Shown one piece after another: positions 1 through 33,399 of a stretch of DNA of 33,399 nt. Each line of letters starts with the position of its first letter. Position 1 is the stretch's first letter. The translations under genes were made by a program, and so were the position numbers. Where the stretch lies: the NCBI GenBank assembly GCA_022763735.1, contig JALEQY010000115.1, forward strand, positions 1 to 33,399, given 5' to 3'. Source of the DNA: Clostridiales bacterium. Lineage in GTDB: Bacteria; Bacillota; Clostridia; Peptostreptococcales; Anaerovoracaceae. The notes beneath the pieces are model-generated. The model ran no database searches and was not told the DNA's origin. It worked only from the letters and a program-made list of their open reading frames with translations.

Positions 1-1128
1 ATCCGTGATGTATAAATCCTTTTTCCTGTCGTAAACAGCAGCAAAGCTCAGATCTTCATACTTCACCTCGTCCTTCAGCACGAGGCCCTCATCACGTGCA
101 TTTTGCGCGAGAAGCTCCACACTCCTGTCAAACAGAGGATCCCCGGAAATGCAATCTATCTTGTATTCCGCCGGGAACCTGCTGTTCACCGAGTCCTCAT
201 TGCCGACAAACATGAACAGCACCGAAGATATCATCACCAGCACCATGGTAGAAAGAATGCATATGCTGGCAAGCCCCACTGCGTTCTTTTTCATCCTGTA
301 CATCATGCCGGAAATGCTGACGAAATGACGTGCCTTATAGTAAAACCCCTTTTTCATCCTCAAAAGCTTCAGCAGTGCGATGCTTCCTGCCGTGAAAAGC
401 AGGTACGTGCCGATTATGACCAGCACAACGGCTATGAAAAACATCATCACAGCAGCCACCGGATTCTCCGTGAAAACTGCTATGGCGTAGCCTGTCAGCA
501 GGCAGACAAGTCCGATTGCTGCCAGCACCCATTTGGCCTTCGGTTCCTTCTCACCGGCTCTTTTGCTGGCCAGCAGCTCTATCGGATTTGATTTGTATAC
601 CCGACGCACCGAGCTGAGAAAAATAAACAGAAATATTATTCCGAAGAGTCCGCATGCCTTGGCGATTCCGGTCGGGGAGATGTAAAAACCCAGCGGTATG
701 GCTGCATCCAGCAGATTCAGCACGATGAGATACATCAGCTTATCCAGCAGCATCCCTGCCGCCAGTCCGAATACCATCGAAATCAGAAATGAATACAGCG
801 TCTCAAAAAATATCACTGTGGATATGTGCCGCTTTTCCATACCCAGTATGTTGTACAGCCCGAACTCGCTCTGCCGCCTCCTGATAAGAAAGCTGTTGAT
901 ATAAAACAGGAATATCACTGCGAATATTGCAACTATCACCTGCCCCATGCTCATGTAGCTCTGCAGGATGTTACCTCCCCAGAGATTTCCCAGCTCCTCG
1001 TTGTCCCCCAGGGAACAGATAATGTAGAAGATGGCTGTCGTCATGATGCTGGAAAGCATGTACGGTATGAATGTTTTTCTGTTGTTTCTGATGTTGGTGA
1101 ACGCCATGCTTACTGCCAGTTTAATCAC
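1..1128 (-). CDS. BceB-like ABC transporter permease (FtsX family), partial
   Basis: Membrane subunit of an ABC transporter of the type that senses or removes cell-wall-active peptides. The frame starts at a GTG at 1128 and stays open to the left edge, so only the first 376 residues are seen and the C-terminus is missing. Hydrophobic segments lie near residues 20-40, 65-85, 100-135, 145-170, 205-225, 230-260 and 285-305, followed by a hydrophilic stretch. That matches the FtsX domain plus the large external domain of BceB-type permeases. The start is chosen because a GGAGGT ribosome binding site precedes it and it overlaps the ATPase stop by 8 bp, which implies translational coupling. With the ATPase, kinase and regulator it forms a BceRS-BceAB-like module. 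The substrate cannot be read from sequence. Confidence 0.85.
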   Translation of the reverse strand, partial: MIKLAVSMAFTNIRNNRKTFIPYMLSSIMTTAIFYIICSLGDNEELGNLWGGNILQSYMSMGQVIVAIFAVIFLFYINSFLIRRRQSEFGLYNILGMEKRHISTVIFFETLYSFLISMVFGLAAGMLLDKLMYLIVLNLLDAAIPLGFYISPTGIAKACGLFGIIFLFIFLSSVRRVYKSNPIELLASKRAGEKEPKAKWVLAAIGLVCLLTGYAIAVFTENPVAAVMMFFIAVVLVIIGTYLLFTAGSIALLKLLRMKKGFYYKARHFVSISGMMYRMKKNAVGLASICILSTMVLVMISSVLFMFVGNEDSVNSRFPAEYKIDCISGDPLFDRSVELLAQNARDEGLVLKDEVKYEDLSFAAVYDRKKDLYITD

Positions 1129-1888
1129 ACAGACCACCTCCGGTCGCCATAACTGTCAGGGTGTCGGATATTTTCCTGAACATTTCTTCGTTGGTGGATG
1201 TGCCTCTGTACATCTGGTGGAATACGGCCCCGTCGCTTATAAAGAGCACACGGCCTGCGGTGCTTGCGGCTTTGACTGAGTGGGTCACCATGATGATGGT
1301 CTGGCCGTCTCTGTTGATATCGGTGAATATCTTAAGCAGGTCGTCTGCGGATTTTGAATCCAGCGCGCCTGTCGGTTCATCCGCCAGAATCAGCTTCGGT
1401 GATGTGATGAGGGCTCTGGCGATGGCGGCTCTCTGCTTCTGTCCGCCCGATACTTCGTACGGGAATTTGTAAAGGATGTCCTGGATCCCCAGCTTGACTG
1501 CCAGAGGGTTCAGCCGCTTGTTCATCTCCTGGTACCTTTTGCCTGAAAGCACCAGAGGGAGAAAAATATTATCCTTGAGATTAAATGTATCCAGCAGATT
1601 GAAATCCTGGAACACGAAGCCCAGGTTGTTTCTCCTGAATGCAGAAAGCTCTTTTTCTCTGATGGTCGTGATGTCTTTGCCTTCCAGCAGGACTTTGCCT
1701 CTGGTGGGTTTGTCCAGTGCCGCCAGGATGTTGAGCAGCGTAGTTTTGCCTGAGCCTGATTCTCCCATGATTGCTACATATTCGCCTTCTTCGACGGAGA
1801 AGTTCACGTTGCTCAGAGCCTGAACGCTGCTGCCTCCGAAGCGGGTGGTGTAGATTTTTTTAAGATTGTTTACCTCTAATATTGCCAT
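1121..1888 (-). CDS. BceA-like ABC transporter ATP-binding protein
   Basis: Cytoplasmic ATPase that drives the adjoining permease; 255 residues, usual for the BceA/LolD/MacB group. Visible motifs are Walker A GESGSGKT (residues 42-49), Q-loop glutamine near 94 (FVFQDFNLLD), signature VSGGQ (146-150), Walker B ILADEPTGALD (from 167) and the H-loop histidine in MVTHS (203). The open frame runs upstream to 2047, but that extension is arginine-rich and unlike the family. The ATG at 1888 has an AAAGGAGG ribosome binding site 8 bases ahead, so it is taken as the start. The gene lies downstream of the sensor kinase but is separated from it by a terminator and a candidate operator, so it probably has its own inducible promoter. 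Confidence 0.93.
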   Translation of the reverse strand: MAILEVNNLKKIYTTRFGGSSVQALSNVNFSVEEGEYVAIMGESGSGKTTLLNILAALDKPTRGKVLLEGKDITTIREKELSAFRRNNLGFVFQDFNLLDTFNLKDNIFLPLVLSGKRYQEMNKRLNPLAVKLGIQDILYKFPYEVSGGQKQRAAIARALITSPKLILADEPTGALDSKSADDLLKIFTDINRDGQTIIMVTHSVKAASTAGRVLFISDGAVFHQMYRGTSTNEEMFRKISDTLTVMATGGGLCD

Positions 1889-2066
1889 GTGGCATACCTC
1901 CTTTTGCTGTGAGTTGCGGGGTGTTGAGCTGTGCCGGCGCCCGGCCGTGGTTGCCCGGCCGGCGTCAGAACTCCGCCGGGCGAGGCATTGAGCCGGGGCG
2001 CCATATTGCTGCAGGTCGAAGTGGGCTGCCCGGCCGCCCCGCTTCATCTGCCATAATAATAGCAGA
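1889..2066 (-). other. GC-rich leader of the ABC transporter operon
   Basis: This untranslated stretch before the ATPase is clearly richer in G+C than its surroundings. It carries three copies of the 9-mer GCCCGGCCG at 1939-1947, 1953-1961 and 2028-2036. No convincing coding frame or classical terminator is seen. It may fold strongly in the mRNA, or may be foreign or degenerate DNA. Confidence 0.35.
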
Positions 2067-2082
2067 AAAGATTGGCGCCTTC

Positions 2083-2139
2083 CATTTATCCGACTTACGA
2101 TTGGGGCGCCAATCTTTCATTTTTGTAAGGTTGTTGTAA
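2083..2139 (-). promoter_or_regulatory. Candidate response-regulator operator and promoter of the ABC operon
   Basis: On the minus strand TTACA occurs twice, at 2139-2135 and 2128-2124, with starts exactly 11 bp (one helical turn) apart. This is the usual shape of an OmpR-family response-regulator site. Downstream lie a weak -35 TTGGCG (2112-2107) and a -10-like GATAAA (2090-2085) separated by 16 bp. A perfect 13-bp inverted repeat with GGCGCC ends (2067-2079 and 2105-2117) overlaps the core promoter and could be a second operator or an early-transcript hairpin. The regulator at 3644-4318 is the obvious candidate to bind here; that is inference. Confidence 0.5.
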
Positions 2140-2142
2140 CAT

Positions 2143-2195
2143 AAAACACCACCTGCATTTGATACTTATATTTTACCAAATTCAGGTGGTGTTTT
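2143..2195. terminator. Two-way intrinsic terminator after the sensor kinase
   Basis: Perfect 13-bp arms (AAAACACCACCTG, 2143-2155, and its complement 2183-2195) extend inward by about five more pairs after one mismatch. T-runs follow on either strand. It would end a transcript coming from the kinase and so separates the regulatory pair from the transporter genes. Confidence 0.75.
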
Positions 2196-2279
2196 CTATT
2201 TCCAATGAGTACAATTCATCATTTCACAGTTGCTCGATTTCTCTGGCAAGCCTACAGTCAGCTGTTTGATGAGATATAA

Positions 2280-2566
2280 ATTTTTTCGACGTGTAGTGCT
2301 GATTTTGCTGTGAACACGTCGAAATTTCGTTTGTCGTCATAATTGGGATGTTGATTTTTCGACGTGAACAGCTCTGAAATAGTTCAACACGTCGAAAACC
2401 TTCAACCTTCTCAAGTATCAGCTGATTTAATTATAATATGCGCTTGATATTTTCGACGTGTTTCGCGCATCAGAGGCATGACACGTCGAAAACTATTGTA
2501 TAAGTCGAACCAGCAGAATATTTTTTCGACGTGTGGTGCTGGCTTTTCTGTGGACACGTCGAAATT
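2280..2566. repeat. Array of four long palindromes with TTTCGACGTGT arms
   Basis: Four inverted repeats lie between the kinase stop and the terminator. The arms are 2284-2294/2314-2324, 2356-2366/2388-2398, 2450-2461/2481-2492 and 2524-2534/2554-2564, each perfect over 11-12 bp. Three loops are 19 nt and the second is 21 nt. Unit centres are 73, 94 and 73 bp apart. Units 1 and 4 are near-copies over about 60 bp at an exact 240-bp offset, including their flanks. No T-run follows the arms on either strand in a terminator arrangement. In RNA they would be four stem-loops in the kinase 3' UTR; in DNA, paired half-sites about 30 bp apart. I do not recognise the family. Confidence 0.9.
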
Positions 2567-2645
2567 TCGTTTATCATCATTGCGTTTCGCCTCCTTACAC
2601 CAACATTGCTTTGTTGATATTCCGTAAAAATCGAAACTATATCCA

Positions 2646-3647
2646 TTACTCCGCAGGTCCCATGTCCCTGTTTTTCATATGAATCTTCACCTTCGTGCCG
2701 ACACCCACCTGTGAAGAAATCTCCAGCCGGTGTAAAAGTCTCCCCAGAATCTCCCGACAAAGATAGAGACCCAGCCCCGTCGACTTCTTATCAAGCCTGC
2801 CGTTGTAGCCGGTAAATCCCTTCTCACCTATACGGCTGATATCCTCCGGAGCAATGCCGATGCCGGTATCCTCGATAACCAGCGTCTTTGGCTCCTCAAG
2901 ATAAATAGAAATCATACCTTTTTTCGTATATTTCAGCGAATTGGAAAGAATCTGCTCGATGACAAACTGCAGCCATTTTTCATCAGTAATCACTGTCCCG
3001 CCCAGCTCGCCGATGTCCAGCGAAAGCTTCCTGGCGATAAACAGCGGCGCATATTTTCTCACCGCCTGCTTCACAACAGGCTCCAGCTCATATTCCTTTA
3101 TTACATAATCCGTGCTGCCTGCATTCAGCCGCACATAGGACAGCGCCATCTCAACATACTGCTCAATCTTAAAAAGCTCCAGAGCCAGAGGCGAGTTTTT
3201 CTCATCCCCCATCAGCAGATGCATTGCCGCAATAGGCACCTTGATCTGATGCACCCACATGGCATAGTAATCCGACATATAACGTCTGGCCTCCTCGGTT
3301 TCAGCCAGCAGCCGGCTTCTGCTCTCGAACAGCTCTCTCAGAAGCCGCTGGTAATCAGCCTCAACAGGTGTAGCCGCTACCGGAAGCTCGTCAATACTGT
3401 ACGACACACAACCATCCATCGCATGCAGCATCACGTGCCTTTTACAAAACGCCACAAAATCAAACGCGGCCGCCACCAGCCCGATGCAACCGCAAAGCAC
3501 TGCCGCATAAACCGCCGCATCCCAGCGAACATGATAAAGCCTGAAAATAACCATCGTCAGCACCGCAAAAAACACCAGAAGCAGTGCGAGCTTCGCTTTG
3601 CTTCTGGCATAGTCCAGCACACACTGCCGCATAAGATTTTTCTTCAT
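2646..3647 (-). CDS. Sensor histidine kinase, BceS-like intramembrane-sensing type
   Basis: Membrane kinase that would phosphorylate the response regulator encoded just before it; 333 residues. Two N-terminal membrane segments (about 19-36 and 45-66) are joined by a very short external loop. Such kinases lack their own sensor domain and usually get their signal from the partner ABC transporter. The phospho-acceptor is His133 in WVHQIKVPIAA, followed by the N box with Asn236 (ILSNSLKYT), the G1 box EDTGIGIAPEDI (259-270) and the G2 box STGLGLYLC (289-297). The start ATG at 3647 overlaps the regulator stop as ATGA, so the two are translationally coupled; the frame continues upstream only as an antisense-like extension. 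The ligand is unknown. Confidence 0.9.
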   Translation of the reverse strand: MKKNLMRQCVLDYARSKAKLALLLVFFAVLTMVIFRLYHVRWDAAVYAAVLCGCIGLVAAAFDFVAFCKRHVMLHAMDGCVSYSIDELPVAATPVEADYQRLLRELFESRSRLLAETEEARRYMSDYYAMWVHQIKVPIAAMHLLMGDEKNSPLALELFKIEQYVEMALSYVRLNAGSTDYVIKEYELEPVVKQAVRKYAPLFIARKLSLDIGELGGTVITDEKWLQFVIEQILSNSLKYTKKGMISIYLEEPKTLVIEDTGIGIAPEDISRIGEKGFTGYNGRLDKKSTGLGLYLCREILGRLLHRLEISSQVGVGTKVKIHMKNRDMGPAE

Positions 3648-4318
3648 TCTATTATATAACCTGTCCCTTTCCTGGTTCTGATAAAGTCCTCGATTCCGAT
3701 GGCCGCCAGCTTCTTGCGAAGCCTGGTGACATTGACGGAAAGAGTGTTTTCGTCTACGAAGCAATCCGTCTCCCACAGCTTGTTCATCAGCGTGTCTCTG
3801 GAAACTGCGCGCCCCTTGTTCTGCATGAGAATAGTGAGGATCTTGTTTTCATTGCCTGTCAGCTCGGTCCTGCCATCCCCGAAGGTCACTGTGCCCGATG
3901 CGCTGTTGAGCACCACATCTTTGTGCTGCAAAAGGCACGTGTTCTGTGCGTTGAAGTCGTAGGCTCGTCTCAGGAGTGCCTGTATCTTGGCAAGCAGAAG
4001 ATCCATATCGAAGGGCTTTGCCACGAAGTCATCTGCACCCATGTTTATCGCCATCACGATATTCATATCGTCTCCTGCCGAGGAAATGAACATGATGGGC
4101 AGTTTGGAGATTTTGCGGATTTCGCTGCACCAGTGGTAACCGTTAAAAAACGGCAGTGATATGTCCATCAGCACCAGCTGCGGGTCGTATTCAACAAACT
4201 CCTTCGTCACGTGCTGAAGCTCATCGCAGATGCGGGCATCGAAGTCCCAGCTCCTCAGCTTGTCTGCGATGGCACCTGCGATGACCTCATCATCCTCAAC
4301 GATGAAAATCCTGTACAT
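3644..4318 (-). CDS. OmpR-family response regulator (BceR-like)
   Basis: Two-domain DNA-binding regulator, 224 residues. The receiver domain has the acidic pair in VEDDE (8-11), phospho-acceptor Asp52 (LVLMDISLP), the Ser79/Ser80 switch region and Lys101 (VAKPF). A winged-helix output domain follows, ending with the typical TRKGTGYIIE. The ATG at 4318 is preferred over an in-frame ATG at 4333 because GGAGG lies 8 bases before it. The gene begins only 15 bp after the stop of the DUF4143 ATPase, on the same strand and with no visible terminator, so read-through from the ATPase promoter is likely. Its probable target is the repeat pair at 2124-2139. Confidence 0.92.
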   Translation of the reverse strand: MYRIFIVEDDEVIAGAIADKLRSWDFDARICDELQHVTKEFVEYDPQLVLMDISLPFFNGYHWCSEIRKISKLPIMFISSAGDDMNIVMAINMGADDFVAKPFDMDLLLAKIQALLRRAYDFNAQNTCLLQHKDVVLNSASGTVTFGDGRTELTGNENKILTILMQNKGRAVSRDTLMNKLWETDCFVDENTLSVNVTRLRKKLAAIGIEDFIRTRKGTGYIIE

Positions 4319-4333
4319 TCCCGATACCTCCAT

Positions 4334-5662
4334 TTAGTTTTCGTTCTCAAAAAACATAATATAATAAATTGGAAGATACGTTATCTTTCCCTTTTTCGTG
4401 ACTTCCCGTTCATTGGAAAGCACAAATCCCTTTCTGATATTGTATTCCTCATTCGACACAAAATGATTAAGCGCACTATGCACTGTATAGTCTTTGCCTG
4501 ACTTTATCTCCAGCGGTACCGCTGATAACGAATCAAAGTCATCTATCAGGAAATCCACCTCACCTTTATGTCTGTTATCGTAATAGAACAGTTTGTATCC
4601 ATGTGCCTTCAATTCAGAAGCCACCACAGATTCATACACTGTCCCCAGATTTATGCTTTTCACGTCATCCAGCACTGCACGAATATTATTGTGGTAGAGG
4701 ATTCCTGTAAGTATCCCGATGTCATTCAGGTACAGCTTCAGCAGATTTTTTCCGCTGGATTCTATCAGCGGGAAGACAGGTGCTGATATCGCCTGTACAT
4801 CCAAGGCTATTCCGGCATGAATAAGATAGTCAAACTCTTCCTGATAGTCCGCAAAGCGTTTGCCTTTCTTGTTTTCAATTTTGTTTACCACAACACGTTT
4901 CTTTTTGTTTTCCAGATTCGATGGAATCATGTCATAAATCCGTCTTATTTTCAGACGGTTTTCTCTATCATACTTCGATGCATCCATAGCGTAATATTCA
5001 TGGATTTCACGCTGAACCTCACGAACCTTCGCAATATTCTTGTCTCTCAGATAAGTATTGACCGCATCGGGCAGTCCGCCAACCAGCAGATACTTCCTGA
5101 AAAGATCCATCATTCGATTATGGGTGGCTTCGTCAAGGCTTTCTTCATTCATGAATTTCCTGCGCACCGCATTTATTGCCAGCTCATTTAAACCATTGGC
5201 AAGAAGAAATTCTTCAAAATCCAATGGATACATATGCTTGACATGAATACTTCCTATCGGAATGGAGGTTGTCTTGGCAAGAGTCACTCCAAGCAGCGAG
5301 CCACTGGCAATGTATGTGAATTTATCGTCATCCTTTAAAAATTTCAGGAGTGTGAGCAGATGAGGATATTCCTGTATCTCGTCAAGGAAAATCAGCGTAT
5401 TCTCTTTTTCCTTCATTCTATCTCCTGCCAGCATACTTATCTGCAGATAAAAGTCCTCCACAGTCCTGGCATTATCAAACAGTCTGTCATTAAGAGAATC
5501 TTCAAGCATATTGATTTCGATAAAATTTTCAAACATCTGCTTTCCCACATGACGGACAATATAAGTTTTTCCGATCTGCCGCGCGCCATCTATTATTAGA
5601 ACCTTGTTATCTTCTGATTTCAGATAATTTTCTATATAAGGCTGAATTTTCCTGTATAGCAT
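4334..5662 (-). CDS. AAA ATPase with DUF4143 domain
   Basis: Predicted P-loop ATPase of the AAA_14/DUF4143 group, 442 residues. It has Walker A GARQIGKT (26-33), Walker B LIFLDEIQEYP (90-100) and a sensor-like YIASGS. The C-terminal region contains EVDFLID followed by PLEIKSGK, which resembles the acidic and E-x-K elements of PD-(D/E)XK nucleases. The biochemical function of the family is not established; its genes are scattered and often look mobile. The open frame can be extended to a TTG at 5683, but the ATG at 5662 has a GAGG binding site and is chosen. Upstream is a consensus promoter inside a 33-bp phased repeat array, so expression is probably tightly controlled. The response regulator follows 15 bp downstream. 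Confidence 0.85.
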   Translation of the reverse strand: MLYRKIQPYIENYLKSEDNKVLIIDGARQIGKTYIVRHVGKQMFENFIEINMLEDSLNDRLFDNARTVEDFYLQISMLAGDRMKEKENTLIFLDEIQEYPHLLTLLKFLKDDDKFTYIASGSLLGVTLAKTTSIPIGSIHVKHMYPLDFEEFLLANGLNELAINAVRRKFMNEESLDEATHNRMMDLFRKYLLVGGLPDAVNTYLRDKNIAKVREVQREIHEYYAMDASKYDRENRLKIRRIYDMIPSNLENKKKRVVVNKIENKKGKRFADYQEEFDYLIHAGIALDVQAISAPVFPLIESSGKNLLKLYLNDIGILTGILYHNNIRAVLDDVKSINLGTVYESVVASELKAHGYKLFYYDNRHKGEVDFLIDDFDSLSAVPLEIKSGKDYTVHSALNHFVSNEEYNIRKGFVLSNEREVTKKGKITYLPIYYIMFFENEN

Positions 5663-5671
5663 CTGCACCTC

Positions 5672-5783
5672 TACACTTTTCAATATAATTTCTTTATGAC
5701 TTTATACACTTTTCAATACTTTTTGAGGGTATTTTTATACACTTTTCAATGAAATTATAGTCTTAATAAATACACTTGTCAAT
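5672..5783 (-). repeat. 33-bp phased array of four ATTGAAAAGTGTA motifs upstream of the ATPase
   Basis: Read on the minus strand, the 13-mer ATTGAAAAGTGTA occurs at 5783-5771 (one change, ATTGACAAGTGTA), 5750-5738, 5717-5705 and 5684-5672. Starts are exactly 33 bp apart. The 20-bp spacers differ from each other. The distal copy supplies the -35 box; the proximal copy runs into the ribosome binding site. Fixed phasing of about three helical turns suggests cooperative binding of a multimeric protein on one face of the DNA. It is not a CRISPR array: repeats and spacers are too short. Confidence 0.9.
5754..5782 (-). promoter_or_regulatory. Consensus sigma-A promoter of the DUF4143 ATPase
   Basis: Minus-strand TTGACA at 5782-5777 and TATAAT at 5759-5754 are separated by 17 bp, a perfect vegetative promoter. 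The -35 lies inside the distal repeat of the 33-bp array, and its only deviation from the repeat consensus (A to C) creates the consensus -35. Transcription would start near 5747, inside the next repeat, so three repeats lie in the start site and leader. Confidence 0.8.
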
Positions 5784-5790
5784 AATCAAA

Positions 5791-5826
5791 GGTTCTAAAT
5801 GCAGCAGTCATTGTAGCATTTGAACC
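5791..5826. promoter_or_regulatory. Inverted repeat between divergent promoters
   Basis: GGTTC-T-AAATGC (5791-5802) faces GCATTT-GAACC (5816-5826) across 13 nt; the arms match except for one bulged base. The element fills the space between the ATPase -35 (ends 5782) and the -35 of the divergent small gene (starts 5827). That is the right place for an operator controlling both. Confidence 0.5.
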
Positions 5827-5854
5827 TTGCAAAGAACGATATGTCTGCTATAAT
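5827..5854 (+). promoter_or_regulatory. Promoter of the 97-residue unknown gene
   Basis: TTGCAA (5827-5832) and TATAAT (5849-5854) are 16 bp apart, with the gene's ribosome binding site (AGGAGA) about 50 bp downstream. Confidence 0.6.
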
Positions 5855-5920
5855 ATCATCACACACCACATCCGGCAATCCAGAATCACTTTTAATACAC
5901 TTATACAGGAGACATTTACA

Positions 5921-6214
5921 ATGACATCAGATACAAGCCGAAAATTATTTATGCTTATGCAGCAGATGGGATACTCAAAGCGATTCTGCCAACTGATATC
6001 GGAAAGCCTGAACACTGATTTCACTGCAGCCCGCATGATCGGTTACCTCAAACAGTTTGATGACAAACCTCCAATGGAGGAGGTCGCAGATGAAATGCTT
6101 GCAATACTAAGCGACAGGGATCGCATAGTAGAAAAAAAGATTACAGAACAATCCAATGAAAACTGGAATGAATTCCTGAGAATTCAGAAATGCGAACCGG
6201 TTGATTATGACTAA
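5921..6214 (+). CDS. Conserved-looking small protein of unknown function
   Basis: Unrecognised 97-residue protein. It is predicted soluble, with no signal peptide or membrane segment. The first half is helical and hydrophobic-patterned (LFMLMQQMGYSKRFCQLIS); the second half is strongly charged (EEVADEMLAILSDRDRIVEKK). The gene is well supported: it has its own promoter (5827-5854), an AGGAGA binding site 10 bases before the ATG, and a terminator at 6297-6330. It diverges from the DUF4143 ATPase across a shared control region, so a functional link such as regulator or partner is possible but unproven. Confidence 0.75.
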   Translation: MTSDTSRKLFMLMQQMGYSKRFCQLISESLNTDFTAARMIGYLKQFDDKPPMEEVADEMLAILSDRDRIVEKKITEQSNENWNEFLRIQKCEPVDYD

Positions 6215-6296
6215 AACTGCCAATAGGATTACATAACAAATGAAGAATTATGGTAACAAGCCACCTCATTTCACTTCGATGCTAACCAAAAAACAA

Positions 6297-6345
6297 ATAA
6301 TCGTCCTGCAGTCATCTGCAAGACGATTATACTTGTTTTCTCTTT
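6297..6345. terminator. Intrinsic terminator, shared by the small gene and rpmE
   Basis: Arms 6297-6310 and 6317-6330 pair over about 13 bp (ATAATCGTC-C-TGCA against TGCA-A-GACGATTAT). T-rich tracts follow on both strands. The element lies between two convergent genes and can serve both. Confidence 0.75.
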
Positions 6346-6374
6346 TAATTTCTGTTGAAATTCCAATGCTGAAA

Positions 6375-6575
6375 TTAGTCCAGGTTGTACTTGTTCTTGA
6401 ACTTTTCAACACGTCCGCCTCTGTGTGCGAATTTCTGCTGACCTGTAAAGAATGGATGGCACGCTGAGCAAATGTCCGTTCTGATTTCTTCCTGTGTGGA
6501 CTTTGTCATAAATGTGTTGCCGCATGCGCAAGTTACTTTACATTCCTTGTAGTCAGGATGGATTCCCTGTTTCAT
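6375..6575 (-). CDS. rpmE: 50S ribosomal protein L31, zinc-binding form
   Basis: Large-subunit ribosomal protein, 66 residues. It has the family opening [11 protein letters not shown] and zinc-ligand cysteines in CKVTCACG and [15 protein letters not shown], so it is the zinc-containing (C+) type rather than the zinc-free paralogue. AGAGGTG precedes the ATG. A promoter is visible at 6648-6676 and a terminator at 6297-6330, so the gene can be expressed alone. In many Clostridia rpmE sits directly beside rho; here DUF1385, prmC, hydG and hydF lie between them. Confidence 0.97.
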
Positions 6576-6647
6576 GCTCTTTCACCTCTTTCCTGCTCAG
6601 GCTTACCACCTCAGCATAATTACTGTTTCGATATTCACAGCCCTTAA

Positions 6648-6676
6648 AGTGTAGCACACTCGCCCATACAAAACAA
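6648..6676 (-). promoter_or_regulatory. Promoter of rpmE
   Basis: Minus-strand TTGTTT (6676-6671) and TACACT (6653-6648) are separated by exactly 17 bp. They lie about 70 bp ahead of the rpmE start and after the hydF stop. Confidence 0.5.
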
Positions 6677-6751
6677 GTGTTTTTTTGCTTTTTGCTGAAA
6701 TTATGCATTTTGCCATAGTCACCCGGGCATACGCATCCTGCGATACAATTA

Positions 6752-8017
6752 CTATTCGGGCAGCTTGATTTTATCAAGAATTCCGCCAAGCTTCGCCAGC
6801 ACCACACCGTAATTTGTAATTGGTACTCCTGCCGCTTCAGCAGCCGCAATTCTGTTCATCACATGCTTCCTGTTGAACATGCACGCGCCGCAGTGGATAA
6901 TCAGATCAAACTCTTTCAGCGCATCAGGCGATGGGAAATCATTGCCGCAAACATTGACTATCTGCATGCCCTTGCCGAATTTCCTGCGAAGCAGATTCGG
7001 GATTTTTTCGCGACCGATGTCCTCGGAAAGAGGCACGTGAGTGCAGGCTTCAGCTATCAGAACCTTTGAATTTTCAGTCATTTCGTCTAATAACGATGCG
7101 CCATCAACAAATTTTCCGATGTCTCCCTTGTATGCTGCAAAGAGCACGGAAAATGATGTGAGTCCACTGCTCGCCGGTTTCTTTTCATAGACGAGATTGA
7201 AGCACTGTGAATCTGTGATTATCAGATCCGGGTCCCGGTTCAGCGATGCCAGTGCCCTATCAAGACCATCAGCAGTCGTTGCAACCGCCGTGCATTTTTT
7301 ATCAAGAAGTTCTCTTATTGTCTGCACCTGCGGCAGAATCAGACGACCCTTCGGAGCCTGGATATCCTGCGGAATAACAAGCAGTGCCAGACCATTCTCA
7401 TCAATCAGATCTCCCAGAATTTTTTCTCTGAGGTAATCCTCCGGAACCGAATTTTCTATTGCTTTTCGCAGCTCTTCAAGACCCTTTTTCTCGGCAGCAC
7501 TGACCATAATCACCTGACGTTCTCCCAGAGCTGCCGAAATTTTCTCTGCTGCAAGTCTGTCCTTCTCCGCTTCTGACCCGCAGCCCCCCTTGCTTCCGCC
7601 GGTGCCGGGGCGAGCCACCATCTGTTCACACTTGTTCACCGCAATGATCACAGGCACCTTGCGTGCCTCCAGCTGGTTCAGCCACACCTTTTCATGTGAT
7701 AAATCGTCTATTGACGTTCCATCTATGACGACCACCGCAATGTCTGTCCTGTTGATCACGTCCTGGGTTCTTTCCACACGAAGCCTGCCCAGCTCCCCCT
7801 CATCATCAAATCCCGCTGTATCTATGAAAACCACCGGACCTACCGGATGAAGTTCCATTGACTTGAAAACCGGATCCGTCGTCGTTCCCGGAGCAGAAGA
7901 TACAAGTGCTATATCCTGCCCGGTCAGAGCGTTTATCAGCGATGATTTGCCGGCATTTCTTCTGCCGTATATTCCAATATGCAGCCTGTTTGCCCTAGGT
8001 GTATCATTCAGGCTCAT
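6752..8017 (-). CDS. hydF: [FeFe]-hydrogenase maturation GTPase HydF
   Basis: Scaffold GTPase on which the two-iron subcluster of [FeFe]-hydrogenase is assembled before transfer to the apo-enzyme; cytoplasmic, 421 residues. The N-terminal GTPase domain shows GRRNAGKS (18-25), TTTD (46-49), DTAG (66-69) and NKCE (128-131). The C-terminal cluster-binding motif is present as C325-x-H327 and H375-C376-x-x-C379, the CxH...HCxxC signature of HydF. The ATG at 8017 is chosen over one at 8068 because GGAGG lies 7 bases upstream and the earlier residues fit no family. It follows hydG by 66 bp on the same strand and is presumably co-transcribed. hydE and the hydrogenase itself are not in the window. Confidence 0.95.
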   Translation of the reverse strand: MSLNDTPRANRLHIGIYGRRNAGKSSLINALTGQDIALVSSAPGTTTDPVFKSMELHPVGPVVFIDTAGFDDEGELGRLRVERTQDVINRTDIAVVVIDGTSIDDLSHEKVWLNQLEARKVPVIIAVNKCEQMVARPGTGGSKGGCGSEAEKDRLAAEKISAALGERQVIMVSAAEKKGLEELRKAIENSVPEDYLREKILGDLIDENGLALLVIPQDIQAPKGRLILPQVQTIRELLDKKCTAVATTADGLDRALASLNRDPDLIITDSQCFNLVYEKKPASSGLTSFSVLFAAYKGDIGKFVDGASLLDEMTENSKVLIAEACTHVPLSEDIGREKIPNLLRRKFGKGMQIVNVCGNDFPSPDALKEFDLIIHCGACMFNRKHVMNRIAAAEAAGVPITNYGVVLAKLGGILDKIKLPE

Positions 8018-8083
8018 ACTAATTCCTCCCTTCAAAGAGACCGCCTGTCTTCCCAGGCGGCCTGTCATTAAAACATTTTATCC

Positions 8084-9505
8084 TTAAAATCTGAAATCTC
8101 TGTCTCCGTTCTCGATAGCCGTGAGACGCTCAGCGCATACCTGACGTACCTTTTCATTCGGTATCATGGCCATTCTCTCAGCAATGATTTTATCGCCCTT
8201 CTTGTGAGTTTCCTCACTTGAGTAATCCATGAGGAATTCCTTGAGAGTCATCAGTGCATTCGGCTGACAGCAGTTGGCAATCTGTCCGGATTTCAGCAGA
8301 CTCATGAATCTGTCGCCTGTTCTGCCTTCTCTGTAGCATGCTGTACAGAAGCTTGGCACGTATCCCAGATCGATGAGCCAGTCCACGACCTCTGCCAGTG
8401 TTCTTCTGTCTTCAACATCAAACTGAGTTGTATCCTCAGGTCTCTCTTCGTCAACATATCCGCCTACGCTGGTTCTGCTGCCTCCACTAATCTGAGTAAT
8501 GCCAATTTCCAGGCATTCTCTTCTTGTTTTTGCACTTTCGCGTGTGGACATGATCATACCGGTATAAGGAACGGCAATTCGCAGAACCGCAACGATTCTC
8601 TTGAACACATCATCAGGAACACCATTGTCAAAGGTATCAGGATCGATATCATCTGCAGGTCTGATTCTCGGTACGCTGATAGTGTGCGGACCGCAGCCGT
8701 AGGTTTCCTCGAGATGGTGTGCGTGCATCAGCATGCCGACGAAATCGTATTTATAGTTTTCAAGTCCGAAGAGCACACCGCAGCCAACGTCATCAATACC
8801 TGCCTGCATAGCTCTGTCCATGGCCTCAGTGTGATATGCATAATCGCTCTTAGGACCTGATGGATGAAGCTCCTCATAAGCCTTCTTGTTATATGTTTCC
8901 TGGAAAAGTATGTACGTACCGATGCCGGCGTCCTTTAGCATTTTGTACTCTTCTACAGTTGTCGCAGCGATATTTACATTGACTCTTCTGATGGCACCAT
9001 TCTTGTGATGTATACTGTAAATAGTCCTGATGCTTTCCAGGATGTATTCGATAGGGTTGTTTACCGGATCTTCACCGGCTTCAATAGCAAGTCTCTTGTG
9101 CCCCATATCCTGCAGTGCGATAACTTCCTTTCTGATTTCTTCCTGAGTCAGTTTCTTTCTCGGGATTGTTTTGTTCTGACCGTGGTACGGACAGTAAACA
9201 CATCCGTTGACGCAGTGGTTGGAAAGGTAAAGCGGTGCGAACATTACAATTCTGTTGCCATAGAAATGCTCCTTGATTTCCTTTCCAAGATCAAAGGTTT
9301 TCTGGATAATGTCCGGATCTTCGCACTCCAGCAGGGTCATCGCTTCCTTATATGAAAGGCCCTTGTATTGCCTGCCCTTTTCGAGAATCTGTTTCATCAT
9401 TTCAAGGTCATTTTTGTGCGCCTCTGCATATGCTAATGTTTCCAGTATTTTCTCGTGATTGATGAATTCTTCTGCTTTTGTTGATCTGCTGTTATAAACT
9501 GCCAT
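8084..9505 (-). CDS. hydG: [FeFe]-hydrogenase maturase HydG (radical SAM tyrosine lyase)
   Basis: Radical SAM enzyme that cleaves tyrosine to supply the CO and cyanide ligands of the [FeFe]-hydrogenase H-cluster; 473 residues, full length. The radical SAM cluster motif is C98-x3-C102-x2-C105 (CVNGCVYC). The HydG-specific C-terminal cluster site is C387-x2-C390-x22-C413, seen in SFCTACYREG and IANCCQP; it separates HydG from the related ThiH and HydE. The start at 9505 follows AAAGGAAG. An intrinsic terminator ends only 27 bases before this start, so expression probably depends on anti-termination in the leader at 9533-9726. hydF follows. Confidence 0.97.
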   Translation of the reverse strand: MAVYNSRSTKAEEFINHEKILETLAYAEAHKNDLEMMKQILEKGRQYKGLSYKEAMTLLECEDPDIIQKTFDLGKEIKEHFYGNRIVMFAPLYLSNHCVNGCVYCPYHGQNKTIPRKKLTQEEIRKEVIALQDMGHKRLAIEAGEDPVNNPIEYILESIRTIYSIHHKNGAIRRVNVNIAATTVEEYKMLKDAGIGTYILFQETYNKKAYEELHPSGPKSDYAYHTEAMDRAMQAGIDDVGCGVLFGLENYKYDFVGMLMHAHHLEETYGCGPHTISVPRIRPADDIDPDTFDNGVPDDVFKRIVAVLRIAVPYTGMIMSTRESAKTRRECLEIGITQISGGSRTSVGGYVDEERPEDTTQFDVEDRRTLAEVVDWLIDLGYVPSFCTACYREGRTGDRFMSLLKSGQIANCCQPNALMTLKEFLMDYSSEETHKKGDKIIAERMAMIPNEKVRQVCAERLTAIENGDRDFRF

Positions 9506-9532
9506 TTCTCATTCTTCCTTTCTTATAACAAT

Positions 9533-9570
9533 AAAAACCTCCATCCGGCAATGGCCGGACGAAGGTTTTT
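9533..9570 (-). terminator. Leader terminator immediately upstream of hydG
   Basis: On the minus strand AAAAACCTTC-GTCCGGC and GCCGGAT-GGA-GGTTTTT fold around the loop CATT and end in a T-run. Only 27 nt remain before the hydG start, too little for a separate promoter. The element therefore lies in the hydG transcript and most likely acts as an attenuator. Confidence 0.75.
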
Positions 9571-9726
9571 AATTACAAATCTGGCTCCTGGCATCCTAAA
9601 AGAATACCCGAGCAATAATAACAAAACCTGCTTTCAACCATCGCCTTCCTCCTCGGTCATACCCTTGGAGTCAGTACGAAGTGCGGCATATGCCGCTGTC
9701 GCTGTTCTTTTATAACTGTACTTCTA
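9571..9726 (-). ncRNA. Structured leader RNA upstream of hydG (riboswitch-like, class not recognised)
   Basis: The 156 nt between the prmC stop and the terminator can form several stems on the minus strand: AGTAC/GTACT (9722-9718 with 9677-9673), a GCGGCATATGCCGC self-pairing element (9696-9683) and CTCC/GGAG (9670-9667 with 9652-9649). A compound hairpin at 9613-9584 pairs GCTC with GAGC and GGTATTC with GGATGCC. The purine run GAGGAAGG (9652-9645) could pair with CCTTCGTC at the foot of the terminator and act as antiterminator. I cannot match it to a known riboswitch class or to a T-box. Confidence 0.45.
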
Positions 9727-10611
9727 TTATCTTAATTGACATTTTACCACACGATCCTTGCCGGGTAAATCCCTAATTACCTCCGCCGGCGTATATTTTT
9801 GTGAATCCTTCAGCATTTTTCTCAGATCTTCTCCCTGATCGTGTCCAATTTCCATCATAAGAAACCCTTCAGGTTTCAGGTGTTTATGCGCTTGTTCCAC
9901 TATTATCCTGTAGAAATCCAGTCCATCTCTGCCACCGTCCAGCGCCTTAAGCGGTTCATGTTTTTTGACTTCTTCCTGTAGAATAGAGATCATATTCGTC
10001 CTGATATACGGTGGATTGCTGACAATCATATCGAACTTCTTTCCCGATACCGGCACGAACATGTCGCCCTGCAGAAACTTTATCTTCGTTCTCAAGGTTT
10101 CGGCATTTTCCCGGGCTATTCTGATGGCTGCATCACTAATATCAGTTGCTGTGACTCTGATATTAGTACATATTTTCGCCAGCGATATGCCTATTGCACC
10201 GCTACCGCAGCAGAGATCAAGCACTTCCCATTCCTTGTGTCCTCTGAGCTTCTCTAAAAACGTCAGTTTTTCCTTCGGTGTGTTCTGTATGGTTCTGGCG
10301 GCTTCTGTAACAAGGGTTTCGGTATCCTGACGGGGAATCAGCACATCCGGGCTGACTTTAAACGTATATCCCATGAATTCCTGCACACCTGTGATGTGCT
10401 GCAGAGGGATTCTCTCGGCACGACGCCTGATGAGTTCCATATATTTTTCTTCTGTCTCCGAATCCACTTCCTCCTGAGCCTTCAGAAACAGCCCTACCTT
10501 ATCTGTTCCTGTCAGATAGCAGTAAAGCTCCTCCGCATCTATCTTCGGATCCATGCAAAATGCCTTGGAAAGCTGGTATTCTCCTTCTTTTACAAGTATT
10601 CTAGTCTTCAT
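9727..10611 (-). CDS. prmC: Peptide chain release factor N5-glutamine methyltransferase
   Basis: SAM-dependent enzyme that methylates the glutamine of the GGQ motif in release factors, needed for efficient termination; 294 residues, family-typical. The N-terminal helical release-factor-binding domain ends in RIPLQHITG (68-76). The methyltransferase domain has the SAM motif DLCCGSGAIGI (132-142) and the catalytic NPPY (199-202). The start at 10611 has AAAGGA 9 bases upstream. It follows DUF1385 by 19 bp. In many Firmicutes prfA comes next; here the hydG leader does. Confidence 0.95.
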   Translation of the reverse strand: MKTRILVKEGEYQLSKAFCMDPKIDAEELYCYLTGTDKVGLFLKAQEEVDSETEEKYMELIRRRAERIPLQHITGVQEFMGYTFKVSPDVLIPRQDTETLVTEAARTIQNTPKEKLTFLEKLRGHKEWEVLDLCCGSGAIGISLAKICTNIRVTATDISDAAIRIARENAETLRTKIKFLQGDMFVPVSGKKFDMIVSNPPYIRTNMISILQEEVKKHEPLKALDGGRDGLDFYRIIVEQAHKHLKPEGFLMMEIGHDQGEDLRKMLKDSQKYTPAEVIRDLPGKDRVVKCQLR

Positions 10612-10630
10612 CTGGTCAATTCCTTTCGGG

Positions 10631-11725
10631 CTATATAAACCTGCGTCTTTTCAGTGCAGGCTTGAGCGGCTTGACCATATACTCACTATATTGGCCGGAT
10701 TCGTCGCTGTGTGCATCTGCAGCAGCCTGCATCTGGTTTTCTCCCGCAGGGTTTTCTTCTTTTTTTTCTGATATTATTTTTTCTCCGATCGGGTCGTCAT
10801 TTCTTACTGCATTTATTGCTGCGATAGCCACTTCCAGCTGCCTGTCATCTGGTTCTTTTGTCGTTATCTTCTGCAGATACAGACCTGGCAGACTCAGCAC
10901 CTTGACAACAATGTTGTCACTTCGTCCGGCCCATTTGAGCAGTTCATAGGAAAGACCTGCTATTACAGGCAGCAGGAGCAGCCTGGACACAATCCTGAAA
11001 ACAAGATTAGGCCATCCGAGAATGAAGTGCATAATGAAAGCAATAATAAATACAAACATGAGAAAGCTCGTCCCGCACCTCGGGTGAAGGGTAGGAAACT
11101 GCCTGCAATTTTCCGGAGTGAGTTCAAGCCCGCATTCAAAACAGTGTATAGTTTTATGCTCTGCACCGTGATACTGGAATACGCGTCTGACTTCTCCCAT
11201 AAACGATATTGCCCATACATACAGCACAAACAGCAGAATCCTGACAGCTCCTTCTGCAAAGTTCAGCCAGAATATACTGTCTGTAAACAGCTTCAGAAGA
11301 TTTACCACCCCTGTAGGCAGGATAATAAATACTCCTACCGAAAACAGTATTGCTATCACTACCGAGAAATATATCATGAAATTCCATACAGCATCGGTAC
11401 CGAACTTATTGTTCATCCATTTTTCGAATTTTGTTTCTTCGTATTCTTCATCATCGAATTCAGCAAGGATATCGGCTGATTTCATCAGTATCCGCGTTCC
11501 TGATACAAGTGAATCGACAAAGGCCGCAACCCCTCTGACAAGAGGAATCTTAGCCCATTTCCCCTGTTCTTTTGTTTTCATCATATCCACTCTGATATTA
11601 CCGTTCGGCAGTCGGACAGCAAGGGCTGTCTTTTTGTCGCCCCGCATCATTATGCCTTCCATTACTGCCTGTCCGCCCATTTTCGTCGGACACGCATCCT
11701 TGCGAAATATTCTGCTTAGGTCCAT
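10631..11725 (-). CDS. DUF1385 membrane protein (YqhQ family)
   Basis: Integral membrane protein of unknown function, 364 residues. The N-terminal GGQAVMEGIMMRG and the internal YHGAEHKTIHCFE and HPRCGTSFLMF motifs mark the family. Hydrophobic segments lie near residues 110-140, 150-180, 225-245 and 250-275. The C-terminal tail is polar and acidic, longer than I would expect, and ends in a basic cluster. The ATG at 11725 is preferred to an in-frame TTG at 11737. The rho stop lies just before it (GAGGGGTAAAATG), so AGGGG serves both as the end of rho and as this gene's ribosome binding site, implying coupling. DUF1385 next to rho and prmC is a recurrent Clostridia arrangement. Confidence 0.9.
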   Translation of the reverse strand: MDLSRIFRKDACPTKMGGQAVMEGIMMRGDKKTALAVRLPNGNIRVDMMKTKEQGKWAKIPLVRGVAAFVDSLVSGTRILMKSADILAEFDDEEYEETKFEKWMNNKFGTDAVWNFMIYFSVVIAILFSVGVFIILPTGVVNLLKLFTDSIFWLNFAEGAVRILLFVLYVWAISFMGEVRRVFQYHGAEHKTIHCFECGLELTPENCRQFPTLHPRCGTSFLMFVFIIAFIMHFILGWPNLVFRIVSRLLLLPVIAGLSYELLKWAGRSDNIVVKVLSLPGLYLQKITTKEPDDRQLEVAIAAINAVRNDDPIGEKIISEKKEENPAGENQMQAAADAHSDESGQYSEYMVKPLKPALKRRRFI

Positions 11726-11726
11726 T

Positions 11727-13220
11727 TTACCCCTCAAGTTTTATCTTCTTTATTACTTCAATAAATGTTCTGTTGTCTTTAGTGTGAGCCAGATTATCCA
11801 GTATCATTTCTGTCACTTCCTGAGTGTCACGGTTGCCCATAGCACGTCTCATATACCAGATAGCCTCCATTTCATCCTGATTCATCAGCAGATCTTCACG
11901 TCTTGTCCCTGATTTGTTCAGATTGATTGCAGGGAATATTCTCTTCTCCGAAAGCTTCCTGTCAAGATGCAGCTCCATGTTTCCTGTTCCCTTGAATTCT
12001 TCAAAGATAAGATCATCCATTCTGCTGCCCGTTTCAACTAAAGCTGTTGCAAGTATCGTGATGCTTCCGCCTTCTTCCAGCTTCCTTGCGGCTCCGAAGA
12101 ATTTCTTCGGCTTATGCAGAGCTCCAGGGTCAAATCCTCCGGAGAGAGTCTTGCCGGAAGCCGGCACCACAAGATTGTATGCTCTTGCCAGCCTTGTGAT
12201 GCTGTCAAGCAGGATAACGACGTCTCTGCCGTGCTCTGCCAGTCGCTGGGCACGAGCCAGAACCATTTCAGCCACTTTCACGTGATGCTGCGGCATTTCA
12301 TCAAACGTTGAATATATGACATCTCCGTCTTTAAGGCTTCGTTTCATGTCAGTCACTTCTTCCGGTCTTTCATCTACCAGCAGAACTATCATTTCCACAT
12401 CCGGATAATGCTTCTCAATACTGTTGGCAAGTTTCTTGAGCAGAATTGTTTTTCCTGCCTTCGGCGGTGCGACTATCAGTCCCCTCTGACCTTTGCCTAT
12501 CGGAGCTATCAGATCGATCAGTCTGAGAGAAAGGTCCCTGCCGTCCTCCAGCACAAATCTCTCATTTGGGAAAATCGGTGTGAGCGAATCAAAATCAGGT
12601 CTTTTTATCGCAGCACCCGGTTCATCGTCGTTTACAGTTACCACATACAGAAGTGCTCCGAATTTATCTCCTTCATTAGGCTGTCTGCAGATTCCCTTTA
12701 TTTTATCTCCTGTCTTGAGGTTGAATCTCCTTATCTGTGCCGGTGCAACATAAATATCCTTCTCGCTGGTAAGGAAATTGTTGAATCTAAGGAAACCGAA
12801 TCCGCCTTCTGCCAGTTCGAGAATTCCCTCTGTCTCAAAACGGTCATTCCTGTCAGGCACGACTTTTCCCTTCTGTTTCTGTTTCTGATGTCTGTCACCA
12901 TGAGAATTCTGAGAAGTATGTTCCTCGCCGGAATCATCCTTATGATTCTCATCAGCTTCTCTGTCGGGTTCATTTCCGGCATCATCATGACTGAATGATA
13001 TTTCTTCTGCCTTTTCCTCAAAAGTTCCGGATACTCCTGATACGTCTGCTACCGACTCAGAGGCTTCTTCCCGGATATCACTTCCGTCAGTCATAAGTGC
13101 GGCCACAAGGTCCGCTTTTTTCATTTTCTCGTACCCTTCAAGCCCAAATGTTCTGGCAATTTCTCTAAGCTCTGCCACCTTTCTGGACTTAAGAGTTTTT
13201 TCATCCATTGTTTTCCACAT
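11727..13220 (-). CDS. rho: Transcription termination factor Rho
   Basis: Hexameric RNA helicase that ends untranslated transcripts. The predicted product is about 497 residues: a Rho N-terminal helical domain ([29 protein letters not shown]), an acidic, low-complexity insertion of roughly 80 residues rich in Glu, Asp, Ser and His, and the cold-shock-like RNA-binding domain ([16 protein letters not shown]). The ATPase core follows with P-loop APPKAGKT, Walker [16 protein letters not shown] and the Q-loop region. ATG 13220 lies 11 bases after AAAGGA; ATG 13208 ([10 protein letters not shown]) is an equally credible start. A promoter is visible at 13318-13346. It leads the rho-DUF1385-prmC unit. 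Confidence 0.95.
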
Positions 13221-13317
13221 AAACAAATGAATCCTTTCTATATTAAACAAATTTAAACTGGAAAAATCTTAAGAATATTGTTTACCTCGATGGGGTCTAA
13301 GATTATTACTAGATTAT

Positions 13318-13346
13318 AATATACACCGAATTGTGCCGCAGTACAA
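13318..13346 (-). promoter_or_regulatory. Promoter of the rho operon
   Basis: Minus-strand TTGTAC (13346-13341) and TATATT (13323-13318) are separated by exactly 17 bp, about 100 bp ahead of rho. The rest of the 13221-13456 gap is AT-rich, with no gene that I can see. Confidence 0.55.
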
Positions 13347-13456
13347 CATTTGGCAAAATGTTTTCACAAATTTTTTATCTTTGTATCGGTTTCGGGTAAC
13401 AGACTTTTTTTGAAGTATCGTAAATCAGAGCAACGATATTTCCGGAATAATAAAAA

Positions 13457-13485
13457 ACAGAGCTTATAAAAAACATAAGCTCTGT
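13457..13485 (-). terminator. Intrinsic terminator downstream of hbd
   Basis: An 11-bp perfect stem (ACAGAGCTTAT, 13457-13467, with 13475-13485) has a 7-nt loop. On the minus strand it is followed by a TTTTTTATTATT tract. It separates hbd from the rho operon. Confidence 0.85.
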
Positions 13486-13492
13486 CATTTTT

Positions 13493-13550
13493 CAGGTTAC
13501 TGTCACCCGTCCATAATGTCCGTAACCTGATGGTATTCAGACTACGGGTG
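13493..13550 (-). ncRNA. Possible H-type RNA pseudoknot in the hbd 3' UTR
   Basis: On the minus strand CACCCGT (13550-13544) pairs with ACGGGTG (13510-13504), and CAGGTTAC (13529-13522) pairs with GTAACCTG (13500-13493). The two perfect stems, 7 and 8 bp, are interleaved and so form a pseudoknot rather than nested hairpins. Loops are 14, 11 and 3 nt. The terminator starts 8 nt later. It could be a 3'-UTR-derived RNA, a stability element or a ligand-binding element. I do not recognise a family. Confidence 0.5.
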
Positions 13551-13582
13551 CCGTTTCACATCATACTCTATGTATTATGCTC

Positions 13583-14431
13583 TTATTTGTTATAGTTGTA
13601 GAAACCTTCGCCTGTCTTTCTTCCCAGCTTGTTGGCTCTTACCATCTTTCTGAGGAGCGGATGAGGTCTGTACTTAGTGTCGCCGAATTCAGCGTACAGA
13701 GTTTCCATGATAGCCAGACATACGTCCAGTCCGATGAGGTCGCCTAATGCGAGAGGTCCCATCGGGTGGTTAGCTCCGAGCTGCATAGCTGTGTCGATAC
13801 CTTCAACGTCAGCAACTCCGTCAGCCAGGATGCCGATACCTTCGTTAACCATAGGGATAAGGATTCTGTTTACTACGAATCCAGGAGCTTCTGCTACATC
13901 TACAGGAGTCTTGCCCAGAGCTCTTGTCAGGTCAAGGATAGCTTCTCTTGTTTCTTCTGAAGTAGTAAGACCCTTAACGATTTCAACCAGCTTCATAGCA
14001 GGAACCGGATTGAAGAAGTGCATTCCGATGATTTTGTCAGGTCTGTTTGTTGCTGCAGCGATTTCAGTGATTGAAAGAGCTGAAGTGTTAGTAGCGATAA
14101 TAGTTTCAGGCTTGCAGAGTTCATCTAATTCCTGGAACAGAGCTTTCTTGGCTTCCATGTTTTCTGTAGCCGCTTCGATGATGAGGTCAGCATCCTTAAC
14201 GATTTCGATATCAGTTGAACCGTGGATTCTTCCCATGATTTCAGCTTTATCAGCTTCTGTGATCTTTTCCTTCTTGATCATCTTGTCAAGGTTCTTTTCT
14301 ACAGTTGCGATACCTTTGTCTACTGAAGTCTGTCTTCTTGCTCTCAGTACTACTTCATAACCATTCTGTGCTGCTACCTGGATGATTCCAGCACCCATAG
14401 TGCCTGTTCCCAGAACGCCAATTGTTTTCAT
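13583..14431 (-). CDS. hbd: 3-hydroxybutyryl-CoA dehydrogenase
   Basis: NAD(P)-dependent oxidoreductase that interconverts acetoacetyl-CoA and 3-hydroxybutyryl-CoA in the butyrate pathway; cytoplasmic, 282 residues, typical of clostridial Hbd. The Rossmann motif is GTGTMGAGI near the N-terminus. The [15 protein letters not shown] segment carries the catalytic histidine, and the C-terminal domain includes [19 protein letters not shown]. Start 14431 has a strong AAGGAGGAG 6 bases ahead; the frame extends to 14512 without family similarity. The usual partners (crt, bcd, etfAB, thl) are not adjacent, so the gene is expressed apart from a classical bcs cluster here. A terminator lies downstream. 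Confidence 0.93.
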
Positions 14432-14563
14432 AATAATCTCCTCCTTATCAATCTGTACGATTGCTTTGATAACTAATATGTCAGGGACAACTATCTGCCC
14501 TATTATACACATTATACACCAATACAGCAGGTTTTGAAAGAGGGAAATTCCTCTTTCTCTGCA

Positions 14564-15673
14564 TTAAAGTGCTGAAGCTATCTGGCAGTTTGTCTGCAGG
14601 AAATAAACCAGCTGTCCGTAATGGAAAGGATCTGCCTCAGGCAGGCACAGGTGAGCTGCATATCGTCCGCTTTCTGCAAAAGTCTGCATAGTGTGCATGA
14701 ATTTTTCACGGTTAAAATCCTCCAGCCGTCTGCCGGCGAAAGCCCCGTCCGGAATGATGATATCATCGCCGCAGTCTTCTGCTGAAACTATTGTTTCAAA
14801 AACATTGCCTGTCCCTGGATCTTCGTTATACCCTCCTGCAATTGTCATCATACCTTCAGCTCCACCCGACTCATACAGCCGTTTCATCCATCTGCAGATT
14901 CCTTCAAATCTGCTGTCAAAGGTACTGATACGTTCGATGTTGCAGTTCTGCCTCACAAGCACTCTGGCTATAGCATAATCAGCTCCGTCGCTGTCCCATT
15001 CAGGGGATGCTGCCATCGTTCCTGCACCACTGATAAAATCTCTGATATCAATACCTGCCGCTGCCATCGGCAATAATCCTGCCGGTGTCAGCGCACCATA
15101 AAGTTCACTTACATCTTCGGGGTAAATAAATGTCAGGTACCCTTCGTTCTGTGCTTCTCTGTACAGAGCACTGCCCTGCTCTGTTATAACGACAGTCCTG
15201 CGTGCCGCATGCTCCCTGCTGCCGTATTTTCTGACCATAAGGGCCCTGAGCACACTAAAAGCTGCCTGAACCTCCGGTTCCTCGCCGGTTTTTGAAATCA
15301 CACACAGCACCGTATCTCTACGGCTCATTTCCCTCATCAGTTCTGACAGAGCCGATGTGCAGAAATTCTGTCCTGCGAATCTTATTTCGATGCCATCCAG
15401 CGTATTCGGCAGCGCCGAAACTGCCGCTTCAGCAGGCAGCACAGCATTTTCAACGCCTATTACAACCATCAGTTCTGTTTCCTGCTTAAGAATATCTGCA
15501 ACATTCAGGATATAGTCAAGTTCTTCCTTCTCCTGATGCAGAGGAGCCTGCACCCATCCGTTCATTCCCGTACCTGACCACAGCCTGTCAAGTACCCTGC
15601 CTGTCTCCGGTCTGCGATCTTTAATACTTTCCGGATCCAGCTTCATATCTGATATGTCGATTCTTATGTCCAT
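14564..15673 (-). CDS. Glucose-6-phosphate-isomerase-like protein, probably not a normal isomerase
   Basis: 369 residues with clear but worn similarity to phosphoglucose isomerase. ELYGALTPAGLLPMAAAGIDI (190-210) parallels the PGI GGRYSVLTPVGLLPIAVAGIDI region. VISKTGEEPE (125-134) stands where PGI has ISKSGTTTEP. VIGVENAVLPAEAA (71-84) replaces the VIGIGGSYLGARAA sugar-phosphate loop. GYNEDPGTGNVFETIV and FHYGQLVYFLQ match late PGI elements. The glycines of the first loop and the SGTTTE serine/threonines that hold the phosphate are lost. The chain stops just after the FHYGQLVYFLQ helix, before the region with the C-terminal catalytic lysine. PGIs are usually about 450 residues. The frame is intact with an AGAAGGTG binding site, so it is probably expressed. 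It may be a pseudoenzyme or a changed SIS-type protein. Confidence 0.6.
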   Translation of the reverse strand: MDIRIDISDMKLDPESIKDRRPETGRVLDRLWSGTGMNGWVQAPLHQEKEELDYILNVADILKQETELMVVIGVENAVLPAEAAVSALPNTLDGIEIRFAGQNFCTSALSELMREMSRRDTVLCVISKTGEEPEVQAAFSVLRALMVRKYGSREHAARRTVVITEQGSALYREAQNEGYLTFIYPEDVSELYGALTPAGLLPMAAAGIDIRDFISGAGTMAASPEWDSDGADYAIARVLVRQNCNIERISTFDSRFEGICRWMKRLYESGGAEGMMTIAGGYNEDPGTGNVFETIVSAEDCGDDIIIPDGAFAGRRLEDFNREKFMHTMQTFAESGRYAAHLCLPEADPFHYGQLVYFLQTNCQIASAL

Positions 15674-15931
15674 TCTGCACCTTCTATCTGTATTATTATT
15701 TCTCTAATTCTATCCAGTCTGCAGATCTAATTCAATAGTTTTGATAAACATAATCTGATTTATCTGATGTACGTAAAATGAACAATCCGGCTTTTTTCAT
15801 GTGTTTATGAACGTAATATGATTGTATTTCGCACATTTCGGCCTGACTCTCCCGATTTTATTGTTATATCCTGCAGTTTCTTCTAAAATTCCGGATATAG
15901 TTTATCACACGTTTCATGAAAGGAGAGACAA
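15674..15931. other. Divergent intergenic region
   Basis: 258 bp between the divergent isomerase-like gene and the exported-protein gene. It is AT-rich and must hold promoters for both. I see no repeat, hairpin or small coding frame that I would defend. Confidence 0.4.
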
Positions 15932-16507
15932 ATGAAAAAAAGTTTATTATGCCTCGCAGCTGTGTTCGCTGTTGCCCTGACATTACCAGCAGCTGTATTC
16001 GCATCAGGCATCCAGTCAGGAGCTGCCGTGTACACTGCGGAGTTATCAGAGGAGAGCGATATCTGGTTCCCTGCAACAGAGGAAATACTCGCGGAGGAGG
16101 CAATGATCACTGCCGCTGCAGCATCAGATCCATCAATAATTCTCGATGATGAGAACCCTTCAGGTGCGGGAGCAGGATTCGCCCCGATGACGACAACCAC
16201 AAACAGTATCGGGGCAAGCCGATACAGCAGCACCAGCGGCAACGTAAGCGCATATGCAAGTTTTGACAGAAAGGCTACAAGCGCATCCTGTACGATCACT
16301 CTTCAGGAAAAGTACAATGGGGCCTGGCGCAATGCAACAGGTGTGCCTGTTAAAATATATCGTAAGACAATAACAAATTCCTACTCGATTTCAGCAGCGA
16401 GAACATTCACTTTAGTAAAAGGGAAAGTCTATCGTGCAAAAATACGTTTTGTTGATACAAACAGTACAGGTACATACTATAAGACAAGATATACCGGCTC
16501 ATTCTAA
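15932..16507 (+). CDS. Small exported protein of unknown function
   Basis: 191-residue protein with a textbook signal peptide: MKKS, a hydrophobic core to about residue 21, and a likely signal-peptidase I site after AVFA (24/25). The mature part begins acidic (EELS-like and EEILAEEA stretches), then turns basic and Ser/Thr/Tyr-rich. The C-terminal half probably forms beta strands (SCTITLQEKYNGAW, TFTLVKGKVYRAKIRF). There is no LPXTG or membrane anchor, so it is likely secreted. AAAGGAGAG precedes the ATG. Its stop codon abuts the stop of the convergent anti-sigma gene with no base between. It may be a target of that sigma factor, by analogy with other ECF loci; no promoter evidence supports this. 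Confidence 0.8.
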   Translation: MKKSLLCLAAVFAVALTLPAAVFASGIQSGAAVYTAELSEESDIWFPATEEILAEEAMITAAAASDPSIILDDENPSGAGAGFAPMTTTTNSIGASRYSSTSGNVSAYASFDRKATSASCTITLQEKYNGAWRNATGVPVKIYRKTITNSYSISAARTFTLVKGKVYRAKIRFVDTNSTGTYYKTRYTGSF

Positions 16508-17251
16508 TCAGTCTAACGAACGTATAATCTGTATCAGCACGTAAATGTTTTCAGTTCCCCATATTTCTACAATAAAGCTGCCATTAACTATACTGGCAGC
16601 TTTTATTATTTCATTACTGTCGTCAACATACACTTTGCCGATATCTTCATCTTCTATCGTACAGGTACTTTGTATTTCAGTTGAATTTAAATTACTATTT
16701 GAAAAAAACTCATGTATTTCCAAATCACTATGTCCATTACTGAATTTAAAAATACCAGCACTGTTTTCCCCTTCCATAATATCAATGCTTAATTCAACAA
16801 ATTTATAGCCATCCGGAATATATTGAGGAATCATCAGTTTATCAAAATCTTCTTTTATAATTTCAACCTCATCCCAATCATCCGTTATTATTTTCGTGTC
16901 TCCGCTGCTTCCCCAGCCGCCATCCTCTATAACAACTCCATCTTCGGAAACTATTTCCTCAGGGGCATTTTTGTCTGCATTCACATCAGCCGGTAAATTC
17001 ACCGACACAAGCAGCGCACCGGCAATAAACACAAAAAAAGCCGCTGCAGCACCGATCAGCCTGCGGCGTTTCAGACGCAAGGAGTATTCTTTTTCCATGG
17101 ACTTCAGCTGTTCTGCGGATACAGCCTCATCAGAGCAGCCGGTCAGTTCCTGTTCTGTAATATCAGATATGATCTCTTTGAGAGATTTCCTATCCCCGTC
17201 AGAGCCGGCAGCCGGTTCTTTTTCATATTCTCTGCGCCTTTCCTCAGCCAT
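16508..17251 (-). CDS. Membrane anti-sigma factor-like protein
   Basis: Predicted regulator of the sigma factor encoded upstream; 247 residues. A charged cytoplasmic N-terminal region (1-64) is followed by one membrane segment (about 65-87) and an acidic external domain. This is the layout of clostridial anti-sigma proteins with a DUF4367-like outer domain (IPDGYKFVELSIDI and VEIWGTENIYVLIQII near the end). Start 17251 has GAGGAGG just ahead and overlaps the sigma-factor stop by 8 bp, so the two are translationally coupled. The role follows from context and topology rather than from a recognised anti-sigma motif. The convergent exported protein ends at the neighbouring base. Confidence 0.72.
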   Translation of the reverse strand: MAEERRREYEKEPAAGSDGDRKSLKEIISDITEQELTGCSDEAVSAEQLKSMEKEYSLRLKRRRLIGAAAAFFVFIAGALLVSVNLPADVNADKNAPEEIVSEDGVVIEDGGWGSSGDTKIITDDWDEVEIIKEDFDKLMIPQYIPDGYKFVELSIDIMEGENSAGIFKFSNGHSDLEIHEFFSNSNLNSTEIQSTCTIEDEDIGKVYVDDSNEIIKAASIVNGSFIVEIWGTENIYVLIQIIRSLD

Positions 17252-17792
17252 GAAGATCCTCCTCTCCAAAAAGATTATAGTAGTTTTTCTCCAGCTTCTG
17301 CAGGCTCCTCCTGTAAATAGTCTTTACTGTATTAACATTGATGCTCAGGATGATAGCGATTTCAGAGAATTTATATTCTCCCCAGAACCGCATCTGAATA
17401 ATGCGCTTTTCTGTGCCGGACAGGGTATTCAGCAGCATCGCGGCAGCTTTACGCCGTTCAGCCTCCTGAAACAGATGCTCCGTTGTTTTCTCATCGGCAA
17501 CCAGATCGTACACATCCATTTCTTCTCCGGTCTCCATTTTTATAATATTTGATAACTCTCTGCCATGTCTGCGTTTACTGAAATACTTTGAAGCTCTCCG
17601 CATTGTCAGTGTACGCAGCCAGGCTTCAATACTGCCCTCATCTCTCAATGTTGTTATTCTCCTGACAGCATTTTCCAGAACATCGTTTCGCAGATCTTCC
17701 ACATCATCCTCACCGACACCCATTACTCTGAGGAGTTTGCTGATATAATTGCTTTTCAGACTCAATACTTCAAGCAGGCTATCTTTATCCAC
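17244..17792 (-). CDS. ECF-type RNA polymerase sigma factor
   Basis: Alternative sigma factor of 182 residues. A region-2-like segment (DVEDLRNDVLENAVRRI ... AWLRTLTMRRASKYF) is followed by a variable linker and a region-4 helix-turn-helix (TLSGTEKRIIQMRFWGEYKFSEIAIILSINVNTVKTIYRRSLQKL). The start is a GTG, with AAGGAG about 13 bases upstream, which is longer than ideal. The gene follows the XRE regulator by 10 bp and overlaps the membrane protein gene, giving a regulator, sigma, anti-sigma unit. Region 2 is divergent, so the promoter it reads cannot be predicted. Confidence 0.85.
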   Translation of the reverse strand: MDKDSLLEVLSLKSNYISKLLRVMGVGEDDVEDLRNDVLENAVRRITTLRDEGSIEAWLRTLTMRRASKYFSKRRHGRELSNIIKMETGEEMDVYDLVADEKTTEHLFQEAERRKAAAMLLNTLSGTEKRIIQMRFWGEYKFSEIAIILSINVNTVKTIYRRSLQKLEKNYYNLFGEEDLHG

Positions 17793-17802
17793 GATACTCT
17801 AT

Positions 17803-18165
17803 CTACTCCTTGTTGACAATACCTTCCACATAAAGCCTTGCAATCTGTTCCATACATCCAAGCTGCTGTACGGAGCACACACTCAGCGATCCCATGATGT
17901 TCTCGCTCAGCATTCTGCGTTTCTCATCCCCGGATGAATAGATTTCCTCACCCGCCAGCAGATAATCTGCACTTACTCCCAGTATCTGTCTGAGTTTATT
18001 CAGATTTTTCAGGGATATGCCCTTTTCGCCATATTCTACATCAGCAATGAACTTCGATGATACAGAAAGCTGCCTAGCAAGATCCTCTCTTGTCATGCTG
18101 AGGCCTTCACGTCTTGCTCTTATTCTAAGTCCCATTCCTTTTTTATCCAGTTCCTTTATTTCCAT
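17803..18165 (-). CDS. XRE-family transcriptional regulator
   Basis: 120 residues with an N-terminal Cro/C1 helix-turn-helix (LRIRARREGLSMTREDLARQLSVSSKFIADVEYGEKGISLKNLNKLRQILGVSADYLL) and a short C-terminal part of unknown role. It is the first gene of the sigma / anti-sigma unit and diverges from two further XRE genes. The 236-bp region between them contains a perfect 12-bp palindrome that could be the operator of one or more of the three regulators. It could be an autoregulator of the locus. Confidence 0.88.
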   Translation of the reverse strand: MEIKELDKKGMGLRIRARREGLSMTREDLARQLSVSSKFIADVEYGEKGISLKNLNKLRQILGVSADYLLAGEEIYSSGDEKRRMLSENIMGSLSVCSVQQLGCMEQIARLYVEGIVNKE

Positions 18166-18303
18166 ATCAGACCCATTCCTTACACTGCAAGTTATTCAAT
18201 ATACTTCTTATAGTGTAGTTTGTTTCCGTTTTTCATTTTCCTTCTTACAGCGTATTTAGTATGAACTTTAAATGGAATTTTATCCTTTTCTGATGCTTTT
18301 ATA

Positions 18304-18332
18304 AAAAAGTTTCGGCAAAACCGAAACTTTTT
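18304..18332. promoter_or_regulatory. Palindromic operator candidate in the divergent XRE region
   Basis: AAAAAGTTTCGG (18304-18315) and CCGAAACTTTTT (18321-18332) are perfect inverted arms around CAAAA. By form it could be a terminator. However, it lies in a divergent promoter region and its right end overlaps the -35 of the plus-strand XRE gene, which makes an operator more likely. Confidence 0.5.
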
Positions 18333-18360
18333 CGACAAATAGCGACTCTAAATATATAAA
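18331..18360 (+). promoter_or_regulatory. Promoter of the plus-strand XRE genes
   Basis: TTCGAC (18331-18336) and TATAAA (18355-18360) are 18 bp apart, about 40 bp before the first plus-strand XRE start. Confidence 0.5.
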
Positions 18361-18401
18361 GTATATTAATTCTGTTCAATCACACGAGGGAGGAAAATAA
18401 G

Positions 18402-18830
18402 ATGATAACAGGACTGGAATCTCGCGGTACGGCAAAAGAAACGTACAAGCCTCATGATTATATCGGCAGAAATATGCAGCTGCTGCGGCACATACACGGA
18501 ATGTCACAGGATGCTGCGGCTGACAGATTCAACATTTCCAGAACGAGCTACCGTTACATGGAAGCCGGCAAAAGAGTTCCCACACTTGAATTCGCATGCG
18601 CTATATCAGATTACTATGGAATAAGTCTGGACCTTTTCATTTCCTTTGATATCTCGAAATACATACTGACTATGCTGCAGATCAGCTCTGACAGTTCTGG
18701 ATCTTTCATATTTATGGAAAAATATCTCAGGCTGTCCCATGGTGCAAAACAGCAGATACAGGACAGATTATACGAACTTCACGTCCTTGAGTTCGCATTT
18801 AATAGTTCCCCGCACAAATCCGACAGATAA
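18402..18830 (+). CDS. XRE-family transcriptional regulator
   Basis: 142 residues. The helix-turn-helix starts near residue 22 (YIGRNMQLLRHIHGMSQDAAADRFNISRTSYRYMEAGKRVPTLEFACAISDYYGISLDLFI). It is followed by a helical C-terminal region. GGGAGGA precedes the ATG. With the next gene, 22 bp downstream, it probably forms a two-gene unit divergent from the sigma-factor operon. No metabolic or phage genes are nearby to suggest a ligand. Confidence 0.88.
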   Translation: MITGLESRGTAKETYKPHDYIGRNMQLLRHIHGMSQDAAADRFNISRTSYRYMEAGKRVPTLEFACAISDYYGISLDLFISFDISKYILTMLQISSDSSGSFIFMEKYLRLSHGAKQQIQDRLYELHVLEFAFNSSPHKSDR

Positions 18831-18852
18831 AAGAAAATTGAATGGTTAACCT

Positions 18853-19233
18853 ATGAAACTTGATTTAGATACATTAAGCAGAAATATAAAACTTCTGCGC
18901 CTGACCAACGGCTTCAGTCAGGAAGAACTGTCCCAGAGGCTTTTTGTTTCGCGAACGGCATACATAGATTTTGAAAAATGCACACGGGCACCGGATCTGC
19001 AGACTCTTGACGCGCTGGCGAAAATATACTGCATCAGTCTTGATACGCTGGTATTTCACGATCTGTCACAGCGACCTCTATGCCACATATATCTTAACGA
19101 TAATCAGCGCAGGCTGTGCACCCTTCTGTCGGAATACGAGAATCTGACCGTATCTTCAAAAGGTATCATTATGGAAAGAATCGATACGCTGCTGGAGCGG
19201 GAAGAAATTTTTTATTCCAAAATAAAGACCTGA
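18853..19233 (+). CDS. XRE-family transcriptional regulator
   Basis: 126 residues, helix-turn-helix at the extreme N-terminus (LSRNIKLLRLTNGFSQEELSQRLFVSRTAYIDFEKCTRAPDLQTLDALAKIYCISLDTLV). It resembles its neighbour at 18402 in layout and may be an old duplicate, though the C-terminal parts differ. I see no good Shine-Dalgarno sequence before the ATG (TTGAATGGTTAACCT), so it may depend on translation of the upstream gene. It ends 36 bp before the convergent AEC transporter gene. Confidence 0.85.
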   Translation: MKLDLDTLSRNIKLLRLTNGFSQEELSQRLFVSRTAYIDFEKCTRAPDLQTLDALAKIYCISLDTLVFHDLSQRPLCHIYLNDNQRRLCTLLSEYENLTVSSKGIIMERIDTLLEREEIFYSKIKT

Positions 19234-19269
19234 AGCGCCCCACATCATGCATCTGCAGGCTTGTGCGCT

Positions 19270-20217
19270 TTACATGAAAATGCTCATGAGAAGATTTACC
19301 GCACACGGGATCGTTACAATCGAAACTACTGTACTGAGAAACAGCACTTTGCTTGCGGCCTCTTCTTTCTGACCTTCCTGCTCTGCCAGCATGGAAACAG
19401 TAGCTGCAGTAGGAAAGCAGATACCCAGCACTACAATACATTTGATAATAGGATCGACAGGGAGAAAATATACAAGCCCCAGTGTCACAGCCGGCAGCCA
19501 GATAAGCTTCATGAGGCTTGCCTCAATGGTGGCCACACTTCTGATTATATCTTTGAAACGGCATCTTGTCAGAGTTGATCCGATAAAAATCATTGCCATT
19601 GGAGTCGACACGTTGCCCAGATACAGAAGATATTCGTCAACAGCATCAGGTATGAATCCGCCGCACAGGCTTATTATAAAGCCTATTACCAGAGCAAGTA
19701 TGTTAGGGTTGAGAAGAAGCTTAATCACAGCTTTCATTATACCCTTCGGTGTCGCCTTTCGCCTGCCCTCAAAGTTTCTTCTCATCAGCCTGGTGCCATA
19801 AGTGAATATAAAGAAATTCATGGCAGCATTGTGTGCCAGCATCATCAGCAGTCCGGTCTGACCGAAGAAAAGCACAGCCACAGGGAACCCCATGAAACCA
19901 TTATTCGGTGCAGCCATAGCAAATTCAAGAACATTGGCTTCTTCGGCAGGGAATCTCCGAAGCTTCGAATAACCGTATGTTATAGCTCCATATATGTAAA
20001 AGCACACCAGACTTATCACAAATGCTGTCATAAACTGTGCCAGTATCCTGCTGCTCATGTCAAGGCTTCCTATATTGTGCACTATCATGCATGGATATGC
20101 GAAATACACGATAAGCTTGTTCATGCTTCGATTCATTTTATCGTCTATGAAATTGATTTTTCGCAGGAACCATCCTGTGAACAGAATTGCAAAAAGCACA
20201 AAGTATTTCCCGTACAT
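19270..20217 (-). CDS. AEC-family (auxin efflux carrier-like) transporter
   Basis: Integral membrane permease of the AEC family, whose bacterial members export or take up organic acids such as malate; the substrate here is unknown. 315 residues with about ten hydrophobic segments in two halves. The first half contains NKLIVYFAYPCMIVHNI and APNNGFMGFPV; the second contains LNPNILALVIGFII, NVSTPMAMIFIGSTL and GICFPTAATVSMLAEQ, which are characteristic of the family. CAGGAGATAATCA precedes the ATG. It stands alone between the XRE genes and the DUF1846 operon, whose terminator (20260-20290) lies just upstream. Confidence 0.92.
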   Translation of the reverse strand: MYGKYFVLFAILFTGWFLRKINFIDDKMNRSMNKLIVYFAYPCMIVHNIGSLDMSSRILAQFMTAFVISLVCFYIYGAITYGYSKLRRFPAEEANVLEFAMAAPNNGFMGFPVAVLFFGQTGLLMMLAHNAAMNFFIFTYGTRLMRRNFEGRRKATPKGIMKAVIKLLLNPNILALVIGFIISLCGGFIPDAVDEYLLYLGNVSTPMAMIFIGSTLTRCRFKDIIRSVATIEASLMKLIWLPAVTLGLVYFLPVDPIIKCIVVLGICFPTAATVSMLAEQEGQKEEAASKVLFLSTVVSIVTIPCAVNLLMSIFM

Positions 20218-20259
20218 TGATTATCTCCTGTTTTTTATACTGCTGAATCATCGAAAAAA

Positions 20260-20290
20260 TCGCACTAACGCAGATCGGCAGTTAGTGCGA
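20260..20290 (-). terminator. Intrinsic terminator of the hslO-DUF1846 operon
   Basis: The perfect 10-bp stem TCGCACTAAC (20260-20269) with GTTAGTGCGA (20281-20290) is followed on the minus strand by ATTTTTTCG. It lies 8 bp after the DUF1846 stop. Confidence 0.85.
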
Positions 20291-20298
20291 AAAATATT

Positions 20299-21816
20299 TT
20301 AGCTGTAATACAGATTATTTGTGATGTACTCAGGATCACTGGTCACATCTATGCCCAGTGCTTTTAAAGTAGTTTCGTCCTTGTCGCTCAGTATTGCTGT
20401 GCAATGAGCTCTGCAGCCCCTCAGGGACGGAAGCTTGGCAAGCACTGCCTCTGCCGATGGGTTTGTTGCTGCAGAAATCGTCAGCGCTGTCAGGATTTCC
20501 TCACAGTTAAGGCTTGTCTTCTCTGATCCGAGCACATCTGTCTTGAGTTCCTGAATGCTTTTGAGAATGCTCGGCTGTATCAGGTGAAGCTCGTCTGCCA
20601 TTCCACAGAGATATTTGATTGCATTGAGAACTGCCGCTGCAGCCGCTACCATCCTTCTTGAGCTTCTTCCTGTGATTATCGTGCCGTCATCCATCTCGAT
20701 AGCCATAACGACAACATTGGCATATCTGTCATCACAGTTCTTTTTCTTCTCGGCATATTCTCTGGCAGGGACTACTACCTTCCTGTCCTCCACAGTCAGA
20801 GACAGATCATCCATAAACAGCTTTATTCTCTCGAGTGTATCATGTCTGATTTTTCCCTTTTTGAAGTCACATTCAGCTATCATATAACGTCTGATTATTT
20901 CCTGACATGAAGCCTCTCTTACCACATCATCATCGGTGATGGCAAAGCCCACTCTGTTCACTCCCATATCTGTAGGAGATTTGTACTCTGCTTCCTCGCC
21001 TGTTATTTTCTCTATTATTCTCTTGACAACCGGGAAAACCTCCAGATCTCTGTTGTAGTTGACCGCTTTCTCACCGTAAGCCTCAAGGTGGAAGGAATCG
21101 ATCATGTTGACATCCTTGAGGTCTGCAGTTGCCGCTTCATATGCTATGTTTACCGGGTGCTTCAGTGGCATGTTCCATACAGGGAAAGTTTCAAACTTGG
21201 CATATCTTACTTTCCTGCCTCTCCTGTATTCGTGATATAGCTGCGACAGACATGTTGCCAGTTTGCCGCTGCCTCCTCCCGGTCCTGTAACAACAGCCAG
21301 AGGTCTGGTGACCTCAATATATGGATTGGCACCGTAGCCTTCTTCACTTACAATGGTTTCAACGTCTGTAGGATATCCCTTGGTGAATCTGTGTCTGTAG
21401 GTCTTTATCCCGCGTCTTTCGAGCCTGTTTATAAATTTGTCCACAGCCGGTGAATTGTCCTCATATCTTGTGACAACCACACTGTTGATCATGAGATCGT
21501 ACTTCCTGAAAACGTCTATAAGTCTCAGCACTTCCAGATCGTAGGTTATACCGAAATCCTGCCTTGTCTTGCTTGTCATGATATCTCCGGAATAGATGCA
21601 TATTATTATCTCCGCCTGATCCTTCATCTTCTGCAGAAGTTTGATTTTGGCATTTTCATCAAATCCCGGGAGCACTCTCATCGCATGTTTATCCTGAACC
21701 AGCTTGCCTCCGAATTCGAGATAAAGACGCTCTCCTCCGCCGTGATTGATTCTTTCCAGGATATATTTAGACTGTTCTTCAATATACTTTTCTGCACTGA
21801 AACCTATTTGTGACAT
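20299..21816 (-). CDS. DUF1846 family protein
   Basis: Conserved cytoplasmic protein of 505 residues, the usual size for DUF1846; its biochemical role is not established. The N-terminal [20 protein letters not shown] and an internal glycine-rich loop, [22 protein letters not shown], are typical of the family. The loop looks like a nucleotide-binding site but is not a classical Walker A. ATG 21816 is chosen over 21828 because GGAGGG lies 4-5 bases ahead. It is the last gene of a minus-strand operon with hslO, DUF1934 and a 30-residue peptide, and is followed by a terminator. Confidence 0.93.
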
Positions 21817-21844
21817 TTTTCCCTCCATTACTGCTTGTTTCGAT

Positions 21845-21937
21845 TTATATATATGCTATGGCGCATGTTACTGTGGTCACTACCATTGCCACTATGATCG
21901 CTACTGATACTACGATTATAGTTTTTCTGCTCATCAT
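21845..21937 (-). CDS. 30-residue single-span membrane peptide
   Basis: A tiny coding frame between DUF1934 and DUF1846, easily missed. It has TAGGAGGAA 6 bases before tandem ATGs (21937 and 21934). The peptide is [13 protein letters not shown] followed by [17 protein letters not shown]. The short basic N-terminus and about 23 hydrophobic residues predict an inner-membrane peptide with its N-terminus inside. It starts 13 bp after the DUF1934 stop and ends 28 bp before DUF1846, so it fits the operon spacing. Function is unknown. Confidence 0.65.
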
Positions 21938-21950
21938 TTCTCTATTCCTC

Positions 21951-22376
21951 CTACATAAGGGTTATATTAAGTCTGTTTCTGCCTTCAACCAGCCCCTTGA
22001 GGCTTATGCTGTAATCGATATCCAGCTGTCCGTCACCCTCAGCCGAAAGTGTGTTTTCAAGCTGGTTGGTAAGCACTTCCATCTCAATTGCACCGAAAGG
22101 TGTATCATAGAAACCTTTGTATCTTTTGCCCTTCTCGAATCGTATCTCATTGCCTATTCCTGCTCCTGTCCCAAGTCTTTTCATCTGCACCTGGTCCCCT
22201 TTGAGCTTGAGCCGCGTCCTGCAGCCCGGGATTCCCGAAACCTCGCTTTCTTCATAAATAAGATACAAGGCTCCGCCCCTCTCATACAGCTTGGCTTCCG
22301 TAATAAACTCCATAGAGTCTTCTCCTGCATCCTGACTCACCTGATGCCCCTTTATCTTTACCATTATCTCTTTCAT
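21951..22376 (-). CDS. DUF1934 family protein
   Basis: 141-residue protein of the DUF1934 (YwiB-like) family, predicted to fold as a small lipocalin-like beta barrel; its ligand is unknown. The N-terminal VKIKGHQVSQDAGEDSMEFITEAKLYERGGALYLIYEESE and the central MKRLGTGAGIGNEIRFEKGKRYKGFYDTPFGAIEMEVLT are characteristic. It starts 15 bp after the hslO stop, with a GGAG site upstream, so it is in the same operon. No signal peptide. Confidence 0.9.
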   Translation of the reverse strand: MKEIMVKIKGHQVSQDAGEDSMEFITEAKLYERGGALYLIYEESEVSGIPGCRTRLKLKGDQVQMKRLGTGAGIGNEIRFEKGKRYKGFYDTPFGAIEMEVLTNQLENTLSAEGDGQLDIDYSISLKGLVEGRNRLNITLM

Positions 22377-22391
22377 CTCTTATATCTCCAA

Positions 22392-23306
22392 TCACATATT
22401 TTCAAGGATAGCCGTAAGTTCATCTCTGTTGAAGATATATTTTTTCAGGCAGAAATGGCACTGCAGTTCAGCCTGACCATCTTCTTCAATGATCTGCTTC
22501 AGCTCCTTCTTTCCTATTGTCATGAGCACCTGCTCAAGCCTCTGCCTGCTGCAGTCGCAGTCCCAGACGATATCTCTGTATTCCAGAGGTTTCGGTCTGT
22601 ATTCATCAGGCATGTTTCTGAAGATCTCATCCAGCAGTGCCTGCACCATGCCGGCTTCGCTCTTTCCTGCAGACTGTTCATATACTCTGCTGATGATGGA
22701 TGTCATCGGCTCCATATCAGCTATCATGCTCTCAAGAGCATCCACAGAGCCTTCCTCGGCATCAGGCAGCATCTGAATGATCATTCCTCCTGCAGCTCCG
22801 ACAGAAAGGTCACGTTCCACCTTTACACCAAGGGCAACCGAAGAGTTCTGCTGTTCTGATATGAAAAAGTACGCTGTGAGATCGTCCGCAATTTCTCCGC
22901 TGACAAGAGCTATAGTCCCCACATATGGTTCCTTAAGTCCCAGATCTTTGATTACTGTCAGCTCACCGATTCCAAGTGAACCGCCCACATCAAGCTTGCC
23001 GTCATCCCTGAGAGGCAGATCTGCATAAGGATTGGCGATGTATCCTTTGACACGGCCGTCACCATAGGCTGTTGCCAGTATCTGTCCTGCAGGACCATCT
23101 CCTTTGAAATTCACCGTCAGTTTATCTTCGGGATCCTTGAGCATAATGCCCATCAGACCTGCTGCTGTCAGCACACGGCCCAGACCGGCAGATGCCACAG
23201 GCGTCGTGTCATGTATCTTCGCCGCCTCCTGAACCATGTCTGTAGTAATAGTGATATACACTCTGTATGATCCGCTTTTATCTATTGCTATCAATGCTTT
23301 GCTCAT
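22392..23306 (-). CDS. hslO: Hsp33 redox-regulated chaperone
   Basis: Cytoplasmic holdase activated by oxidative unfolding; 304 residues. The N-terminal domain matches Hsp33 (TTPVASAGLGRVLTAAGLMG, then VNFKGDGPAGQILATAYGDGRVKGYIANP). The zinc switch is C250-x-C252 and C283-x2-C286 (DCDC and CHFC). AAAGGA precedes the ATG. It is the first gene of a minus-strand operon and is divergent from htrA across 171 bp, which pairs two protein-quality genes at one intergenic region. Its presence suits an anaerobe that meets oxidative stress. Confidence 0.95.
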   Translation of the reverse strand: MSKALIAIDKSGSYRVYITITTDMVQEAAKIHDTTPVASAGLGRVLTAAGLMGIMLKDPEDKLTVNFKGDGPAGQILATAYGDGRVKGYIANPYADLPLRDDGKLDVGGSLGIGELTVIKDLGLKEPYVGTIALVSGEIADDLTAYFFISEQQNSSVALGVKVERDLSVGAAGGMIIQMLPDAEEGSVDALESMIADMEPMTSIISRVYEQSAGKSEAGMVQALLDEIFRNMPDEYRPKPLEYRDIVWDCDCSRQRLEQVLMTIGKKELKQIIEEDGQAELQCHFCLKKYIFNRDELTAILENM

Positions 23307-23477
23307 AATTAATAATTCCTTTGTAAATTCTATTATATCTATACGATTTTATCATATTATGATGAAAATGTTTAACTTTTTCTGCAGATATTCACATATT
23401 TTCAACACCTAAACGACATAAAATATCTGTATATTTAAGTCACAGACAATATTAAATCGGGAAAATGAGGTAAAATT

Positions 23478-24986
23478 ATGGAAGAACAAAGAAACAGCAA
23501 GTATACGGATTACGAACCGAATTTCATAATGAAGGATGTCATACAGCCTGATCAGAATGAAAATGATAATGAACAGTCCGGACAGGATAGCGGCCGGCAG
23601 ATGAGGCATGATTCCCGAAACAGATCTTCCTTCACATCAGAGTATGGTGCTTATCAGCAGACTGACAGCAGCATGCACACAGATCCCCGTGATAATTTCA
23701 GAAATTCCGGGTTTAACAGCAGCTTCGATGCAGATAACTTTGCCGACAGCGGATATAACAGGGCAGGAACATCAGGCTCATGGGACAGTGCTAACGGGTT
23801 CAGACCGGTCCAGAAGCACAGACGTGCATCCAGGAAACCTTCACCACCTGTCACTCTCACCAGGAAAAGTCTGGCCCTGATGACAGTTCTATGCGTAATT
23901 GTTTCAGGAGTTTTCGGATTCGGTGGTGCGGCACTCGGCAGCACTCTGTTCGATAAGGATTCCGCTCCGGCCAAGACAGGCAGCGCCTCAACAACAGGAT
24001 ATACTCTTGAAGATGCTACAGGAAGCAATATGACAGTTCAGGAAATCACTGAAGACGCCAAAGCAAGTGTAGTTGAAATCAAGACCGAAAGTGTATCATC
24101 CGACTCCTGGATGCAGCAGTACGTTACAGAGGGAGCTGGAAGCGGAGTCATCATCACCAATGACGGCTACATCATTACCAACAACCATGTTATAGAAGGT
24201 GCGAGCAAGATCACAGTAACTACAATAGACGAGGAAGAATATGATGCTTCCATCGTGGGAACAGACACTATCACCGATGTCGCTGTACTCAAAATAGATG
24301 CCGGAAATCTGACTCCTGCCACTTACGGCAACAGCGACCAGCTGTCGGTGGGAGATCTGGCTGTAGCTATCGGAAACCCTCTCGGAGAGCTGGGCGGTAC
24401 AGTTACAGCAGGTATTATAAGTGCTCTTGACAGACAGCTTTCTATAGATGGCAAAACCATGACACTGCTCCAGACCGACAGTTCTATAAACCCCGGCAAT
24501 TCAGGCGGCGGACTCTTTAACGGAGACGGGCAGCTTATAGGTATCGTAGTAGCCAAGTCATCAGGTTCAGATGTTGAGGGACTCGGCTTTGCCATCCCGA
24601 TCAACAAAGCTGCTAATGTTGCACAGCAGATTATGGATAAAGGCTATGTCAGCGGTCAGCCTTCAACTGGTATGACATATGTTGAAGGCAACGGACAGCA
24701 GGGCAGAAGCAACAGCTATGATCTCTTCTTCGGCGAAGGTACCGGCAGTTCAGGCGTATATATCTACTCTGTTGACGGAACAAATGCCAGAAAAGCCGGA
24801 TTCAGGGAAGGTGACATGGTATATGCTGTTGACGGAACCGAGATAACCAGCTTTGATGATCTCTCTTCTATCGTGACGTCCCACAATGTAGGCGATAAGC
24901 TGAAATTCACAGTAATCCGTGACGGCGATAAAAAAGACATCACTCTCGAACTCGAAGAGAAAAAAGCCGAAACAAAGGAATCATGA
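23478..24986 (+). CDS. htrA: HtrA/DegP-like membrane serine protease
   Basis: Surface protease for damaged exported proteins, anchored in the membrane; 502 residues. A long polar cytoplasmic tail (1-130, rich in Asn, Ser, Gln, Arg) precedes one membrane segment (131-157). The trypsin-like domain has catalytic His237 (TNNHVIEGA), Asp267 (ITDVAVLKI) and Ser342 (INPGNSGGGLF). A C-terminal PDZ domain follows (about 395-490: VYIYSVDGTNARKAGFREGDMVYAVDGTEI). GAGG precedes the ATG. It is divergent from hslO, and a terminator lies downstream. Confidence 0.95.
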   Translation: MEEQRNSKYTDYEPNFIMKDVIQPDQNENDNEQSGQDSGRQMRHDSRNRSSFTSEYGAYQQTDSSMHTDPRDNFRNSGFNSSFDADNFADSGYNRAGTSGSWDSANGFRPVQKHRRASRKPSPPVTLTRKSLALMTVLCVIVSGVFGFGGAALGSTLFDKDSAPAKTGSASTTGYTLEDATGSNMTVQEITEDAKASVVEIKTESVSSDSWMQQYVTEGAGSGVIITNDGYIITNNHVIEGASKITVTTIDEEEYDASIVGTDTITDVAVLKIDAGNLTPATYGNSDQLSVGDLAVAIGNPLGELGGTVTAGIISALDRQLSIDGKTMTLLQTDSSINPGNSGGGLFNGDGQLIGIVVAKSSGSDVEGLGFAIPINKAANVAQQIMDKGYVSGQPSTGMTYVEGNGQQGRSNSYDLFFGEGTGSSGVYIYSVDGTNARKAGFREGDMVYAVDGTEITSFDDLSSIVTSHNVGDKLKFTVIRDGDKKDITLELEEKKAETKES

Positions 24987-25038
24987 TACAACGCGTATTC
25001 AATAAATACAGCAATACACTTATGCCTGATGAAATTCC

Positions 25039-25063
25039 GGAAATATCGTCTGGCGATATTTCC
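25039..25063. repeat. Short perfect hairpin after htrA
   Basis: GGAAATATCG and CGATATTTCC pair over 10 bp around a 5-nt loop, about 50 bp after the htrA stop. There is no T-run, so it is more likely a 3'-end stability element than a terminator. Confidence 0.5.
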
Positions 25064-25075
25064 TCCTAATAGTGC

Positions 25076-25112
25076 AAAATGGACTCTGAATTGAATCGGA
25101 GTCCATTTTATT
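25076..25112. terminator. Two-way terminator between htrA and the DUF134 gene
   Basis: AAAATGGACTC (25076-25086) and GAGTCCATTTT (25099-25109) form an 11-bp stem with flanking A- and T-rich tracts. It sits between convergent genes. Confidence 0.8.
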
Positions 25113-25122
25113 TATCATAACC

Positions 25123-25548
25123 TCATATCTTGCCGCAGTAACTGCAGCTTCCATGGCCGCAGCCTTTTTTACTGTCACAGCTCTCTGTCATAGGGCATAC
25201 AACATAGTTTCCACCGTTTATGTAAAGAAACCTGCTGTCTATCAGTGCAAGAGCCAGTTTCTTTCTGGCTTCATTGTACACCACCTGCACTGTCGTTCTG
25301 GCAACGCCCATCTGCTGTGCGCACATTTCCTGATTATATCCCAGATAATCTATCAGCCGGATCGTCTCATATTCATCGAAGGTCATTTCCACTGCGTCAT
25401 GTACATCTCGATATGCCTCCTCAATATTCTGCATGGTACCTGCTCCGGTGCTCTCACAGTCAGGTTCGGCAGCACTCTGATTCATAGGTCCGAACCGGCA
25501 GCACTTCGGAATTCCGCATATTTTTCTGCATTTTTTAGGTCTCGGCAT
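25123..25548 (-). CDS. DUF134 (UPF0251) DNA-binding protein with cysteine-rich tail
   Basis: Putative regulator of 141 residues. The N-terminal MPRPKKCRKICGIPKCCRFGP is the DUF134 signature. A sigma-like helix-turn-helix follows (MTFDEYETIRLIDYLGYNQEMCAQQMGVARTTVQVVYNEARKKLALAL). The C-terminus carries cysteines 118, 124, 130, 135 and 138 (CPMTESC, GCGHGSCSYCG), so eleven cysteines in all suggest a metal or Fe-S site. DUF134 genes often neighbour nitrogenase-type cofactor proteins (NifX/NifB-like); none is seen here. ATG 25548 is chosen because a GGGGGAAAA sequence precedes it. Confidence 0.88.
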   Translation of the reverse strand: MPRPKKCRKICGIPKCCRFGPMNQSAAEPDCESTGAGTMQNIEEAYRDVHDAVEMTFDEYETIRLIDYLGYNQEMCAQQMGVARTTVQVVYNEARKKLALALIDSRFLYINGGNYVVCPMTESCDSKKGCGHGSCSYCGKI

Positions 25549-25671
25549 TTTTCCCCCGCCTTTCTGCATTTCTGACTTATGTCATAATTATAACATTTTA
25601 ATGAGCCAGCAGCAATATATCATACGCACACAAATTTTCCGTAAAAACTTTGTAAAAAATACAAAAAACAC

Positions 25672-25700
25672 TTTACAGTCTAGAATTAAAGTGCTAGAAT
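25672..25700 (+). promoter_or_regulatory. Promoter of the aromatic amino acid operon
   Basis: TTTACA (25672-25677) and TAGAAT (25695-25700) have exactly 17 bp between them. Transcription would start near 25707, about 60 nt ahead of the leader peptide. Confidence 0.7.
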
Positions 25701-25765
25701 AACTGTTAAATATGGTGTCTGATTATTATCAGCAGCGAAAGAATTTATAACGGAAGGACAGAAAC

Positions 25766-25852
25766 ATGTTATTCAGAGCATTTGCAGCAGCATATTATTA
25801 CTTTTACTTTACTTTCTTTAGGAGTAAGGTGAATTTCGCTGCAACGAGATAG
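25766..25852 (+). CDS. Phe/Tyr-rich leader peptide controlling the aromatic operon
   Basis: A 28-codon frame with GGAAGG 8 bases before its ATG. It encodes MLFRAFAAA, then YYYFYFTFF, then RSKVNFAATR. Eleven of 28 residues are Phe or Tyr (7 Phe, 4 Tyr), eight of them within nine consecutive codons, and none is Trp. It is followed by an intrinsic terminator and then an operon for Phe and Tyr synthesis. This is the signature of a leader peptide whose translation stalls when charged tRNA-Phe or tRNA-Tyr is scarce. GGTGAATT near the end of the frame (25828-25835) can pair with AATTCACC inside the terminator, giving an antiterminator. Confidence 0.85.
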   Translation: MLFRAFAAAYYYFYFTFFRSKVNFAATR

Positions 25853-25883
25853 CTGATCTGTTCAAGACAAACTGAGTCAACTA

Positions 25884-25919
25884 AACTCCGCAGGTGGAAT
25901 TCACCGGCGGAGTTTTTTT
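25884..25919 (+). terminator. Attenuator terminator before the DAHP synthase gene
   Basis: AACTCCGC (25884-25891) pairs with GCGGAGTT (25907-25914). An inner GGTG/CACC stem adds four pairs, and the T-run follows directly. The loop-side AATTCACC (25898-25905) is complementary to 25828-25835 in the leader-peptide frame, so the terminator and the alternative pairing exclude each other. Confidence 0.85.
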
Positions 25920-25943
25920 ATGCAGAAAGAAAGAGGTAATAAA

Positions 25944-26954
25944 ATGATCGTAGTATTAAAGGACAATCCTGATGAGAAACAGCTTAACAATCTGGTATCA
26001 TGGTTAAAGAGCATGGGACTTGATATCCATTTCAGCAAAGGTCAGTCTGCCACAATAATGGGACTTATAGGCGATACCGCTTCAGTGGATATCGACCTTA
26101 TCAACTCCCTTGATATCGTAGAAACAGTAAAACGTGTACAGGAACCGTACAAAAATGTAAACAGAAAATTTCATCCGGACGATACAGTAGTTGAAATTGC
26201 TCCCGGAGTAAAAATCGGCGGCGGCAATTTCCAGGTTATCGCAGGTCCGTGTTCAGTAGAATCAGAGGAACAGGTCTGTGAAGTCGCATCAGCCGTAAAA
26301 GAAGCCGGTGCCGGCCTGTACAGAGGCGGCGCATTCAAGCCGAGAACCTCACCGTATGCTTTCCAGGGTATGAGAGATGAAGGTATCAAGCTTCTGCTGG
26401 AAGCAAAAAAGAAATCAGGTCTTCCTATAGTTACTGAAGTAATGGATATTTCGCATCTGCCTCTGTTTGAAAATGTGGATGTCATCCAGGTTGGTGCCAG
26501 AAATATGCAGAACTTCGAGCTTCTCAAGGAACTTGGTCATCTGAAAAAACCTGTTCTCCTCAAAAGAGGACTATCAAGCACACTCAAAGAACTCCTGATG
26601 AGTGCCGAATACATCATGGCAGGCGGCAATGAAAACGTAATCCTCTGTGAGAGAGGCATCAGAACATTCGAAACAGCCACAAGGAACACCCTTGATCTGG
26701 CATCAATACCTCTTCTCAAGACAATGACACATCTGCCTGTAATAGTAGACCCGAGTCATGCCACCGGTATCGCACACCTCGTCAAGCCGATGGCAATGGC
26801 CGCTACAGCTGCAGGAGCAGACGGACTTATGATTGAAGTCCACAACAATCCTGCATGTGCGCTTTGCGACGGCGCACAGTCGCTGACACCTGCGGACTTC
26901 ACCGACGTGATGGAAGCGGTAAACCTCATCAGACCGGTAGCTTACAAAGGATAG
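25944..26954 (+). CDS. aroF: 3-deoxy-7-phosphoheptulonate (DAHP) synthase, type I-beta
   Basis: First enzyme of the shikimate pathway: joins phosphoenolpyruvate and erythrose 4-phosphate. 336 residues. An N-terminal ferredoxin-like domain (about 1-65) of the kind that senses feedback inhibitors is followed by the barrel with [50 protein letters not shown] and DPSHATG, the I-beta pattern. ATG 25944 has AGAGG 7 bases ahead; an earlier in-frame ATG at 25920 touches the terminator T-run and has no binding site. First structural gene after the Phe/Tyr attenuator. Confidence 0.96.
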
Positions 26955-26964
26955 AGGTGGTATC

Positions 26965-27804
26965 ATGGAAATAGGAATAGTCGGACTGGGTCTTATAGGC
27001 GGTTCCCTTGCCAAAGCCATCAGTCAGAATACAGACCACACAGTATACGGAACGGATCTTTCAGAGCAGGTAGTCAGAAAGGCAGTACTTGTTGATGCTA
27101 TTGAACAGCCCCTCACAGATGAGCTGCTGCCACAGTGCGACATCGTGATTGTGGCACTTTACCCTCAGGCAACCATAGATTATGTAAAAGAACATGCGCA
27201 CCTGTTCAGAAAGGAATCCATCGTCGTTGACTGCGGCGGCATCAAGAAGCTCGTATGCGACACGCTCATCCCTCTGGCAGAAGATCATGGTTTCCTTTTT
27301 GTAGGCGGACATCCGATGGCAGGGCTTGAGCATTCAGGCTTCACATATGCGAAGAAATCACTCTTTAATAATGCGTCGATGATTTTCACACCGACAAAAG
27401 GACCCATCGAAAGCATGGAAAAGCTCAAGGAGCTGTTCACGTCCATCGGTTTTACAAATATAGAAATATCAACAGCTGAAGAACACGACAGAAAAATCGC
27501 CTTTACATCACAGCTGGCACACGTCGTGTCCAACGCATACATCAAGAGCCCTACTGCCCTAGAGCACTCAGGCTTTTCTGCAGGAAGCTACAAAGACCTC
27601 ACCAGAGTCGCCAAACTCAATGAAGTTATGTGGACTGAGCTTTTCCTGGAAAATGCGGACAACCTGGCTGCGGAAATCGATACCCTTATCGGAAATCTGC
27701 AGCAGTACAGCACAGCCATCAGAGAAAGAGACGCAAAAACACTCTGCGCACTCCTTAAAGACGGCAGAGAAAAGAAAGCACTTATAGACGGAGAAATATT
27801 CTAA
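26965..27804 (+). CDS. tyrA: Prephenate dehydrogenase
   Basis: Oxidatively decarboxylates prephenate to 4-hydroxyphenylpyruvate on the tyrosine branch; 279 residues. The Rossmann motif GLGLIGGSLAKA is at the N-terminus. GGHPMAGLEHSGF carries the family's HPMAG motif. The C-terminal part is helical (LAHVVSNAYIKSP, GSYKDLTRVAKLNEVMW). There is no C-terminal ACT domain, so feedback by tyrosine, if any, must act elsewhere. GAGGTGG precedes the ATG, 10 bp after the DAHP synthase stop. Confidence 0.95.
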   Translation: MEIGIVGLGLIGGSLAKAISQNTDHTVYGTDLSEQVVRKAVLVDAIEQPLTDELLPQCDIVIVALYPQATIDYVKEHAHLFRKESIVVDCGGIKKLVCDTLIPLAEDHGFLFVGGHPMAGLEHSGFTYAKKSLFNNASMIFTPTKGPIESMEKLKELFTSIGFTNIEISTAEEHDRKIAFTSQLAHVVSNAYIKSPTALEHSGFSAGSYKDLTRVAKLNEVMWTELFLENADNLAAEIDTLIGNLQQYSTAIRERDAKTLCALLKDGREKKALIDGEIF

Positions 27805-27818
27805 GGAGATTGGTATCT

Positions 27819-28940
27819 ATGATAAAAATTTCGGTTTCAGCCTCAAAACAATATAATGTGATTATGGAAAAAGGACTCATGGCTTCTTCAGGCGACTATA
27901 TCAAAGAAGCCTTTACTCTCAAAAGCGACCCTGTTACCGGAAAAATCAGAAACAAGAAACTCTGTATTGTAACCGACGCCAACGTGGACGCCCTTTACGG
28001 CGGCTGTGATCAGGCGCTGCAGGCTTCTCTCTCTGCCGCCGGTTTTGATATTTACAAATATGTCTTTGACGGCGGTGAAGAAAACAAAAATATGAAAACC
28101 ATCTGCGGGATTCTGGATTTTCTGGCAAATAACAAATTTACACGAAGTGATCTGCTTCTGGCACTCGGCGGCGGCATCACAGGAGATGTCACAGGCTTCG
28201 CTGCGGCGACCTACCTGAGAGGCATCGATTTCATCCAGGTCCCTACCACTTTGCTTGCCATCGTGGATTCGTCCGTCGGCGGCAAGACGGGTGTCAACCT
28301 GAATGCCGGCAAAAACCTCGCCGGCGCGTTCTGGCAGCCGGGTCTCGTCTTATTTGACCCGGACGTGCTTGACACCCTTTCGTATGACATTAAACTGGAC
28401 GGCATTGCTGAAGCCATCAAGGCGGGAGCAATAGCTGATCCTGAAATAATAGATATGATAAGAAACAGCACAGCTGCAGAAGATCACGGTTTTCTCATGG
28501 AAATCGCGGCCAGAGCCATCAGAGTCAAAAGAAAGGTAGTTGAAGAAGATGAGCGTGATCACGGCAGCAGACAGCTTCTGAATTTCGGCCATACTCTGGC
28601 TCATGCCATCGAGAAGTGCAGCAGTTTCTCCATCAGTCACGGCCACGCTGTCGCCATCGGCATGGACATTGTTTCTGCCGCTTCACAGAAATCAGGCTGG
28701 TCAGATGAAAGCTGCTCTGGTATTATAACGGAAACACTTGAAAAATTCAGTTTCCCTCTGAAATGCCCTTTCAGTGCCAGGGAACTTACAGAAGCAGCTT
28801 TGCAGGACAAAAAAATCCGCGGGGCCGAAATCACTCTGGTCATACCGGAGGCTATCGGCAGATGCGTACTCAGAACCATACCGGTAGAAGACCTCGAATC
28901 TTTTATATCCTGCGGTCTGCAGAGCAGAAAGGATAAATAA
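27819..28940 (+). CDS. aroB: 3-dehydroquinate synthase
   Basis: Converts DAHP to 3-dehydroquinate using NAD and a divalent metal; 373 residues. Family motifs are GGGITGDVTGFAAATYLRGI, QVPTTLLAIVDSSVGGKTGVN, KNLAGAFWQP, the metal-binding NFGHTLAHAIE and SHGHAVAIGM. ATG 27819 is preferred over an in-frame TTG at 27810, because AAGGAG lies 10 bases before the ATG but touches the TTG. Its stop is followed at once by the aroA start. Confidence 0.96.
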   Translation: MIKISVSASKQYNVIMEKGLMASSGDYIKEAFTLKSDPVTGKIRNKKLCIVTDANVDALYGGCDQALQASLSAAGFDIYKYVFDGGEENKNMKTICGILDFLANNKFTRSDLLLALGGGITGDVTGFAAATYLRGIDFIQVPTTLLAIVDSSVGGKTGVNLNAGKNLAGAFWQPGLVLFDPDVLDTLSYDIKLDGIAEAIKAGAIADPEIIDMIRNSTAAEDHGFLMEIAARAIRVKRKVVEEDERDHGSRQLLNFGHTLAHAIEKCSSFSISHGHAVAIGMDIVSAASQKSGWSDESCSGIITETLEKFSFPLKCPFSARELTEAALQDKKIRGAEITLVIPEAIGRCVLRTIPVEDLESFISCGLQSRKDK

Positions 28941-30206
28941 ATGAACGTACTTATAACCCCCTCAAAACTGCAGGGATGTATCGAGGCAATTCCGTCAAAA
29001 TCCCATGCACACCGCGTGCTCATAGCTCAGAAGCTGGCGCAGCTGCAGGGACAGAATAAAGCTGATCGGATTGATGTCCCCACATTTTCCGAAGACATAG
29101 GGGCCACAAAAAACTGCCTTGTTCAGCTTGACAAGGAAATGCCGTACCTCGACTGCAAAGAAAGCGGTTCCACCCTCCGCTTCATGCTTCCTGTCGCTAT
29201 GGCTCTCAAGAACGAAGCCGTTTTTATCGGCACCGGAAAACTGCCCTACAGACCCATTTCACCTCTCAAAGAAGAAATGGAGAGTCACGGCTGCAGTTTC
29301 CGCATGGGAAGCAAAGATCAGAAGGTAAGCGATAAGTACAAGGAAATCTGTACTATCAGTGGCAGACTGCAGGCCGGCACATATGAACTCGCCGGCAATG
29401 TCAGTTCCCAGTTCATAACAGGACTTCTGTTCGCACTGCCTCTCCTTGACGGAGACAGTGAACTGAGGCTCACAACAAAGCTTGAATCTGCAGGCTATGT
29501 GGATCTGACCCTTGATGTTCTGAGAAGTTTCGGGATAGAAATCATCGAGAGGACTTCTGAAGAAGGTTTCATTATATATGAAATACCGGGAAATCAGCAT
29601 TATATTGAACCTGATGGACTCACTGTCCAGGGAGACTGGTCAAATGCAGGGTTCTGGCTGGCATGCGGTGCCCTGGGAGGTGATATAACCCTAACAGGTC
29701 TTGACATGAACTCCTCCCAGAGAGACAAGGAAATAATCAGCATACTAAGAAGCATGGGAGCAGATATCACCATAGCGGCAGATGGCGCGATAACCTGCAG
29801 AGGGAACGGACTCAGAGGCACTGAGGTAAGTGTCGCACAGATTCCGGACATAGTCCCGGTTCTGGCCGCAGTCATGTCCCAGGCATCCGGCGCTTCGATG
29901 ATAACAAATGCCGAACGGCTTAAAATCAAAGAATCCGACAGACTTAAGACAGTATATGACTTTCTGACAAGACTTGGAGCAGACATCACCTATGCAGGAG
30001 CAGGCCTTTCCCTCACAGGCAGACCGATCCTTGATGGCGGCGAAGTATCCAGCCACAACGACCACCGAATAGCAATGGCTGCAGCAGTCGCATCATGCGG
30101 ATGCAGCAGCCCTGTCATTATACACGGGGCTGAAGCAGTCAGAAAATCATATCCCGGATTTTTCAGGGATTTCGCTGCACTGGGCGGCAATGTAAAGGAG
30201 ATCTGA
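28941..30206 (+). CDS. aroA: 3-phosphoshikimate 1-carboxyvinyltransferase (EPSP synthase)
   Basis: Transfers the enolpyruvyl group to shikimate 3-phosphate; 421 residues. Motifs: PSKSHAHR with the catalytic lysine, ESGSTLRFMLP, LAGNVSSQFITGLLFALPLL, QIPDIVPVLAAVMSQ, RLKIKESDRL and NDHRIAMAAAVA. The glyphosate-region loop reads SGSTLRF in place of the NAGTAMR of class I enzymes, a form common in Clostridia. The ATG directly follows the aroB stop, with AAAGGA inside the end of aroB, so translation is probably coupled. Confidence 0.96.
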   Translation: MNVLITPSKLQGCIEAIPSKSHAHRVLIAQKLAQLQGQNKADRIDVPTFSEDIGATKNCLVQLDKEMPYLDCKESGSTLRFMLPVAMALKNEAVFIGTGKLPYRPISPLKEEMESHGCSFRMGSKDQKVSDKYKEICTISGRLQAGTYELAGNVSSQFITGLLFALPLLDGDSELRLTTKLESAGYVDLTLDVLRSFGIEIIERTSEEGFIIYEIPGNQHYIEPDGLTVQGDWSNAGFWLACGALGGDITLTGLDMNSSQRDKEIISILRSMGADITIAADGAITCRGNGLRGTEVSVAQIPDIVPVLAAVMSQASGASMITNAERLKIKESDRLKTVYDFLTRLGADITYAGAGLSLTGRPILDGGEVSSHNDHRIAMAAAVASCGCSSPVIIHGAEAVRKSYPGFFRDFAALGGNVKEI

Positions 30207-30212
30207 ACAATT

Positions 30213-31343
30213 ATGAAATCAACTTTTGGTAAAAATATCAGAGTATCGATATGGGGCGGCTCTCACGAACCTGCTATAGGTGTGGATATAAGCGGCATTA
30301 CTGTCGGCACAAGAATAGATATGAATCAACTGGAAACATTCCTTAAAAGACGTGCCCCGGGGAACAACCCTTTTGGTACAAAACGCAGGGAACCGGATAT
30401 ACCGGTACCTGTCAGAGGACTCGCACCGTCAGAGGTTCCTGAGCCTGACGGATCCGCAGACTCGCGGATCATGACAGTCACAGAGCCTGATATATCCCTG
30501 GAAATACGCAACACTGATACTCGATCATCGGACTACAGATCGCTGAGGACAGTTCCCCGTCCCGGACATGCGGACTACACAGCCCGACTCCGATACGGCG
30601 ATGATCTGAACATGGCAGGCGGCGGACCTTTCTCTGCCAGAATGACTGCACCCTTATGCATAGCAGGAGGAATCGCACTGCAGATTCTAAAAGAGCAGGG
30701 AATCGAGATCGGTGCACATATATATTCGATCGGAGATATCACCGACACACCGATTGACCCGGTGGATCCCGATATTCGGACACTGCACGAAATCAGAACA
30801 GCAGACCTTGCTGTTATATCAGATGACGCCAGACAGGAAATGGAAGCCTGCATCACCAGAGCCGGCGAGGAGCTTGACTCTGTCGGCGGCACTGTAGAAG
30901 CATGCGTTGTAAACCTGCCGGGAGGAATAGGCGGGGCCATGTATGATGGACTGGAAAGCGTACTTGCTCCGATTCTTTTCGGAATACCTGCAGTCAAAGG
31001 CGTGGAGTTCGGCGCAGGATTCGGTGCATCAGAGCTGCGCGGCTCAGAAAATAATGATCCTTTTTACTATGACAGCGGCAGAGTAAAAACACGTACCAAC
31101 AACCATGGAGGAATCCTGGGAGGAATTACAACGGGCATGCCTCTGATTGTCAGACTCGCATTCAAGCCCACCCCGTCCATAAGCCGCCAGCAGGATTCGG
31201 TGGATCTTGAAACCGGAGAAAACACTAAACTTGTTGTCAAGGGCAGACACGACCCTTGCGTTGTGCCAAGGGCAGTTCCTATCGTTGAAGCGGCTCTTGC
31301 CATTGGAATTCTTGATTGTATGATGGAGGTAAACAATGACTGA
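30213..31343 (+). CDS. aroC: Chorismate synthase
   Basis: Makes chorismate from EPSP with reduced flavin; 376 residues. Recognised by SHEPAIGVDISGI, RRAPGNNPFGTKRREPD, RPGHADYTARLRYG, NNHGGILGGITTGMP, FKPTPSISRQQ and GRHDPCVVPRAVPIVEAALA. The segment after RPGHAD reads GGGPFSARMTAPLCIAGGIA instead of the RASARET form of many bacteria; I take this for a lineage variant. AAGGAG precedes the ATG, 6 bp after aroA. The gene overlaps pheA by 8 bp. Confidence 0.95.
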   Translation: MKSTFGKNIRVSIWGGSHEPAIGVDISGITVGTRIDMNQLETFLKRRAPGNNPFGTKRREPDIPVPVRGLAPSEVPEPDGSADSRIMTVTEPDISLEIRNTDTRSSDYRSLRTVPRPGHADYTARLRYGDDLNMAGGGPFSARMTAPLCIAGGIALQILKEQGIEIGAHIYSIGDITDTPIDPVDPDIRTLHEIRTADLAVISDDARQEMEACITRAGEELDSVGGTVEACVVNLPGGIGGAMYDGLESVLAPILFGIPAVKGVEFGAGFGASELRGSENNDPFYYDSGRVKTRTNNHGGILGGITTGMPLIVRLAFKPTPSISRQQDSVDLETGENTKLVVKGRHDPCVVPRAVPIVEAALAIGILDCMMEVNND

Positions 31344-32487
31344 AGTAACACTTGATAAACTCAGAAACGATATAGACCAGATCGATACACAGCTTACCGA
31401 CCTGTTCAGGGCTCGTATGGAAAAATCCCTTGAAGTAGCGAAGTATAAACAGGAGCACAACGTTGCAGTTCTCAGTGACAGACGCGAGAAGGAGATCCTT
31501 CACAAGGTATCTGAACAGATCGGCGAACCGTATGACGGATATGCAAGGCTTCTCTTCAATACTATTTTTGATGCCAGCAGATCCTGCCAGAACAATTATC
31601 TGGCAAGACGCTCGGATCTGGCAGAAAGAATCGACAAAGCCCTCTCCGAAACACCTACACTTTTCCCTAAAAAAGCTGTAGTTGCCTGCCAGGGTGTCGC
31701 AGGATCCAACTCGCAGGCTGCATGCGAGAAACTCTTTGAAGTGCCGAGCATAATGTTTTTCAACAGCTTCGAAGGTGTATTCAATGCTGTGGAAAAGGGT
31801 CTCTGCCAGTACGGTATTCTCCCTATCGAAAACAGTTCCTACGGTTCTGTCGGCACAGTATATGACCTGATGCAGAACTACAACTTCCATATTGCCAAAA
31901 GTCTTCGCCTGCGCATCAACCATAACCTTATGGCAAAGCCGGGTACCAAGCTCAGCGATGTCAGAGAAATCTTCTCCCATGAACAGGCAATCGGACAGTG
32001 CGGAGAATTTCTCAAGGGTCTCAAGGATGTGAAAATCACTGTATGTGAAAACACGGCTCTTGCTGCCAAAATGGTGGCAGACAGCGACAGAACAGATGTT
32101 GCCGCTATATCATCCATGGAATGTCTTGATCTTTATGGTCTGGAGCTTCTCAAAAAACATATCCAGACCAGCGACAACAACTATACAAGGTTTATCTGCA
32201 TTTCCAAAAAACTGGAGATATATCCAGGTTCCAACAAGATCAGCCTGATACTGTCACTGCCTCACAGCCCGCGTTCACTTTACCATGCGATCGCTAAATT
32301 CGCAGCGCTGGGTGTCAACCTGACAAAGCTGGAATCAAGACCGATTCCGGGCAGCGACTTCGAATTCATGTTCTACTTTGATCTGGAAGCCTCCGTTTAT
32401 TCGCCGGAGCTTATCAATCTGCTGAGTGAACTGGAGAATCAGCCCGAAACCTTCGTGTTCCTGGGCTGCTATACAGAAACCATTTAA
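31336..32487 (+). CDS. pheA: Bifunctional chorismate mutase / prephenate dehydratase
   Basis: Carries chorismate through prephenate to phenylpyruvate, the committed steps to phenylalanine; 383 residues. The AroQ-type chorismate mutase is at the N-terminus (about 1-85: LDKLRNDIDQIDTQLTDLFRARMEKSLEVAKYKQ). The prephenate dehydratase domain (about 110-290) has GILPIENSSYGSVGTVYD and TRFICISKK. A C-terminal ACT domain with LESRP (from about 300) usually gives feedback inhibition by phenylalanine. It starts within the end of aroC after GGAGG, so it is coupled. Control is thus probably double: enzyme feedback and leader attenuation. Confidence 0.96.
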   Translation: MTEVTLDKLRNDIDQIDTQLTDLFRARMEKSLEVAKYKQEHNVAVLSDRREKEILHKVSEQIGEPYDGYARLLFNTIFDASRSCQNNYLARRSDLAERIDKALSETPTLFPKKAVVACQGVAGSNSQAACEKLFEVPSIMFFNSFEGVFNAVEKGLCQYGILPIENSSYGSVGTVYDLMQNYNFHIAKSLRLRINHNLMAKPGTKLSDVREIFSHEQAIGQCGEFLKGLKDVKITVCENTALAAKMVADSDRTDVAAISSMECLDLYGLELLKKHIQTSDNNYTRFICISKKLEIYPGSNKISLILSLPHSPRSLYHAIAKFAALGVNLTKLESRPIPGSDFEFMFYFDLEASVYSPELINLLSELENQPETFVFLGCYTETI

Positions 32488-32506
32488 ACCTTATCCTCTT
32501 CGGATT

Positions 32507-32535
32507 TTGCACCTGTAAAATCCTTACTATATAAG
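32507..32535 (+). promoter_or_regulatory. Internal promoter candidate before aroE
   Basis: TTGCAC (32507-32512) and TATAAG (32530-32535) are exactly 17 bp apart, in the only sizeable gap (96 bp) of the operon. It would give the last gene a supply outside the leader attenuator. Confidence 0.5.
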
Positions 32536-32538
32536 TAT

Positions 32539-32562
32539 GATGTGCCCTTTCACGGGCACATC
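32539..32562 (+). other. GC-rich hairpin before aroE
   Basis: GATGTGCCC (32539-32547) pairs with GGGCACATC (32554-32562) around a 6-nt loop. The tail CTTTAATT is a weak T-tract. It could be a leaky terminator for the upstream genes or a 5' stability hairpin for the aroE transcript. Confidence 0.5.
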
Positions 32563-32583
32563 CTTTAATTATGGAGAACAATC

Positions 32584-33399
32584 ATGAAATACGGACTTAT
32601 AGGAAAAACCCTGGTACACAGCTATTCCAAGGAGATTCACGAATCTCTGGGAAAATATGAATACAACCTTTACAGCCTCACCCCGGAGGAAATGCCTGAT
32701 TTTGTAAAGGCACACGCTTTCGGCGGACTGAATGTCACTATACCATACAAAAAGGATGTGATACCTCTCTGCGATGAAGTATCAGAGCTGGCATCCTGTA
32801 TCGGAGCCGTCAACACGCTTTATAAAAAGAACGGCAGGCTCACAGGTCACAACACCGACTACGAAGGCTTTCTCTACAATGCTCAGAGATCCGGCATCTC
32901 TTTTGACGGCAGGACAGTGCTGATTCTCGGCACAGGCGGCACTTCCCTGATGGCACGCAAAGCCGCATCAGACCAGGGAGCCTCTAAAATATACATCGCA
33001 TCACGCTCTGCGAAAACCTCCGATCCCGGCAGTACTCTCATAGCACAGCTTACATATGATGAGCTGCCACGAATTGCGGACACTGTCGAGATCATCGTGA
33101 ACACCACTCCGGTAGGAACCTTTCCCAATAACATGCAGAGCATCATAACCCTGTCAGATTATCCGAAATGCGAAGCAGTCATAGATGTTATCTACAATCC
33201 CTTCAGAACGAAGCTGCTGCTGGAAGCCGAAAAACTGGGACTCAAAACGGCCAACGGTCTTCCTATGCTGGTGGCTCAGGCCACAGCCGCAGCAGGATAT
33301 TTCCTCGGAACACCTGGAGCCTTTACGGGCGAAAACGAACGCATCATCACAGCCATGCAGAAGCAGATGAGAAATATCGTCCTCATCGGTATGCCGGGC
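32584..33399 (+). CDS. aroE: Shikimate dehydrogenase fused to shikimate kinase, partial
   Basis: Reduces 3-dehydroshikimate to shikimate with NADPH and, if the fusion is right, also phosphorylates shikimate. The dehydrogenase part shows SYSKEIHE (substrate serines), Lys56 in NVTIPYKKD, Asp92 in GHNTDYEG, dinucleotide loop GTGGTS, NTTPVGTFP and NGLPMLVAQA. This domain is complete by about residue 255. The frame goes on without a stop into MRNIVLIGMPG, the start of a shikimate-kinase P-loop (usually NIVLIGMPGSGKS/T), where the window ends after 272 codons. GGAGA precedes the ATG. The fusion would place two sequential steps in one chain. Confidence 0.85.
   Translation, partial: MKYGLIGKTLVHSYSKEIHESLGKYEYNLYSLTPEEMPDFVKAHAFGGLNVTIPYKKDVIPLCDEVSELASCIGAVNTLYKKNGRLTGHNTDYEGFLYNAQRSGISFDGRTVLILGTGGTSLMARKAASDQGASKIYIASRSAKTSDPGSTLIAQLTYDELPRIADTVEIIVNTTPVGTFPNNMQSIITLSDYPKCEAVIDVIYNPFRTKLLLEAEKLGLKTANGLPMLVAQATAAAGYFLGTPGAFTGENERIITAMQKQMRNIVLIGMPG

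Follow-up and report, generated by a model that had tools for sequence, protein, structure and literature searches.

The stretch between positions 25672 and 25943 of the window (by which we mean the whole 33,399 nucleotides of Clostridiales DNA analysed) raises the question of which signal admits RNA polymerase into the shikimate, phenylalanine and tyrosine operon behind it. An original prediction, made from the letters alone, had placed a ribosome-mediated Phe/Tyr attenuator there. Our analysis confirmed that the leader is real and that it contains, in this order, a promoter, a GGAAGGA sequence, a 28-codon open reading frame (ORF), a 30-nt spacer and a terminator running into seven T residues, followed by aroF (Table 1). 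Judged from these parts and from their counterparts in relatives, it is very probably a classical system of ribosome-mediated transcription attenuation. The promoter, the 28-codon frame with its good binding site and its YYYFYFTFF run, and the intrinsic terminator all stood as they had been described. The promoter of the window taken alone is not above chance (3 sites found in this stretch vs 2.8 expected); a similar promoter recurs in relatives, where, among 103 of 108 leaders (those with less than 130 nt upstream being left out), a best-promoter score of at least 10 of 12 was reached by 83, with a mean of 10.3 vs 8.0 in mononucleotide shuffles. Purine-rich stretches precede most of the relatives' leader ORFs too. 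The terminator has a predicted energy of -20.5 kcal/mol (z -5.2), matched by none of 200 shuffles, and a simple terminator scan of the stretch did not list it; it is no evident genome repeat, occurring exactly at one place and with two mismatches at two others, besides its own reverse. Just upstream of the operon promoter lies a divergent gene for a small protein, with weak NCBIfam matches to the hypothetical protein PRK04217 and to a sigma-70 domain, both below cut-off.

Table 1. Coordinates of the leader, of the operon, of the divergent neighbour and of the T-boxes ahead of a second aroF in relatives (locus handle before the colon).
Feature	Position	Strand	Basis or remark
Divergent small protein	25123..25569	-	weak NCBIfam matches
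Promoter TTTACA-17-TAGAAT with TG extension	25672..25700	+	sequence; counterpart in relatives
Ribosome binding site GGAAGGA of the leader ORF	25752..25758	+	7 nt before the ORF
Leader ORF, 28 codons, MLFRAFAAAYYYFYFTFFRSKVNFAATR	25766..25852	+	translation; conservation
Sensing codons YYYFYFTFF (4 Tyr, 4 Phe, 1 Thr)	25793..25819	+	translation
Region 1, aromatic codons pairing with 25821-25833 (1:2 helix)	25803..25815	+	folds; covariation
Outer 1:2 extension, GCAGC with GCTGC	25787..25791 with 25838..25842	+	folds; covariation
Region 2, GGTGAATTTCGCTGC, antiterminator 5' arm, within the leader ORF	25828..25842	+	fold; covariation
Region 3, antiterminator 3' arm, overlapping the inner half of the terminator hairpin	25890..25905	+	fold; covariation
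Intrinsic terminator (stem 25883-25915, T tract 25913-25919)	25883..25919	+	fold; covariation
aroF, DAHP synthase with N-terminal regulatory domain	25944..26954	+	NCBIfam PRK08673; aligns from first residue with 4grs, 1rzm
tyrA, prephenate dehydrogenase	26965..27804	+	best matches below curated cut-offs
aroB, 3-dehydroquinate synthase	27810..28940	+	NCBIfam
aroA, EPSP synthase	28941..30206	+	NCBIfam
aroC, chorismate synthase	30213..31343	+	NCBIfam
pheA, chorismate mutase-prephenate dehydratase	31336..32487	+	best matches below curated cut-offs
T-box before second aroF	L195:192-458
T-box before second aroF	L196:160-420
T-box before second aroF	L197:166-432
T-box before second aroF	L198:1228-1501	-

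The six genes behind the leader, aroF-tyrA-aroB-aroA-aroC-pheA, bear out the shikimate-Phe-Tyr operon that had been proposed, and they make the very amino acids, phenylalanine and tyrosine, that the leader codons specify; aroF, aroB, aroA and aroC score above their NCBIfam cut-offs, and tyrA and pheA were named from matches below theirs. Translation of aroF most likely begins at ATG 25944 rather than at ATG 25920, since most relatives align only from residue 5-9 onward and the solved DAHP synthase chains align from the residue encoded at 25944. The former ATG has an AGAGGT of its own, and the latter lies at the end of the terminator T tract. Across its N-terminal domain the enzyme aligns with 1rzm, which we take to be the DAHP synthase of Thermotoga maritima. 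In the T. maritima DAHP synthase, ACT domains are described as forming the sites for tyrosine (PMC5493349), and the enzyme type encoded in the window would fit a leader that reads Phe and Tyr.

The regulatory decision would be taken between three helices, 1:2, 2:3 and 3:4, which are mutually exclusive because the Phe and Tyr codons themselves form the arm 1 that pairs with region 2. The original prediction had pointed to an 8-bp complement (GGTGAATT at 25828-25835 with AATTCACC at 25898-25905) that would break the terminator; this complement is present, but it is only the core of an antiterminator of 15 pairs (25828-25842 with 25890-25905), about twice the length then given. By folds and covariation, the antiterminator excludes the terminator and begins directly behind the sensing codons. 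Taken alone, the window's 2:3 duplex is unexceptional (28 of 200 shuffles of region 2 were at least as good); in single folds of the stretch, z was -2.8 with 2:3, 2 of 200 shuffles being as good, and -1.2 with 1:2, for which 20 of 200 were.

From the parts, their conservation and covariation and their association with these genes, we infer a course of events that depends on translation of the leader, on stalling and on kinetics. When charged tRNA-Phe and tRNA-Tyr are plentiful, the ribosome would reach the stop codon and cover region 2, the terminator 3:4 would form and no aro-tyr-phe mRNA would be made. Were either charged tRNA scarce, the ribosome would stall within YYYFYFTFF and block region 1, leaving region 2 free to capture region 3 as it emerges; once 2:3 had formed, the terminator could not, and the six-gene operon would be transcribed. 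A leader left untranslated could form 1:2, and termination would be the default. The stall geometry was modelled on the assumption that the ribosome covers the RNA up to 12 nt beyond the first base of its A-site codon. In a transcript ended after region 3, a ribosome stalled no further than codon 17 leaves 2:3 with a predicted pairing of 0.98-0.99, which drops to 0.84 at codon 18 and is 0 from codon 22. In the full-length RNA at equilibrium, the terminator is preferred at every stall position and 2:3 reaches at most 0.12, so that antitermination would have to be kinetic; in the truncated transcript without a ribosome, 2:3 is still predicted at 0.78 and outweighs 1:2, so that predicted energies alone leave the default-off state unsupported. 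The modelled geometry fits attenuation, the outcome of which would have to rest on the order of transcription, as is likewise the case in known attenuators.

Alignment of the upstream regions of orthologous operons, which had been suggested as a check, yielded both conserved aromatic codons and covarying alternative stems, in support of attenuation that senses Phe/Tyr. The regions were gathered from the best 80 of 594 GTDB relatives, from 30 near-relative loci including the window, from 40 further loci of genus and family searches (including the best 30 of one search) and from two viral contigs, and 150 of them were distinct; because the loci are the best of longer lists of relatives, the leader frequencies apply to near relatives. 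In 113 of the 150 distinct loci, aroF is preceded by a short ORF in which F, Y or W make up at least five of nine residues, and no such aromatic ORF was found there in 37; the two aroF loci from the viral collection are distant, and both lack the leader. In an earlier set, an ORF with at least six of nine F/Y lay upstream of aroF in 66 of 103 loci; dinucleotide shuffles gave 1.2 per 103, and the opposite strand 2 of 103. A chance ORF was rejected on these figures. With the same threshold, a control on other genes gave 16 of 387, of which 11 were aroF itself, one a pheA leader (L101) and four unexplained; a first gene control (5.4% of 926) contained aroF and was set aside.

L031 and L101 had been dropped as duplicates; for closer analysis, L011, L060, L093, L023 and L129 were left out of the 113 as implausible ORFs, which gave 108 leaders. 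A terminator-like hairpin follows in 94 of them (3 of the 94 being weaker than -10 kcal/mol); the hairpin finder gave no terminator in 12, and 2 have no room for region 2. In a frame test, which bears on translation indirectly, codon differences among 22 leaders numbered 718 synonymous to 2638 nonsynonymous in frame, vs 242 to 2617 and 526 to 2286 in the shifted frames, a modest contrast. Compared with shuffles in single sequences, the 2:3 duplex has z of -2 or below in 30 of the 94 leaders and of 0 or above in 8 (mean -1.5), and the 1:2 duplex in 65 and 10, respectively (mean -2.3). The single-sequence duplexes are thus only moderately better than shuffles.

Aligned leaders have compensatory changes in all three helices, best for 2:3. 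The alignment holds 35 of 37 rows, L147 and L149 being left out as they did not align, and its 2:3 structure was drawn by hand from the window fold, with one bulge set by eye. Standard pairs fill 91.2% of the 2:3 cells in the 35 leaders, vs 31-50% when the arms are slid by 1-3 columns, and in 8 of the 15 pairs both partners have changed (score 0.330 vs 0.224 shuffled). For 3:4, 78.2% of the cells are paired and 10 of 13 pairs doubly changed (0.270 vs 0.163), and for 1:2 the values are 76.2% and 15 of 22 (0.246 vs 0.196). All three helices exceed every slide in cells paired and in score, and the covariation score of each was reached by none of 500 shuffles, which ignore relatedness. Weaker measures were the number of doubly changed pairs in 2:3, reached in 25 of 500 shuffles, and the number of pair types in 1:2, reached in 57 of 500; 1:2 slid by -2 has an equal count of doubly changed pairs and more pair types. 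Inspection by eye shows joint changes of region 2 and the terminator loop in divergent rows, L135 and L152 among them.

That both Phe and Tyr are sensed seems likely to us. In the same build, an attenuator might respond to a single amino acid, the other codons serving only to make arm 1 rich in U, and the Phe codons of the 108 cores lend something to this unlikely alternative: UUU outnumbers UUC by 287 to 48, vs 28 to 51 in the operon genes of the window, an excess that probably reflects the demands of the RNA helix on the choice of codons. Against a single amino acid speak the nine-codon cores themselves, 104 of 108 of which contain Phe as well as Tyr (in all 335 F, 375 Y and 11 W), in an order that varies among leaders, as well as the about equal use of the Tyr codons (192 UAC, 183 UAT) and the fact that the operon makes both amino acids.

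T-box leaders (RF00230) respond to the charging of tRNA and work through a terminator; their RNA binds the tRNA directly and has no ORF, whereas the leader of the window, which would share the charging sense and the terminator, has one. It is very improbable that a T-box, a riboswitch or a protein-binding terminator/antiterminator acts here and that the ORF is accidental, although the same genome has six T-box matches and a second aroF lies behind a T-box in four relatives: shuffles yield far fewer aromatic ORFs at this position, and the window matches nothing in Rfam 15 at gathering score. On the latter ground a T-box or other Rfam class was rejected for the leader; no Rfam T-box match was found anywhere in the window, and at E up to 10 the leader has five Rfam matches, all far below gathering score and none of them a T-box, a riboswitch or a leader family (Phe_leader and others).

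The peptide leader and the T-boxes would instead divide the aromatic amino acids between them. The six T-box matches elsewhere in the window's genome (E of 2e-11 or better, all below gathering score) stand before asnB, leuA, ileS, a sodium symporter gene, a TrpB-like gene and trpE; the T-box of locus L112 lies on the minus strand ahead of leuA, with ilvB divergent. In the T-boxes of trpE and the TrpB-like gene, Infernal puts UGG in the columns that we take to hold the specifier, and for this reason Trp is probably sensed by T-boxes; in one and the same genome, Trp would probably be read by T-boxes and Phe and Tyr by the peptide leader. This genome has a single aroF match. Four genomes of the same family have a second aroF (55-57% identity) directly behind a T-box (L195-L198), found in a search of 16 chosen genomes, so that the count is no frequency. 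In these T-boxes, Infernal puts UUC where the L199 T-box has UGG, and UUC may be a Phe specifier. The other aroF has a peptide leader in three of the four (G255 at L143, G111 at L141 and G143 at L145).

That the peptide might act by nascent-chain arrest or translational coupling, not by hungry codons, is suggested by conserved residues outside the run, FAA before it and KVNFAA after it, and SAG in a second type of leader. In type A leaders, however, these residues coincide with the paired GCAGC/GCTGC and with region 2, and in the related aroF leaders SAG is nearly fixed at the codon level (Ser as AGC in 10 of 10, GCT in 8 of 10), which points to a constraint on the RNA. As the conserved codons are paired or nearly fixed in this way, and a terminator stands between the ORF and aroF, we set this explanation aside as hardly probable, and hold to stalling at Phe and Tyr codons.

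The second type of leader mostly carries a YYFSAG-like motif and also occurs, in longer form, before aroF in more distant genomes. In relatives of the same genus with aroF at 65-68% identity, the operon begins with pheA, and in 7 of 8 distinct pheA-first loci (L006, L008, L009, L010, L012, L125 and L127; terminators judged by eye, unscored) a related leader (e.g. AAYFGFTFQGYYFSAG) stands ahead of pheA, followed by a hairpin and a T run. L011 is the one without a leader before pheA; L101 duplicates L006, L007 and L128 have no pheA upstream, and L126 is cut by a contig end and stands outside the 8. The element thus sits in front of the operon irrespective of its first gene. Loss of the leader was rejected for the same-genus relatives that lack it before aroF, as they are mostly pheA-first and have the related leader there instead.

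Among known systems, the enterobacterial pheA leader (pheL) joins a Phe-rich leader peptide to 1:2/2:3/3:4 switching in Phe biosynthesis. The leader of the window shares the peptide and the RNA switching, whereas pheL serves Phe and pheA only, and neither the common pathway nor Tyr. The view behind the original prediction, that Firmicutes mostly use T-boxes or protein regulators, calls for a correction: leader peptides for His in bacilli (PMC2965389, PMC4833913) and a Leu attenuator peptide of the S. aureus ilv-leu operon, with genetic support (PMC5794164), have been published. The former are described as regular leader peptides in Firmicutes that replace a T-box and differ by their His codons and by serving hisS/hisZ (PMC2965389); the latter resembles the leader of the window in its peptide rich in one amino acid, Leu, its terminator and its biosynthetic operon in a Firmicute, and differs in serving branched-chain amino acids and in its combination with CodY (PMC5794164). 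Closest by position is the uORFC-13-1 motif, found before aroF in Acholeplasma, for which attenuation at a Phe uORF was proposed (PMC8632094). As described there, its short uORF likewise has one or more Phe codons that stem from a run of U, a promoter is present and a terminator lies just before aroF, and another base-paired substructure is mentioned; the motif differs in that its 24 sequences come from Acholeplasma and from environmental samples of unknown organisms, and the description, by which alone the two were compared, gives no mixed Phe+Tyr run (PMC8632094). In the relevant passages of a survey of Actinobacteria, no RNA element is reported ahead of the operons for phenylalanine or tyrosine in that group (PMC1262725), and a search by term of the main texts of two structured-RNA surveys gave nothing on aromatic leaders (PMC8040213, PMC2864571).

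Leader-peptide attenuation in Firmicutes and a Phe uORF before aroF are thus already published, and none of the literature matches listed describes a Phe/Tyr leader before aroF in Clostridia; since subscription journals lay mostly outside the scope of the search, an earlier description is possible. As to the surmise that such a mixed leader is unusual and may be undescribed, the leader is not confined to this organism and recurs across many families. To judge from its sequence, the element looks like a real, conserved and textbook-like attenuator, unusual in its double specificity and in its position. If this reading is correct, many Clostridia, for which one would usually expect T-boxes, would have classical leader-peptide control at the entry to aromatic biosynthesis; the leader would tell which amino acids gate the aromatic pathway there, and would let a common unannotated 5' region be annotated. 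A genome with a peptide leader for Phe/Tyr and T-boxes for its Trp genes would further be a natural test of the choice of RNA sensor.

How far the element extends was followed with a covariance model of helices 1:2 and 3:4, which holds no aroF coding sequence. In the window's own genome it gave this leader as the sole strong match (143 bits), the next being one of 32 bits on the opposite strand, overlapping the 3' end of the leader, and one of 24 bits elsewhere. Under strict filters, it matched 30 of 391 genomes drawn from the class. In 27 of the 29 non-window loci fetched, aroF is next on the same strand, starting -3 to 83 nt behind the match, and in all 27 tyrA or aroB is the following match after it; the other two (L191, L193) are weak and have no aroF. 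Sensitivity is low, as 28 of 55 loci were found, two of them training rows; in the leaderless loci, 1 of 38 was matched at E below 0.01, namely L125, before pheA. By these matches, the leader element appears in many families of the class and is not peculiar to the organism of the window. Named carriers include Sporobacter termitidis (L073), Anaerotignum neopropionicum (L079), Emergencia sp. (L080), Angelakisella massiliensis (L034) and Yanshouia hominis (L049). On balance we favour the view that these leaders form an unnamed, Clostridia-wide class of attenuators with an interleaved Phe+Tyr run, which would gate the whole shikimate pathway, ignore Trp, stay at the operon head whether aroF or pheA comes first, and share the pathway with T-boxes for the Trp genes and, in relatives, for a second DAHP synthase.

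Some of the loci carry taxonomic labels that deserve comment. The aroF upstream regions of L031 and L120 are identical, as are those of L101 and L006; L031 and L101 are contigs of metagenome-assembled genomes (MAGs) labelled Clostridiales, and L120 and L006 are genomes of the same genus. In L040, L041, L047, L052, L060, L066, L095 and L109, an aroF 66-71% identical to that of the window occurs in MAGs labelled Thermoguttaceae, Spirochaetia, Planctomycetia, Treponema, Spirochaetales, Lentisphaerae or Bacteroidaceae, which would reflect either mis-binning or gene transfer.
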